Part shown: positions 1-54,994 of the stretch, in pieces
How the letters are laid out: every line of letters starts with the position of its first letter
Numbering within the stretch: position 1 is the first letter of the stretch
Assembly: GCF_000337735.1 (NCBI RefSeq)
Contig: NZ_AOHX01000031.1
Coordinates: 10,413-65,406, forward strand
From: Natronorubrum sulfidifaciens JCM 14089
Lineage (GTDB): Archaea > Halobacteriota > Halobacteria > Halobacteriales > Natrialbaceae
Direction: 5' to 3'
DNA: 54,994 bases
Position numbers and translations under genes: made by a program
The notes under the pieces: model-generated
The model's database searches: none
What the model saw: the letters and a program-made list of their open reading frames with translations, nothing else
What the model was told of the DNA's origin: nothing

Positions 1-25
1 GCTCAGAGATGTGTATAAGAGACAG
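1..25 (+). other. Sequencing adapter remnant (Nextera/Tn5 mosaic end)
   Basis: Bases 7-25 are exactly the 19-base Tn5 mosaic end AGATGTGTATAAGAGACAG, and the six bases before it differ by one base from the end of the Nextera read-2 adapter. An inverted copy closes the other end of the window. This is library DNA left on a contig end, not genome. Any reading frame running through it is artificial. Confidence 0.97.
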
Positions 26-85
26 GTCGTAGGGTTCGGCGTGGCCGAAGATCGAACGCCAGTCCGTCATGTCTCCCGTACTCAT
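26..85 (-). CDS. N-terminal stub of a probable XPD/Rad3-like DNA helicase (truncated by contig end)
   Basis: Only 20 codons from an ATG remain before the adapter. The peptide contains MTDWRSIFGHAEPYD, which resembles the opening of haloarchaeal XPD/Rad3-type ATP-dependent helicases, where W-x-x-IFGH-x-x-PYD precedes the Q motif and Walker A box. Those motifs lie beyond the contig end, so the function rests on the opening alone. A second in-frame ATG five codons later (base 70) could be the true start. A TATA-like TTTATAA lies 48 bases upstream on the same strand, which supports a real gene start here. Confidence 0.45.
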
Positions 86-132
86 CGTCGGTCCTGCATA
101 GCGTTGACGGAGTGTGTTGGCCGCGTCATCGG

Positions 133-139
133 TTATAAA
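133..139 (-). promoter_or_regulatory. TATA box for the truncated helicase gene
   Basis: TTTATAA on the minus strand lies 48-54 bases before the ATG at 85. With the usual archaeal TATA-to-start distance, transcription would begin near base 110 and leave a short leader. Confidence 0.5.
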
Positions 140-256
140 CCTTCGTCGGTGTCGGCTCGTACTTGCGACTCGGCCGAATCCGGCCAGTCGATCGCCGGGA
201 TCGACAGGAGCGTGTGTAGGGGTGTCACTTTAATTCGGTGAGCCCCTAGGGAAGAT

Positions 257-496
257 ATGAAAGTCCCCAAATCCCTCCGGAACGTCGACCGCGGCGGCGC
301 AGTCGTCCGCACCCTCGAGTACGAGGACGGCAGCGTCATCGCCGTCGACTTCGGCACCTCGGCCGCCGACATCGACGTCGACGTCGTCGGATCGACGGCG
401 ATCATCGTCACCAACGACGAGCAGTTCGAGTTCGAACTGCCGCCGGAAGCCAGCGATGTCTCGGTCCACAACGGCGTGTTGACGATCGAGGAGTGA
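257..496 (+). CDS. Small haloarchaeal protein with Hsp20-like beta-strand pattern (DUF7127-like)
   Basis: A 79-residue acidic protein beginning MKVPKSLRNV. Its second half alternates short hydrophobic strands and acidic turns (IDVDVVGSTAIIV, FEFELPPEAS, VSVHNGVLTI). The ending NGVLTIEE is like the NGVLTI strand of alpha-crystallin/Hsp20 domains, so it may be a minimal Hsp20-type beta sandwich. It is much shorter than true Hsp20 proteins (about 140 residues) and has no IXI tail. I recall a haloarchaeal family called DUF7127 with this pattern, but no function is known to me. A TTTAAT element 23-28 bases before the ATG fits leaderless transcription. It stands alone between the helicase stub and a palindromic element. 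Confidence 0.75.
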   Translation: MKVPKSLRNVDRGGAVVRTLEYEDGSVIAVDFGTSAADIDVDVVGSTAIIVTNDEQFEFELPPEASDVSVHNGVLTIEE

Positions 497-516
497 CGCC
501 AGTGTTGCGGTCGGTA

Positions 517-618
517 CTATAGTCGCCACTGACCGTCACTGCAAACCTGATCGCACGACGAGAGCGCGACGACGACCGTCGTGCGATCAGGTGTACATCG
601 TTTCAGTTGTGACTATAG
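517..618. repeat. 102-bp nested palindromic element, MITE-like
   Basis: The outer arms CTATAGTCGCCACTGA (517-532) and the reverse complement at 603-618 match at 14 of 16 positions. The inner arms, 545-560 and 577-592, are a perfect 16-base inverted repeat (ACCTGATCGCACGACG) around a 16-base GC-rich loop. The two nested stems and intergenic position suggest a miniature non-autonomous mobile element or a strong RNA/DNA hairpin. Only one copy is present here, so mobility is inference. Confidence 0.7.
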
Positions 619-710
619 AGTGAGCCACGCACACACCGGCGCGCGCCCTCGAGTGCGAGCCCACTCGAGCGAAACACAACCCATTCCCCTGCTGCGCTGT
701 TAGGTCCGGT

Positions 711-1304
711 ATGAGCGATTCCACTGAAGCTGACAGCGACGTCGATGTCGAGCGCTGGCGCGACGAACTCGAGTCGAAACGCGACGAGAAAGACGACTTC
801 TTCGCCGAGCACCCGCAGTCACCGATCCCACCCGAAGAACGCGACGAGTTCGGTGGTCTCGAGTACTTCGCGCCGGACCCGACCTACCGCGTGACCGCGA
901 CCGTCGCGGCCCACGACGACCCCGAAGTCGTGTTGATGGAGACGACTGCGGGCCGGGAGATGCGCTATCTCCGCGTGGCGACCCTCGAGTTCGACTTAGA
1001 GCGCGAGGACGACGCCCTCGAGGATGGTACCTACGAACTCGCAGCGTACCAACTCGAGAGTCCGAACGAGGAGCCGCTGTTCGTTCCGTTCCGCGACAAG
1101 ACGACTGGCCAGCAGACGTATCAGGGCGGGCGCTACATGGAACTCGCGCCGGATCGTGACCTCGCGGACGGCGACGAACTCGTCGTCGATTTCAACCTCG
1201 CGTACTCGCCGTTCTGTGCCTACAGCGAGACGTTCGACTGTCCGCTCCCACCGGAGGAAAACTGGCTCGAGGTGACGATTCAGGCGGGCGAGCGCTTCGA
1301 GTAG
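711..1304 (+). CDS. DUF1684 family protein
   Basis: A 197-residue soluble protein matching the DUF1684 family over nearly its whole length. The diagnostic parts are FFAEHPQSPIPPEER near residue 30, PFRDKTTGQQTYQGGRYMEL in the middle, and the C-terminal FNLAYSPFCAYSETFDCPLP followed by PEENWLEVTIQAGE. In other genomes this family occurs as a stand-alone protein of unknown biochemical role, with a conserved Tyr/Pro/Cys-rich C-terminal block that suggests ligand binding. The N-terminal 25 residues are acidic and probably disordered. No signal peptide or membrane segment is visible. No operon partner: a palindromic element lies upstream and a convergent methyltransferase downstream. Confidence 0.9.
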   Translation: MSDSTEADSDVDVERWRDELESKRDEKDDFFAEHPQSPIPPEERDEFGGLEYFAPDPTYRVTATVAAHDDPEVVLMETTAGREMRYLRVATLEFDLEREDDALEDGTYELAAYQLESPNEEPLFVPFRDKTTGQQTYQGGRYMELAPDRDLADGDELVVDFNLAYSPFCAYSETFDCPLPPEENWLEVTIQAGERFE

Positions 1305-1390
1305 ACAGAGTAACGCGTCGAGTCGAGGGCGAGTCAGGGGGTGGCTTCCACTCGAGTGTGTGTCCAAAAACCCACCGACGGAACGGTGAC

Positions 1391-1410
1391 TCGAGTGGAA
1401 AGAAAGGGGT
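1391..1410 (+). promoter_or_regulatory. ORB-like sequence outside the origin
   Basis: TCGAGTGGAAAGAAAGGGGT matches 17 of 20 positions of the origin recognition box at 9571-9597 (read on the minus strand). It lies between two convergent genes, about 8 kb from the origin. The match was found by eye; binding by Orc1 is inference. Confidence 0.35.
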
Positions 1411-1438
1411 TGTCAACCGGCGAGGTGTCGAGTCGAAA

Positions 1439-2119
1439 TCAGGGGGCAACGCCGACGGTGAGCAGGGTTCCGAACTCGCGGTAGCGTTCGACCATCGCCT
1501 CACGAGAGTCCCAGTCGTCGGTCGGGAACGCCTCCGCGCTCGGGATCGTGATCTCGTGATCCGGAACGTTGTCCTGTTCGGCGACGTAGAGACCGGCCTC
1601 GCGGAACGCATCGCGGTACTGGTCGCGATCCCAGCGCGTCATCTCGATGGAGATGTTGTCCTGCCACGCATGCGAGTAGACGTTCTCCTCGTAGTAGTTG
1701 ACCGCACAGTAGAACGTACCACCGGGCCGGAGGATTCGGGCGATCTCCTCGAGCGTGTGGTGGGGATCGGCGGCGTAGTAAAACGCCTCCATCGAGAAGA
1801 CGTGATCGATGGAGTTGTTGGCAAACGGCAGCGCGTCGAAGTCACCGACGACGAACCCGACCGCTGGGTCGTCGGTGTACCCCGCGGCGTTGCGTGCCAT
1901 CTCGGGCGACCCGTCGAGTCCGTAGACGCGTCCGGCGTCTTTCGTATCCCGAAGCGCACGCCCGGCGTAGCCGCTGCCACAGCCGAGATCGAGGATCGTC
2001 TCCCCAGACTCGACCGGCATCCGTGCTAGTACGTGTTTGGCGGTGTGCCAGTGGCGCTCCTCCATCCCTCTGTCCCGGCCGCTTGCGGCCCAGTCGTCGA
2101 ACTCCTCGCGGACGCTCAT
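1439..2119 (-). CDS. Class I SAM-dependent methyltransferase
   Basis: A 226-residue cytosolic methyltransferase with the class I Rossmann order: SAM-binding motif I ILDLGCGSGYAGRAL near residue 45, an acidic residue after strand 2 (VYGLDGSPEMA), motif II GDFDALPFANNSIDHVFS, and post-II ILRPGGTFYCAVNYYEEN. The layout is that of UbiE/type 11 methyltransferases; the substrate cannot be read from sequence. I chose the ATG at MSVREEFDDWA because the in-frame extension upstream (start at 2209) has no family resemblance and is rich in Arg. The gene is transcribed away from the iron transporter, and its upstream region carries the first iron-type operator, so it may share that control, though the operator is over 100 bases from its start. 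Confidence 0.85.
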   Translation of the reverse strand: MSVREEFDDWAASGRDRGMEERHWHTAKHVLARMPVESGETILDLGCGSGYAGRALRDTKDAGRVYGLDGSPEMARNAAGYTDDPAVGFVVGDFDALPFANNSIDHVFSMEAFYYAADPHHTLEEIARILRPGGTFYCAVNYYEENVYSHAWQDNISIEMTRWDRDQYRDAFREAGLYVAEQDNVPDHEITIPSAEAFPTDDWDSREAMVERYREFGTLLTVGVAP

Positions 2120-2233
2120 ACACGAGTCCTCATCCTCGGACGGCAAAACGAGTTCGACTCGAGATTCGAGTGTGGTCCGACGGTCGCCGACTCGAGTCGT
2201 CCACAACACCTGTCACTCGAGTGACCGACAGTC

Positions 2234-2253
2234 TTTTTAGGACAGCCTAAAAA
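2234..2253. promoter_or_regulatory. Iron-type (DtxR/SirR/Idr) operator 1
   Basis: TTTTTAGG-ACAG-CCTAAAAA: perfect 8-base arms with a 4-base spacer. The half-site TTAGG resembles that of DtxR/IdeR-family metal regulators. It lies in the divergent region between the methyltransferase and the iron transporter. Confidence 0.75.
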
Positions 2254-2269
2254 GAGTGCTTCGGAGAGG

Positions 2270-2285
2270 TTTAGGCTGGCCGAAA
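2270..2285. promoter_or_regulatory. Iron-type operator 2 (imperfect)
   Basis: TTTAGG-CTGG-CCGAAA has the same 4-base spacing as its neighbours with a single arm mismatch. It is a weaker copy of the same operator. Confidence 0.6.
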
Positions 2286-2374
2286 TCCGTGGGCATCGGA
2301 CAGAGGCCGAACGAACAGCTCCTGCAATCCCGTTTTCTGGCGAAGTAACACGGAACGAATCGGTAGCTATATGT

Positions 2375-2394
2375 GTTTTAGGCCGACCTAAAAC
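2375..2394. promoter_or_regulatory. Iron-type operator 3, overlapping the promoter of the binding-protein gene
   Basis: GTTTTAGG-CCGA-CCTAAAAC is a perfect palindrome ending five bases before the ATG at 2400. A TATA-like CTATATG at 2367-2373 fits a leaderless start at that ATG. The operator therefore sits between the TATA box and the start codon, where a metal-bound repressor would block transcription. Confidence 0.8.
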
Positions 2395-2399
2395 TAGAT

Positions 2400-3533
2400 A
2401 TGCAACAACGACACCGCGATCAGACGGGAGTCGGTCGACGACAATTTCTTGGAACGACGGCGGCTTCAGTCGGAACGCTTGCCATCGCTGGCTGTCTCGG
2501 CGGCTTCGGCTCGGGTGAAGACCCGTTCGACGACTACGGCCCGCAAGCCGCCCCCGTCGAATCCTCAGCCGTCTCCTGGGACGATCTCGGCGATCTTGAG
2601 GGGGAGTTGACGATCTACTCGGCTCGAACCGCCGATCAGATCAACCCACTGTTCGAGGAGATCGAAGCCGAGTACGACGACTTCGAAATCCGACCGGACT
2701 ACGACGACGAGGGCGACCAGTTGGCAAGCCTGCTCGAGGAAGGAGAGAACAGTCCCGCCGATCTCTTCTATACACAGTCATCAGGTGAACTCGCACGGCT
2801 CAAAGACGAAGCACTCGCACGAGAGCTCCCCGAAGACGTGATCGACGCCGTCGACGACAACTACAGCGACAGCGACGGGCACTGGACTGGCACGTCCGGT
2901 CGTGTTCGGGCCATACAGTACAACACAGACGAGTTCAGTGCCGAGGAACTCCCAGACGACATCTTCGAATACGCAACAGACGATCGCTTCCAAGACGTGA
3001 TCTCGACGCGTCCGAACTCGGGGACGTTCCGGTCGTTCATCGTCGCGATGATCGACGAAGAAGGCGAAGACACGACCCGAGAGTGGGTCAGTAATATGGT
3101 CAACGAGCAGAACGCGACACTGTACAGCAGCGGCTCAGCACAAGCCGAGGCGGTCGCAAACGGCGAACAGGAGATCGCACTGGGGAACCAGTATTACGCT
3201 GGCCGAATCGTCGGCAACGATCCAGATGCACCACTCGACGTGGCGTTTACCAACAACGACCCCGGCTGTCTGTTCAACGTCTCGGGTATCGCCATCCTTG
3301 AGGGTGCAGACAAACCAAACCTCGCCGCGGAGTTCACTCGCCACGTCCTCGCCAGACAGGGACAGGAGTTTTTCGTCGACACCAACGGCGAATACCCCGT
3401 CGTCGACGGCGTCGACTACGTTGGCAGTCTGCCGGCACTCGACGAGATCAACCCACTCGAGTTCGACCTGAACAAACTCAGCAATGTCGAGCACGCACAG
3501 GACCTTCTCCGAGAAGAGGGAATGACCGTCTAG
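2400..3533 (+). CDS. Iron-type ABC transporter substrate-binding lipoprotein (FbpA/FutA-like)
   Basis: A 377-residue exported binding protein. The N-terminus has a twin-arginine motif (RRQFLG, residues 13-18), a hydrophobic stretch and a lipobox IAGC with Cys32 as the lipid anchor, so it should be Tat-exported and membrane-tethered outside the cell. The mature part follows the Fe(III)-binding FbpA/FutA pattern: LTIYSARTADQINPLFEEIE after the linker, ADLFYTQSSGELARL, RVRAIQYNTDEF, and AEAVANGEQEIALGNQYYAG where FbpA proteins carry the iron-ligand tyrosine pair. Three TTTAGG operators lie upstream, which supports iron control. The permease is downstream; no ATPase gene follows, so it must be supplied from elsewhere. 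The exact ferric ligand is not readable. Confidence 0.9.
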   Translation: MQQRHRDQTGVGRRQFLGTTAASVGTLAIAGCLGGFGSGEDPFDDYGPQAAPVESSAVSWDDLGDLEGELTIYSARTADQINPLFEEIEAEYDDFEIRPDYDDEGDQLASLLEEGENSPADLFYTQSSGELARLKDEALARELPEDVIDAVDDNYSDSDGHWTGTSGRVRAIQYNTDEFSAEELPDDIFEYATDDRFQDVISTRPNSGTFRSFIVAMIDEEGEDTTREWVSNMVNEQNATLYSSGSAQAEAVANGEQEIALGNQYYAGRIVGNDPDAPLDVAFTNNDPGCLFNVSGIAILEGADKPNLAAEFTRHVLARQGQEFFVDTNGEYPVVDGVDYVGSLPALDEINPLEFDLNKLSNVEHAQDLLREEGMTV

Positions 3534-3608
3534 TACTGTCGGACAGCAGTCCATGAGACATCGGTCGCGAAGTCGCGGCCGATCTTCGAATCGTGCTGTC
3601 CGACAATA
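3534..3608. repeat. 75-bp TA-bounded palindromic element, copy A
   Basis: Starts TACTGTCGGACAGCA and ends TGCTGTCCGACAATA; the ends are inverted repeats at 14 of 15 positions. An inner stem ATCGGTCGCGA/TCGCGGCCGAT lies in the middle. It begins on the base right after the binding-protein stop codon. It differs from copy B (6141-6215) at about 10 of 75 positions and shares end sequence, length and inner stem with copy C (35801-35875). Confidence 0.85.
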
Positions 3609-3681
3609 TAAACCGGACACACGACAAGCTGGTCGCTCACGTCTCGACCCACTCGATCGAGACACCCGTCTGCGACAGTGT

Positions 3682-3697
3682 TTTAGGAAGCCCTAAA
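3682..3697. promoter_or_regulatory. Iron-type operator 4, ahead of the permease gene
   Basis: TTTAGG-AAGC-CCTAAA: perfect 6-base arms and the same 4-base spacer as the sites before the binding-protein gene. It lies 36 bases before the GTG start of the permease, which suggests the permease has its own iron-controlled promoter. Confidence 0.75.
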
Positions 3698-3733
3698 TCC
3701 CCGCCGAACCGAAGCAGTACTCGAACTACTACC

Positions 3734-5317
3734 GTGGTATCAAAGCGATCCAAACAGTTGTCGAGGCTCACCAACGATACGTCAACGCTTGGGCTGACAG
3801 TGTTGAGTGGCGTGATCGCGCTCATAGTCGCCTCGCCACTGCTGTGGATCGTCCTGCGCGCGACACAAGTTGATCCGGGCCGCGCACGCGAGTTGTTGGT
3901 CTCGACACGAACCGCTGAGATTCTGTTGACCAGTCTCGGTCTCACGATCGGCGTGACCGCTCTCTCGATCCTCTTTGGCGTTCCGCTTGCAGTCCTGACG
4001 ACGCGAACGGACCTTCCCTACCGGCGGTTCTGGACCGTTATTGCCGCCCTTCCGCTTGTGATTCCGAGCTACATCGGCGCGTTCGCGTTCGTCTCCGCGT
4101 TCGGTCGACACGGCGAACTCAGTGACTTCTTTGGCATCACGATGCCGCGCATTCAGGGACTTGCCGGTGCAATCCTGATCATTACGCTCTATACGTATCC
4201 CTACGTGTTCTTGACTGCTCGAGCAGCATTACTGTCGATGGATGCCTCGCTCGTTGACGCCGCTCGGACGCTGAACGCGGATCGACTCGAGGCGTTTCGT
4301 CGTGTAACACTCCCACAGATCAGGCCAGCGATTGCTGCCGGTGCACTCCTGTCGGGACTGTACGCGATTTCGGATTTCGGGACGCCAGCGTTTTTACACG
4401 TCGAGGTGTTCACGAGCGCGATCTACTGGGAGTTCGGGGCAATCAACGTAGAGTATGCCGCCCTCCTGTCGCTGCAGTTGCTCGCCGTGACGGGGATTAT
4501 TCTCCTGATCGAAGCGAAAGTCGGCAGAGACGAAGATGCAAGTGGCGGCAGCGCAAGTGGCGCACAGATCCGCCTCGGCCGCTGGAAGTGGCCAGCGATG
4601 GGCGGTATTGCCGGGCTCGGGCTCGTGACGCTCGTCGTCCCAATCGGTATCTTCAGCGTGTGGCTCATCCGTGGCGCTGGCGGTGAGGCGCCGTCGTACG
4701 CCTTCGAATGGGGGTATGCGTTTAATTCGGTGTATCTCGCTGCACTGACAGCGATCGTCGCCGGTGCATTTGCACTCCCCGTGGGCTATCTGGCAGCCCG
4801 ATCGGAGTCACTGTCTGCACGGCTGTTCGAGCGCGTGACGTACGTTGGATTTGCGGTTCCGGGCGTCGTCATCGGACTCGCGCTGGTGTTTTTCGGAGCG
4901 AACTATGCGGGCTGGATCTACCGCACCGTCCCGCTTTTGGTGTTCGCATACGTCGTTCGGTTCCTTCCACAGGCCGTCAGCACCACACGGACCTCCGTCC
5001 TCCAGGTCGACGACCGACTTCCGGAGGCAGCACGAACGTTGAACGCTGGACGGCTCGAGACGTTCCGACGCGTCACACTTCCACTGATTGCACCCGGCGT
5101 CGTCGCCGGCAGCGTCCTCGTCTTCCTGACGACGATGAAGGAGTTGCCAGCAACGCTCATGCTCCAGCCGATCGGGATGGATACGCTCGTGACGCTCATC
5201 TGGAGCGCACATGGAACAGCCTACTACCGGTACGCCGCGCTGCCCGCACTCATTTTGGTGCTTATCTCCGGACTGTCAATGCTCGTCTTGCTTCGCCAAG
5301 AAGACTACGAGATGTAA
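3734..5317 (+). CDS. Iron-type ABC transporter permease, double-domain (FbpB/SfuB-like)
   Basis: A 527-residue inner-membrane permease made of two fused BPD_transp_1 halves, about 12 membrane segments. Each half carries an ATPase-contact EAA loop: DAARTLNADRLEAFRRVTLP in the first and EAARTLNAGRLETFRRVTLP in the second. This fused layout is typical of ferric-iron FbpB/SfuB permeases. I chose the GTG giving VVSKRSKQL because the frame upstream runs back through operator 4 and palindromic copy A and has no family resemblance. With the upstream binding protein it would import chelated or ferric iron. No FbpC ATPase gene is next to it; the following gene is unrelated and has its own promoter. Confidence 0.9.
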   Translation: MVSKRSKQLSRLTNDTSTLGLTVLSGVIALIVASPLLWIVLRATQVDPGRARELLVSTRTAEILLTSLGLTIGVTALSILFGVPLAVLTTRTDLPYRRFWTVIAALPLVIPSYIGAFAFVSAFGRHGELSDFFGITMPRIQGLAGAILIITLYTYPYVFLTARAALLSMDASLVDAARTLNADRLEAFRRVTLPQIRPAIAAGALLSGLYAISDFGTPAFLHVEVFTSAIYWEFGAINVEYAALLSLQLLAVTGIILLIEAKVGRDEDASGGSASGAQIRLGRWKWPAMGGIAGLGLVTLVVPIGIFSVWLIRGAGGEAPSYAFEWGYAFNSVYLAALTAIVAGAFALPVGYLAARSESLSARLFERVTYVGFAVPGVVIGLALVFFGANYAGWIYRTVPLLVFAYVVRFLPQAVSTTRTSVLQVDDRLPEAARTLNAGRLETFRRVTLPLIAPGVVAGSVLVFLTTMKELPATLMLQPIGMDTLVTLIWSAHGTAYYRYAALPALILVLISGLSMLVLLRQEDYEM

Positions 5318-5448
5318 CCAGACGCTCGAGCCAACTGCGCGGACCACCACGTGCCGTTCAGTACGGAACCGCCCTCATCGCCCAACGGCGGTGAAACCTT
5401 CGTGACATCCGCACTATTAAGTCAGTGCCGGAAGTTGTTCACGCCAGC

Positions 5449-6027
5449 ATGGAGTACGCGCTCGAAATCGACGGCACACCGGACACAGTACCTGGTGGGA
5501 CAGGGGTTCTGTTGTTGCATCCAAGCACCGGCGAAACCGACCGTATCGACACCGACTTTCTCAAAGCCGACACCGACAACTTCCTCGTCGTCTCCACGCG
5601 AACGACTGCCCGCGAAGTCAGACAGAAACTCGAGCACTACGACGTCGACGAAGACTGCGCCGAAATCCTCGATACGCTAAGCATCGAACGCGGCTACTCG
5701 CGACGAACGAGCGACACCGTCCACTACGTCGCCGCCCCCGACGACGTCGACGGCATCGTCGAGCATATCGACGGCTTCCTCGAGGCCCACGACGGCAAAC
5801 TTCGGCTCAGCTTCGACTCCGTCACCGAACTCGCCTACTATGCCGGCGACGACGAAGCCGTCGACGCCGTCGAACGCATCCTCGAGTTGCTCGAGAAACA
5901 CGACGCCGTTGGCCTCTTCCACGTCTCCGAAGAGCCCCACGACGAAGCACTCGTCGACGAGTTCCGCAGCCTGTTCGATGGGATCATCGATCTGGACGCA
6001 GACGGCAGTATCGACGCCGAGTTCTGA
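5449..6027 (+). CDS. Haloarchaeal RecA/KaiC-like protein of unknown function (DUF7090-like)
   Basis: A 192-residue acidic soluble protein. The start region reads DTVPGGTGVLLLHPSTGETDR, and later stretches LVVSTRTTAREVRQKLEHY, AEILDTLSIERGY, LRLSFDSVTELAYYAG and AVGLFHVSEEPHDE follow the strand/helix rhythm of KaiC/RecA-like ATPase folds. No canonical Walker A lysine is present, so nucleotide binding is doubtful. I recall a haloarchaeal family (DUF7090) with this sequence pattern and no assigned role. The ATG at 5449 is preferred over the frame start at 5425 because a CTATTAAG promoter element 28-35 bases upstream fits a leaderless start there. It is monocistronic, followed by palindromic copy B. 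Confidence 0.75.
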   Translation: MEYALEIDGTPDTVPGGTGVLLLHPSTGETDRIDTDFLKADTDNFLVVSTRTTAREVRQKLEHYDVDEDCAEILDTLSIERGYSRRTSDTVHYVAAPDDVDGIVEHIDGFLEAHDGKLRLSFDSVTELAYYAGDDEAVDAVERILELLEKHDAVGLFHVSEEPHDEALVDEFRSLFDGIIDLDADGSIDAEF

Positions 6028-6140
6028 TCGAATCTCCGTTGGCGATCCACCAGTAGACCGTTTTTTCACACGCAACGAACGACCCGATCAGTGAGAACAC
6101 GATCCGTCTCACGGACTCGAGCGGCAGTCAGCGACGCAGA

Positions 6141-6215
6141 TACTGTCGGACAGCAGTCAGTGAGCAGCCGGTCGCGAAGTCGCGACCGATCTTCGAATCG
6201 TGCTGTTCGACGGTA
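6141..6215. repeat. 75-bp TA-bounded palindromic element, copy B
   Basis: Starts TACTGTCGGACAGCA and ends TGCTGTTCGACGGTA (13 of 15 end positions inverted). The inner stem CGGTCGCGA-AG-TCGCGACCG is perfect. It lies between the tails of two convergent genes. Confidence 0.85.
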
Positions 6216-6239
6216 TGAAAACAGCTCCGTTCGCAAGCG

Positions 6240-7022
6240 TTACTCGGCGAGCGAGTCGAACGTCTTTTCGGCCCACTTGATCGCGTACTCGGGGCCGTGG
6301 TCCCGGTAGGCGTCGGTGTCGAGTGCTGCAAACGGCGCTGGCAACTCGATCGCGTGTTTGATCGCCGCACATGCGAGTTCCGTCGCGTCCGCGAACTCCG
6401 TCTCACCGCGGGCGACCGCCCGCGGAAGCCCCGAAACCCGATCCTCGAGGCGGGTCCCCGCATCCTGCCACGCGGCAGCGAGTTCGGGGTGGTCGTCGTG
6501 CCAGCCCGCGAAGACCTCGCGTGTCTGGAGGCCGACCCAGCCGTCGAACAGCGCCGCTGCTACCTGATAGGTGCTGTTCGGACCGAGCGAAACTGCCTGA
6601 TCGAGCGCGCGATACTCGTCCTCGAAGAAGCCGAGGAACTGTTCAGGAACCTCGAGGTCGAGTTGGACGAACGCCTCGGCGAGCAGGAAATCGACGAAGG
6701 CGTCCGGTGATCCCTCGACGCGGGGTTTGACGATGACGAGCGGTGGCTCGGTCTGGCGCGTCCAGACGACGCTGCCATCGCCCGGCATCCCGATCGTCAG
6801 ATCCGAACTCACGTAGCGAGCCAGCAGCGTCGGCGCATCGTCGGGCAGCCACGCTGACGGATAGCTCGCCGGCTCGAGCGAGTTGACCAGCAAGCCGAGA
6901 TCCTCCGCCTGTGCGGGTGGGAGCGTCTCGAAATCACGGTCACAGTCGAGTACCTGCACGTCGGGCGCGTAGACGTCCCGAGCCGCCTCGACCGAAGCCG
7001 AGAGCTCGCGGCTCTCGAACAT
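6240..7022 (-). CDS. Haloarchaeal conserved protein (DUF7089-like)
   Basis: A 260-residue soluble protein beginning MFESRELSASVEAARDVYAP. Recognisable stretches are FETLPPAQAEDLGLLVNSLE, LTIGMPGDGSVVWTRQTEPP, VIVKPRVEGSPDAFVDFLLA and LDLEVPEQFLGFFEDEYR. I recall this as a haloarchaea-restricted family (DUF7089) without known function. It is mostly helical with no signal peptide or membrane segment. The ATG is fixed by its TGATG overlap with the stop codon of the tiny upstream reading frame; the longer frame (to 7121) crosses that small gene and shows no family resemblance. The small gene and this one are probably co-transcribed and translationally coupled. Confidence 0.75.
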   Translation of the reverse strand: MFESRELSASVEAARDVYAPDVQVLDCDRDFETLPPAQAEDLGLLVNSLEPASYPSAWLPDDAPTLLARYVSSDLTIGMPGDGSVVWTRQTEPPLVIVKPRVEGSPDAFVDFLLAEAFVQLDLEVPEQFLGFFEDEYRALDQAVSLGPNSTYQVAAALFDGWVGLQTREVFAGWHDDHPELAAAWQDAGTRLEDRVSGLPRAVARGETEFADATELACAAIKHAIELPAPFAALDTDAYRDHGPEYAIKWAEKTFDSLAE

Positions 7023-7111
7023 CAGACGAGGACCATCTGAGAGACGACCAGCAGCGACAGCAGTGCCGATGCAACGATCGTCGTGAGGACGATCTTGGTT
7101 GGTTTGCTCAT
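7022..7111 (-). CDS. 29-residue hydrophobic small membrane protein
   Basis: The frame encodes MSKPTKIVLTTIVASALLSL followed by LVVSQMVLV: a short basic N-terminus, then a single membrane-spanning stretch of about 20 residues, then stop. Its TGA overlaps the ATG of the next gene (TGATG), which couples the two. A TATA-like element sits 25-31 bases before its ATG, consistent with a leaderless transcript starting at this small gene. It is too short for most gene finders. No function can be assigned; by position it is the first gene of a two-gene unit with the DUF7089-like protein. Confidence 0.6.
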   Translation of the reverse strand: MSKPTKIVLTTIVASALLSLLVVSQMVLV

Positions 7112-7135
7112 ACGTGGGCACACTCAGCCACGTCG

Positions 7136-7142
7136 CTTAAAT
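7136..7142 (-). promoter_or_regulatory. TATA box for the small membrane protein / DUF7089 unit
   Basis: ATTTAAG on the minus strand is centred 28 bases before the ATG at 7111, the archaeal spacing for a leaderless transcript. Confidence 0.5.
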
Positions 7143-7321
7143 CCATCTTTCTCGCCCGCTCGAGAAATCGCCGGTCGCGAGCCCAGTCGGTAAGCTGTCG
7201 AGTCTCATGCAACTGGCTGGGTCGTGTGCTGTTCGGGGTGTGATTGAACGACACAGCCACGGTTTCGCATGGAACTAGATTTTGCCACTGGTTGGCTTGA
7301 GGTCGGGCCGAACACAGTAGT

Positions 7322-7341
7322 TGCAGTCGAAATAGAGGGGT
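7322..7341 (+). promoter_or_regulatory. ORB-like sequence downstream of oapC
   Basis: TGCAGTCGAAATAGAGGGGT matches 17 of 20 positions of the origin box TCCAGTCGAAACAAAGGGGT. It lies in the 257-base gap between the small membrane protein and oapC, about 2.2 kb from the nearer origin box. Function is inference. Confidence 0.4.
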
Positions 7342-7368
7342 GTCAATGAGTCGGGCGTCGACCCCCCG

Positions 7369-8310
7369 TTACGTGTCGTCGTCTGCATGCCAGGTCTCGG
7401 GAACGTCGATGACGTAGCGGCCATCCTCCTGCAGCGAGATAATATACTCCTCGCGGTTGTACAGCTCCATCAGATTGAGTTCGTACTGTCCCGGACTGAC
7501 GATTTTGATGCTTTCGAACTGCTCGTTTAGCTCTGCCCGAAGCTCCTCGATCGACGGCTGCTCGCCCGACGGCTCGCTGACGACACGGCCGTGATCCGGT
7601 GGTTGTGTGCTCATCTCGTCGGTTGAACCATCCGTCTGTGGCGACTCCGGGGACTGGGGCGCAGTAGACGGCAGATCATCCGTCGAAACGACCTCGCTCC
7701 GGGCGTCGGCTTGGGCCGTATCTTCGGTGTCCTCGAGTGTGACGCCGTCGGCGTCCACCGCCAACGGATCGGCCGTCATCGTCGGCTCCGAGTCAGTGTC
7801 GACCGCCGACGGCGTCACGGAGTCGGATGGAGACCGAGCATGGGTGGTGTCATCTGCTGGCGTGCTCGAGGCCGTCGATCGGTCTTCGGGCCGGCGCGCC
7901 GTGTCCGGCCATTCGGTGAACGTCTCCGTGTCGGCGTCTCGGTCGGGCTCGGACGGCGTGTCACGGTCGGGCCACGAACGCTGTGGCTGGTCGTGGCTCG
8001 CGTCGACAGCGTCCGGCTGGGTCTCGCGTGGCGCACTCGAACCGTTCGTCTCCGTATCGGGTGTGTGCGTCGACTCCGATGACACCCACCCGCGAACGGT
8101 CTCTGCGGCGCGTTTGACGGTCCCCGATGAGTCCGCTGTGGGCGGAGATTTATCACTGGGTTCAGCGGCTGCTGTCGTCGCATCGGTCGCCCCAGTGGCG
8201 GTCTGTGGGGCAAACTGGAACTTGTTTCCGCCACAGTTTGGACAGCCCGACAGCATCTCCTTGGAGCCGTCGGGAAACGTTCGGCCGCAGTTCGTACATT
8301 CGTGTGGCAT
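7369..8310 (-). CDS. oapC: Origin-associated protein OapC, zinc-ribbon
   Basis: A 313-residue protein with three parts. Residues 1-30 form a zinc ribbon with Cys pairs at 5/8 and 23/26 (ECTNCG, SGCPNCGG). About 190 residues of Ser/Thr/Asp/Pro-rich, probably disordered chain follow. A conserved C-terminal domain of about 65 residues includes SIEELRAELNEQFESIKIV and GQYELNLMELYNREEYII. This matches the OapC family encoded next to the main origin and orc1 in haloarchaea. Its ATG overlaps the oapB stop by one base (TAATG), and oapA lies just upstream, giving an oapA-oapB-oapC operon transcribed away from the origin. The molecular role is not established; a regulatory role in replication or genome maintenance is inferred from location. 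Confidence 0.88.
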   Translation of the reverse strand: MPHECTNCGRTFPDGSKEMLSGCPNCGGNKFQFAPQTATGATDATTAAAEPSDKSPPTADSSGTVKRAAETVRGWVSSESTHTPDTETNGSSAPRETQPDAVDASHDQPQRSWPDRDTPSEPDRDADTETFTEWPDTARRPEDRSTASSTPADDTTHARSPSDSVTPSAVDTDSEPTMTADPLAVDADGVTLEDTEDTAQADARSEVVSTDDLPSTAPQSPESPQTDGSTDEMSTQPPDHGRVVSEPSGEQPSIEELRAELNEQFESIKIVSPGQYELNLMELYNREEYIISLQEDGRYVIDVPETWHADDDT

Positions 8311-8711
8311 TAGTCTCGGGACACGAGCGCGCTGATCAGCGTTTCGTCTTTGTGAAGCGTTTCGATCTGGTTTGCCGGCCCGATAACCGTCAGTTTCGCG
8401 GTCGGCTCGTCACCACCCATGATGCGGCCAAGTAACGAGGCGTTCCGGGTATCCGATTTCGGATACGTCTCGATTTCGATCCCGTTGAACTCGTCGGGGC
8501 TGATCTCGGCCATCGTCACCTCGATGAGGCGACTCTCCTCGTCCGGGGTCAACCCTTCCTCTAGAATGACGATGTTTCCGTCGTGGACGCCATCGAGAAT
8601 CATCCGGATCTTCTCCATGGTCGCCATGCCGTCCATGCGTTCGCCGCTGATCAGGTCAATCTGGACACCGTCAGGAGCGTCCGGGTCATCCGTGTTGGTT
8701 GCTTTTGGCAT
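8310..8711 (-). CDS. oapB: Origin-associated protein OapB (DUF2073)
   Basis: A 133-residue compact protein of the DUF2073 family: VQIDLISGERMDGMATMEKI, IRMILDGVHDGNIVILEEGL and GRIMGGDEPTAKLTVIGPAN. The first 15 residues are polar and likely flexible. It is the middle gene of the oap operon, six bases after oapA and overlapping oapC by one base, so stoichiometric expression is likely. Haloarchaeal origin regions carry this trio next to orc1. No catalytic motif is visible. It may act with the OapA GTPase. Confidence 0.88.
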   Translation of the reverse strand: MPKATNTDDPDAPDGVQIDLISGERMDGMATMEKIRMILDGVHDGNIVILEEGLTPDEESRLIEVTMAEISPDEFNGIEIETYPKSDTRNASLLGRIMGGDEPTAKLTVIGPANQIETLHKDETLISALVSRD

Positions 8712-8717
8712 TCACTC

Positions 8718-9356
8718 TCACCCGAAGTACTCCGCGATGTTCGCGTAGACCTCGTCCATGTTTTCGCCTTCCTTGGCCGACAGCGGCACCGTCTTGTGCT
8801 GTGGGAAAGCGTCCTCGATGCGCTTGACACTCGAGTCGTCGAGGTCGATCTTGTTCGCGAAGATGAGCACGGGGAGGTCTCGAGATTCGATGATACCGAT
8901 CAGCATCGTGTTGACCTGCGTGATCGGGTCCTCCGCGCTGTCGAGGACGTAGATGACGCCGTCGACGTCCTCACGGAGCCAGTGCATCGCTTCCGCGACA
9001 CCTTCGGTCGCCTCGCGAGAGCGGCGGATCGCGTCGTCTTCGTCCATCTCGTCGGTGAACTCCTCGTAGTCGACTTTCGTCGTCACACCGGGTGTGTCGA
9101 CGATGTCAATCGTCACCGACTTTCCGTTGCGTTCGATTTCGACGTCTTCCTTCCGGCGCGCACGGCGCGTTTCGTGTGGAATGTGACTTTCCGCACCGAT
9201 CGCGTCACCAGTCCAGTCTCGAGCGATACGATTGGCAAGCGTCGTTTTTCCGGCGTTAGGTGGACCGTAGATACCGATTCGTTTGGGTTCCTCTTCCGCA
9301 AACAGGCGGTCCGTAACCCGAGAGATACTATCTTTAAGTTCTGTGAACAGTCCCAT
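8718..9356 (-). CDS. oapA: Origin-associated Era-like GTPase OapA
   Basis: A 212-residue Era/Der-like GTPase. Motifs in order: G1 GPPNAGKTTLANR (residues 31-43), G3 DIVDTPGVTTK, G4 FANKIDLDD and G5 SAKEGENMDE. The helix-rich segment after G3 (EEFTDEMDEDDAIRRS) is specific to this haloarchaeal group. It has no KH RNA-binding domain, so it is not a true Era. I chose the ATG giving MGLFTELKDS because the extension to 9413 is Cys/Arg-rich and unlike the family. It is the first gene of oapABC, reading away from the origin. Confidence 0.9.
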   Translation of the reverse strand: MGLFTELKDSISRVTDRLFAEEEPKRIGIYGPPNAGKTTLANRIARDWTGDAIGAESHIPHETRRARRKEDVEIERNGKSVTIDIVDTPGVTTKVDYEEFTDEMDEDDAIRRSREATEGVAEAMHWLREDVDGVIYVLDSAEDPITQVNTMLIGIIESRDLPVLIFANKIDLDDSSVKRIEDAFPQHKTVPLSAKEGENMDEVYANIAEYFG

Positions 9357-9490
9357 CTGTGGGGCCCTCCAGCACCGCGGGGTGCATCTGCGCGTACTAC
9401 AAACTGAACTCACTTAAGCCTACGTCAGACGTGTAGACTGTTCAATATCTATGAGTTGTCGAAACAGAATATATTATTGATAATAGGTTC

Positions 9491-9513
9491 CATGGGTGAG
9501 AAGACCACCCATG
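9491..9513. repeat. Palindrome in the origin region
   Basis: CATGGGTG-AGAAGAC-CACCCATG: perfect 8-base arms, 7-base loop, directly after an AT-rich run (9465-9490). It lies between the oapA promoter side and the first ORB. It could be a protein site or a hairpin. Confidence 0.7.
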
Positions 9514-9570
9514 AGTGGTGTAGACAGTCATTCATATATCATTTTTCCTACAGTTTCTGCCATCTCGAGA

Positions 9571-9597
9571 CACCCCCACCCCTTTGTTTCGACTGGA
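9571..9597 (-). promoter_or_regulatory. Origin recognition box ORB1 (minus strand)
   Basis: Read on the minus strand it starts TCCAGTCGAAACAAAGGGGT and continues into a GGGGGTG G-string. It faces the box at 9895-9920 across AT-rich DNA. This is the expected binding site of the adjacent Orc1/Cdc6. Confidence 0.88.
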
Positions 9598-9720
9598 GAT
9601 CGAGAAACGGGTGGTGGGGTCAATCGGGAGCGTCCACCCGAAATGATGGCGGAGTAACGACAAAACGAGCGAAAAGAGCGGATAGAGAGGTATGAGCGGG
9701 CGAATTTCTGTGTTTAGAAC

Positions 9721-9870
9721 GCTCTAGTAACTCAAGCTGCTGAACGACATCATTCTAGTAGTAACTAACAATCAAAACAACTGTTCCTAGTAAAATTTCT
9801 GTTTTGCTAGTGCTACGGACCGTGTTTCTGTCCTATCATTATAAAACTTCCTGTTATAGAGACCTCCACA
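9721..9870. other. AT-rich DNA-unwinding element with repeated CTAGT
   Basis: The most AT-rich stretch between the inverted ORBs. CTAG, a tetramer I see only about ten times in the rest of the window, occurs at 9724, 9755, 9787 and 9807, each followed by T. Two further copies follow at 9977 and 9989. The position between two ORBs and low GC fit a duplex-unwinding element. Confidence 0.75.
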
Positions 9871-9894
9871 CCCCCACCCCCTCTCTCGGAGAGT

Positions 9895-9920
9895 TCCACC
9901 TGAAACAAAGGGGTGGGGGG
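9895..9920 (+). promoter_or_regulatory. Origin recognition box ORB2 (plus strand)
   Basis: TCCACCTGAAACAAAGGGGT followed by a GGGGGG run. It is inverted relative to ORB1. Just before it (9867-9880) a C-rich block repeats only the G-string half on the minus strand. Confidence 0.88.
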
Positions 9921-10024
9921 TTGCGGCGGATTTCAACATAACACGCACAATGGTAGCAAGCCACTATCAGTTGATACTAGGTCACGTTCTAGTCCGAACT
10001 ACCACAGCCACAACTCCAGACGCA

Positions 10025-10061
10025 CAACACACCCCCGAAACTCAAACGTCCAACACACCCC
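10025..10061 (+). repeat. Direct repeat CAACACACCCC in the origin
   Basis: The 11-mer CAACACACCCC occurs at 10025-10035 and 10051-10061, a 26-base period. It lies on the orc1 side of ORB2. Confidence 0.6.
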
Positions 10062-10112
10062 TGAACGTTCACTCGAGGGTGTCCGATCGCCTCGTCTCCG
10101 GCTCCTCTCCCG

Positions 10113-10155
10113 CTGTGGCTCCCGTGTTCTCCCACACTGTGGCTCCCGTGTTCTC
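10113..10155 (+). repeat. Direct repeat of 19 bases in the origin
   Basis: CTGTGGCTCCCGTGTTCTC occurs perfectly at 10113-10131 and 10137-10155, a 24-base period. It is not an ORB. Function unknown. Confidence 0.8.
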
Positions 10156-10544
10156 TCCACTGCCATTCCCAATTCAGCTCACGGTCATCCACAGTTCCCA
10201 AACGCCGTTTCGCTCTCGAGTATCACGCTCTATCTATCGTGACCACTCCACTCGCGATCACCGACTCGACAGCGATCAGCACCTCGGCGGTGGACTCGAA
10301 ACGAACGTCCCTCGAAGGGGATGTTTGAACACTCTCTCGGTCGTCGCTATCGATCCCGCTCCAGCCCGTAGATGGCCGAATGATTCCCGTTTCGCTGGTA
10401 GTCACTGGTCGAAGGGAAGAATTTAATACCGTGGTTTTCCTCTGTTTCGTTTGCATCAACTGGACTCGAGTCAGGAATACAACAGCGTCGGTCGCCCTAT
10501 CTGGGCCACCTTCGCCACGATATTCCTGCGTGCGGGCCCGCGAT

Positions 10545-10564
10545 TCCACTCGAAACGAGGGGGT
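10545..10564 (+). promoter_or_regulatory. ORB-like box directly before the orc1 start
   Basis: TCCACTCGAAACGAGGGGGT ends 13 bases before the orc1 ATG. It covers the position where a TATA box would be expected for a leaderless start, so Orc1 bound here should repress its own gene. Confidence 0.75.
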
Positions 10565-10577
10565 ATGTATACGACGG

Positions 10578-12176
10578 ATGTCAGACGATTCAGAACCAAC
10601 GGAGTCAGAGACGGTCGGTATCGACGAGACACACGGATTCTCGAACCTCGAGGGAACCGATCTCGGCGACGAGGAGTCGAGTCAGGGGTTGTTCGACGAT
10701 CTGCTCAGCGGTGAACCGATCTTCGAGAACAAGGAAGTCCTTCGCCCCTCCTATACGCCACACGAACTCCCGCATCGAAGCGACCAGATCAACAAGATGG
10801 CGACGATCCTCGTCGCTGCACTCCGTGGTGAAACACCGTCGAACATCCTCATCTACGGCAAGACCGGGACAGGAAAGACCGCGAGCGCGAAGTTCGTCAG
10901 CAAGGAACTCGAGAGCACCTCACAGAAATACAGCGTTCCGTGTGACGTCGAGTACATCAACTGTGAAGTGACCGACACCCAGTATCGCGTGCTCGCACAG
11001 CTGGCGAACAAGTTCATCGACAAGAACAAAGCCCGGATCGACGATCGGATCGACGACCTCGAGGCCTTACTCGCTGCCGTCGACGAACACGAGTCTTCGA
11101 CGCCGTCCGACGCCGGCGCTGAGTCCACCGCCGATGTCACTCGAGCCGAGTCCGAGGCCGCTGACAACGATTCCACAGCCGACACATCTGACGGCACCCC
11201 ATCGGCACATCCCCTCGAGTCGACGCCATTTAGCGCCCGAAGCGAGATCGACGCGCGCATCGAACACCTCGAGGAAGACAAAGCGGACTTCGAGGAGGTG
11301 CCGATGACTGGGTGGCCGACCGATCGCGTTTACAGCGTCTTCTTCGATGCCGTCGATTACGACGAACGCGTCGTCGTCATTATGTTAGACGAGATCGACA
11401 AACTCGTCGAGAAAAGCGGCGACGACACGCTTTACAACCTCTCGCGGATGAACTCCGAACTCGAGAACTCGCGCGTGTCGATCATCGGCATCTCGAACGA
11501 CCTGAAGTTCACCGATTTCCTCGATCCCCGTGTCAAATCGAGCCTCGGCGAGGAGGAGATCGTCTTCCCGCCGTACGACGCCAATCAGTTGCGTGATATC
11601 CTCGAGCATCGGTCGGAGGTCGCGTTCAAAGATGGCGCGCTGTCGGCCGACGTGATCCCGCTGTGTGCGGCCTTTGCGGCACAGGAACATGGGGACGCGC
11701 GTCGTGCGTTGGATCTGCTTCGGACGGCGGGCGAGCTCGCCGAACGCTCTCAGACCGAGACGATCGTCGAAGAACACGTCCGGCAGGCCCAAGACAAGAT
11801 CGAACTCGACCGCGTCGTCGAGGTCGTGCGTACGCTGCCGACCCAGAGCAAACTCGTCCTCTTTGCGATCATCCTGCTCGAGAAAAACGGTGTTCACAGC
11901 ATCAACACGGGCGAGGTGTTCAACATCTACAAACGCCTCTGTGAGGAGATCGACGCCGACGTCCTGACCCAGCGACGGGTGACGGACCTCATCAGCGAAC
12001 TCGACATGCTCGGCATCGTCAACGCCGTCGTCGTCTCGAAAGGCCGGTACGGCCGAACCAAAGAGATCAGCCTCTCGGTACCACTCGAGGAGACGGAGGC
12101 CGTCTTGCTTTCCGATTCCCGGCTGAGCAGTATCGACGACGTTCAGCCGTTCGTTCAGGCGCGGTTCGAAAACTGA
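10578..12176 (+). CDS. orc1: Origin-linked initiator Orc1/Cdc6
   Basis: A 532-residue AAA+ replication initiator. Walker A IYGKTGTGKTASAKF is at residues 92-106 and Walker B VVVIMLDEIDKLVEK at 265-279. Sensor 1 is IIGISNDLKFTDFL, and the GDARRALDLLRTAGELAE block is the sensor-2 region. The C-terminal 100 residues (TQRRVTDLISELDMLGIV and the GRYGRTKEI wing) form the winged helix that reads ORBs. Residues about 170-220 are a Ser/Thr/Asp/Ala-rich insert inside the AAA+ domain, as is usual in haloarchaeal Orc1. No intein. I chose the ATG giving MSDDSEPTES because the frame further up runs through the ORB and has no family resemblance. Its position beside the ORB pair identifies it as the initiator of this origin. 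Confidence 0.95.
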   Translation: MSDDSEPTESETVGIDETHGFSNLEGTDLGDEESSQGLFDDLLSGEPIFENKEVLRPSYTPHELPHRSDQINKMATILVAALRGETPSNILIYGKTGTGKTASAKFVSKELESTSQKYSVPCDVEYINCEVTDTQYRVLAQLANKFIDKNKARIDDRIDDLEALLAAVDEHESSTPSDAGAESTADVTRAESEAADNDSTADTSDGTPSAHPLESTPFSARSEIDARIEHLEEDKADFEEVPMTGWPTDRVYSVFFDAVDYDERVVVIMLDEIDKLVEKSGDDTLYNLSRMNSELENSRVSIIGISNDLKFTDFLDPRVKSSLGEEEIVFPPYDANQLRDILEHRSEVAFKDGALSADVIPLCAAFAAQEHGDARRALDLLRTAGELAERSQTETIVEEHVRQAQDKIELDRVVEVVRTLPTQSKLVLFAIILLEKNGVHSINTGEVFNIYKRLCEEIDADVLTQRRVTDLISELDMLGIVNAVVVSKGRYGRTKEISLSVPLEETEAVLLSDSRLSSIDDVQPFVQARFEN

Positions 12177-12246
12177 CTTCGATTGCCGATCCCAATGCGG
12201 TGGGAATCGACACACCTGTAATACCGTCTCCGCACTACGTTCACGT

Positions 12247-12696
12247 ATGAAACGGCGCAGCGCGATCGTTGCAACGGCAAGTCTCGTGTCGCTTGCCGGC
12301 TGTATCTTCACCGATGGCGAAGTCGAGTTCGAGCGTGGTGAGATCGATGTCGTCGTCGACGGCGAGCCCGTCAACCTCGCTGCAGATCGGTTTCAGTCCG
12401 AGCACGCAGACCCCGAGAACGATTCGATCGACTTCCATCTGCACGAACAGGACGACTACTGGTATATGGAGGGGCCGGAGCCGGTGACGTTCGCCGAGGG
12501 ACTCGATCTGCTCCCGCATTTTGCGTACACACAGCACGAAGCCGAGCACATCGTTACCATCGACGGCACCGACTACGACGGCAGCGAACCGGGCACCGAC
12601 CTCACGTTCCTCGTCAACGACGAGCCAGTCGATCCGACCGAGTACGTCGTCCAAGACGAAGACGAACTCCGCCTCGAGATCACCACCGGCGAGTGA
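12247..12696 (+). CDS. Small secreted lipoprotein, haloarchaeal, unknown function
   Basis: A 149-residue protein with a Sec-type lipoprotein signal: basic MKRR, a hydrophobic core and lipobox LAGC with Cys19. The mature domain is acidic and beta-rich (FERGEIDVVVDGEPVNL, FHLHEQDDYWYMEGPEPV, HIVTIDGTDYDGSEPG, LTFLVNDEPVDPTEYVVQDE). It ends with a strand LRLEITTGE, like a small extracellular beta domain. I do not recognise a named family. It is monocistronic after orc1 and converges on the signal peptidase gene with a 48-base gap. Confidence 0.75.
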   Translation: MKRRSAIVATASLVSLAGCIFTDGEVEFERGEIDVVVDGEPVNLAADRFQSEHADPENDSIDFHLHEQDDYWYMEGPEPVTFAEGLDLLPHFAYTQHEAEHIVTIDGTDYDGSEPGTDLTFLVNDEPVDPTEYVVQDEDELRLEITTGE

Positions 12697-12744
12697 ACCG
12701 GCCGTTCGAGTCGAACTGGGGGGCTCGAGTCGGTTCACAACTGC

Positions 12745-13701
12745 TCAGGATCGAGACCGACCGAGAGCGACGGCGACGCCAGCGCTGGTCGCCGCGAGTC
12801 CGGTCGAACCGGCCAGCCCAGCCTGCAGGGCGGTCGTCTCGGGGGTCACAGCCTCCGGAACACCCTCGAGTGCCGGTGACGGAACGAGCATCCCGCCGAA
12901 AATCTCGTCGAACGTCAGTCGGACGTGGCCGAGCCACGGGACACGGAGCATGGCCTTCCCGGTGACCCATTCGGTTCTGACGACATCGGTTTGGGCACCA
13001 CCGCGATACTGATCGTAGCCGCTGTTCGCGTCGCCTTTCGTGATGAACCCGTCGTGGTTCGCGGGACAGGTCTGGATATCTGCACAGGTTGCCCCACCGA
13101 CGAACTCCTCGTTGGCTTTGGTGTCGACCCAGTTTTCGCCTTCTTCGACCCAGAAATGGGCGCGGTGGATCACCGGTGTCGCACCCGGGTCGCCGTTCGG
13201 CCAGAAGACGATCACGTCGCCGGCTTGGCCGAACTTCTCGTGGCCGTTCGACTCGCCGGCCTCGAGCGTGACGATGCCGGTGTCGTCGGCGGGGTCATCA
13301 CCGGCGTATCGGTCGTCGTCGACGACGAAAATGAGGTCGCCCCGGTGCATGTTCGGCTCCATGCTGCCGCTTTCGACGGCGACCAGCGGCGGCCAGACCC
13401 CGCTGAGGCCAAAGAGCAGCAAGCCGATGACCGCGACGATGGCGACGCTGCTGACGATATCCCGTGCCAGCACGACGGTCTCGTCGTCGGATTTCAGAAA
13501 CCAGCGGACGATACCGTCGTCTTCGATAGTGAGTTGTTCACCGGCGGTCGGTTCCGAAGCCGCTCCGACCTCGTCGCCGGCCGACCGCCAGTCGTGGTCG
13601 GATCGGTCCGGTTGGTCACGGTCGTAGTCGGATCGATCACCGTGATCATCTACGGAGTCGTCGGACTCGTCGGGTGGGCCACCAGGGCTCGGACCGCTCA
13701 T
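12745..13701 (-). CDS. S26-family signal peptidase I, archaeal Sec11 type
   Basis: A 318-residue membrane protease. After about 70 acidic, disordered residues there is one membrane segment (VLARDIVSSVAIVAVIGLLL), then SGSMEPNMHRGDLIFVV with catalytic Ser113, and PVIHRAHFWVEE with the catalytic His179 that replaces the bacterial Lys. The acidic motif ITKGDANSGYDQY completes the Sec11-type site. The C-terminal 60 residues contain a second hydrophobic stretch. It removes signal peptides of Sec substrates outside the membrane. The ATG giving MSGPSPGG is preferred; an ATG nine codons earlier is possible. Confidence 0.9.
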   Translation of the reverse strand: MSGPSPGGPPDESDDSVDDHGDRSDYDRDQPDRSDHDWRSAGDEVGAASEPTAGEQLTIEDDGIVRWFLKSDDETVVLARDIVSSVAIVAVIGLLLFGLSGVWPPLVAVESGSMEPNMHRGDLIFVVDDDRYAGDDPADDTGIVTLEAGESNGHEKFGQAGDVIVFWPNGDPGATPVIHRAHFWVEEGENWVDTKANEEFVGGATCADIQTCPANHDGFITKGDANSGYDQYRGGAQTDVVRTEWVTGKAMLRVPWLGHVRLTFDEIFGGMLVPSPALEGVPEAVTPETTALQAGLAGSTGLAATSAGVAVALGRSRS

Positions 13702-13963
13702 CGTCACCCGTTTTGCTGGGGCTGGCAATCAACTTTCTGCTCGACTCACCGCTGCGAACTCGATTCGTCTCTCGACGGTCGTCGCTCTCTTCTCATACTG
13801 TCTGCTGTACGTCAGTTCCGGTGGGACCGCGATTCGTCCTGTGGCCCCACCGGGAAGTCGGGACCGCAAACCGTCTCAAAATCCGATTCTGGTGGCTCCG
13901 GGTGGCGGTTGCTGGCTACCGCGTTACGGTATCCTTTTCTTTTCGCCCACGAATACGAGACGT

Positions 13964-15520
13964 GTGCCACTCGAGGCGTCGGCTCGGATCGTCAGCGAAC
14001 TCACCAGTCGTGGCTACAACGCCGAACGAGAGGCTGTAACACAGCTTACGTCGGCAGATGATCCGCAGGCGGCCCTCGAACGCGTTATCGACACGCTGCC
14101 CGAGGATGCACTGGTCGTTCGAACCGACCACGTGCAGGCGGCGCTTGCGGCGGCCGGTTCGGCCACCCACTCGTCGGGACAGAACGCCGCTTCCGAGGCC
14201 ACAGACCCCCCTGTTTCGACTGGAAACCGCGCCCAAAACCCGCCAGCCACGGATACGGCCGCTCCAGTCGAAACGAAGGGGTCTCCGGGGGTCGAGCGAT
14301 CGGTCGATCTCGAGCGTCGATCGCTCGAGATCGCCGGTGATATGACCGGCGACAGTACGGGGACCGGCGAGTACAGCGACTTCGTCTCCGTCTTCCGGGA
14401 TCGACTCGAGCGACTCGGCTCGAAGCTACGCGGGCGAGTCAACCACCGGCCGGCGACGGCAATCCAGAACATGCCTGGCGGCGGTGAGGTCGGGATGGTC
14501 GGACTGGTCAACGACATCCGTTCGACTGCCAGCGGCCACTGGCTGGTCGAACTCGAGGACGCAACCGGGACGTTCCCGTGGCTGGTGATGAAAGACCGGG
14601 AGTACGCCGACTTAGTCGGCGAGTTGCTCTGTGATGAGGTGTTGGCGATGGAAGGGACCCTCGCGGACGATTCGGGGATCGCTTTCGTCGACTCGATGTA
14701 CTTCCCGGACATCCCGCGAACGCACGATCCGTCGACGGCCGACCGCCACGTGCAGGCGGCGCTGATCAGTGACGTTCACGTCGGCAGTCAGGAGTTCATG
14801 CACGACGCCTGGAACCGGTTTACCGACTGGCTGCACACGAAACAGGCCCAGCACGTCGAGTACCTGCTGATCGCGGGTGACATGGTCGAGGGCGTCGGGA
14901 TCTACCCTGATCAGGACGAGGAACTCGATATCGTCGACATCTACGACCAGTACGAGGTGTTCAACGAGTACCTCAAACAGGTCCCCGGCGACATGGATAT
15001 CGTCATGATCCCGGGCAACCACGACGCCGTCCGCCTCGCAGAGCCCCAGCCCGGGTTCAACGAGGACCTGCGAGCGATCATGTCGGCCCACGACCCGCAG
15101 ATCGTGAGCAACCCCTCGACGGTAACCCTCGAGGGCGTCTCCATCTTGATGTACCACGGCGTCAGTCTAGACGAGGTCATCGCCGAACTCCCCGAGGAGA
15201 AAGCAAGCTACGAGGAGCCACACAAAGCGATGTACCACCTGCTCAAAAAACGTCACGTCGCCCCCCAGTTTGGCGGCCACACGCGACTGGCACCCGAAGA
15301 GCAGGACTATCTCATCATGGAAGACGTCCCCGACATCTTCCACACCGGCCACGTCCACAAACTCGGCTTCGGCAAGTACCACAACGTCCTCGCCATCAAC
15401 TCCGGGTGCTGGCAGTCACAGACCGACTTCCAGAAAAGCGTCAACATCGACCCTGACGCTGGCTACGCCCCGATCGTCGACCTCGATACGCTCGATGTGA
15501 CCGTCCAGAAGTTCAGCTGA
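13964..15520 (+). CDS. polB: DNA polymerase II (PolD) small subunit DP1
   Basis: A 518-residue exonuclease subunit of archaeal polymerase D. It starts at a GTG (reads PLEASARIVSELTSRGYNAE). An N-terminal helical domain (1-65) is followed by a low-complexity linker (66-130) and an OB fold (AIQNMPGGGEVGMVGLVNDI then LVELEDATGTFPWLVM). The calcineurin-like phosphoesterase domain carries all metal motifs: ALISDVHVGS, IAGDMVEGVG, IPGNHDAVR, MYHGVSLDEV and FHTGHVHKLGFG. It provides 3'-5' proofreading with the large subunit DP2, which is not in the window. Two ORB-like sites in inverted orientation are embedded in the linker-coding DNA. Position a few kb from oriC suits a replication gene cluster. 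Confidence 0.95.
   Translation: MPLEASARIVSELTSRGYNAEREAVTQLTSADDPQAALERVIDTLPEDALVVRTDHVQAALAAAGSATHSSGQNAASEATDPPVSTGNRAQNPPATDTAAPVETKGSPGVERSVDLERRSLEIAGDMTGDSTGTGEYSDFVSVFRDRLERLGSKLRGRVNHRPATAIQNMPGGGEVGMVGLVNDIRSTASGHWLVELEDATGTFPWLVMKDREYADLVGELLCDEVLAMEGTLADDSGIAFVDSMYFPDIPRTHDPSTADRHVQAALISDVHVGSQEFMHDAWNRFTDWLHTKQAQHVEYLLIAGDMVEGVGIYPDQDEELDIVDIYDQYEVFNEYLKQVPGDMDIVMIPGNHDAVRLAEPQPGFNEDLRAIMSAHDPQIVSNPSTVTLEGVSILMYHGVSLDEVIAELPEEKASYEEPHKAMYHLLKKRHVAPQFGGHTRLAPEEQDYLIMEDVPDIFHTGHVHKLGFGKYHNVLAINSGCWQSQTDFQKSVNIDPDAGYAPIVDLDTLDVTVQKFS
14204..14224 (-). promoter_or_regulatory. ORB-like box inside the PolD small-subunit gene (minus strand)
   Basis: On the minus strand it begins TCCAGTCGAAACAGGGGGGT. 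The first 13 bases are identical to ORB1 of the origin. It faces the box at 14263-14282 across 38 bases. Confidence 0.6.
14263..14282 (+). promoter_or_regulatory. ORB-like box inside the PolD small-subunit gene (plus strand)
   Basis: TCCAGTCGAAACGAAGGGGT differs from ORB1 of the origin at one of 20 positions, and a GGGGG run follows at 14287. The encoded residues (PVETKGS) lie in the disordered linker, so the DNA can keep this sequence without harming a folded domain. Confidence 0.65.
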
Positions 15521-15638
15521 GCCGTTCGAGTCCCACACCGACCCGGACTCGAGCGTCCGATGTTTCAGGTCTCGCCGGTTGCAGTACACCTATCTAACAG
15601 TCCAGTGAGCATGGTACACACGACCGCTGTTGTTTCCC

Positions 15639-16544
15639 ATGTCACCCCCCGAGCCACAGACACCAGCCGAGGAGCCGTCGACCGCCTTCGCCCCGGCGAT
15701 CGATGCCCACACGCACCTGTTTCCGGAGCGACTCGCCGCCGCGATCCGTCGGTCGCTCAGTGATGAGGCCGGCTGGGAGTTCTCGAGTCCGACGACGCGA
15801 CCGGGTATCGAGACTGTCCTCCGTGCGGCGGGCGTCGAAGCCTATGTCGCCCTTCCGTACGCGCACAAGGCCGGAATCGCCCGCGAGTTAAACGACTGGC
15901 TGCTCGCACACGCCGCCGACTCCGACATGATGTATCCGTTCGCGACGGTCCATCCCGACGACGAGGCGGTCGGTGAAATCGCCAGCGATGCGTTCGACGC
16001 GGGCGCTCGAGGCCTGAAAATTCACTGTCCCGTCCAGGAGTGTCGTCCCGCAGACTCGCGCCTCGAGCCAGCGCTCGAGGTCGCGGCGGCGTACGATCGG
16101 CCGATCACCTATCACGGCGGGACGGCACCGATGTTCGAGGGCACCGAGTTCGTCGGTGCGGACGCCTTTGCCGAGGTGATCGACTCCTATCCCGACGTTC
16201 GGGTCTGTTGTGCGCACATGGGTACCTACGAGGTCGATCGGTTCCTCGCGTTCGCCCGCGAGTACGAGAACGTTTACCTCGATACGACGTTCGCGATGTC
16301 GACCTCGGCCGAGGAGACGATGGGGTTCGATCCCTCGACGATTACGGACGACACCCTTACCGAGCTCTCGGATTCCATTATGTACGGCTCGGACTTCCCG
16401 AACATTCCCTACCCCTACCGAAACGAACGGGCCGGGTTGCTGGCTCGTGATCTCCCTCGAGAGACGACTCGAGACCTCTTTGCGCGGACGGCCGCGGACT
16501 ACCTCGGTCTCGACATCGAGGACGGCTTCGAGCTCCCAGTCTGA
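15639..16544 (+). CDS. Metal-dependent amidohydrolase (amidohydro_2, TIM-barrel)
   Basis: A 301-residue cytosolic hydrolase or decarboxylase of the amidohydrolase_2 family. Metal and active-site motifs in order: AIDAHTHLFPE (His24, His26), GARGLKIHCPVQ, ITYHGGTAPMF, VRVCCAHMGTYEV and the C-terminal IMYGSDFPNIPYPY with the metal-binding Asp. The family includes aminocarboxymuconate-semialdehyde decarboxylase-like and lactonase-like enzymes. The substrate is not readable. The ATG giving MSPPEPQTP is taken as the start; the in-frame codons just before it use TTG. It converges on the acyl-CoA/transport cluster, so a catabolic role is possible but not shown. Confidence 0.87.
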   Translation: MSPPEPQTPAEEPSTAFAPAIDAHTHLFPERLAAAIRRSLSDEAGWEFSSPTTRPGIETVLRAAGVEAYVALPYAHKAGIARELNDWLLAHAADSDMMYPFATVHPDDEAVGEIASDAFDAGARGLKIHCPVQECRPADSRLEPALEVAAAYDRPITYHGGTAPMFEGTEFVGADAFAEVIDSYPDVRVCCAHMGTYEVDRFLAFAREYENVYLDTTFAMSTSAEETMGFDPSTITDDTLTELSDSIMYGSDFPNIPYPYRNERAGLLARDLPRETTRDLFARTAADYLGLDIEDGFELPV

Positions 16545-16560
16545 CTGTTGGCTGACAGTC

Positions 16561-16947
16561 TCAGGACGCCTTCCAGATGAGCCCCTCGATATCGCCGGTG
16601 AGAACGGACTCCGCATCGCTGTTCGTACACTCGACATCAACGGTGACGGCGTAGCGGTCGCCCTGTTCGTCGACGGTGTCGAACGTCCACAGACAGGTAA
16701 TCTGCTCGCCGGTGTAGACCGGACGGCGGAACTGGAACGTCATCTCCGTTGCGAGGACCTCGAGGTCGCCGCCGATCTTCGTCGGCAGCGTCGCGGTCAG
16801 CAGACCGTGGACCAGCAGTCGACCATCCGAATCGGGTTCCGTGTGCTGGTCCTGCCTGTCGCCCGACAGCGCGGCGAACCGTTCGACGTCGTCGGTCGTG
16901 AACGTTCGTTCGAACGTGTGTGTCTCGTCTACGGTTGGCTCTTCCAT
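16561..16947 (-). CDS. MaoC-like hotdog-fold hydratase/thioesterase
   Basis: A 128-residue single-hotdog protein. The active-site helix reads FTTDDVERFAALSGDRQDQH, which carries the R-hydratase signature S-G-D-x-x-x-x-H (Asp and His catalytic in PhaJ/MaoC proteins). LVHGLLTATLPTKIGGD follows, and EMTFQFRRPVYTGEQITCLW is the second half of the fold. It probably hydrates an enoyl-CoA. It is the last gene of the 12-kb cluster, starting one base after the livF-type stop codon. The start is set at MEEPTVDETHTFERTF; the upstream in-frame residues overlap livF and are not family-like. Confidence 0.82.
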   Translation of the reverse strand: MEEPTVDETHTFERTFTTDDVERFAALSGDRQDQHTEPDSDGRLLVHGLLTATLPTKIGGDLEVLATEMTFQFRRPVYTGEQITCLWTFDTVDEQGDRYAVTVDVECTNSDAESVLTGDIEGLIWKAS

Positions 16948-16948
16948 G

Positions 16949-17677
16949 CTAGCTGCCTTCGAAGATGCGTTTGATCTCCGTGTTGTCGACGATCGGTTCG
17001 CCCTCGTCGATACTGGTGACGATCTCACCGCGTTCGATCACGTATCCGCGGTCGGCGATCTCGCCCGCATGGCGGACGTTCGACTCCGCGACGACGATCG
17101 AGATCCCGAGGTCTTTGATGCGTTCGACACCCTCACGGAAGCGTTCTCGTACCGATGGCGCAAGCCCCTCGAACGGCTCATCGAGTAACACGATGTCCGG
17201 GTCCGACGCGAGCGCCCGACCAACCGTGACCATCTTCTGTTCGCCGCCGCTTAACTGGCCCGCGGGCCGATCTAAGAACTCCTCCATCTCCGGGAAGATG
17301 TCGAGAATTTGCTCGCGACGCGTCTGGAACTCCTCGTCGCTGATCGAATCACTGCCCCAGGTCGACATCTGGATGTTGTCCTCGACGGTAAGCGTCGTGA
17401 ACAGCCGTCGATCCTCCGGCGCGAACCCGATCCCGTGTTGAATCCGCGAACGCGAGGGCTGGTCCGTCAGATCGGTGCCCCGCACACGGATCGACCCGTT
17501 CTGAATCGACGTCTGCCCCATCACCGTCCGGAACGTCGTCGTCTTGCCGGCTCCGTTACGGCCGATCAGCGCGACCGTCTCGCCCGGCTCGATCCGGATC
17601 GAGACGTCCTCGAGGACGGTCGCCTTATCGAGTGTCACCGTGATGTCTTCGATCTCGAGCAGTGGCGCTTGGCTCAT
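16949..17677 (-). CDS. livF: Branched-chain-type ABC transporter ATPase (LivF)
   Basis: A 242-residue ABC ATPase. Walker A LIGRNGAGKTTTFRTVMG, Q-loop, signature LSGGEQKMVTVGRALASDPD and Walker B IVLLDEPFEGLAP are all present. The ENIQMSTWGSD region and short C-terminus are LivF-like. The ATG is preferred over the GTG nine bases upstream because a perfect GGAGGTG Shine-Dalgarno lies nine bases before it and the livG stop codon ends one base before it. It pairs with the LivG ATPase on the cytoplasmic side of the LivHM channel. Confidence 0.9.
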   Translation of the reverse strand: MSQAPLLEIEDITVTLDKATVLEDVSIRIEPGETVALIGRNGAGKTTTFRTVMGQTSIQNGSIRVRGTDLTDQPSRSRIQHGIGFAPEDRRLFTTLTVEDNIQMSTWGSDSISDEEFQTRREQILDIFPEMEEFLDRPAGQLSGGEQKMVTVGRALASDPDIVLLDEPFEGLAPSVRERFREGVERIKDLGISIVVAESNVRHAGEIADRGYVIERGEIVTSIDEGEPIVDNTEIKRIFEGS

Positions 17678-17678
17678 C

Positions 17679-18437
17679 TCAGACACCTCCCTCGAGGATG
17701 AACTGGTTGACTTCTTCTGAGTTCATCACGGCTGCCACATCGTCGTCGGCGAGCACGCGCCCTTCGTGGAGGGCGACGATCCGGTCGGAGTAGTCTCGGA
17801 TGAGTTCCATGTCGTGTTCGATGAATATGAGGCCGATTTGCTGTTCGACCGCTGCCTCGGTGATCGTCTCCATGACGGCGTTTTTCTCGCGTGAGCCGAC
17901 GCCGCTGGTCGGCTCGTCGAGGATCATGATCTCCGGCTCGAGTGCGAACGACATCGCCACGTCGAGGACCTTTCGGACGCCATGAGGGAGGTGTTCGGTG
18001 TGGTCGTCTGCGTGGGCCTCGAGGTTGAACAACTCGAGGAGCCGTTCCGTCTCGCTGACGGAGGCGCTGTCTCTATGTGTCGGCGTAAACAGGCGGTTGT
18101 TCTCCTGTTTTCGCGAGAGGACACTCGCTTGCATGTTCTCGAACACCGTCATCTCGTCGTAGATCTGTGGGATTTGAAACGAGCGGACGAGTCCTCGACG
18201 GACCCGCTTGTACTTCTGCAGGCCGGAGATGTCCTCGCCGTCGAAGATGATGGTGCCGTCGGTGAGTGGTAGCGCACCCGAGATGAGGTTCGTGAACGTG
18301 GTTTTGCCGGCCCCGTTGGGGCCGATGATGCCGACGATTTCGTCGTCGTAGAACTCGACGCTCACACCATCGACGGCGACGATGCTTCCGAAGTCTTTGC
18401 GAACGTTTTCGGTTTTGAGGATTGGTTCTGAACTCAT
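17679..18437 (-). CDS. livG: Branched-chain-type ABC transporter ATPase (LivG)
   Basis: A 252-residue ABC ATPase with Walker A IGPNGAGKTTFTNLISG, Walker B MILDEPTSGVG and the long Q-loop to signature segment typical of LivG (SVSETERLLELFNLEAHADD). The signature HLPHGVRKVLDVAMS has GV where LSGG is usual: the sequence reads LPHG, as in many LivG proteins (LPYG). A GAGGTG ribosome site precedes the ATG, which overlaps the livM stop (ATGA). The C-terminal VNQFILEGGV tail is LivG-like. Confidence 0.9.
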   Translation of the reverse strand: MSSEPILKTENVRKDFGSIVAVDGVSVEFYDDEIVGIIGPNGAGKTTFTNLISGALPLTDGTIIFDGEDISGLQKYKRVRRGLVRSFQIPQIYDEMTVFENMQASVLSRKQENNRLFTPTHRDSASVSETERLLELFNLEAHADDHTEHLPHGVRKVLDVAMSFALEPEIMILDEPTSGVGSREKNAVMETITEAAVEQQIGLIFIEHDMELIRDYSDRIVALHEGRVLADDDVAAVMNSEEVNQFILEGGV

Positions 18438-19462
18438 TGTTCACCTCGCCGGTCGTTGAGTCGCTCTACAAGCGTCTTGGCACCGCCCCAGATGCCGTTT
18501 TCGCGCAGCGTCAGGACGACGATGAACAGCACGAGCCCCATCGTAAAGTGCCAGTACTCGGTGTACGACAGTGCCAACTCCTGCAGCAGGATGAACCCGC
18601 CGGCACCGACGACCGGGCCGAAGAAGGTCCCAATGCCGCCGAGTAGCGCCATGAAGACGATCTCGCCCGACATCGTCCAGTCGAGATACTCCGGCGTGAT
18701 GTGGCCGATAAGGACGGCATACAGCGCGCCGCCGAGGCCGACGACCATCGCCGACAGGATCATCGAGTAGACGCGGTATCGAAGGACCGGCACGCCGGTC
18801 ATCTCCGCTCGCGTTTCGTTCTCGCGGATCATCTTCAGCGTGAGCCCGAACGGTGACCGGAGCACGAACCAGAGCAGGACGATGGTCGCGGCCAGAGCCA
18901 CCAACACGACGTGATAATAAAAGCCGAGCAGGTAGATCTGTGCCGGCAGCTCACTGATTGGAATCCCGAAGAAATCGGGTCGCGTGACGCCGATGCCGTC
19001 GGTGCCGCGCGTGAGACCACCGATGTCCCGGACGGCGAGGATGTATAGCAGCTGTGCCAGCGCCAGCGTCAACAGCGCGAAGTAGATTTCGTGGGTCTTG
19101 ACGGTCAACACGCCGATGATCGCACCGACGAGTCCCGACACGACCATCGCAATCACCATCACCGCTACGAGGTCGGTGATGCCGACACGCCCCATCACGA
19201 GCACGACGGTGTACATGCCGGTGCCGAAAAACGCCGCGTGGCCGAACGACAACAGCCCCGTGTAGCCAAGGACGATGTTGAACCCCATCGCGGCGATGGC
19301 GAAACACATGATCCACGTCAGCAGTCGCGTGTGGTAGGCGTTGAGCGTCATCGCCGGGTACAGGGCGAGGACGACGAACACGACGATGCCCGCGAGCAGC
19401 CGCCTGTTCTGTAGCGTCTCCGCCAGCCCGACGTTCCCGAACGTCGGCAAGCGGGTGCTCAT
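18434..19462 (-). CDS. livM: Branched-chain-type ABC transporter permease (LivM)
   Basis: A 342-residue permease with about 9-10 membrane segments. LivM hallmarks are MGFNIVLGYTGLLSFGHAAF near residue 58, GRVGITDLVAVMVIAMVV, and the cytoplasmic ATPase-contact loop SPFGLTLKMIRENETRAEMT. HITPEYLDWTMSGEIVFMAL and GGIGTFFGPVVGAGGFILLQ mark the C-terminal half. It is coupled by 4-base ATGA overlaps to both neighbours. With LivH it forms the membrane channel. Confidence 0.9.
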   Translation of the reverse strand: MSTRLPTFGNVGLAETLQNRRLLAGIVVFVVLALYPAMTLNAYHTRLLTWIMCFAIAAMGFNIVLGYTGLLSFGHAAFFGTGMYTVVLVMGRVGITDLVAVMVIAMVVSGLVGAIIGVLTVKTHEIYFALLTLALAQLLYILAVRDIGGLTRGTDGIGVTRPDFFGIPISELPAQIYLLGFYYHVVLVALAATIVLLWFVLRSPFGLTLKMIRENETRAEMTGVPVLRYRVYSMILSAMVVGLGGALYAVLIGHITPEYLDWTMSGEIVFMALLGGIGTFFGPVVGAGGFILLQELALSYTEYWHFTMGLVLFIVVLTLRENGIWGGAKTLVERLNDRRGEQ

Positions 19463-20385
19463 TCGACCACCCCCTCATCGCCGAACAGGCCTTCGGGTTT
19501 CGCGATGATGACGACTACCATGAGCGCGAAGACGATCGCTAACTCGATCGCCGGAACGTACGCGATCCCGAAACTGCGCACCATCCCGATGATGAGCGAG
19601 GCGACGACGACTCCCTTGAGGCTTCCGAGTCCGCCGATGACGATCACGGCGAACGAGAGCAACACGTACTCGAGTGTCACGGCCGGCGTGGCCACGGCAA
19701 ACGGCACGAACAGGGCCCCACCGAGGGCGGCGATCGCGATCGAGAGGCTGAAGATCAACACGCGCACGCGAGTGACGTTAATTCCGAGCATCTGGACCAT
19801 CTCGTAGTCCTCGGACATCGCCTGCGAGATCTTCCCGATCTTCGTCTTGACGAACATCAGGTAGAGGCCGACGGCACAGCAGACGGCGATCAGGATGACG
19901 AACGACCGATAGACCGAGACCGATGACCCGAGGAGGTCGATCGTTCCCAACTGTCTGGACGGGTTGGTTGCGGCGTCGACGCTGATCGGTGTGGCTCCCC
20001 AGAGGTATTTGATGATGTCATCGAGCATGAGGATGACACCGAACGTTGCTAGCAGCTGATACACCGGCTCGATCTCGTACAGCGGCGCGAACACCGTCTT
20101 ATCGAGCGCCGCTGCCAGTACGAACACTGCCAGCGGAATCACGATGACGAGCACGAGCAGTAGCGCGACCATCGTCGTCGTAATGTCGCCGATGTTGTTC
20201 AGCGTCCAGACGGCGATGTACGCCCCCAACCCGTAGAACGCGGCGTGGGCCATGTTCAGCAGGTTGAGAATGCCGAACACGAGCGTCAACCCGACCGAGG
20301 CAAAAAACAACAGAGCTGCGAAGTAGAGCCCGTTGAACGTATGTCCCAGCACGAACGGCTGTCCCAGGAGTGTTTCTGGTATCAT
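19459..20385 (-). CDS. livH: Branched-chain-type ABC transporter permease (LivH)
   Basis: A 308-residue permease, about 8 membrane segments. GLTLVFGILNLLNMAHAAFY is the LivH signature block, and SEDYEMVQMLGINVTRVRVL the coupling helix. LEYVLLSFAVIVIGGLGSLK is the conserved C-terminal segment. It starts 13 bases after the binding-protein stop and overlaps livM by 4 bases. Confidence 0.9.
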   Translation of the reverse strand: MIPETLLGQPFVLGHTFNGLYFAALLFFASVGLTLVFGILNLLNMAHAAFYGLGAYIAVWTLNNIGDITTTMVALLLVLVIVIPLAVFVLAAALDKTVFAPLYEIEPVYQLLATFGVILMLDDIIKYLWGATPISVDAATNPSRQLGTIDLLGSSVSVYRSFVILIAVCCAVGLYLMFVKTKIGKISQAMSEDYEMVQMLGINVTRVRVLIFSLSIAIAALGGALFVPFAVATPAVTLEYVLLSFAVIVIGGLGSLKGVVVASLIIGMVRSFGIAYVPAIELAIVFALMVVVIIAKPEGLFGDEGVVE

Positions 20386-20398
20386 TGGTAGTCCTCCA

Positions 20399-21724
20399 TT
20401 AGAGCGGCTCGATTTCCTCGACCCACTCCATCGTCGGGACGCCAGTGGGCGGGTTCACTTCCGTCGCGGCGATGAACTCGAAATCGGTCGTCAGCGGGTG
20501 GTCGACGGGGAAGTCGTGATCCTCCGTCGGCCGTCCGAAGACGGCAGGCGCGGCCGCCTGCGGGCCACGCATCGTGTGTTGACCGTGTGGCATCTCGACC
20601 GAGATGTCGTTCATCGCCGCCATGAGCTGGTCGCCAGTCGGCCAGTCGCCGATGATCGAAACGGCGCGTTCGACGCCCTCCTGCAGTGTCTTCAGGCCGG
20701 CCCAGTCGTGATACGCACCCCAGCCCGGATACTCTCCGTACCGGTCGTAGTAGTCGTCGACGAACTGCTGGTGGTCTTCATCCTCGTCGTAGCGGTAGGT
20801 GGGCTGGTAGCCGGCCCGCCCACCAAGCCAGACATTCTCTGGCATATCGCCGCCGAGAGAGCGAAGCAACGGCGCTCCGGTGTCCCCGATGAGTAGCGCT
20901 TCACCGACCTGATCGAACAGCCCACCATCGACGCCCTGCGAGACGAACGTCGCCGTATCTCCACCCCACAGACTCGAGAACAGGAGATCAGGCTCTTGGC
21001 TGGCGATCGCGCTCACGTGGGCGCTGTAGTCGGTCTCCCCAAGGTCGGGGTAGCGAGACTCGACGATGTCGATATCCGGCCTGACGTTCTCGAGCGCCGT
21101 CTCGAACATCTCCTGGTGGTCGTGGCCCCAGGCGTAGTCGGGATCGATCGTCACGACTGTCTCGATGTCGTCCATCTGTTCGACCATCCGGACGGCCCCG
21201 ATCGCGCCCGAAGCGTTCGAGCCGGCCGTACGGACGACGTGGTCCATCTCCGGGTTCTCCTCGAACAGCTGGTACGTTCCGGGCATCGTCACCAGAAACG
21301 GCATCTGCTGGTCGTTTGCGGCCGGTGCGACCCCGAGTACGTGCGCACTCGAGATAATGCTAAAGAGCATGTCGACCTCGCCCTCCTGAGCGATCGCCTG
21401 AACGTCGCTGATGAGCGAGTCCAGACCGGCACCCTCGTCGAGTCGGTCAACGATCTCAATCTCGCGTTCGCCGAGCAGGCCACCCTCAGCGTTGATCTGG
21501 TCGACGAGCATATCGGTCGCGTTCATCGCCTGCTCGCCGTAGAACGCGGCCGGTCCGGATTCGAACAGGATCTGTGCGATCCGGAACGGTTCGTCCGGAA
21601 TGCCCTCGATCGTCTCTTGGCCCAGATCCTCGTCTAAGAGTGCACAGCCGGCTGTCATGCTGACGCCCGACAGTGCTGCTGCCCCTTTCAGATACGTTCG
21701 GCGTGATAGTCGTGACTTTCTCAT
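20399..21724 (-). CDS. Branched-chain-type ABC transporter binding lipoprotein (LivK-like)
   Basis: A 441-residue extracellular binding protein. The N-terminus is a Tat lipoprotein signal: SRRTYLKG with arginines 8-9, a hydrophobic run and lipobox TAGC with Cys27. The mature part follows the Peripla_BP_6 fold: FRIAQILFESGPAAFYGEQA, LLGEREIEIVDRLDEG, VQAIAQEGEVDMLFSII, DYAWGHDHQEMFETALENV and ASQEPDLLFSSLWGGDTATF. The ligand may be a branched-chain amino acid, amide, or aromatic or short-chain acid; sequence alone cannot tell. The neighbouring acyl-CoA genes favour an organic acid. It is preceded by a 255-base gap in which I see no convincing gene, so it may also have its own promoter. Confidence 0.88.
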   Translation of the reverse strand: MRKSRLSRRTYLKGAAALSGVSMTAGCALLDEDLGQETIEGIPDEPFRIAQILFESGPAAFYGEQAMNATDMLVDQINAEGGLLGEREIEIVDRLDEGAGLDSLISDVQAIAQEGEVDMLFSIISSAHVLGVAPAANDQQMPFLVTMPGTYQLFEENPEMDHVVRTAGSNASGAIGAVRMVEQMDDIETVVTIDPDYAWGHDHQEMFETALENVRPDIDIVESRYPDLGETDYSAHVSAIASQEPDLLFSSLWGGDTATFVSQGVDGGLFDQVGEALLIGDTGAPLLRSLGGDMPENVWLGGRAGYQPTYRYDEDEDHQQFVDDYYDRYGEYPGWGAYHDWAGLKTLQEGVERAVSIIGDWPTGDQLMAAMNDISVEMPHGQHTMRGPQAAAPAVFGRPTEDHDFPVDHPLTTDFEFIAATEVNPPTGVPTMEWVEEIEPL

Positions 21725-21979
21725 ACTCCGTTTCCCCGCAGTTGCGTGTTAGTTACGTCGTTCATTGTACTGCCCTGTGTAGCTGTCCGCGTGTGGTATC
21801 CGCCGCAGCGAGTCCCCTACCGACCGCCGATCGCCGCTGTCCGCGCGGGTGGCGGTGGTTTCCACCCTCGAGTCCGCGGTGGAGTGGTCGTCGGACACCG
21901 CAGCGACGGCCGTCGGCACGCGGGCGTCGAACGGCTGGCGCTGGCTGTAGGCCGCCATCGAAGCGGTCGGAACGGTGCC

Positions 21980-22447
21980 TTAGCTGTCATCATGGGTTCG
22001 TTTTCGCGAGAGGACCGTGCGGTCGAATTCACAGACCAGCGGTTCGTCCGGGTCGTTGACTTTGAACACCTCGACGTGCATGGTGACGATGCCCCGCTCG
22101 CCGTCGCTGGTCTCTCGTTTCTCCGTCACGGTCGACTGGACACGGATCGTGTCGCCGTGAAAGACCGGCTCCGGATGCTCGACGTCGTCATACGAGAGAT
22201 TGGCAACGATGGTGCCGTCAGTCGTCTCGGGAATCGTGAGACCGACCGCGAGCGACATCGTGTAGAGGCCGTTGACCAGCCGGTCGCCGAACGCCGTCTC
22301 GGACGCAAACGCCGCGTCGAGATGCAGCGGCTGCTGGTTCATCGTCATATCGCAGAACCGCTGGTTGTCGCTCTCGCTGATCGTCCGTCGCTTCTCGTGG
22401 GCGATCGTCTCGCCGGTTTCGAACTCCTCGTAGTACAGTCCGGTCAT
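21980..22447 (-). CDS. MaoC-family enoyl-CoA hydratase
   Basis: A 155-residue MaoC-type hotdog protein beginning MTGLYYEEFETGETIAHEKR. The active-site helix TISESDNQRFCDMTMNQQPLH carries the family Asn/Gln-Pro-Leu-His pattern. FGDRLVNGLYTMSLAVGLTI is the usual second block, and EPVFHGDTIRVQSTVTEKRE the third. The type resembles mesaconyl-CoA hydratase-like MaoC proteins. The usual SGD of MaoC helices reads DMTM here, so the catalytic Asp may be shifted. It follows the carboxylase beta subunit by 38 bases and is likely to hydrate the unsaturated product of the upstream enzymes. Confidence 0.85.
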   Translation of the reverse strand: MTGLYYEEFETGETIAHEKRRTISESDNQRFCDMTMNQQPLHLDAAFASETAFGDRLVNGLYTMSLAVGLTIPETTDGTIVANLSYDDVEHPEPVFHGDTIRVQSTVTEKRETSDGERGIVTMHVEVFKVNDPDEPLVCEFDRTVLSRKRTHDDS

Positions 22448-22485
22448 AAATATGTCTGTTATCTGGTTGTTCGTGCAGTTCGGGT

Positions 22486-24264
22486 TCAGAGGATCGTCCC
22501 GTGTTTCTTGTCCGGCAGGTCTTTCTCGACGGTCTCGTAGAACGCAAAGCGGGCCTCGAGTTCCTCTCGAAGCGAACTCGGCGGGACGATCTCGTCGATG
22601 ACGACCTCACTGGCCATCCGGTGGACGTTGATATCCTCGCGGTACTCCTCGCGCAGTTGCTGTTCTTTTTCGGCGCGTTCGTCCGGATCGTCGATCGCGG
22701 CCAGCTTGTTCGCGTAGACGGCGTTGATCGCCGCCTCGGGGCCCATAATGGCGATCTCGCCGCTCGGGAGGCCGATCACGCTTTCCGGATCGTAGGCCGG
22801 CCCCGACATGGCGTAGATCCCCGCGCCGTAGGCCTTGCGGACGACGACGGACTGTTTGGGCACCGTCGCCGAGGACGTCGCATAGATCATCTTCTTGCCC
22901 TGCTCGAGAATGCCGTCTTTCTCGACCTGTGAGCCGGCCATGAAGCCGGGGGTGTCACACAGGTATAACAGTGGGATGTCGTAGGCGTCGCAGGTCCAGA
23001 TGAACTCCGCGGCCTTCTCGGCGGCGTCGGGGAAGATCGCACCAGCGCGGTGGTTCGGCTGGTTCGCGACGATTCCGATCGGTCGGCCGTCGATGCGGGC
23101 GAACGACGTGATGATCTCCGGGCCGTACTCCGGGCGGAGCTCGAGTGTCGAGCCGGCGTCGACGATGCGCTCGATGACGTCGTTCATGTCGTAGCCACGG
23201 TTCGGTTCCTGTGGGACGACGGAATCGATCCCTTCGGGTGGCCGTGCGGGAGCCGTCCCCTCCGTCTGCGGTGGCTCCTCGTCGGCGTTGTCCGGCAGGT
23301 AGCCGATGAGCTTCGCGACGAGTTCGCGGGCGTGTTCCTCGTCTTCTGCGATCAGGTCCGCGCTACCCGAATGCCGGGCGTGGACGTCCGGACCACCGAG
23401 ATCCTGCAGATCGATTTCTTCGCCGGTGACCATCTCGACCATCCGCGGGGAGGCGATCGCCATCGCCGAAACGTCCCGAACCATGACCGTGAAGTCGGCG
23501 AACACCGGCGTATAGGCGGCCCCGGCGATACAGGGGCCGTAGAGCACGCAGATCTGTGGCACGCGGCCCGACAGCATCGAGTGGTTGTAGTAGTACTTCC
23601 CGATACCCTCGCGGTTCGCGAAAAAGCCCGACTGTTGGTCGATTCGGCCGCCGGAGGAGTCCATCAGATAGAGGACTGGGCGACCGGTCTTCAGCGCGCG
23701 CTGTTGCATCCGGAGGAACTTCTCGACGCCTTTGTCAGCCATCGACCCCGCCTTGACGGTGAAGTCGTTGGCCATGAAATGCAGGTCTCGGCCTTCGAAC
23801 TCGGCTGCGCCGGTGATGAGCCCGTCGGCGGGCAGTCGGTCGTCCGACTCCGGATCGCTGTTCTGACCGCTCGGATGCCACGCGTCGAAGTTGGCGAACT
23901 TGCCGTCTTCGAACGACAGGCCGTCCTCGCCAAACCAGAGGTCGAGTCGGTCGCGAACGAACAGCTTCCCCTGATCGGAGAGGCGCTCGCGGTACTTCTC
24001 GGGGCCGCCCTCGAGGATGTCGTCGATCTCGGCTTGCAGTGTCTCCTCTCGAGCGGTCGGCTCGAGTGGCTCTGCGTTGCCGCCGTCGCCGGCAGCCGCG
24101 TCGGGTGTCGTCGCGCCAGCGCTCACCTCGGGCGAGGCACTCGCGAGGAGGTCCTCGCCCCGTTCGGCGTACAGCTCGACGTCCTCGCCGAAGTGCGAGG
24201 CGAGTGCCTTCGCGATCGCCTGTGCTTCCTGCTCGGTTGCCGTCGTGTTGATTTGCAGTTCCAT
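22486..24264 (-). CDS. Acyl-CoA carboxylase, carboxyltransferase (beta) subunit with N-terminal extension
   Basis: A 592-residue carboxyltransferase of the propionyl/methylcrotonyl-CoA carboxylase beta family. The N-terminal half has LYLMDSSGGRIDQQSGFFAN, VPQICVLYGPCIAGAAYTPV and LGGPDVHARHSGSADLIAED; the C-terminal half has ITSFARIDGRPIGIVANQPN and LLYLCDTPGFMAGSQVEKDG. It transfers carboxybiotin CO2 to an acyl-CoA. Residues 1-40 (TEQEAQAIAKALASHFGEDV) resemble the small epsilon subunit found with some actinobacterial and haloarchaeal carboxylases. About 30 Ala/Gly/Thr-rich residues link it to the body, so it looks like a fusion. Adjacent to the biotin carboxylase (2-base gap). The acyl substrate is not decided by sequence. 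Confidence 0.9.
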   Translation of the reverse strand: MELQINTTATEQEAQAIAKALASHFGEDVELYAERGEDLLASASPEVSAGATTPDAAAGDGGNAEPLEPTAREETLQAEIDDILEGGPEKYRERLSDQGKLFVRDRLDLWFGEDGLSFEDGKFANFDAWHPSGQNSDPESDDRLPADGLITGAAEFEGRDLHFMANDFTVKAGSMADKGVEKFLRMQQRALKTGRPVLYLMDSSGGRIDQQSGFFANREGIGKYYYNHSMLSGRVPQICVLYGPCIAGAAYTPVFADFTVMVRDVSAMAIASPRMVEMVTGEEIDLQDLGGPDVHARHSGSADLIAEDEEHARELVAKLIGYLPDNADEEPPQTEGTAPARPPEGIDSVVPQEPNRGYDMNDVIERIVDAGSTLELRPEYGPEIITSFARIDGRPIGIVANQPNHRAGAIFPDAAEKAAEFIWTCDAYDIPLLYLCDTPGFMAGSQVEKDGILEQGKKMIYATSSATVPKQSVVVRKAYGAGIYAMSGPAYDPESVIGLPSGEIAIMGPEAAINAVYANKLAAIDDPDERAEKEQQLREEYREDINVHRMASEVVIDEIVPPSSLREELEARFAFYETVEKDLPDKKHGTIL

Positions 24265-24266
24265 CG

Positions 24267-26051
24267 TTACTCTAAGACGACCAGTGGGTCGCCCATATCA
24301 ACTGTGTCACCGTCCGTCACAGGAACGTCCGCGACGGTGCCGGCGGCCGGTGCCACCACGTCGTTTTCCATCTTCATCGCCTCGAGGACACAGACGACCT
24401 CGCCCTGTGCGACTTGTTCGCCGGGGGAGACGTTCACGGAGAGCACAGTGCCCTGCATCTCGGCCGTGATCGCGTCGCTCGCCGTGACTTGCCCGCCACC
24501 GGCGCTGCCGGTGCTCGAGGCCGTCGATCCAGTCGTGGAGCCGCCCGCGTCGGCACCACCGTTACTGGCTGCCCGCGAGACGTCCCCAGTGACGGCGACG
24601 TCGAATCGCTGTCCCTCGACCTCGACGACGAGGTCGTTCGTCGAGTCGCTGCCGGCCACATCGTCGTCGTCGACGGCCGTACTCCAGCGTTCAACGGCGG
24701 CTGCGAGGTCATCGTTGCTGACCGTCTCGTCAAGATAATTCGTCGTGTGTGCGCCCGCGCGGAACGTCTCGTCGTCGAGCATCAGCCGGTGAAACGGCAC
24801 TGTCGTCTCGACGCCGACGTCGAAGTGGGACAGTGCTCGTCGGGAGCGCTCGAGACAGCGTGCTCGCGTCGGTGCGCGGACGATCAGTTTCGCGATCATC
24901 GAGTCGTAGTCGCCGGCGATCACGTCGCCTTTCTCGATGGCGTCGTCGATCCGGACGCCGAGGCCGCCCGGTGGGTTGTAGGTCGAAAGCGTGCCCGGCG
25001 TCGGCGCGAACCCGTTCGCGGGGTTCTCGGCGTTGATCCGAAACTCCATCGCGTGGCCGTCGATCTCGATGTCGTCTTGCGTGTACGGGAGTTCTTCACC
25101 GGCCGCGATGCGGAGCTGTTCGCGGACGATGTCGATGCCCGTTACCTCTTCGCTGACGGTGTGCTCGACCTGAATCCGCGTGTTGACTTCCATGAAATAG
25201 AACTCCCCGTCTTCCACGAGAAACTCAACCGTGCCCGCGTTCGTGTAGTCGGCCTCGCGGACGCCCCGACGGGCCGCGTTGCCGATCGCCTCACGAAGCC
25301 CCGAATCGAGGGCCGGGCTCGGCGCTTCCTCGATCACCTTCTGGTGGCGACGCTGGAGCGAGCAGTCTCGCTCACCGAGATGCAACGCCGTGTCGTGTTC
25401 GTCAGCGAGGATCTGCACTTCGACGTGTTTTGGGGCCTCGAGGAACTTCTCGACGTAGACTGAGTCGTTGTCGAAGTAGGCCTCGCCTTCGCGTTTGGCG
25501 CTCTCGAAGGCGTCTTCGACCTCGTCGGCGCTGCGGACGATCTTCATGCCACGGCCGCCACCGCCGCCTTCGGCCTTGATGGCGATCGGGTAGCCGAACT
25601 CGTCGCCCAACTCGCGCACCTCGGCGGCTGACTCGACGGGGTCGGTCGTCCCCGGCACGACCGGGACGTCCGCGTTTTGCATGATCTGCCGGGCGTTGGT
25701 CTTCTCGCCTAAGGCCGTCATGGCGTCGCTCGAGGGACCGACCCAGGTGATCCCCTCGGCTGATTCGACCTGGCTGGCGAACTCGGCGTTTTCCGCGAGG
25801 AAGCCGTAGCCGGGGTGGATCGCGTCGGCTCCGGCGCGGTTGGCGACCTCGATGATCGTCTCGCCGTCGAGATAGGACTCGCTCGCCGGCGCGGGGCCGA
25901 TGTTGTACGCTTCGTCAGCGTAGGCGACGTGGCCGGCGTCTCGGTCGGCGTCGCTGTAGACGGCGACCGTTGCGATACCGAGTTCTTCACAGGCGCTCAT
26001 GACGCGGACGGCGATTTCGCCGCGGTTGGCGACCAGTAGTTTCTCGAACAT
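24267..26051 (-). CDS. Acyl-CoA carboxylase, biotin carboxylase/BCCP (alpha) subunit
   Basis: A 594-residue alpha subunit. The biotin carboxylase N-domain opens [20 protein letters not shown]. The ATP-grasp domain has the glycine loop [34 protein letters not shown] and [20 protein letters not shown]. The C-domain is followed by a Ser/Gly-rich linker and a biotinyl domain with EAMKMEN (Lys560). It carboxylates its own biotin using bicarbonate and ATP. The ATG at MFEKLL is clear: the upstream part of the frame is Arg-rich antisense of the dehydrogenase gene. It starts two bases after the acyl-CoA dehydrogenase stop and ends two bases before the beta subunit. Confidence 0.93.
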
Positions 26052-26053
26052 GA

Positions 26054-27220
26054 TCAGTAGGATTTGGGGAAGCCGAGCTGTTGGCCGATGTGGTTGTATG
26101 CCATCTGCTGGGAGACGGGCGCGAGTCGCGTGAGATTGATCTCGCGCCACCATCGTTCGACGTCGTACTCCGTGGCGTACCCCCAGCCGCCGAAGGCCTG
26201 CATCGAGTGTTTGACCGCCTCGATGCCGGCGTCGACGGCCGTCGCCTTCGCGACGTTGGTCTCGTAGCCACAGTCTTCGCCCTGATCGTAGAGCCAGGCG
26301 GCCTTCTCGCGCATGAGCGCCGCTGTCTCCATTTTCGCGTAGGCTTCCGTGATCGGGAACGAGACGGCCTGATGGGTGCCGATCGGTGCGCCGAAGATCT
26401 CGCGGTCGTTGGCGTACTGGATCGCCGCGTTCGAGGCGAGTTTGCCGATTCCGGTGCCGGCGGCCGCGAAGCCGATTCGCTCGGGGTTGAGCATGTCGAC
26501 CAGGACCCACCAGCCGTCGCCTTCCTCGCCAAGCAGGTTTTCCTCGGGCACGCGGACGTTCTCGAAGAAGACCTCACACGACTTCGAGTAGTTCATCGCG
26601 TGTTTCGAGATCGGCGAGACGTCGATGTTCGGATCGTCCATATCGACGACAAAGAGGCTGATCCCGTCGGTGCCGCGGTCGACGTCCTCTCGAGGGGTCG
26701 TCCGCGTGACGAGGATCATGTTGTCGGCCCGATCCGCGAACGTGATCCACGCCTTCTTGCCGTTGAGCACGTACTCGTCGCCATCTTTTTCGGCTCGAGT
26801 GGCGACGTTGAGCGTGTTCGTCCCCGCCTCGGGCTCGGTGATCCCGATCGAGAAGTTGCGCGCGCCGGTTGCGATGTCGGGCAGGTAGCGTTCTTTCTGT
26901 TCCTCGGTGCCGTTCTCGCGGATGCCCACGGCGGCCATCCCGGCGGTCAACACCAGATACCACGTGCCGGCCATGCCACACCCCTCGGCACAGAGGGTTT
27001 CCATCGCCAGTCCCATCTCCTGCATTCCCATGCCCGCGCCGTCGTACTCCTCGGGGACGAGCAGGCCGTGGAAGCCGGCCTCGCCGAGTTCGTTCCAGAA
27101 TCCCGTGGAGAACTCGCCGTTTTCTTCCTTCTCGCGCCAGTGTTCCGGTCCGTACTGCTCGGCGATCTCCGCCGCTGTCTGGCGGATCATCGACCGTTCG
27201 TGTGTGTCTTCGAAGTTCAT
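26054..27220 (-). CDS. Acyl-CoA dehydrogenase
   Basis: A 388-residue flavoprotein dehydrogenase. Family blocks are [80 protein letters not shown] and [20 protein letters not shown]. The last block has a Glu at the position of the medium-chain enzyme's catalytic base (TEY), unlike isovaleryl-CoA dehydrogenase, whose base lies elsewhere. It would introduce the alpha-beta double bond and pass electrons to ETF; the FadF-like gene at 50890-53088 may take them on to quinone. ATG at [10 protein letters not shown] is preferred; an ATG 11 codons earlier is possible. Second gene of the cluster. Confidence 0.92.
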
Positions 27221-27310
27221 CGGTAGGTTCGTATCGTCTCGCGTCCGGGACATCCCGGATGCTGCTGTCGCGTCGTTCGATCGCTCTACTCGAGGCTGCG
27301 CCGAGGTCGA

Positions 27311-28993
27311 TCAGGCCGCCTCGGCTTCCTCTTCGACCTCGTCTTGGAGCTCCGTCCGGCGGATCTTCCCGGTGACCGTCTTGGGCAGTTCGTCACGGAA
27401 CTCGATCTCGCGGGGGTACTCGTGGGCCGAGAGTTCGTCTCGCACGTGGGCTTTGACCTCCTCTTTGAGGTCGGCGGAGGTCGTCGTCCCCTCGCTGGGC
27501 ACGATGTAGGCTTTCACGATGTTGCCCCGCTCGCGGTGGGGTTTGGGCACGACGGCGGCCTCGGCGACGGCCTCGTGCTCGCCCAGCGAGCTTTCGACCT
27601 CGAAGGGGCCGATCCGGTAGCCCGACGAGAGGATGACGTCGTCGGCCCGGCCTTCGAACCAGAGGTAGCCGTCCTCGTCTTTGTGGGCGAGGTCGCCCGA
27701 GAGATACCACTCGCCGTCGGGACCGTCGACGAAGCACTCGGCGGTCTTTTCGGGTTTCTGCCAGTACTCCGCGAAGAAGCAGGGGTAGTCCCCGCGCTGG
27801 GCGATCTCGCCCGTCTGACCGGGCTCGAGCACTTCACCCGTCTCCGGATCGACGATGTCAGCCTCGACACCGGGCAGCGGCTTGCCCATCGAACCCGGCC
27901 GCACGTCCATCGTCGGGTAGTTGTTGATGATCATGTTGCCCGTCTCGGTCTGCCCGTAGGTGTCGTGGATCGTCACACCGAGGGTTTCCTCGCCCCACTC
28001 GACGACGCCCGCCGAGAGCGGTTCGCCGATCGATAAGGCGTGACGCAGGTCGAGCGAGACGTCCTCGAGGACTTCCTCGTGTTCGCGCAACATTCGGTAG
28101 GCCGTCGGCACCGAGAACAACACCGTGATGGGGAACTCATCGAGGAGGTCGGCCCACGTTCCGGGGTCGAACTCACCTTCGTAGGTGAACAGGGCGGTGC
28201 CCCAGAACCAGGCCCCGAGCGTGTTGATCGGGCCGGTCAGCCAGCCCAGGTCGCCGGTCGACCAGTAGCAGTCGCCCTCCTGCAGGTCGACAGCATACTT
28301 TTGAGTGGCGGCGACGCCGGTGACCCACCGGTGTTTGTGGCGAACGCCTTTCGCCAGCCCGGTCGTCCCGCTGGTGTAGTAGAGCAAGGCGTCGTCCTCG
28401 CCGCCCGTCTGGGCTGGCTCGTACTCACGGCTCGCATCTTCCATCTCGCTATGGTAGCTTGCGTCGCCGCGTCGAATGCCCGTCCCGTCGTCGCTGACGA
28501 CGATGACGTGTTCGACCGAGGGGGCATCCTCGAGGGCTTGTTCGACGGTGTCGCGGTTGTCGGCGGTGGTGACGATCGCTTTCGCGTCACAGTCGGCAAG
28601 CCGGTAGGAGATGCCGTCGGGGCCAAAGCGCTCGTTGATGCCGCCGAAGACGGCCCCGCGTTTGAGCGTCCCCACCAGCGCGACGTAGTGTTCGGGGATT
28701 CGGGGCATGTAGGAGAAGACCCGATCGCCCTGTTCGATGCCGAGGTCCTCGAGGACGTTCGCGAACTGGCTCGTCTGGTTCGCCAGCTCCCAGAACGTCA
28801 GCGTCGTCAGCTCCCCGTCCTCGCTGACCTGATAGAGGGCGACTTTCTCCTTGTTCTCGGCGTGTCGATCACAGACTTCGTGTGCGATGTTCAGTTCACC
28901 CGGTGCGTCCCAGTCGGCTGCGTCGTAGAGGTCGTCCCAACTGAATTCCTCGCGAACCTGCTCGTACTCTGGAAGATTGTGGCTCGATGGCAT
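27311..28993 (-). CDS. AMP-forming acyl-CoA synthetase
   Basis: A 560-residue ligase of the acetyl/medium-chain acyl-CoA synthetase type. The P-loop YYTSGTTGLAKGVRHKHRWV is intact. A5 is IHDTYGQTETGNMI; A7/A8 are YLSGDLAHKDEDGYLWFEGR and DDVILSSGYRIGPFEVESSL; A10 is PKTVTGKIRR with the catalytic lysine. It activates a carboxylic acid to its CoA thioester in the cytosol. First gene of the 12-kb cluster; a TTATTA element about 30 bases before its ATG fits a promoter. The downstream dehydrogenase, carboxylase and hydratase would act on its product. Confidence 0.92.
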   Translation of the reverse strand: MPSSHNLPEYEQVREEFSWDDLYDAADWDAPGELNIAHEVCDRHAENKEKVALYQVSEDGELTTLTFWELANQTSQFANVLEDLGIEQGDRVFSYMPRIPEHYVALVGTLKRGAVFGGINERFGPDGISYRLADCDAKAIVTTADNRDTVEQALEDAPSVEHVIVVSDDGTGIRRGDASYHSEMEDASREYEPAQTGGEDDALLYYTSGTTGLAKGVRHKHRWVTGVAATQKYAVDLQEGDCYWSTGDLGWLTGPINTLGAWFWGTALFTYEGEFDPGTWADLLDEFPITVLFSVPTAYRMLREHEEVLEDVSLDLRHALSIGEPLSAGVVEWGEETLGVTIHDTYGQTETGNMIINNYPTMDVRPGSMGKPLPGVEADIVDPETGEVLEPGQTGEIAQRGDYPCFFAEYWQKPEKTAECFVDGPDGEWYLSGDLAHKDEDGYLWFEGRADDVILSSGYRIGPFEVESSLGEHEAVAEAAVVPKPHRERGNIVKAYIVPSEGTTTSADLKEEVKAHVRDELSAHEYPREIEFRDELPKTVTGKIRRTELQDEVEEEAEAA

Positions 28994-29209
28994 ACACCAC
29001 TGCTGGACCCACTCTCCGTAATAACTGCACCGGATACTTTCAAAACTGATGAGTGAAATAGAAACGATCGTTTCGTTCCGGTTCGGTCAGTACCCCGACG
29101 CCTGCTTGCGTAAACACTTTCGTAAACACCTGTTGGGACGAATAGCGGGTGCACACGCACTACATTCGACTCGGAAAACAGCAGCTGGACTCCGTGTCAC
29201 TGCATCGAC

Positions 29210-30370
29210 TCACTCCCGTCGTCGCTCGAGCGTTCGCAACCGCTCGAGTCGTGTCTCGGTCGCCGGATGGGTCTGCGGTCGCCACGCGAGCAGGCGACGA
29301 ACGCGTGTCGTTACCGGGGCAATGACGTGTTCCCGGAGCCAGCTGCTGACGACGATGACGGCTCGGTCCACGGCGTCCGGCTCCGTGAATTCGGGTGACA
29401 GCTTTGGGGTCCATCGGTCGACCCAGTGGTCGCCCTCGTCGTCCGCACGCGTCTCGAGTGTCAGCGGTTGGGCGACGATCCCGAGCGTTGCACTGGCGTC
29501 GATCCGTACGTCCCGTGTCGGGCGTTCGTCCTCGAGCGTCTCGAGGGCGGCCGCTAACGCAGCCGGCTCGCCGGTGAGTTGGACTGCCCCGCGGTCGGCG
29601 GCGTGTTCGCGAGCCTTCGAGAACAGGCCGAGCGTGATCGCGTTCACGCCGAGTAAGCCCCTCGCGACGGCGCTCCAGACGAGATAGAGCGATCCGAGCA
29701 CCAGAAGCGGAACTGCGAGGACGATGATCCCGATACCGGTGAAAACGGCCAGCCACAGGGTGGCCCAGAGCACCCGTCGGAGTCGGCGCTCGCGCTCGAG
29801 CAGCCGATCGCCGATCGCGACGGTCGCGGCGACGGCGGTGACGACCGGCAGGTCGCGGTTTGCGATGTGGGCGACCTCGTGTGCAAGCGCCGCGTCGAGT
29901 TCGTCGTCATCGAGGGCCTCGAGCAGCCCCGTCGTCACGACGATCGTCGGCGACCGTTGGCTGCCGACGGTCAGACAGCCCGGCTCGGCCCGGTCGGCGA
30001 CGGCAACCGAGGGGTGCGCCACGTCAGCCTGTGTTGCCAGCCGGCGGACTCGCCCGTCGATATTTCGCGGGCCGTCCCCCGCAGTGTCGTCGACCTCGAG
30101 CCCGGAGACAACGGCTCGGGTGCCGTATCTCGCTTGCAGGGCGACGAGGCCGACTGCACCGACGAGGAGCGTGCCAATCGTCAGCGGAAGGCTGCTCTCG
30201 GGTTGTAGTGGGTGGCCGCTTGCGGCCAGCGCGTGGGAGACGCTCCACGCGAGGACGGCAATCAGGAGACCGTTGACGCCGACTACGAGCGCCAGCGCGC
30301 CGACGATTCGTGCCTGAAGCCGTCGATCCGGTGTGAGTGGCACACTGTCGTTTTGGTGCCACGCTCGCAA
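29210..30370 (-). CDS. M48-family membrane metalloprotease, HtpX-like
   Basis: A 386-residue zinc protease. Two N-terminal membrane segments (about 22-45 and 62-80) precede the catalytic helix ALAHEVAHIANRD (His164, Glu165, His168). Two more membrane segments follow (VLWATLWLAVFTGIGIIVLA and the next about 20 residues). KAREHAADRGAVQLTGEPAA supplies the third zinc ligand. HtpX proteases degrade damaged membrane proteins. The C-terminal WRPQTHPATETRLERLRTLE matches the conserved H-P-x-x-x-R-I/L tail of the family. It follows the UbiD-like genes by 45 bases with a short inverted repeat between, so co-transcription is uncertain. Confidence 0.9.
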   Translation of the reverse strand: MRAWHQNDSVPLTPDRRLQARIVGALALVVGVNGLLIAVLAWSVSHALAASGHPLQPESSLPLTIGTLLVGAVGLVALQARYGTRAVVSGLEVDDTAGDGPRNIDGRVRRLATQADVAHPSVAVADRAEPGCLTVGSQRSPTIVVTTGLLEALDDDELDAALAHEVAHIANRDLPVVTAVAATVAIGDRLLERERRLRRVLWATLWLAVFTGIGIIVLAVPLLVLGSLYLVWSAVARGLLGVNAITLGLFSKAREHAADRGAVQLTGEPAALAAALETLEDERPTRDVRIDASATLGIVAQPLTLETRADDEGDHWVDRWTPKLSPEFTEPDAVDRAVIVVSSWLREHVIAPVTTRVRRLLAWRPQTHPATETRLERLRTLERRRE

Positions 30371-30382
30371 CAGTGTTTTGGA

Positions 30383-30402
30383 CAGTTCAGCTCTGTGAAC
30401 TG
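30383..30402. repeat. Short inverted repeat between the UbiD-like and protease genes
   Basis: CAGTTCA-GCTCTG-TGAACTG: perfect 7-base arms with a 6-base loop in the 45-base gap. It could end the UbiD-like transcript or be an operator for the protease gene. Confidence 0.45.
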
Positions 30403-30415
30403 CCCACAGCAGGGA

Positions 30416-31807
30416 TCACAACAGCTCATCCAACTCGCTGTCGAACCCGAACTCGGCCCACGAGCCGCGGATGGCGGCCCGAAGCGTGGGCGGGTACGAC
30501 TCGGCGAGTGAGACCCGCGGCGCGATGTACGCTTCGTCCCAGCGCGGGTCCCACGTCGCGTCGATGTAGAGGCGAGCGCCGGTTCCCTCCCGGCTGTACG
30601 TCGGGAGGCGGGCAACCGGCGCGTCCGAGCCGCTGAACAGCCAGTCTCGAGCGGGATGGGCTTTGACCCAAATGTCGCCGAGGACCTGCCCGAGGTCGCG
30701 CGGGCTGGCGTGTTCGTCGACGAGCACGACCGTATCGAAACAGTCGGCAAAGGAAAACAGGAAGTTCGACAGCTGCCACTCGAAGCCGGCGTACAGGACC
30801 TCTGTCGAGACGACACAGATCCCGAGACGACCCGCCGCCGGCAACAACAGCCACTCGACGGGCGAGACACCCCAGTAGCTGTTGACCCGATCGTAGAGTC
30901 GTGCTGCAAGCGCGAGGCTGACGAGTTGCAGATCGTCGGTCAGTGGCACGCCAAGCGGCGTAAACGGAACGACGGCATCATCACGGGTGAACACGCTCGA
31001 GACCTCGAGTGTCAGCGTCGTTCCCTCGAGGAGGTGCTCCCAGAACGCCCGCTTTTCCGACCGCGTGTCGGGCTGTTTGTCGGCAATTTCGGCCTCGAGG
31101 ACGACCTCGGACGAACTCGGGACGACGCCGCCAGTGGTCGGGATCACTGGCACCGTCGAGCCGACGCGGCGGTCCTCGATCGGTGTCGAGAGCCGGTCGG
31201 TAATCGTCAAAAACTGCGTCGCCGCGAGCGCCTCGGCTGGGACGCCGAGTGCGATTGACACCGTCGCCCCGCGTTCGAATCGGTCGGTGATCGTCTCGGG
31301 GATACGCGCTCGAATCGTATTGCTGTCGATGACCGTCCCGTGAAGCGGCGTCCAGTACGTGCCCTCGTCGGTCCCGACTGAGAGGACCCCGAGCGTCACG
31401 TGGGGCCAGGTCTCGCCCGGCGGCGTCGGAAAGCCGAGGTCTCGAACGGTTCGATCCGTGGTGGTCGCCGCCCGTTCGACGTAGGTGACGTCTCGCTCGT
31501 CGACCCGCTTGCCGAGTGTCGCGATCTTCTCGAGGACGTCGACGTACGCGGGATCTCGGTCGACGCCGAGGCCGATCCCGAGCCGTGTCCACGGGTATCG
31601 CGTCTGACGGCGCAGTTGGTCGACGCCGCCGTAGACGCCGCTGACGAGGTCGATGCGGCCGTCAGCCGTCCCCAATCGCACTGCGGGGCCGTCGGCCCGA
31701 AGCGCCTCGCTGGCGATGACCTGTGGCGACGGCGAGTCGGGTCGCTCGAGCGAACAGCAGTCGCCGGTTTTCCGCAGGAACTCGAGGTGGGTTCGAAACG
31801 CCGTCAT
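30416..31807 (-). CDS. Divergent UbiD-like protein lacking the catalytic acid motif
   Basis: A 463-residue homologue of the UbiD decarboxylase fold. The blocks VLSVGTDEGTYWTPLHGTVI and GATVSIALGVPAEALAATQF correspond to the prenyl-FMN domain of UbiD, and SSSEVVLEAEI to its middle strand. LGICVVSTEVLYAGFEWQLS and FDTVVLVDEHASPRDLGQVL resemble the C-terminal assembly domain. Where catalytic UbiD proteins have EGPFGDY, this one reads SEKRAFWEHLLEG, so it is probably inactive alone. Its ATG overlaps the stop of the intact UbiD gene (ATGA), which suggests a fixed-ratio heteromer. The start at MTAFRTHLEF replaces a longer frame whose upstream part is antisense-like. Confidence 0.7.
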   Translation of the reverse strand: MTAFRTHLEFLRKTGDCCSLERPDSPSPQVIASEALRADGPAVRLGTADGRIDLVSGVYGGVDQLRRQTRYPWTRLGIGLGVDRDPAYVDVLEKIATLGKRVDERDVTYVERAATTTDRTVRDLGFPTPPGETWPHVTLGVLSVGTDEGTYWTPLHGTVIDSNTIRARIPETITDRFERGATVSIALGVPAEALAATQFLTITDRLSTPIEDRRVGSTVPVIPTTGGVVPSSSEVVLEAEIADKQPDTRSEKRAFWEHLLEGTTLTLEVSSVFTRDDAVVPFTPLGVPLTDDLQLVSLALAARLYDRVNSYWGVSPVEWLLLPAAGRLGICVVSTEVLYAGFEWQLSNFLFSFADCFDTVVLVDEHASPRDLGQVLGDIWVKAHPARDWLFSGSDAPVARLPTYSREGTGARLYIDATWDPRWDEAYIAPRVSLAESYPPTLRAAIRGSWAEFGFDSELDELL

Positions 31808-33312
31808 TGGCTCGAGTCGATCGTGTGTGATGGTTCGAATGCCGATTCGGGAACCCCGGCTTGGCTGAGCAGGTTCCGGGCCTGCTCGCGGGCGTCCCGA
31901 TCGCCGATCGATTGGGCTGGTCGTGTGCCGTCGGCACAGGCGTCGATGTACGCTTTCGCCGTCTTCGTCTTCGAGGTACCGACGGCTGCACTGCCCTTCT
32001 CGTCGGGCGTCTGGTAGATGTTCAGTGGCACTTTCGGCATGCGCTCGACGCCGAACTGGTGGAAGTCCGTGTCGGGATCGGCGTGGAGAGCGATCGCTTC
32101 GACGACCGCACGTGGATTCAGCGGGTTGACGTCGCTGTCGACGAAGACGAAAAAGTCGATGTGGAGCATTCCCCAGGTGGTGAAAATGAAGTTGGCGAGT
32201 TCGTGTAACGCGCCGGGGTAGGGCTTCTCGGTCGCGATGATCCACACTGTTCGCGAGGTAAAGGGCCACGGAACGGCCATCTCGACGTCGAAGCCGGCTG
32301 CTCGTAATCCCAGCGTGGCGTCCGGCCCGCCCGCCGCGGCCGCGAACGTGCTCGTCGAGTTCTCCCCGTAGCCGACGCCGCTTCCTTCGACACAGAACGG
32401 GACGTAGGGCTGCTTGCGGTGGGTAATCGCATCGACCTCGAGTACGGGCATCGAGCGCCGGGGGCCGTTCATGTAGCCGAAGTAGTCGCCGAAGGGTCCC
32501 TCATCGAGGCGTTCGTCCGGCATCACGCGGCCCTCGATGACGATCTCGGCCGACGCGGGCACGGCGAGGTCGTTCGTCTCACACTCGACAAGCTCGACTG
32601 GCGACTCCCGCAGCCCCCCCGCAAAGGAGACCTCGCTTCGCCCGACGGGAATCCACACCTCGGCGGTGGCCTCAATGGCTGGCCCGGCACCGATCGTCAG
32701 GGCGACGGGCATCGGCTCGTCGTTGCGTTCGTACTCGAAGTAGTAACGGTTTGGCACCTGCTCGCCCGCCAAAAAGAGCAGACTCGCCTGTGAGTCGTCG
32801 TGGATCATCGCCCGGTGGCGCGACCAGCTGCCCCACTCGCTGTCGGGGTCGGGAGCAACGAGCGTCGAAAGCGTCGCATACCGGCCGCCGTCGCCCTGAT
32901 GGATGTACGGCCACGGAAACTCGAGCAGGCTCGCCGCTGTACCCGTTCGAACGACCTCCTTGCAGGGGGCCTCGTCGTTGGGGATGACCGCCGGCTCGAT
33001 GGGGTCGTGTAGCCGTTCGATCATCCCTTCGTAGTAGGCTGGCCCGGGATCGACTGGCAGGTCGAACGCGCGTGCAAACCACTCCCACGGCCGACGCTGG
33101 GGGCCACGGTAGGGATCTCCCACGAGTCGAGCGGCCGTCTCTCCACACTGCGATTGGACCGACTCGAAGACCGGAATCCGATCGTCCGTCTCGTTTGCCA
33201 GCATCGTGATGGCGCTCGCCTCGAGATCCCACGAGACGTCGTCGGTAATCGTCGTCAGTGCGTCCGCGTCCGCGAGACAGTCGAGAAACTCCCGAAATGA
33301 TGTGACAGCCAT
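31804..33312 (-). CDS. UbiD-family decarboxylase (prenylated-FMN type)
   Basis: A 502-residue UbiD homologue. The N-terminal domain has SFREFLDCLADADALTTITD. The prenyl-FMN domain has WGSWSRHRAMIHDDSQASLL (substrate/cofactor arginine region) and PMPVALTIGAGPAIEATAEV. Middle strand AEIVIEGRVMPDER and the acidic motif DEGPFGDYFGYMNGPRRSMP (Glu260, Glu271) supply the active-site carboxylates of the family. The C-terminal TWGMLHIDFFVFVDSDVNPL block is the assembly domain. UbiD enzymes reversibly decarboxylate aromatic or unsaturated acids using prenylated FMN made by UbiX; no ubiX is in the window. It lies between a 160-residue unknown protein (3-base gap) and a divergent UbiD-like protein (ATGA overlap). 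Confidence 0.9.
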   Translation of the reverse strand: MAVTSFREFLDCLADADALTTITDDVSWDLEASAITMLANETDDRIPVFESVQSQCGETAARLVGDPYRGPQRRPWEWFARAFDLPVDPGPAYYEGMIERLHDPIEPAVIPNDEAPCKEVVRTGTAASLLEFPWPYIHQGDGGRYATLSTLVAPDPDSEWGSWSRHRAMIHDDSQASLLFLAGEQVPNRYYFEYERNDEPMPVALTIGAGPAIEATAEVWIPVGRSEVSFAGGLRESPVELVECETNDLAVPASAEIVIEGRVMPDERLDEGPFGDYFGYMNGPRRSMPVLEVDAITHRKQPYVPFCVEGSGVGYGENSTSTFAAAAGGPDATLGLRAAGFDVEMAVPWPFTSRTVWIIATEKPYPGALHELANFIFTTWGMLHIDFFVFVDSDVNPLNPRAVVEAIALHADPDTDFHQFGVERMPKVPLNIYQTPDEKGSAAVGTSKTKTAKAYIDACADGTRPAQSIGDRDAREQARNLLSQAGVPESAFEPSHTIDSSQ

Positions 33313-33315
33313 CCG

Positions 33316-33798
33316 TTATTCGGTTTCGAGTACCTCTTGAAGCGGGTCTGTCTCGAACTCGGCTTTACAGTCGGCGTAGGTCTCGAGCAGCGACGGGTGT
33401 TCCTCGGCGAGACCGGCAAACAGGAGCGCTCGAGCCGCGTCTGCCATCGAGTCGTACTCCCCGACGTCGGCGAGATAGCCCAACAGGACGTTCAGATCGC
33501 TCGAGCGCGTGTTGACGATGTTCGAGCGCTCCTGTTGGTCCTCGAGGAGTCGCTCGAGTCGGTCTTCGACGTCCTCCGTTTCGTCGACGAACTCGATATA
33601 CCACTGTTCTTTCGTGGTTTCGTGTGGGCCTTTGACGACCGACAGCGGTTCCGGCTGCTCGAGCTGTCCGGGATCTTTCGCAACGCGCGCTCGAGAGTGA
33701 AAGATCTCTTTCGTCTCGGCGTCGCGAACCTGCAACACCGTCTCCGTGCCCGGGGCGTTCGGCAGGTGTTTCTCGGCAGTGATGTATGTGTTTGACAT
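33316..33798 (-). CDS. 160-residue acidic protein of unknown function, first gene of the UbiD trio
   Basis: I do not recognise the family. The N-terminal half is beta-like (MSNTYITAEKHLPNAPGTET, VLQVRDAETKEIFHSRARVA, EQWYIEFVDETEDVED). The C-terminal half is helical (RLERLLEDQQERSNIVNTRS, LNVLLGYLADVGEYDSMADA, ARALLFAGLAEEHPSLLETY). No Cys-rich, membrane or catalytic motif is visible. The start at MSNTYITAEK is chosen because the frame above is unlike a protein and a TATA-like element (33878-33886, minus) lies about 85 bases upstream. It is three bases before the UbiD gene and probably encodes a third subunit or chaperone of that enzyme. Confidence 0.7.
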   Translation of the reverse strand: MSNTYITAEKHLPNAPGTETVLQVRDAETKEIFHSRARVAKDPGQLEQPEPLSVVKGPHETTKEQWYIEFVDETEDVEDRLERLLEDQQERSNIVNTRSSDLNVLLGYLADVGEYDSMADAARALLFAGLAEEHPSLLETYADCKAEFETDPLQEVLETE

Positions 33799-34039
33799 TG
33801 CCTTGCGTACGGAACTCGTTTGGAGTGGGCGCTGCGACGACGGCTCGGATGTGCTAGTATCCCAACACTCGATGCAGGGAGTATAATGTTTTTGCACGCC
33901 GGGGTGTTCGCTGCGGGCTGGACGACTCGGTCGTCGACCGTCCGGCTGTCAGCGCCCTCCACAGACCGACTCCTGTCGGTCAGTGCCGGGACACCCGCGA
34001 CGCGTGGGGCCCACCGGGCGAGCTGGATCGCGGACCGTC

Positions 34040-34477
34040 TCAGTGCTCGAGTCGGAACCGAACGGTCGGTTTGCCATCGAACTGGGGCCCGCGGCCTCGC
34101 CGTTCGAAGCCGAGCGCTTCGGCGGCATCCGCAACCGCCCCCGTCTCCGGAGAGACCAGCACTTCGACGGCCATCGACTCGCGCTCGGCGAATCGGACCG
34201 GCTCGCCGAGCAGTCGCTCGCACGCCTCGTCGGTTCCACCGAGCTGTGTCACGTGCACGGTATCGTCTCTGGCGTCGAAGCTGATGAATCCCAGTAGATC
34301 CTCGGGATCGGAGCCGTTGTACTGTGGGCCGGCGATATCGGCGTTCGGATCGTGGGTGCCGTCCTCGGCGACGCGCACCGTCCGATCGTGGACCAGATTT
34401 CGCATCACGTCGGTCGGCGAGTCGGCGATCGACGCCAGCGCGTCTGCGTCTGCCTCGAGAGCGTCCCGTACGTTCAT
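34040..34477 (-). CDS. GNAT-like acetyltransferase, haloarchaeal
   Basis: A 145-residue protein with GNAT-type layout: MNVRDALEADADALASIADS at the start, the strand LLGFISFDARDDTVHVTQLG, and VLVSPETGAVADAAEALGFERRG near the end, like the alpha4/beta6-7 region in which a helix precedes a G-F-E-R/x turn. The acetyl-CoA pyrophosphate loop (Q/R-x-x-G-x-G/A) is not clear, so activity and acceptor are uncertain. Stands alone between the UbiD trio and the aspartate kinase gene. Confidence 0.6.
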   Translation of the reverse strand: MNVRDALEADADALASIADSPTDVMRNLVHDRTVRVAEDGTHDPNADIAGPQYNGSDPEDLLGFISFDARDDTVHVTQLGGTDEACERLLGEPVRFAERESMAVEVLVSPETGAVADAAEALGFERRGRGPQFDGKPTVRFRLEH

Positions 34478-34621
34478 TTGCGTGTGGTAATGCTACGCAC
34501 GAACATAAATCCGCCCGCCGGTTGGTGCCGATGCGATGGGACACAGTTATCTGCTCGCTCTGGTAACGGTGTGGCATATGAGCGAAGTTATCGTCATTCG
34601 AGCGGCGGATGAGGTGGCAGT

Positions 34622-35800
34622 ATGCGCGTTGTAGCCAAATTCGGCGGCACGAGTCTCGGCAGCGGTGACCGAATTAATCGTGCTGCGGACTCGATCGCAG
34701 CCGCCGTCGAGGACGGCCACGAGATCGCTGTCGTCGCCAGCGCGATGGGATCGACCACGGACGACCTCTTAGACGACATCACCTTCGAGACTGACGACGC
34801 CGACCGCGCCCAGATCGTCAGCATGGGTGAGCGAACGTCCGTCCGGATGCTCAAGGCCGCGCTGTCGGCTCGTGGCATCGACGCGACCTTCCTCGAGCCC
34901 GGCAAAGACGGCTGGCCCGTCATCACCGACGAGTTCGGCGAAGTCGACGTCGAGGAGACACAGAAACGCGCCCTCGAGGTCGCTGACGACTTAGAGGACA
35001 CCGTGCCAGTGCTCACCGGCTTCCTCGCGGAAGGCGTCGACGGCTCGATCACGACGCTGGGTCGTGGTGGCTCCGACACCACGGCCGTCATGATGGGCAA
35101 ATACATGGACGCCGACGAGGTCGTCATCGTCACCGACGTCGAAGGCGTTATGACCGGCGACCCGAACGTCGTCGAAGGCGCGCGCAACGTCGGCGAGATC
35201 TCCGTCGACGAGCTGCGGAACCTCTCGTTCCGCGGTGCCGAAGTCGTCGCCCCTTCCGCGCTGTCGTACAAAGACGGCGGCCTCAACGTCCGCGTCGTTC
35301 ACTACCAGCACGGTGACCTGCTCTCCGGTGGGACGAGCATCGAAGGCGAGTTCAAGAACCTCGTCGACCTGCGCGAAAAGCCCCTCGCCTGCCTGACGGT
35401 TGCCGGCCGCGCGATCCGCAACCAGCCCGGCGTCTTCCATCACCTCTCGGAGTCGCTTTCGGAAAACGACATCAACATCGACGCTGTCGCCAGCGGGATG
35501 GACACGGTCACGTTCTATATCGACGAAGACGAGGCCGAACGCGCCGAGAACATCCTCCACCGCGAGGTCATCGCCCGGGACGAACTCTCGAGTGTGACCG
35601 TCGACTCGCCGATCGCCGTCGTCCGCGTTACCGGCGGCGAACTCCCGAACCAGCCGGGGATCATCAGTGAGATCGTCAACCCGCTCGCTGAGGCCCGGAT
35701 TCACCTCCAGGACATCATCACGAGCGCGACCAGCGTCGCGCTGTTCGTCGAGTGGGACGACCGTGAAGATACCCTCGAGCTGACCCAGGACCTCTTCTAA
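34622..35800 (+). CDS. lysC: Aspartate kinase
   Basis: A 392-residue amino acid kinase catalysing ATP-dependent phosphorylation of aspartate, the first step to lysine, threonine and methionine. MRVVAKFGGTSLGSGDRI holds the KFGGTS phosphate-binding motif, ITTLGRGGSDTTAVMMGKY the second glycine-rich loop, and EVVIVTDVEGVMTGDPNVVE the ATP site. Two C-terminal ACT domains follow (ACLTVAGRAIRNQPGVFHHL and VVRVTGGELPNQPGIISEIV), which in the family bind inhibitory amino acids. The next base after its stop begins palindromic copy C, so no operon partner follows. Confidence 0.95.
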   Translation: MRVVAKFGGTSLGSGDRINRAADSIAAAVEDGHEIAVVASAMGSTTDDLLDDITFETDDADRAQIVSMGERTSVRMLKAALSARGIDATFLEPGKDGWPVITDEFGEVDVEETQKRALEVADDLEDTVPVLTGFLAEGVDGSITTLGRGGSDTTAVMMGKYMDADEVVIVTDVEGVMTGDPNVVEGARNVGEISVDELRNLSFRGAEVVAPSALSYKDGGLNVRVVHYQHGDLLSGGTSIEGEFKNLVDLREKPLACLTVAGRAIRNQPGVFHHLSESLSENDINIDAVASGMDTVTFYIDEDEAERAENILHREVIARDELSSVTVDSPIAVVRVTGGELPNQPGIISEIVNPLAEARIHLQDIITSATSVALFVEWDDREDTLELTQDLF

Positions 35801-35875
35801 TACTGTCGGACAGAACGACGTGACGATCGGTCGCAAATTCGCGACCGACGTCGTATTGACTGCTGTCAGACAGTA
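35801..35875. repeat. 75-bp TA-bounded palindromic element, copy C
   Basis: TACTGTCGGACAG at the left and CTGTCAGACAGTA at the right are inverted at 12 of 13 positions. Inner stem GGTCGC...GCGACC. Same length and same end sequence as the copies at 3534 and 6141 but a more diverged middle. It starts directly after the aspartate kinase stop codon. Confidence 0.85.
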
Positions 35876-36042
35876 TAACCACCGACCATCGGCGGTTTCG
35901 ACGGCCGAACCTCCTCGAGCGTGCCGACCCGTCCGTCGGTGTGCCGTGTGCGGATCGAAAGCATCGCGTAGAAACTGGTATCCATTCGTGAACGTTCGGT
36001 AACAGGGTCGTAACGAAGGGCGGGTGCGATGCACTCGAGGTC

Positions 36043-36636
36043 ATGAGCACGGAGCCAACGGACGCCTTCCCCGAAATCGACCCCGACCCTGACGCGGTTC
36101 TGGCCGCGTTCGGTATCGACTCGCCCGACGACCTCGCCGCAGCCGGCGGTGCTCACGAGCCGACCCGCGACGACCGGATCGATGCTGACGACACGACGGC
36201 GGCCGAGCTGTTCGCTGACGTACAGCTGGTCGAGACGGCGACACAGCCGATCCCGGCCACCGACGGCGGCGATCCGAGTCCGGGCGATGATGCCGACGAA
36301 CCGACCGCGCAGGCCGACGAAAACCTCGAGTTCGAGTTCGTCGGCGATGCGGCTGTCACGGTTCGCGACGGTGACGTGATCGACGCGACGGCGGCCGATC
36401 TGCGGACGGTTACGGGGGCCGACTCGAGTCCAGCCACCGACTCCGATGCCCGACGACCGACGAGGGTGTCGACTGAACCCGACGGGGAACAGCCGGATGC
36501 TGACGCTGCCGGCACGTCGCGTCGAGTCACCGACACCACGACCGACCTGACACTCGTCGGGCCCGAACCGACGCCGACGCGGGTCGCCAACGATCGCTTC
36601 AACAGCGCTGGCGCTGACGGACAGTCGCCTGGCTGA
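36043..36636 (+). CDS. Acidic low-complexity haloarchaeal protein
   Basis: A 197-residue, strongly acidic, Asp/Ala/Thr/Pro-rich chain, mostly disordered. Two short stretches look structured: DPDAVLAAFGIDSPDDLAAA near the start and ENLEFEFVGDAAVTVRDGDV in the middle. No signal peptide or membrane segment. I recognise no family. It has normal haloarchaeal codon use and the GC3 bias expected of a real gene, and the other strand frames are Arg/Ser-rich shadows. It precedes the tryptophanase gene in the same orientation with a gap of 119 bases. Confidence 0.65.
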   Translation: MSTEPTDAFPEIDPDPDAVLAAFGIDSPDDLAAAGGAHEPTRDDRIDADDTTAAELFADVQLVETATQPIPATDGGDPSPGDDADEPTAQADENLEFEFVGDAAVTVRDGDVIDATAADLRTVTGADSSPATDSDARRPTRVSTEPDGEQPDADAAGTSRRVTDTTTDLTLVGPEPTPTRVANDRFNSAGADGQSPG

Positions 36637-36755
36637 GTGCGCCGCTGTCGCTTTCGCCCATCGATGTGCCGATTCGTCCGAGAGCGGACGCCTCGCGACA
36701 TCAGCGGACATGACCTGCCAATTAGACTGAACACGCGTGGCCGCGTGACGTGCGT

Positions 36756-38102
36756 ATGGTCGCCTACAAATCGAAGCTGGTCGAACGGATTCACCTACCC
36801 TCCCGAGAGCGCCGCGAGCGCGCGCTCGAGGACGCTGGCTACAACGTCTTCAATCTCGCATCCGAGGAGGTCTTCATTGATCTCCTGACCGACAGCGGCA
36901 CCGGGGCGATGAGCGACACGCAGTGGGCCGCACTCGTCCGGGGCGACGAGTCGTATGCCGGCTCGCGAAGTTTTGATGAACTCGAGTCGGCCGTCGAGGC
37001 GGTAATGGGATTTTCGAACGTCGTGCCGACCCATCAGGGCCGTGGGGCCGAAAACGTCCTCTACGGCAGCCTGCTCTCGGACGGTGACGTCGTGCTCAAC
37101 AACACTCACTTCGATACGACCCGCGCCCACGTCGCGAATCAGGGTGCCGAGCCGGTCGACTGTCCGGTCGACGTCGCACACGATCCGACGGCCGACGAGC
37201 CGTTCAAGGGGAACTTTTCGCTCGAGGCCGCCCGGGCGGTCGTCGACGACGTCGGCGCTACGCGCGTCCCGCTGGTGATCCAGACGATTACGAACAACTC
37301 GGCGGCGGGCCAGCCGGTCAGCATCGAGAACACACGCGAGGTCGCGGCGTTCGCCGACGAGATCGACGCGACGTTCGTCATCGACGCCTGTCGGTTCGCC
37401 GAAAACGCCGCCTTCGTCGCCCGCCGCGAGGCTGAGTTCGCCGACACCGAGATCGACGACATCGCCCGCGAGCAACTCGGCTTCGCCGACGCGCTCGTGA
37501 TGAGCGGCAAAAAGGACGGGCTGGTCAACGCCGGCGGCTTCGTCGCCACCGACGACGAGACGCTGTTCGAACGCTGCAAGCAGCGCGCTATTCTCTACGA
37601 GGGGTTTCCCACCTACGGCGGGATGGCCGGCCGTGACGTCGCCGCGATGGCTGTCGGTCTCAGGGAGGCCGTCGAGGAGGCCTACATCACGGATCGCATC
37701 GAGCAGGTCCGCCGTCTCGCCACGATGCTCGAGGACGCCGGCGTGCCGATCTACACCCCAGCCGGCGGTCACGCCGTCTATCTCGACGCGGGGACAGCTC
37801 TTTCTCACCTCCCACGCGAGCAGTTCCCGGGGCAGGCGATGGTCTGTGCCCTCTACCGGGAGGGCGGCGTCCGTGGCGTCGAACTCGGGAGCTTCGCGTT
37901 CCCCGACACCGATCGGCCGGAACTGGTTCGGCTCGCGATTCCGCGCCGCACGTATCACACCGAACACCTAGAGCACGTCGTCGAGACGGCCGCAACCGTC
38001 CTCGAGGAGGCCGAATCGATCCCCGGTCTCCAACTCGTCTCCGAGCCCGAAATGCCCGAAATTCGCCATTTCACGGCCGAACTCGAGCCGCTGTCGTCCT
38101 GA
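36756..38102 (+). CDS. tnaA: Tryptophanase (tryptophan indole-lyase)
   Basis: A 448-residue PLP lyase of the tryptophanase/tyrosine phenol-lyase family. FIDLLTDSGTGAMSD, VVPTHQGRGAENVLYGS, TITNNSAAGQPVSIENTRE and VMSGKKDGLVNAGGF (PLP lysine Lys253) are all present. Three residues separate the two enzymes. HFDTT has Asp120 where tyrosine phenol-lyase has Thr. GVELG has Leu where tyrosine phenol-lyase needs Arg. The C-terminal RHFTAEL has His438, as in E. coli tryptophanase, not Phe. It should therefore make indole, pyruvate and ammonia from tryptophan, although much of the backbone looks closer to tyrosine phenol-lyase. ATG at MVAYKSKL chosen over a GTG two codons earlier. Confidence 0.9.
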   Translation: MVAYKSKLVERIHLPSRERRERALEDAGYNVFNLASEEVFIDLLTDSGTGAMSDTQWAALVRGDESYAGSRSFDELESAVEAVMGFSNVVPTHQGRGAENVLYGSLLSDGDVVLNNTHFDTTRAHVANQGAEPVDCPVDVAHDPTADEPFKGNFSLEAARAVVDDVGATRVPLVIQTITNNSAAGQPVSIENTREVAAFADEIDATFVIDACRFAENAAFVARREAEFADTEIDDIAREQLGFADALVMSGKKDGLVNAGGFVATDDETLFERCKQRAILYEGFPTYGGMAGRDVAAMAVGLREAVEEAYITDRIEQVRRLATMLEDAGVPIYTPAGGHAVYLDAGTALSHLPREQFPGQAMVCALYREGGVRGVELGSFAFPDTDRPELVRLAIPRRTYHTEHLEHVVETAATVLEEAESIPGLQLVSEPEMPEIRHFTAELEPLSS

Positions 38103-38122
38103 TCGGCATCCTTCAGATCGGC

Positions 38123-38482
38123 CTACATCGAGAGCATCGCTCGAGCCCGCTCTCGAAGCGTCGGCTCCGGTTCGGGCTGGCTGCCCAGTCGCTGCTGGGC
38201 CATGGTTCGAACCCGCTGTTTTGCCGGCTCGGAGGTCGCGATGTTGACCGCCCAGTCGGGAACCTGTCCCTCGAGTTCGTCGCGTTTCTCCGCTTTGAGC
38301 TGGCTGTACCGTCGCAACACGAGTCCGGCGCCGATGAACAGCCCGGCGTCGAGCAGTTCCCGGCGGAACCGCTCTCTGTCCTTTCGGATCACGATCGCTT
38401 TCACGAGCGAAAGGCCGCCGATCGCGAGATAGAGTTTCGAGTTCTTCGACGGATCTCCGCTGAGTAGCTGTCCGAGTGGCAT
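38123..38482 (-). CDS. Small membrane-associated haloarchaeal protein
   Basis: A 119-residue protein. It has one or two weak hydrophobic segments (YLAIGGLSLVKAIVI and LLDAGLFIGAGLVL) separated by a basic turn (RKDRERFRR), then a helical acidic/basic tail ending in PTLRERARAMLSM. It probably sits at the membrane. I recognise no named family and no partner gene. It converges on the tryptophanase gene with a 20-base gap. Confidence 0.65.
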   Translation of the reverse strand: MPLGQLLSGDPSKNSKLYLAIGGLSLVKAIVIRKDRERFRRELLDAGLFIGAGLVLRRYSQLKAEKRDELEGQVPDWAVNIATSEPAKQRVRTMAQQRLGSQPEPEPTLRERARAMLSM

Positions 38483-38548
38483 GCGACGCGACGTACCACG
38501 TTCTTCGGTATAAACTTCCGCTGGAACACGCCTGCATGGCTGTTCGGA

Positions 38549-38962
38549 TCACTCGAGCGCCGAGACGACGCCTCGATACCGGCGGTCGTCGATCGGCTCG
38601 ATCGAAAAGCCGAGCGCGTCGTAGAACGGCCGAACGCCCGCGTCGAAGCGTGCTGTGAGACGACCCCGTCGCTCGAGTGCGTGGTCGATCAGTGTGCGTC
38701 CGATGCCTTGGGCGCGCTGGCGACGGCGAACGCCGATGGCCGCGATATGGGCGCCGGGGTCGCTCTCGAGGGGCTCGAGAACGATCGTTCCGAGGATTCG
38801 CTCACGATCGCCGGTCGTCCCGCCGCGTCTGTCGCCCGCGACGAGGACGTCACCAGCCTCGATCCGGGCCTCGACATCGCCGGGCTCGAGCATGGCCGCA
38901 TCGAGGATACGGCGGACCTCGAGGGCGTCGTCGGCAGTTGCAGTGCGGACGTAACCCTCCAT
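38549..38962 (-). CDS. GNAT-family N-acetyltransferase
   Basis: A 137-residue acetyltransferase. Motif A is well formed: GAHIAAIGVRRRQRAQGIGR, in which Q-R-A-Q-G-I-G-R is the acetyl-CoA pyrophosphate loop. Motif B is FDAGVRPFYDALGFSIEP. The N-terminus VRTATADDALEVRRILDAAM is typical. Acceptor unknown. It shares direction with the SAMP2-type gene 61 bases upstream; a functional link is not shown. Confidence 0.88.
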   Translation of the reverse strand: MEGYVRTATADDALEVRRILDAAMLEPGDVEARIEAGDVLVAGDRRGGTTGDRERILGTIVLEPLESDPGAHIAAIGVRRRQRAQGIGRTLIDHALERRGRLTARFDAGVRPFYDALGFSIEPIDDRRYRGVVSALE

Positions 38963-39023
38963 TCGTCAGAGTCGGTGGGCGACGGTGGGCCACCGTTTCT
39001 CGGTTGTGGGTCGGCACATGGCG

Positions 39024-39257
39024 TCACTGCTCCCCGCCCTTGATCAGTCGCAACACCGTCAGGTGGTCGCTTTCGACCGGCTGATCCTCGGGGACGGGCC
39101 GCCCGTCGACGAGCACGCTGACCTCGTGTGGGCTGAGATCGATCTCACGAAGCAGGTCCGCGTAGGTCGGCTCCCCGGTCGTGGCATCCGTCGTGGGGAC
39201 CGCCTCGAGATCGAGTTCGTGGGTGGCCTCGCCTTTGACGTCGACGGTGACGTGCAT
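39024..39257 (-). CDS. samp2: Ubiquitin-like small archaeal modifier, SAMP2-type
   Basis: A 77-residue beta-grasp protein closely resembling haloarchaeal SAMP2: MHVTVDVKGEATHELDL, TYADLLREIDLSPHEVSVLV, DGRPVPEDQPVESDHLTVLR and LIKGG. SAMP2 is conjugated to lysines of target proteins (sampylation) and works in thiolation of tRNA wobble uridine, both through the C-terminal Gly-Gly after activation by the E1-like UbaA. Here two residues, Glu-Gln, follow the Gly-Gly, so a JAMM-type protease would have to trim it first. The ATG is fixed by the first strand; the long upstream frame is antisense-like. Confidence 0.88.
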   Translation of the reverse strand: MHVTVDVKGEATHELDLEAVPTTDATTGEPTYADLLREIDLSPHEVSVLVDGRPVPEDQPVESDHLTVLRLIKGGEQ

Positions 39258-39327
39258 ACGCGCCGTTACGAGGGCACGGACTTGAGCGCGTCGCTCGAGG
39301 CCGCCGCCAACGGCTATCGAAGACGGG

Positions 39328-40401
39328 TTAGTCGGACGCTGGCCCCTCAGCCCTGCTTCCGTGTGGCTCGTCTCGGCTCGCCCGTCGGTGGCTGTACAGC
39401 CCGTACGTGAGCGCACCGACTCCGAGCAGGAAGATGAGCAGATTGAGCAGGCTGCCGAGGTACGGCAGCTGGGCGAGGGCCGCGCCGCCGACCAGTCCGA
39501 CGACGAGTGCGAGCCAGCGGTTGCCGACGCCGACCGCCGAGAGCAGCCACGCGGCGACGGCATACCGGCCGTAGATCACCCCGATCCAGAGCATGAGCGC
39601 GAACCCGAACGCCCCGGCGACCGCGAACGGAATGCCGACGACCGTAATCAACAGCGCGATCAGCAGTATCGGAACGGCGACGAGGACACCGAGTCCGATC
39701 AGTCCGGATTTGACCGGGGCGCTCGCGACCCGTCCCGCGACGCGGTCGGAAAACCGGGGGAACAGCGCAAGCAACGCAGCGCCAAGCAGCAGGTTCAACG
39801 CGAGGACGTACAGCGAGAACAGCCACGAGGCGATCGGCTGGATCGTCGGCGTGAGATCGACGCCGATCGAGGAGTCCTGTTCGATCTCGCCGCCGACGGC
39901 GTCGGTGTTCCCCTCGAGGGTGCCGCCGTAACGCAGGTCGCCCGCGATCGCCGCGTTCTCTCCGAGTGTGATCGTCTCGGCACCGATCTCCGCACTGCCC
40001 TCGATCGTCCCATCGATGACGGCGGTTCCGGCACCGACGGCGACGTTGCCACCGATGGTGCCGTCTTCGGTCAGCGTGAAACTGCCCGTGGCGGCCTCGA
40101 CGTCACCGTCAACCGTGCCGTCGATCGTGACGCTCCCGGCGGCGGCCTCGACGTTGCCGCCGACGTCACCCTCGATTCGCACCTCGCCCGCGACCGCGTT
40201 GACGTCACCAGTGACAGTGCCTTCGACGACGACCGTCCCGCCGAACGCCTCGAGTTCGTCGACCGTTTCGCCTTCGTCGACGACGACCGTGCCACCCGTC
40301 TGGGCGTCCGACTGGGCGACGACTGGGGCCGGAACCATGCCAACGAGGACGAGCGCGATCACGGCGATGACGACCGTCCGTCGGCGTTGAACCCTGTCCA
40401 T
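39328..40401 (-). CDS. Bactofilin-like polymer-forming domain fused to membrane segments
   Basis: A 357-residue protein. A signal peptide (residues 1-30, ending VVAQS) leads to about 150 residues of short right-handed beta-helix repeats rich in Gly/Val/Asp (GGTVVVEGTVTGDVNAVAGE, VRIEGDVGGNVEAAAGSVTI, DGTVDGDVEAATGSF and so on), the bactofilin/polymer-forming cytoskeletal pattern. Five or six membrane segments follow from about residue 190, then a short polar tail. In this layout the beta-helix would be outside the cell, unlike classical cytosolic bactofilins. Role: perhaps a scaffold for envelope or shape. Confidence 0.85.
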   Translation of the reverse strand: MDRVQRRRTVVIAVIALVLVGMVPAPVVAQSDAQTGGTVVVDEGETVDELEAFGGTVVVEGTVTGDVNAVAGEVRIEGDVGGNVEAAAGSVTIDGTVDGDVEAATGSFTLTEDGTIGGNVAVGAGTAVIDGTIEGSAEIGAETITLGENAAIAGDLRYGGTLEGNTDAVGGEIEQDSSIGVDLTPTIQPIASWLFSLYVLALNLLLGAALLALFPRFSDRVAGRVASAPVKSGLIGLGVLVAVPILLIALLITVVGIPFAVAGAFGFALMLWIGVIYGRYAVAAWLLSAVGVGNRWLALVVGLVGGAALAQLPYLGSLLNLLIFLLGVGALTYGLYSHRRASRDEPHGSRAEGPASD

Positions 40402-40535
40402 ACACTCACATTGGCTGTCTGACGATAAAAACGTACAACAGTGGTTTCGGCGATGAAGGCGATTCTGTGTTCACTCTGCCTGCCTGTGATCGCTCACCAC
40501 GCACGTGTCTCGAGAGCGACGGCGGTGTTCGGTCG

Positions 40536-40541
40536 TTTTAT
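40536..40541 (+). promoter_or_regulatory. TATA box for rfcS
   Basis: TTTTAT is centred 28 bases before the ATG of the clamp-loader gene, supporting a leaderless transcript and that start codon. Confidence 0.5.
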
Positions 40542-40566
40542 CTTCCGGCCACTCTTTTCGAGCGGT

Positions 40567-41556
40567 ATGAGCGAGGCCGACGCCGAGGCGGCGGAGCCGA
40601 CACCCGGCAAGACCGAGGTCTGGATCGAGAAGTATCGGCCGGAACGGCTCGACGAGATCAAGGGCCACGAGAACATCGTCCCGCGGCTGCAACGCTACAT
40701 CGAGCAGGACGACCTGCCGCACCTCATGTTTGCAGGGCCGGCGGGTACGGGTAAAACCACGGCAGCACAGAGCATCGCCCGAGAAGTCTACGACGACGAC
40801 TGGCGCGAGAACTTCCTCGAGTTAAACGCCTCCGACCAGCGGGGGATTGACGTCGTCCGCGACCGGATCAAGGACTTCGCCCGCTCGAGTTTCGGCGGCT
40901 ACGACCACCGTATCATCTTTCTCGACGAGGCCGACGCGCTGACCAGCGACGCCCAGTCGGCGCTGCGCCGGACGATGGAGCAGTTCTCGAACAACACGCG
41001 CTTTATCCTCTCGTGTAACTACTCGAGTCAGATCATCGACCCGATCCAGTCGCGGTGTGCCGTCTTCCGGTTTACCGAACTCTCCGAGGACGCGATCGAG
41101 GCCCAGATCCGCGAAATCGCCGAGATCGAAGGGATCACGGTGACAGACGACGGGATCGACGCGCTGGTGTATGCGGCCGACGGCGACATGCGGAAGGCGA
41201 TCAATGCCCTGCAGGCCGCCGCCGTCATGGGCGAGACCGTCGACGAGGAGACCGTCTTCGCGATCACCTCGACGGCCCGTCCCGAGGAGGTCGAGGCGAT
41301 GGTCGATCACGCTATCGACGGCGACTTCACCGCCGCTCGAGCCGCTCTGGAAGATCTCCTGATGGAGCGCGGTCTCGCCGGCGGCGACGTCATCGACCAA
41401 CTCCACCGTTCGGCCTGGGAGTTCGACATTCCCGAACAGGCGACGGTTCGCCTGCTCGAGCGCCTCGGCGAGGTCGACTATCGGATCACCGAAGGCGCAA
41501 ACGAGCGCCTGCAACTCGAGGCGATGCTGGCGTCGCTGGCACTCGAAAACGAGTAG
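40567..41556 (+). CDS. rfcS: Replication factor C small subunit
   Basis: A 329-residue AAA+ clamp-loader subunit. Walker [21 protein letters not shown] (loop at 57-64), [20 protein letters not shown], Walker [21 protein letters not shown] and the arginine-finger motif [13 protein letters not shown] are intact. The C-terminal collar domain follows. With RfcL it loads PCNA. Many haloarchaeal rfcS genes contain inteins at Walker A or SRC; this one has none. The ATG at [10 protein letters not shown] is supported by the TATA box 28 bases upstream; the upstream part of the open frame is not family-like. Confidence 0.96.
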
Positions 41557-41573
41557 GCTTGAGCTGACAGATG

Positions 41574-43022
41574 TTACGTAATCTCGGCGTCGTCGACGCC
41601 GGAGAACACGACCACCGTTCCAGTCTCGTTGCTGGTACTGGCGACCGTCCAGCCGTGTGCGTCGGCGATGCGCTCGACTGGGCCGCTGTCGGTCCCGGTT
41701 CCGTCCGCTGTGGCCAGTGACTCGGGAACCGGTACCGTCTCGAGGCCGCCGTCGCCGGCTGCGGGCACACTGTTCGTACTGTGACTGCTGATGGCGAACC
41801 CGTCGTCGGTGCTGCGGACGACGACGGTGACTCCGTTTTGTGCCCCACCGTCGCGTTCGTGCTCGAGGACCGTCCGAAAGCGCTGTTCGAACAGGTCACA
41901 GAGTCGTTTTTTGTCGGCCTCGAGAATTCGATCGGTCTCTTCGGGGGTGACGAGTCGGGCGTCGTCGGCTGCGATAGTGGCCCATACTCGTCGAGCGAGG
42001 TCGTGTATGGCGACGGGCTCGAGTTTGCCGATACCCTCGTCTCGACGGGCGATCGAGGCCAGGTCGTCGACGCGCTCCCGGAGCTGTGTCTGTGCCTCCT
42101 CGACTGCTTCGAACTGCGCTCGAGTGCCGGTCCGGTCGGCGGCTGCGAGATAGCTTTCGGCGACGTGTAACAGCGTCCGGACGTCGTCCTCGAGGACGTC
42201 GGCGACCGTCTCGAGTCGTGACAGGGTGGCAGCCAGCGTCTGTGCCTGCTGTGTTTCGTCGGTGACGTCGCTGTAGATGACGAGCCCGTCGGCTCGACGA
42301 TCGGTCGCCGCTGGCGAGCAGGGGACGACGGTTAGTTGGAACGTTCGGACGCCAGTCGCGGTGTCGTGGCGACTGTCGAACTGTCGACACTCGGCCGACT
42401 GGATCATGTCGGATAGGACTGCGCGTTGTCCCTCGAGTCCGGGTGGGGCGACTCCCTCGTCGCCGTCGATCGGGTTGTCGACGAGCGTCTCGCGGTCGAT
42501 GGCGAAGACGTCGACGAAGCTGTCGGAGACTGCACGCACGAGGAGGCGGTCGTCGACACGTTCGTATCGCAGCGCCGGTTCGGGAAGGGCGTCGAAGGCG
42601 GCCCGGAACGCGTCGCTGGGTTCCGAACCGGCCGCGTCCTGACAGATCCACTCGATCTCGTCTGCGAGATGCGAGACGGCGTCGTCGGTCCCCTTTCGGA
42701 CGTAGCCGTCGACCCCGTCAGTCGCGTGTGCTGCCCTCGGCGCGTAGGCGGCGTCAGTAAAGAGCACCAGCGGCGTCTCCCCGCAGGCCTCGCTCACCTC
42801 GAGTAAGCTGGCCCCCGAGGCCGTCGTCGGGGTTTCGGCGAAGACGACACAGTCGACGTCGACCACCCACGTGCTCGGCCTCCCGGCCGACGCCGTCGAC
42901 AGCGGGTAGACCGTTCGCTCCCGGCCCGACGGGACCGCCTCGAGTGCAGCGGCCCCCTCGCGGGCTGTCGCTTCGCTCCCCGCAAGGTAGAGCACCGTCT
43001 GTGGCCGCGATGTGTGAGTCAT
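41574..43022 (-). CDS. Degenerate haloarchaeal sensor histidine kinase-like protein (REC-like, PAS, kinase-like)
   Basis: A 482-residue cytosolic sensor. Residues 1-130 look like a worn receiver domain (QTVLYLAGSEATAREGAAAL, ETPLVLFTDAAYAPRAAHAT, GVDGYVRKG). Residues about 140-275 form a PAS-type domain ending DGLVIYSDVTDETQQAQTLA. The following helix RLETVADVLEDDVRTLLHVA is where kinases have the H-box V-L-x-H-D-L-R-N-P-L; here the His position is Glu. The ATPase-like C-terminus has TVVVRSTDDGFAIS instead of a DxGxG box. It may be a pseudokinase or regulator. No response regulator gene is adjacent; it converges on rfcS. Confidence 0.75.
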   Translation of the reverse strand: MTHTSRPQTVLYLAGSEATAREGAAALEAVPSGRERTVYPLSTASAGRPSTWVVDVDCVVFAETPTTASGASLLEVSEACGETPLVLFTDAAYAPRAAHATDGVDGYVRKGTDDAVSHLADEIEWICQDAAGSEPSDAFRAAFDALPEPALRYERVDDRLLVRAVSDSFVDVFAIDRETLVDNPIDGDEGVAPPGLEGQRAVLSDMIQSAECRQFDSRHDTATGVRTFQLTVVPCSPAATDRRADGLVIYSDVTDETQQAQTLAATLSRLETVADVLEDDVRTLLHVAESYLAAADRTGTRAQFEAVEEAQTQLRERVDDLASIARRDEGIGKLEPVAIHDLARRVWATIAADDARLVTPEETDRILEADKKRLCDLFEQRFRTVLEHERDGGAQNGVTVVVRSTDDGFAISSHSTNSVPAAGDGGLETVPVPESLATADGTGTDSGPVERIADAHGWTVASTSNETGTVVVFSGVDDAEIT

Positions 43023-43237
43023 GGCAGCAGGTGGATCGTCTGTTCTGGAACGGAATCTCCACCTTGATAAAGATACACCGAATCGAGATACAATCTCCTA
43101 TCAATACAGTCACCTGTCGGATCGATGCGGACGAAATCGGCTCGCACAGCGACTCGCTGTCCGGCACAGATCGCCTATACATTTCGAAATAAACGTTGCG
43201 GAACTGTTTTAGGCGCTGGCTCGCGAACACACCTGTA

Positions 43238-46015
43238 ATGAGCGAACTGGCGGACGAATACCGCCTCGAGTACTTCGAGGAGGAAGGATTCGAGCGCAAG
43301 GAGTGTCCGAGCTGTGGTGCGCATTTCTGGACCCGCGATCACGGGCGAGAAACCTGCGGTGAGCCCCCGTGTGAAGAGTACGGCTTCATCGAGAACGCCG
43401 GCTTCGACGACGAGTACAGCCTCGAGGAGATGCGCGAGGCGTTTCTCTCGTATTTCGAGGGCCACGACCACGAGCGAATCGACCCGTATCCGGTCGCGGC
43501 GAACCGCTGGCGTGACGACGTCTTGCTGACGCAGGCGTCGATTTACGACTTCCAGCCGCTGGTGACCAGCGGGGAGACGCCGCCGCCGGCGAATCCGCTG
43601 ACGATCAGCCAGCCTTGCATTCGGATGCAGGACATCGACAACGTCGGCAAGACGGGCCGCCACACGATGGCCTTCGAGATGATGGCCCACCACGCGTTCA
43701 ACACGCGCGAGGACGTCGACGAAGACGAGTACGCCTACTACGGCGAAGTCTACTGGAAGGACAAGACCGTCGAACTCTGTGACGGCTTCTTCGAGTCGCT
43801 GGGCGTCGATCTCGACGAGATCATCTACATCGAAGATCCGTGGGTCGGCGGCGGCAACGCCGGCCCCGCGATGGAGGTCATCTTCCGTGGCGTCGAACTC
43901 GCCACGCTCGTCTTCATGTCGATGGAGCAAGACCCCGACGGCGAGTACGAGATGAAAGACGGGAACCGCTACAGCCCGATGGACACCTACATCGTCGACA
44001 CGGGCTACGGCTTAGAGCGCTGGACGTGGGTCTCTCAGGGGACGCCGACGGTTTACGAGGCGGTCTACCCCGACATGATCGAGTTCCTCAAAGACAACGC
44101 GGGACTCGAACACACCGCCGAGGAAGAACAGCTGATCCATCGCACCGCCAAGCTGGCGGGCCACATGGACATCGACGAGGCCGAGGACATGGAGACCGCC
44201 CGCGGCGAGATCGCCGCCGAACTTGACGTCGACGCCGGCGAACTCGAGGCGCTGATGGAACCCCTCGAGGACATTTATGCGATCGCAGACCACTGCCGAA
44301 CTCTCGCCTATATGCTCGGCGACGGCATCGTCCCCTCGAACGTCGGCACGGGCTATCTCACCCGGATGGTGCTTCGCCGAACCAAACGGCTCTGTGACAC
44401 CGTTGGCGTCGACGCGCCGCTCGACGAACTCGTCGACATGCAGGCCGAGCGCCTCGAGTACGAGAACCGCGACACGATCCGTGACATCGTCCGTACCGAA
44501 GTCGAAAAGTATCGCGAGACGCTCGAGCGCGGCGGGCGCCGGGTCGAGGCGATGGCCGAGGAGTACGCCGAGAAGGGTGAGCCGATCCCGGTCGAGGAAC
44601 TGATCGAACTCTACGACTCCCATGGCCTCCAGCCCGATATGGTCGAAGAGATCGCCGCGGAGGCGGGTGCCGAGGTCGACGTCCCCGACGACTTCTACAG
44701 TCTCGTCGCCAAGCGCCACGAGACTCCCGAGGCCACCGAAGCGGCCGACGAGAGTGAAGACGCACGCTTTGCGGATCTCCCCGAGACGGAGAAACTGTAC
44801 TACGACGACCAACAGCGAACGCAGTTCGAAGCCGTCGTTCTCGACGTCTTCGAGCGCGAGGAGGGGTACGACGTCGTGCTGGATCAGACGATGTTCTACC
44901 CCGAGGGCGGTGGCCAGCCTGCAGATCAGGGAACGCTCTCGACCGACGACACGACCGTCGAAGTCGAGGATGTCCAGATCGAAGACGGCGTCATCCTCCA
45001 CCGAACGGACGAGAGTCCCGGTAAAGGCGGCTTCGTCAATGGGCAGGTCGACGGTACCCGCCGGCGACAGCTCATGCGCCATCACACGGCGACACACATC
45101 GTCATCCACGCGGCTCGGCAGATCCTCGGCGAACACATCCGGCAGGCTGGTGCCCAGAAAGGTGTCGACGCCTCCCGGATCGACATGCGCCACTACGACC
45201 GCATCAGCCGCGAGGACGTCAAACAGATCGAGTCACTCGCCAACGACATCGTGATGGACAACACCGCCGTCACCCAAGAGTGGCCTGACCGCCACGACGC
45301 CGAGTCCGAACACGGCTTCGATCTCTATCAGGGTGGAATCCCACCGGGCGAACAGATCCGACTGATCCACGTCGACGAGGACGTGCAGGCCTGCGGTGGC
45401 ACCCACGTCGCCCGCACCGGCGACATCGGCGCGATCAAAGTGCTGAACACCGAACGCGTTCAGGACGGCGTCGAGCGAATCACCTTCGCCGCCGGCGACG
45501 CCGCGATCGAGTCCACCCAGCGCACCGAAGATGCCCTCTACGGCGCTGCGGACGTTCTCGACGTCGCCCCCGAGGACGTGCCGGACACGGCCGAACGCTT
45601 CTTCGAGGAGTGGAAGGCTCGAGGTAAGGAGATCGAGGACCTGAAAGAACAGCTCGCCGAAGCCCGCGCCGGCGGCGGTGGCGGCGGCGAGGAAGTCGAC
45701 GTCGGTGAGACGACGGCCGTTATCGACCGGATCGACGCCGACATGGACGAGTTGCGCGCGACCGCCAACGCCCTCGCCGAAGACGGCAAGATCGCCGTCC
45801 TCGGCAGCGGCGAGAGCGGTGCCCAGTTCGTCGTCGCCGTGCCGGACGATTCGGGTGTCAACGCCGGTGAAGTCGTCGGCGAACTCGCCGGTCGCGTCGG
45901 TGGCGGCGGTGGCGGTCCGCCGGACTTCGCTCAGGGTGGCGGCCCGAACGTCGAGGACCTCGACGACGCGCTCGAGGACGCACCTGACGTCCTTCGGCAG
46001 GTTCAGGACGCCTGA
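43238..46015 (+). CDS. alaS: Alanine-tRNA ligase, archaeal type
   Basis: A 925-residue alanyl-tRNA synthetase. The archaeal N-terminal zinc region is [20 protein letters not shown] followed by [10 protein letters not shown]. Class II motifs lie in the first 300 residues ([35 protein letters not shown]). The editing domain has [19 protein letters not shown], the zinc/editing motif [20 protein letters not shown] and [20 protein letters not shown]. The C-terminal DHHA1 domain holds two glycine-rich runs. The ATG at [10 protein letters not shown] is preferred; a TATA-like GTTTTAGG lies about 30 bases upstream. Confidence 0.97.
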
Positions 46016-46085
46016 TCGGTACTCCGATTCTCGCTTCGTTTTCGTTGACTGTTGCGTTTGGAATCGAGTACGATTACCGCTGTGC

Positions 46086-46424
46086 CTACTTCCTGAACGT
46101 TCGATCGAGGTGACGACCTGTTTCGGGATCGATCAGATAATCCATCCCCTTCCAATCCGACGCCCACAATTTTCCGTTCTCGGCCCGGATTCGAACGTAG
46201 GGGTTCGAGTCTCGAGACGGCGATGGGATACTCTCGATTGTCCACAGCAGTCGCCCGTCAGCACCGAATCCTCGCACGTTTTCCGCGACCGTGGTATCGG
46301 CGGCTGGCTCCAGTAGCACGGCTACGATTTCGTCGATTTCAACCGCCGATTCGATCGTTCTCGGTAGCTCGACGTGATTTGTCCCGATTGTGAGTTCGGA
46401 TCCGCTAACAGTCACGTCAGTCAT
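46086..46424 (-). CDS. Small haloarchaeal beta-rich protein, unknown function
   Basis: A 112-residue soluble protein, MTDVTVSGSELTIGTNHVEL. Stretches EIVAVLLEPAADTTVAENVR and GFGADGRLLWTIESIPSPSR resemble WD/beta-propeller-like single blades, in which NVRGFGADGRLLWTIE is a typical blade motif. YVRIRAENGKLWASDWKGMDYLI follows. It ends LIDPETGRHLDRTFRK. Probably a single small beta sheet rather than a propeller because of length. The long upstream frame is an Arg-rich shadow. Divergent from the hydrolase gene. Confidence 0.7.
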   Translation of the reverse strand: MTDVTVSGSELTIGTNHVELPRTIESAVEIDEIVAVLLEPAADTTVAENVRGFGADGRLLWTIESIPSPSRDSNPYVRIRAENGKLWASDWKGMDYLIDPETGRHLDRTFRK

Positions 46425-46567
46425 GGCAGGGGGATATGCGTATCGTGGAAGCCGTTTGCATTGGTTGTTTCTGACATCAATCTCGGGAGGGCCCGTTATC
46501 AGTGTGTCCACGAGCCACCGGTACACGAACCGAAACGCTCGCCCTGCTCCGGCCACTCGAGTCACCC

Positions 46568-47341
46568 ATGCCCACCGCAACGAACGGAAACACCTCGCTG
46601 TACTACGACCGTGCGGGCGAGGGCGACCCCGTCGTCTTCGTCCCCGAGGCCGGCCTCGGCGGCTGGCTGTGGGGCTGGCAACACGCCGCCCTCGCTGGCC
46701 ACCACGAGGTCGTCGTCTGGGACCTGCGCGGAACTGGCCGGTCGGACGCTCCGCCCGGTCCCTACACTCTCGAGACGCTCGTCGCCGACCTCGAGGCAGT
46801 CCTCGCCGACTGCGAGATCCGAAAGGCCCACCTCGTGGGCTGTGGCCTCGGCGGGGCGATCGCCCTTCGTGCCGCTCGAGACTCGAGTCGCGTCGAGACG
46901 CTGACGCTCTTTGGCACCGCCGCAAGCGGCGACACCTACGATCTCGAGGCGCTGTTCGCGCCGCCGGACGACCGCGAGGCGCTGCGAGCGTCGCTTGCGG
47001 CTGGGTTCTCCGACGACTTCGTCGCGAGCCAGCCCGACGTGCTCGATGGCATCGTCGACTGGCGCGCCGACGGCGACGCGGATCGCGCGGGCTGGGAGGC
47101 ACAGGTCGCCGCACTCGAGGGCTTCGACGCCAGCGACTGGCTGGTCGAGGTAACGCAGCCGACGCGGGTCATTCACGGCAGCGAAGACGAACTGGTCGCC
47201 CCTTCGGCTGGACGGGCGCTCGCGCGTGGCTTGCCCCGCGGGGAGTACACCGAACTCGAGGGCGCGGGCCATCTCTGCTTTATCGAGCGCTCGCGGACAG
47301 TCAACGACCGACTCGTCGGCTGGCTCGCGGACAACGAGTAG
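46568..47341 (+). CDS. Alpha/beta-hydrolase-fold protein with Gly at the nucleophile position
   Basis: A 257-residue alpha/beta-hydrolase. DPVVFVPEAGLGGWLWGWQH is the oxyanion-hole strand, VVVWDLRGTGRSDAPPGPYT the next block, and VIHGSEDELV and EGAGHLCFIE hold the acid and base of the triad. The nucleophile elbow reads HLVGCGLGGAIAL: in the G-x-S-x-G pattern the Ser position (93) is Gly. The neighbouring Cys92 is one residue off. It is therefore either not a hydrolase or uses another mechanism. The gene is followed by a convergent MFS carrier. Confidence 0.85.
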   Translation: MPTATNGNTSLYYDRAGEGDPVVFVPEAGLGGWLWGWQHAALAGHHEVVVWDLRGTGRSDAPPGPYTLETLVADLEAVLADCEIRKAHLVGCGLGGAIALRAARDSSRVETLTLFGTAASGDTYDLEALFAPPDDREALRASLAAGFSDDFVASQPDVLDGIVDWRADGDADRAGWEAQVAALEGFDASDWLVEVTQPTRVIHGSEDELVAPSAGRALARGLPRGEYTELEGAGHLCFIERSRTVNDRLVGWLADNE

Positions 47342-47353
47342 TCGCTCGAGGGC

Positions 47354-48526
47354 TCAGCTCGGGAGCCGGTTCGTTCGCTCGAGGGCGACGAGGATGATGA
47401 CCGTGATGCCGAGGAACACGGCTGCACCGCCGAACACCGCGTCATAGGTGTAGCCGCGTTCGATAAGCAGTCCGACGACCCACGAGCCGAGCGCTTGCAT
47501 GAGCATCCAACTCGAGCTAAAGACGGCGTAGGCGCTGCCTCGAGTCGAATCCGGAAGCGTATCGAGGAGATATGTGTCCGTGGCGGGGAACAGGGTGTGG
47601 ATGACGAAACCGAGGACGGCGGTGAGCACGACCAGCGCAAGCAGGTTCTCGATCATCGTCAGCGCAAGCACGCACATGGAGAACGTGCCGACGATGCCGA
47701 GCAGATAGGGGACGTGTGGGAGTCGGTCCGCCAGATCGCCGCCGAAGTAGAACGCAGGGACGCCGGCGGCGAAGACGATCGTCAACATGATGCCCGCAGC
47801 CTGATCGGAGAGGCCTTTCGTCTGCATATAGAGCTCGTAGAAGTTGAACACGCCTTGCCAGACGAACGATGCGGCACCGACGAGTGCCAGCGCGGTCACG
47901 ATGAGTCGCCACTCAGACAGCGCCCCGGCGACGAAATCACGATCTTCCGCCCCCGCCGCCGGCATCTCGGTTCGCCGTGCAACAACCCACGTGTAGGCCG
48001 TCACCACCGTTGCACCAACGGCGATCGCCCACAGCGAGAGCCGCCAGTCGACAAGCAGCGTGAGCACGACGAACGGGGCGGCGATCACCGCGGCGAGCTG
48101 GCTGGCAGTGCCGTGGATTCCCATCACTCGTCCGACCCGTGAGGGATACAGCTCGCTCAACAGCGGGTTCGCAGAGACGAAATACACCCCGGAGGCGATA
48201 CCCATCAGAAAGGCCCCGGCCATGAGATGTGGCACTGTCGTCGCCGTCGCAGCGATCGCAGACGACACTGCGAGAATCACGCCGGAGCCGAGTACGACTT
48301 GCTGTCTCGGGACTTTCGTGAGCAGCCAGCCGGTCGGCAGTCGAAGCGAGGCGCTTCCGATCCACGCCAGCGTGACGATGAGGCCAGCCGTTCCCTCGCC
48401 GATCGCGAACTCGGCGATGAAGACGTCCAGAAGCGGCGCGAAGATGATTCTGGCGAGGTTGAGGAGGAAGACGAGTCCACACAGAGAGGCGAAGAGTCGA
48501 GCGCGGGCCACGCCTGTTCTACCCAA
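47354..48526 (-). CDS. MFS transporter
   Basis: A 390-residue carrier with 12 predicted membrane segments and no large soluble domain. The loop-2/3 region TGWLLTKVPRQQVVLGSGVI matches the MFS motif A position, with PTGWLLTKVPRQ replacing G-x-x-x-D-R-x-G-R-R. The second half has the equivalent FYFGGDLADRLPHVPYLLGI. FLMGIASGVYFVSANPLLSE and PSRVGRVMGIHGTASQLAAV are typical of the nitrate/organic-anion type MFS. The substrate is unknown. It converges on the alpha/beta-hydrolase gene with 12 bases between. Confidence 0.9.
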   Translation of the reverse strand: MGRTGVARARLFASLCGLVFLLNLARIIFAPLLDVFIAEFAIGEGTAGLIVTLAWIGSASLRLPTGWLLTKVPRQQVVLGSGVILAVSSAIAATATTVPHLMAGAFLMGIASGVYFVSANPLLSELYPSRVGRVMGIHGTASQLAAVIAAPFVVLTLLVDWRLSLWAIAVGATVVTAYTWVVARRTEMPAAGAEDRDFVAGALSEWRLIVTALALVGAASFVWQGVFNFYELYMQTKGLSDQAAGIMLTIVFAAGVPAFYFGGDLADRLPHVPYLLGIVGTFSMCVLALTMIENLLALVVLTAVLGFVIHTLFPATDTYLLDTLPDSTRGSAYAVFSSSWMLMQALGSWVVGLLIERGYTYDAVFGGAAVFLGITVIILVALERTNRLPS

Positions 48527-48609
48527 CTGAGGGTCTCAAGCGTTCCGAAACCGTACCAGTTCCACAACTGATACTTGCGAATGACTCCCGAGCAACTACG
48601 TGGCCTGCG

Positions 48610-49866
48610 ATGGGAGTCGATCCCGTGACGCTCTCGTTGGCTCGTCGGGCTGAACGGTTTCCGGAGCGGACGGCGGTCGTCGACGTCTCCGAGGAACGGC
48701 TGTACGCACCCGCGGAGACGATTCACGGGGATCGGGTCTCCTACGGTGAACTGTCGACGCTCGCGACGCGTGCCGGCCGCCAGCTCGCAGCGCTCGACCT
48801 CGAGGCCGGTGACACCCTCTGTCTGGTGACGCGAAACCGGGTCGCTTCGCTCGCGCTCTTCGTTGCCTGCCGTCGCCTCGGCGTGACGTTCGCGCCGATC
48901 TCCCACTGGCTGACGCCGGCGACCGTCACGCGTCCATTCGACTGTATCGACCCTGATCTCGTCGTCTTCGAGGCGGCCCAGCGCGACCTCGTCCGGTCGA
49001 TTCCGTTCGACCGTTCGGTGACGCTCTCGGAACTCGAGACCGTCGACCCTGACTCGAGCGGCAGTGACGGCCACGACCGGAGCACTCGGGCCGAATCCGA
49101 CACTCCGCAGTTGCTCCTCCACGGCGACGGCGGCCGCCCGGTCGTCGGCTACTCGGCACGAACGCTCGAGTGGAACTGCATCTCGACGGCCGTCACGTGG
49201 GGGCTGTCGGGCGACGACGTCGTCCCGCTCGTGGGGCCGCTGTCGGCCCCCGACGGGTTCATCCGCGTCGCGCTGGCGCTGTTGTACGTCGGCGGCACGC
49301 TCTTGCTCGACCGGGCGTTCGATCCCGGTGACACGCTGACTGCCATCGAGGCGGAGCGGGCGACGTTCCTCGCGGGCCGCACGACGGCGCTCACTGACCT
49401 CGCAGCCGAATCAGGGTTTGATGACGCCGCCGGTTCGCTCGAGCGAGTCGTCGTCGAGGGATCGCTTTCAGCCGACGCTTGCGACCGATACCACGACTGC
49501 TCGATTTCGCTCGCCCGCGCCCGCGGCTGGCTCGAGTGTCCGACCGCGCTCAGTCAGTCGTTTCCGACGGCCGCCGACTCGACCGATGTCGGCCGCCCGG
49601 TTCTCGATTGCCACGCGCGGCTGGTCGACGACAACGGCACCGTCCTCGAGGGCGACGCTACAGGACGACTCGAGCTGTCGGGGCCGGTCGTCGCCGACGG
49701 CTGCGTGAATACTGCCGGTACTGCTGACGACGAGTGGGACGAGCCCACGACCAGTCAGCGCCCGGATGAGACGGAAACCGACAGCCGAAGGCGGTTCGAC
49801 GACGATTGGTTTCACACCAGCGAGCGGTTCCGACGCGACGGCGACGGGCGCTACTATCCGCAATGA
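48610..49866 (+). CDS. Degenerate, C-terminally short AMP-binding (acyl-CoA synthetase-like) protein
   Basis: A 418-residue homologue of acyl-CoA synthetases. The N-terminal half is recognisable: LARRAERFPERTAVVDVSEE, VSYGELSTLATRAGRQLAAL and LCLVTRNRVASLALFVACRR. The P-loop position reads PQLLLHGDGGRPVVGYSART instead of Y-T-S-G-T-T-G-x-P-K-G, so ATP binding is doubtful. Where A7 should be, WFHTSERFRRDGDGRYYPQ leads straight to the stop codon, so the whole C-terminal lid domain with A8-A10 and the catalytic Lys is missing. Either a conserved non-catalytic paralogue or a decaying gene. Reading past the stop in the other frames shows no lid domain. Confidence 0.75.
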   Translation: MGVDPVTLSLARRAERFPERTAVVDVSEERLYAPAETIHGDRVSYGELSTLATRAGRQLAALDLEAGDTLCLVTRNRVASLALFVACRRLGVTFAPISHWLTPATVTRPFDCIDPDLVVFEAAQRDLVRSIPFDRSVTLSELETVDPDSSGSDGHDRSTRAESDTPQLLLHGDGGRPVVGYSARTLEWNCISTAVTWGLSGDDVVPLVGPLSAPDGFIRVALALLYVGGTLLLDRAFDPGDTLTAIEAERATFLAGRTTALTDLAAESGFDDAAGSLERVVVEGSLSADACDRYHDCSISLARARGWLECPTALSQSFPTAADSTDVGRPVLDCHARLVDDNGTVLEGDATGRLELSGPVVADGCVNTAGTADDEWDEPTTSQRPDETETDSRRRFDDDWFHTSERFRRDGDGRYYPQ

Positions 49867-49984
49867 GTTGGCCGCCGTCTCGAGACCGGATGCCTCGAGG
49901 ATCGGCTCACCGACCTGTCCGTGATCGAGGCGACGGCTGCGCGGGGCGGAAAGCCTATTCATCCGGAGTAGCCAATACAGTATA

Positions 49985-50719
49985 ATGAGTCAGCTCCGGC
50001 TTGCCGTCCTGAACGCGGCCCATCAGGACCAGAACACGACGCGAAATTTCCGTCGCGAACTCGACGCCTCGCTCGCGGAGTTCAACGCGACCGAGGGCGA
50101 GGTGCCACACGGCTTCGAGTACGACGGGGCCGTCGTCACGGGGTCTCGGTCCTCGGTGTACTGGGATGAAGACTGGATTCAGGCCACAAAGGAATGGGTC
50201 GGGGACGCAATCGACCGCGATATTCCCTTCCTCGGTGTCTGTTGGGGCCACCAACTGCTCGCAGACGTCCTCGGCGGCACCGTCGAGGACATGGGTGCCT
50301 ACGAGGTTGGCTACAGCGAGATTGAACATTTCGGCGAGTCACGGCTGTTCGACGGCATCGAGGAGTCGTTCACAGCCTTCACGAGCCACTCCGACGAAGT
50401 CTCACAGCTTCCCCCCGGCGCAGCGCCGCTCGCGACGAACCCGTACTCGAACCACGGCTTCCGCAAGGATCGGGTCTTCGGCGTCCAGTTCCACCCCGAG
50501 TACGACCCGAAGACGGCCCGCGAACTCGTCCATCGCAAAGAACTCTCCGACGAGCGCCGCGACTCCGTCCTCGCGGAGATCACCCGCAACAACTACCAGC
50601 AGGCGTGCGAGGCGAAACTCGTCTTCGAGAACTTCCTCGAGTTCGTCCACGAGGTGAAAGCGACTGACGCGACCGCCGAGTCGGACGCCCGGTCACCATC
50701 CGTTCAATCATCCGACTAA
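49985..50719 (+). CDS. Class I glutamine amidotransferase-like protein
   Basis: A 244-residue protein of the GATase1 family, GMP-synthase-like stand-alone type. IPFLGVCWGHQLLADVLGGT holds the nucleophile Cys86 with the oxyanion residues, and RVFGVQFHPEYDPKTARELV the catalytic His-Glu pair. The N-terminus RLAVLNAAHQDQNTTRNFRR is characteristic of the haloarchaeal group. The C-terminal 60 residues are helical with an Asp/Ser-rich tail. The partner synthase or acceptor is unknown. A TATA-like element about 28 bases upstream fits a leaderless start. Confidence 0.9.
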   Translation: MSQLRLAVLNAAHQDQNTTRNFRRELDASLAEFNATEGEVPHGFEYDGAVVTGSRSSVYWDEDWIQATKEWVGDAIDRDIPFLGVCWGHQLLADVLGGTVEDMGAYEVGYSEIEHFGESRLFDGIEESFTAFTSHSDEVSQLPPGAAPLATNPYSNHGFRKDRVFGVQFHPEYDPKTARELVHRKELSDERRDSVLAEITRNNYQQACEAKLVFENFLEFVHEVKATDATAESDARSPSVQSSD

Positions 50720-50889
50720 CGGCTGTCTGTCTGCCGTTCTGAGAACGCCAGCCTGCAGCGACTGCTGTCCGCAGGCGGAGTCGATTAATTCTCGCCTTCG
50801 ACATCACACTCGAGGCGCCCGCGCTCGTCGGATTCGAAACGCGTCGACAACACGAGCGACAGCAGCGGTGAAAACCGTATCAGACCGCG

Positions 50890-53088
50890 TTAGTTGGCTG
50901 CGACTTCGACGTTCGCTTCCTCGGCCTTGCCGATCGCTTCGACGATGAGTTCGGCGACATCGACGATCTCGATCTCGTCCTCGTAGCCACCGGTCTTGCG
51001 GCCGTCCTCGTACATCGTCATGCACATCGGACAGGCGACGACGAACTTGTCGATCTCGGGGCCGGCGTCAGTGTCCTCGAGCGCTTCGCGGATGCGTTCC
51101 TCGCTCGGTTTGGGCTCTTCTTCGAAGTCCATCCAGAGGCCACCGCCACCGCCGCCACAGCAGAAGGCGTTGGCGCGGTTACGCGGCATCTCGTCGAGCG
51201 TACAGCCCGTGGCTTTGATGAGTTCGCGCGGAGCCTCGTACTCGTCGTTGTACCGACCGAGGTGACACGGATCGTGGTAGGTGACCGTGTAGTCGAGTTC
51301 GGTGCCGGTGAGGTCGAGGTTGCCCTCAGAAACGAGTTCTTCGACGGCTTGCGTCCAGTGGTAGACGTCGATCTCGCCGTCGTCGTTCCAGAACTCCTCG
51401 TAGTCGAAGGGCATCATCGGGTCGTCGGCGAACTCCTCGAAGTCGACCTCGGGATACTCGTTTTTGAACGTGTTGTAGGAGTGGGGGTCGGTACAGACGA
51501 TCGTGTCGAACTCACAGTCCTCCCACGTCTCGACGTGGTGGCCAGCGAGTTCGACGTAGAGGAACTCCTCGCCGACGCGGCGGATGTCGTTGCCGTCGTA
51601 CTTCTCGTCGTCGAAGAGGATGCCGAAGCTGACGTCCGCTTCCTTGAGAATGGTTGCCAGCGAGCGGGCGACCTGCTTGTTGCGTTCGTCGTAGCTCGGG
51701 AAGTCGCCGACGTACCAGAGGTAGTCGACCTCTTCTTCGCGGGCGTCGGCCACGTCGAACTCGAGGTCGTCGGTCCAGTCGCCACGGTTGCGGGGACTGT
51801 CGCCGAACGTGTTACCGTTTTGCATGACGTTCTGGAAGACGTCCTGCATCGAACTCGAGATGTCACCTTGATCGGTCGCCTGCCGGTTGAGTCGGGTGAA
51901 CGACTGGAGGTGCTCGATTTCGACGGGACAGGCGTCCATGCAGGCCATGCAGGCCATACAGGACTCCATCGTCTCCGTGTTGATGACGCTCGTGCCGCCG
52001 TCGGCGATGATCGGCTGTTCCTCGCCGCCGGCGTCGAGGTCCTCACGGTACTGTTTCAGGTCGAGGATGACGTTCCGTGGGTCAAGCGGCCGGTCGGAGG
52101 CCTTTGCCGGACAGACCGATGAACAGCGGCCGCACTTGGTACAGGCGTCCTGATCGAGCAGTTCCTTCCAGGTGAAGTCGTCGATGGATTCGGCGTTGGT
52201 CGCGTCCAGATCGGCGGGGACGTTCGGCAGTCGAGCACCGGCGTTCTCGTCGCGAACGACGACGTTTGCGAACGACGAGAGCATGTGGAACGGCTTGGCG
52301 TAGGGAATCCACGCGATGAAAAAGAGCGCGAGCAGCGAGTGCGACCACCAGGAGAGCCAGTGGAGCGTCTCGGCGTTGAACGCGAGGTTCTCCATTGCCA
52401 CGTAGTTCGCACTCAGTGCGGCTTCCGTCGTCGGCAGGCCAATCGCACCAAACAGCAGTGCCAGCCCGTAGCCGACGAAGCTGACCACTTCGTGCTCGGG
52501 CATCCCCGTGATGTAGATGCGAAGGCCCTCGAGGAGGAAGCCACCGACGCCGAGGCCGAACAGCGTCCAGATGAAGATGTCGTCCTCGCTGGAGGTGTGA
52601 CGGCCCCAGAGACGGTGGTTGCGAACCCAGTAGCGCCGATAGAGCGCCATGCCGATGCCGACGACGAACAACAGCCCCATCGCGTCGACCATGAACTGGT
52701 AGGCGAGATAGAAATCACCCTGCCAGAAGACGATGCCGAACAGCAACTCGGTGCCGTACTGCTCGACGGCGATGATCGTCGTCGCGATCAGCAGCGTCAG
52801 GAAGCCCCACAGAATAAACGAGTGCATCAGGCCGCCGTAGAGGTCCCGATTGAACTGCTTCTCGTTCGAGAGGACGATCTTGGCTGCGCTGACGATGCGA
52901 GACGGCAGGTCGTTGACTCGAGCGAACGGATCATCGTCGCCGTCGGCGTACCGACTGAACCGTCGGTAGACACCGTAGGCAAAGACGGCGAGGGTAATCG
53001 CCACGAGGAGATAGAACACCGCATAGCCGGTGCTTCCGATCCCCAGGTAGGTCTCTCGCCCCACCTCTGACTGTGCTATGACGTTCAT
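50890..53088 (-). CDS. Membrane Fe-S oxidoreductase, FadF/HdrD-like
   Basis: A 732-residue protein. The first about 300 residues have six membrane segments of the NarI/DUF4405-like cytochrome type (GGLMHSFILWGFLTLLIATT, WLSWWSHSLLALFFIAWIPY). Two [4Fe-4S] sites follow, CTKCGRCSSVCP and CMACMACMDACP. The HdrD/GlcF-like C-terminal part has the CCG motifs HDPCHLGRYNDEYEAPRELI, NAFCCGGGGGGLW and VACPMCMTMYED. This is the layout of FadF-type proteins that carry electrons from ETF (acyl-CoA dehydrogenases) to quinone. It fits the acyl-CoA dehydrogenase in this window, though the genes are far apart. The start is chosen at MNVIAQSEVGRET, with a TATA element (53114-53120) about 28 bases upstream. Confidence 0.9.
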   Translation of the reverse strand: MNVIAQSEVGRETYLGIGSTGYAVFYLLVAITLAVFAYGVYRRFSRYADGDDDPFARVNDLPSRIVSAAKIVLSNEKQFNRDLYGGLMHSFILWGFLTLLIATTIIAVEQYGTELLFGIVFWQGDFYLAYQFMVDAMGLLFVVGIGMALYRRYWVRNHRLWGRHTSSEDDIFIWTLFGLGVGGFLLEGLRIYITGMPEHEVVSFVGYGLALLFGAIGLPTTEAALSANYVAMENLAFNAETLHWLSWWSHSLLALFFIAWIPYAKPFHMLSSFANVVVRDENAGARLPNVPADLDATNAESIDDFTWKELLDQDACTKCGRCSSVCPAKASDRPLDPRNVILDLKQYREDLDAGGEEQPIIADGGTSVINTETMESCMACMACMDACPVEIEHLQSFTRLNRQATDQGDISSSMQDVFQNVMQNGNTFGDSPRNRGDWTDDLEFDVADAREEEVDYLWYVGDFPSYDERNKQVARSLATILKEADVSFGILFDDEKYDGNDIRRVGEEFLYVELAGHHVETWEDCEFDTIVCTDPHSYNTFKNEYPEVDFEEFADDPMMPFDYEEFWNDDGEIDVYHWTQAVEELVSEGNLDLTGTELDYTVTYHDPCHLGRYNDEYEAPRELIKATGCTLDEMPRNRANAFCCGGGGGGLWMDFEEEPKPSEERIREALEDTDAGPEIDKFVVACPMCMTMYEDGRKTGGYEDEIEIVDVAELIVEAIGKAEEANVEVAAN

Positions 53089-53113
53089 GTACAATGACGG
53101 GGTGGGATGTGAC

Positions 53114-53120
53114 TTAATTC
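53114..53120 (-). promoter_or_regulatory. TATA box for the FadF-like gene
   Basis: On the minus strand AATTAAG is centred about 29 bases before the ATG at 53088. It is back to back with the promoter at 53238, giving a divergent pair of leaderless promoters. Confidence 0.5.
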
Positions 53121-53237
53121 TTGTCACACCACCGAGTAGCTAACCGCCACGCCTTCTTGCGGAAATTTCCATTGTATTTCGAGTTCATAATTGTTGTCAA
53201 TGGCTATTTTCGGTCCCCACGCTATCTGGCAACAGAG

Positions 53238-53244
53238 TTAAATA
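53238..53244 (+). promoter_or_regulatory. TATA box for the helix-turn-helix protein gene
   Basis: TTAAATA is centred 28 bases before the ATG at 53269, fitting a leaderless transcript. Confidence 0.55.
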
Positions 53245-53268
53245 GCCGCCCATCGGGAGTGTCCACCC

Positions 53269-53865
53269 ATGAACGAAAAAACCGAGGAACTCCGCGACCT
53301 CTTCACCGACGTCACCGACGGCGAGGAAACGGTCACCGAATCACAGGAGAACACCCGCGGCTCGCTCGAGCGGGACGAGCGAACGACCGCGGACCGTCTC
53401 GAGACCGTCGTTGCACAGATGCGCGACCGCTACGGGTTCGAGACGCCGTTCTCCGACGACGAGTTGATCGCGATCGCGAAAGCCTTCTACGAGGACACAC
53501 GCGACGAAGACATCGCCGACGATCTCGACGCCGACGCCGGCGCCGACGACGTGTTCGAGGCGCGACTGTCGCTGCACCTCGTCGACGAGTCGGACGCCGA
53601 TGAGATCGATCTCGCAGCGATCCGTGACCGCGAGGAAGACGACACCACGCTCGCCGACGAGTACGACGTTAGCGAAGCCACAATCCGACGCTACCGCCGC
53701 GTTGCCGCGGCCGAAGACGAGTCGCGAGCCGCAAACGACCGCTACCGTGACGAGTTCGATAGCATTCTCGCGGACGCCGACCTCTCCGAGCGAATGGCGA
53801 CCAACGTCCGTGAGGACGGCCTCGAGGACGCGACCGAAGGGATGGAGACGGAAGTCGACTTCTAG
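53269..53865 (+). CDS. Haloarchaeal helix-turn-helix protein (conditioned-medium-induced protein 4-like)
   Basis: A 198-residue acidic protein. MNEKTEELRDLFTDVTDGEE and ETVTESQENTRGSL at the start are, from memory, the opening of haloarchaeal proteins annotated as conditioned-medium-induced protein 4. Residues about 60-95 and 110-145 look like two helix-turn-helix units: DDELIAIAKAFYEDTRDEDI and DTTLADEYDVSEATIRRYRR. The second has a good recognition helix (SEATIRRYRR). FDSILADADLSERMATNVRE closes the protein. It probably binds DNA; the target and link to density signalling are not shown by sequence. Divergent from the FadF-like gene. Confidence 0.75.
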   Translation: MNEKTEELRDLFTDVTDGEETVTESQENTRGSLERDERTTADRLETVVAQMRDRYGFETPFSDDELIAIAKAFYEDTRDEDIADDLDADAGADDVFEARLSLHLVDESDADEIDLAAIRDREEDDTTLADEYDVSEATIRRYRRVAAAEDESRAANDRYRDEFDSILADADLSERMATNVREDGLEDATEGMETEVDF

Positions 53866-53903
53866 ACCCGTTCGCACTCATACCGAGCCGCACCCACACG
53901 AGA

Positions 53904-53911
53904 TTTTTTAT
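53904..53911 (+). promoter_or_regulatory. TATA box for the Cas4-like gene
   Basis: TTTTTTAT is centred about 27 bases before the GTG at 53935, supporting that GTG as a leaderless start. Confidence 0.5.
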
Positions 53912-53934
53912 CCCATCGGGCGGCCAGACGGCCC

Positions 53935-54615
53935 GTGTCTCGAGCCCACATCCCGTTTAGCGACCTGCGGACGGCCGCCTACTGTGCGCGGAAGTGTTAC
54001 TACCAGCGAACACGCGATACCGACCGCGAGCCACCACCGGAAGTCGAGGCAATTCGCGATCTCGCGACGCGCTACGAGGCGTTACTCGCAGCCCCTGTGG
54101 CGACACTCGAGTCCGAACCGATCGCCGTCAGTGCCGTTCGGTACCGGGAGCGCCTCGAATCGACTCGCGAGCGACTCACGGACGGCGGTCACTGGGAGCG
54201 CCTCTGTACCCCTCGGGATCGGAACGTCCTCGCGACTGGACGTCGCTGTCGTGGTATCGTCCACAAAGTCCTCGAAGAGCCGCTCGAGCCAGTTCTGATT
54301 TCGGCCGGGAAGCCACCCGAACAGGGTGTTTGGGAGCCCCAATCGGTCCACGCCGTCGCCGCCGCGAAAGCGATCGCCTGGGAACACCAGCAGTCGGTCG
54401 ACCGCGTCTGGCTCGAGTATCCTGCCTACGGCGTGATTCGACCGGTCGATCTGACGACACGACGGAAGGCCCGGTACCGTCGGGCGCTGCGGACGGTTCG
54501 GGAACTCGACGGGCCGCCGGCGCGGACCAGCAACCGCTCGAAGTGTGACGCCTGTGAGTTCGCCAGCGAGTGTGGAGTCCGCACGCGGACGCTGCGGTCG
54601 TTGCTCGGGTTCTAA
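53935..54615 (+). CDS. Solo Cas4-like Fe-S protein (haloarchaeal)
   Basis: A 226-residue protein starting at GTG. Cysteines at 17 and 21 (YCARKCYY) and at 204, 207 and 213 (CDACEFASEC) match the split Fe-S cluster of Cas4/AddB-type nucleases. The middle (GIVHKVLEEPLEPVLISAGK, WEPQSVHAVAAAKAIAWEHQ, VWLEYPAYGVIRPVDLTTRR) has the Cas4 strand/helix order, but the PD-(D/E)xK acids are not clear: GIVHKV has His where an Asp is expected. It may bind DNA without cutting. No cas genes or CRISPR repeats are nearby. Its stop codon overlaps that of the convergent Sua5/YrdC gene by two bases. Confidence 0.75.
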   Translation: MSRAHIPFSDLRTAAYCARKCYYQRTRDTDREPPPEVEAIRDLATRYEALLAAPVATLESEPIAVSAVRYRERLESTRERLTDGGHWERLCTPRDRNVLATGRRCRGIVHKVLEEPLEPVLISAGKPPEQGVWEPQSVHAVAAAKAIAWEHQQSVDRVWLEYPAYGVIRPVDLTTRRKARYRRALRTVRELDGPPARTSNRSKCDACEFASECGVRTRTLRSLLGF

Positions 54616-54965
54616 CACCGACGCTCGAGCCACGCCTCAATCTCGTCGGCCATCGCTCCACGGCGGTGGATCGTCTCCGTCGAGAGATCGACGACGGTGC
54701 TTTCAGAGCCCTGCGTTTCACCCGCCTCGAGAACCACGCTGGCGGCTTCGCGAATTGCCGGATCGAGGCCTGCAAGCTCTCGGACGCTGCCCTGCCCGCT
54801 GACGTTCGCACTTGTCGCGGTGATCGGGGTGCCGGCGCGTTCACAGAGTGCGAGCGCGAGGTCGTGGTCGGGCACCCGAACGCCAACCCGGTCACGTCCG
54901 GCCGTAAGTTCATCTGGAATGGACTCTCGACGACGACAGAGCACCGTTACAGGTCCGGGGAGGAA
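54612..54965 (-). CDS. Sua5/YrdC/TsaC threonylcarbamoyl-AMP synthase, C-terminal part (truncated by contig end)
   Basis: 117 residues of the YrdC fold remain. The first genuine residues FLPGPVTVLC are the conserved (W/F)-x-P-G-P-x-T motif, and later TPITATSANVSGQGSVREL is the nucleotide-binding block TxxSAN-x-S-G. The ending is ADEIEAWLERRC. The enzyme makes threonylcarbamoyl-AMP for t6A37 of tRNA. The first 70-80 residues (KxR...ST-type site) are lost at the contig end; the residues MCIRDR ahead of the true part come from adapter. A C-terminal Sua5 domain is absent, so it is the short YrdC type. Confidence 0.92.
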   Translation of the reverse strand, partial: FLPGPVTVLCRRRESIPDELTAGRDRVGVRVPDHDLALALCERAGTPITATSANVSGQGSVRELAGLDPAIREAASVVLEAGETQGSESTVVDLSTETIHRRGAMADEIEAWLERRC

Positions 54966-54966
54966 C

Positions 54967-54994
54967 CTGTCTCTTATACACATCTCTGATGGCG
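54967..54994 (-). other. Sequencing adapter remnant (inverted Nextera/Tn5 mosaic end)
   Basis: CTGTCTCTTATACACATCT at 54967-54985 is exactly the reverse complement of the mosaic end at bases 7-25. Nine further non-genomic bases follow. Translations through it give the well-known artefact peptides SYTHL and MCIRD. Confidence 0.97.

Follow-up and report, generated by a model that had tools for sequence, protein, structure and literature searches.

The window, that is, the whole stretch of 54,994 nucleotides of Natronorubrum sulfidifaciens JCM 14089 DNA analysed here, carries on its minus strand three genes of 160, 502 and 463 codons in tandem, exactly to the base as an earlier first-pass annotation had placed them. 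The tight packing that it had described is confirmed by the coordinates: P0003 and P0001 are separated by 3 bases, and the start of P0002 overlaps the stop of P0001 in the ATGA at 31807-31804. The three genes and their conserved downstream neighbours are as follows.

33316..33798, minus strand: P0003, 160 aa, heading the unit
31804..33312, minus strand: P0001, 502 aa, putative catalytic UbiD-family subunit
30416..31807, minus strand: P0002, 463 aa, paralogue with the UbiD fold, lacking the two acids
27311..28993, minus strand: AMP-dependent acyl-CoA synthetase, conserved downstream neighbour in type A units
26054..27253, minus strand: acyl-CoA dehydrogenase, conserved downstream neighbour
24267..26051, minus strand: biotin carboxylase/BCCP subunit of acyl-CoA carboxylase, conserved downstream neighbour
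22486..24264, minus strand: carboxyltransferase subunit of acyl-CoA carboxylase, conserved downstream neighbour
21980..22447, minus strand: MaoC-type hydratase (155 aa), conserved downstream neighbour

We found P0001, P0002 and P0003 all present in an identical set of 34 of the 119 relatives, and the order P0003/P0001/P0002 is the same in all 65 named haloarchaeal loci, which is far beyond chance; the 4-base overlap between P0001 and P0002 recurs in 56 of these 65 loci, and no genome lacking the UbiD pair was found to have P0003. The co-occurrence across haloarchaea that the first-pass annotation had proposed to look for is thus borne out, and the unit is a real, conserved UbiD-type variant; our literature search found no paper describing a haloarchaeal three-gene UbiD unit. 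Every one of the 65 loci is flanked by CoA-ester genes, in one of two contexts: acyl-CoA ligase, dehydrogenase, carboxylase and MaoC genes, as in this window, where acyl-CoA genes do adjoin the unit as had been pointed out, or PaaABCD-type genes. A literature search on anhydromevalonate-phosphate or menaquinone roles of UbiD found no support for either.

Judged by its sequence, P0001 is a UbiD-family protein: it scores 214.8 bits (E 9.5e-64; cut-off 23.3) with the Pfam UbiD model PF01977 and 222.6 bits, slightly below the cut-off of 244.85, with NCBIfam TIGR00148, and it gives long matches to the solved UbiDs HudA and Fdc1. The EGPFGDY acid motif attributed to the 502-residue protein is there, as DEGPFGDY at residues 270-277. 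R167, E271 and D276 are invariant (66/66 sequences) and align in register with R173, E277 and E282 of Fdc1; P0001 has the E-R-E/D ionic network of the UbiD family, which P0002 lacks. Its homologues, 56-90% identical to the window copy, share the invariant motifs LAGEQxPN, GPRRSMP and DFHQFGVExMPKVPLNIYQTP, all absent from the aligned solved UbiDs. At the UbiD metal-ligand positions, which we take to be N168, H191 and E233 (Fdc1 numbering), the same 66 sequences are variable at the N168 place, always have Gln at the H191 place and always Glu at the E233 place. We considered altered metal ligands as proof of an altered cofactor and rejected this argument, because Ser occupies the N168 place in HudA; the loss of H191 was rejected likewise, as PpcA and PpcB are also without His there and the change to Gln is found in the P0001-like protein of a UbiX-bearing archaeon (genome G618).

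P0002 passes the UbiD_C model (PF20696, E 2.6e-11) and fails PF01977 (14.9 bits, cut-off 23.3); its residues 3-460 align with HudA by profile (E 1.7e-19), the P0001 profile aligns with it from end to end (99.4%), and structure comparison with a solved UbiD aligned 324 residues (VIA Z 31.1, rmsd 3.3). The reading of the 463-residue protein as a paralogue that keeps the UbiD fold and lacks the acid motif therefore stands, with SEKRAFWEHLLEG at the aligned place. Among 66 sequences, the R place holds H, R or Y and both acid places are unconserved, an invariant W256-E257 lying downstream of them; the catalytic acids are thus missing at the aligned places. By sequence and modelled fold, P0002 is a genuine full-length UbiD-fold paralogue that has lost its catalytic acids. 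It is more divergent than P0001, its homologues being 39-87% identical to the window copy, and its C-terminal (oligomerisation) domain is its most conserved part, with 54 of 173 columns at least 95% identical versus 20 of 290 in the part before it. In the monomer model, pLDDT is low over this C-terminal stretch; low pLDDT together with high conservation fits an interface.

The first-pass annotation stated that the small protein matches nothing, which holds as far as Pfam and NCBIfam models are concerned (zero matches) and is weakened for its C-terminal half, which appears ribbon-helix-helix-like by fold and profile. P0003 has an N-terminal domain (about residues 1-75, with an invariant GPHE at 57-60) and a predicted C-terminal ribbon-helix-helix domain (about 92-133, with N96-T-R98), R98 being kept in 66/66 sequences. 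Compared with SegB, the C-terminal half gives a Foldseek probability of 0.99 (E 0.12) and aligns over 73 of 74 residues at rmsd 3.0, with a VIA Z of 6.8 that is below the stand-alone level; its distant profile matches across 100 genomes are exclusively RHH_1 proteins, and Pfam RHH_1 run directly against P0003 gave no match. On these matches, the half would be like SegB/ParD-type proteins in fold and strand-helix-helix sequence pattern; P0003 differs from them in having an additional conserved N-terminal domain. On this model and sequence evidence, binding DNA is probably one job of P0003, if not the only one. The earlier proposal of a third subunit is weakened, and P0003 is probably not simply that, because its C-terminal half is predicted to be ribbon-helix-helix-like. 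A palindromic Gibbs sampler run upstream of P0003 for an operator gave 7.3-7.8 bits against 6.4-7.1 in shuffles, with scattered, unconvincing sites.

As for the N-terminal half, a PDB sequence search gave no match, the whole-model fold search gave nothing decisive there, and protein-kinase matches (VIA Z about 2-3) were taken as noise. A phosphatase subunit in the style of phenylphosphate carboxylase was discarded, with no family match and a different predicted fold; an LpdD/VdcD-like protein seems less likely, as none stood among the matches listed. Conserved columns are denser in the N-terminal domain (19/75) than in the ribbon-helix-helix part (8/85); a role as enzyme subunit would also agree with this better-conserved domain and with how tightly P0003 is coupled to P0001. 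In G618, the UbiD pair precedes a 112-aa ORF resembling the P0003 N-terminal domain (blastp E 2e-4, one comparison); its likeness was equalled by 5 of 1859 scored shuffles and hhalign gave 17.8%, so that we regard it as suggestive only and unproven as a homologue.

UbiD enzymes have been described as prenyl-FMN-dependent, with their cofactor made by UbiX/Pad1 (PMC10865409, PMC12016498), and dependence on prenyl-FMN was the key inference of the first-pass annotation, which had also suggested locating ubiX in the genome. We found none: in the source genome the sole UbiX-like match is CoaBC, and a PF02441 search left 87 of the 88 Halobacteria genomes with the unit without the UbiX flavin prenyltransferase, only CoaBC-type matches being returned. 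The same search returned CoaBC-type matches for all unit genomes and detects real UbiX at E 1e-34 to 1e-43. UbiX is present in 15/15 checked haloarchaeal genomes having only conventional UbiDs, and all 31 UbiX-bearing genomes also carry UbiD genes; the sole genome with both the unit and UbiX (G410) has its UbiX next to a conventional UbiD. Incomplete assemblies were rejected as the reason: completeness is about 99% for many unit genomes, with few contigs, and several of those without UbiX consist of few, chromosome-sized contigs. With UbiX absent from 87 of 88 unit genomes, the prenyl-FMN dependence of the unit is doubtful. A separate observation is that P0001 retains the whole acid-base network, which argues for persisting prenyl-FMN-like chemistry.

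Among known systems, phenylphosphate carboxylase of Azoarcus/Thauera (PpcA/PpcB with PpcD/PpcG) is like the unit in that its two UbiD-like subunits are encoded side by side and small proteins accompany them; P0001 and PpcA share about 30% identity. This parallel, drawn by the first-pass annotation, holds for the two UbiD-like subunits, but only as a distant analogue: R, E and E are kept in both PpcA and PpcB whereas P0002 is without acids, and that cluster also includes UbiX, PEP-utilising genes and genes annotated as delta and gamma subunits, none of which was found in the window's unit. The phenyl_P models gave 147.9 bits for P0001 (cut-off 564.6) and 25.6 for P0002 (cut-off 468.95); the unit thus contains neither PpcA/PpcB orthologues nor the delta and gamma subunits. 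The best solved relatives of both P0001 and P0002, HudA/PA0254 and Fdc1, have the same fold and share the catalytic R-E-D/E with P0001, but each is a single UbiD gene, UbiX/Pad1-dependent, with no silent paralogue. Multi-subunit naphthalene carboxylase clusters resemble the unit in that the complex proposed for them contains several UbiD-like subunits; these bacterial carboxylases are anaerobic, and prenyl-FMN has been proposed as their cofactor (PMC12016498). LpdD and VdcD, like P0003, are small proteins whose genes accompany that of a UbiD enzyme, in their case a decarboxylase; LpdD resembles Pba3/4 and binds prenyl-FMNH2 (PMC10865409), whereas P0003 has a predicted ribbon-helix-helix half.

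We lean, by a little, towards a two-subunit UbiD-type (de)carboxylase with its own DNA-binding partner, working without UbiX. A catalytic/non-catalytic P0001-P0002 hetero-oligomer appears the likeliest arrangement, because P0002 is full-length, lacks both acids and shows its strongest conservation in the C-terminal domain. P0001 would be the catalytic subunit, its Arg167-Glu271-Asp276 standing at the place of the flavin-adjacent E-R-E/D network of UbiD enzymes; P0002 would be its catalytically silent UbiD-fold partner, pairing mainly via the conserved C-terminal domain and shaping oligomer, pocket or regulation. P0003, produced first, would combine an N-terminal domain linked to UbiD, as sensor or accessory, with a ribbon-helix-helix domain probably regulating the operon. 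The substrate may be an acid, aromatic or alpha,beta-unsaturated, that is channelled into CoA-ester catabolism, and the cofactor, without UbiX, either prenyl-FMN of unrecognised origin or a different flavin-like cofactor.

An ordinary prenyl-FMN hetero-oligomeric UbiD, supplied by an unrecognised enzyme or a CoaBC side reaction and with P0003 as third subunit or LpdD-like cofactor chaperone, is the most serious rival, which we nevertheless consider unlikely. The fully invariant R-E-D network of P0001 speaks for it, as do the H191-to-Gln change shared with G618 and the small ORF after the pair in that genome; however, that ORF is unproven as a homologue, P0003 has its predicted ribbon-helix-helix domain, and PF02441 gives only CoaBC-type matches in nearly all unit genomes. 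Less probable still would be another reaction on the UbiD scaffold (e.g., CoA-ester or acid-base, without flavin), UbiX having been lost afterwards: the absence of UbiX, the family-specific invariant motifs, the CoA-ester operons and the unconserved N168 position all suit it, yet P0001 invariantly keeps all three residues with which UbiD decarboxylases carry out catalysis, and HudA, with Asn missing at the N168 place, is still a prenyl-FMN user (PMC7976604). That P0001 acts alone, beside a duplicate in decay (P0002) and a regulator that has nothing to do with it (P0003), is very improbable, for although P0002 has lost both acids and diverged further than P0001, decay is incompatible with its retention in 65/65 loci, its 54 near-invariant C-terminal columns and the frequent 4-base overlap.

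Returning to the favoured UbiX-independent two-subunit enzyme, we put at even chances the broader claim that about one fifth of Halobacteria have a UbiD-type enzyme, with an otherwise canonical E-R-D site, that does without the prenyl-FMN made by UbiX and depends on a new prenyl-FMN route or a different cofactor, and that it is joined in a hetero-oligomer by a dead UbiD twin and by a regulator possibly sensing enzyme or ligand. Nearly all haloarchaea with the unit are without the sole known gene for the presumed UbiD helper molecule, and a large conserved UbiD group in UbiX-less genomes is a natural test of the rule that UbiD needs UbiX. The unit is also a well-defined example, set in archaeal CoA-ester/Paa-type operons, of a UbiD enzyme that comes with a seemingly catalytically dead twin; without UbiX, what it points to is something new in the cofactor, in the enzyme that makes the cofactor or in the reaction run on the UbiD scaffold.

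The first-pass annotation had described three tightly packed genes in this region, and their coordinates, the gap of 3 bases and the ATGA overlap were all confirmed:

33798-33316, minus strand: P0003 (160 aa), first gene of the unit
33312-31804, minus strand: P0001 (502 aa), UbiD protein by PF01977, after a 3-base gap
31807-30416, minus strand: P0002 (463 aa), UbiD-fold paralogue, its start overlapping the end of P0001 (ATGA)

P0001 matches PF01977 with an E value of 9.5e-64, which makes it a UbiD protein; P0002 scores above the cut-off of the UbiD C-terminal model but below that of the central one, and the family-model search of P0003 matched no model. The unit is conserved as such among haloarchaea, the check that had been proposed for it: strong matches to each of the three proteins pick out an identical set of 34 among 119 related genomes, and a scan of named genomes gave 65 loci, all haloarchaeal, with an identical gene order in 65/65, P0001 and P0002 overlapping by 4 bases in 56 of them and P0003 and P0001 likewise in 30. 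The distribution is patchy in the window's own genus (5/10 genomes); class-wide, P0002 is found in 88 of the 391 Halobacteria genomes. Some copies are plasmid-borne. In the plasmid collection the group is set off by a fall in identity from 54% to 30%, and the first relative beyond it is PpcA of phenylphosphate carboxylase. On plasmids of two genera, trpD (anthranilate phosphoribosyltransferase) lies at most about 12 kb from the unit (L137 1-680, L141 1024-2016), possibly by chance or as part of an aromatic pathway.

Aligned with Fdc1, a solved prenyl-FMN UbiD decarboxylase, P0001 has equal spacing between the R173 and E282 positions, and its R167, E271 and D276, invariant in 66 sequences, fall on the conserved network. 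P0002 aligns with solved UbiDs along its whole length, the P0001 profile matches it at 99.4%, and its model superposes on another such decarboxylase, HudA (VIA Z 31.1, rmsd 3.3, 324 residues). The place of the arginine is mostly H or R in P0002 and both aligned acid places vary freely, in agreement with the earlier description of a paralogue without the acid motif. Its conserved columns lie largely in the C-terminal part (54/173 vs. 20/290 in the rest), which is also modelled with low confidence as a monomer; the domain matching this part is named for oligomerization in AnInD (PMC8988006) and for dimerization in HudA (PMC7976604). We, thus, infer that P0001 and P0002 form a hetero-oligomer, as a prediction.

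P0003 is modelled, at a mean pLDDT of 81.7, as a first half rich in beta structure followed by a helical one. The helical half is similar to SegB (probability 0.99 by Foldseek; VIA Z 6.8, rmsd 3.0, 73 aligned) and carries a strand-helix-helix sequence pattern; searched against 100 genomes, its profile returned the unit copies, one decayed copy and three weak matches, all RHH_1 proteins, so DNA binding is likely. Full-length P0003 was seen only in genomes carrying the unit. The first half is the better conserved one, with GPHE in 66/66, and may sense a ligand or contact the enzyme. In G029, one of two UbiD pairs adjoins a garbled P0003 remnant and the other lacks P0003 (L050 10046-10453; L051 9475-9972), and the one intact P0003 of this genome lies far away; P0003 may therefore act in trans. 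Elsewhere, on G080:C12 (L143 430-863), a ribbon-helix-helix gene precedes a PIN-domain-like ORF, and the two look like a toxin-antitoxin pair of the VapBC type.

The 65 loci are of two kinds. Thirty-five, including the window's, carry acyl-CoA dehydrogenase, biotin carboxylase and carboxyltransferase genes (the last not seen within the stretch examined at one locus, L099), often a MaoC hydratase, and an acyl-CoA ligase in 32/35. The other 30 have PaaABCD-type genes, an MBL hydrolase or both; enoyl-CoA hydratase and acyl-CoA dehydrogenase are present at most of them, and thiolase and aldehyde dehydrogenase at many. Both settings are CoA-ester catabolism, so an aromatic or unsaturated acid, as suggested at first, is a plausible candidate substrate. 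An M48-family peptidase gene (29210-30370, minus) sits between the unit and the acyl-CoA ligase; among the compared loci, only that of a same-genus relative (L035) has it there, which suggests a recent insertion. The acyl-CoA genes are followed by a branched-chain amino acid-type ABC transporter (binding protein, two permeases, ATPase; 17679-21724, minus); the second UbiD pair of G029 (L050) has a similar one alongside, a hint of substrate uptake.

Phenylphosphate carboxylase, the parallel drawn initially, comes closest in architecture among paired systems; however, the three residues are all retained in both of its UbiD subunits, unlike in P0002, its cluster includes UbiX, and its other subunits are missing from the unit, which belongs to the UbiD family and not to that of phenylphosphate carboxylase. 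In G618, an archaeal genome of the same phylum outside Halobacteria, P0001-like and P0002-like genes (37% and about 27% identity) stand in tandem with the signature motifs of each. The P0002-like protein has the arginine and the first acid but not the second, a half-degenerate, intermediate state, and UbiX is present in this genome; this suggests that the ancestor of the haloarchaeal unit was a pair coexisting with UbiX. A 112-aa ORF adjoining the pair (both within L146 7121-10667) weakly resembles the first half of P0003, to which it may be related.

UbiD enzymes are described as associated with a flavin prenyltransferase, UbiX (PMC10865409). In the window's genome a single UbiD is of the PF01977 type, and the proposed search for ubiX there met only CoaBC as Flavoprotein-domain gene. 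Among the first 119 genomes, stand-alone UbiX was found in 0/34 unit genomes and in each of the 15 whose UbiDs are all of the divergent, conventional kind. Class-wide, 31/391 Halobacteria genomes have UbiX, all 31 with UbiD genes, and G410 alone among the 88 unit genomes is one of them; its UbiX lies on a contig other than the unit's, about 0.6 kb away from where a conventional UbiD matches PF01977. Two family-level relatives (L069, L070) carry a conventional UbiD beside UbiX, aldehyde dehydrogenase, AMP ligase and Paa-type genes, and are a UbiX-bearing counterpart in haloarchaea.

That UbiX was systematically overlooked in 87 genomes is not believable, since this search detects genuine UbiX with E values of 1e-34 or lower. 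The unit thus lacks the UbiX of a UbiD/UbiX system, and either obtains prenyl-FMN from another source or holds a different compound in its pocket. Changes in the metal ligands are not decisive as to the cofactor because they are partly shared by UbiX-associated relatives. Should the cofactor prove not to be prenyl-FMN, the unit would gain in distinctness from the known UbiD kind.
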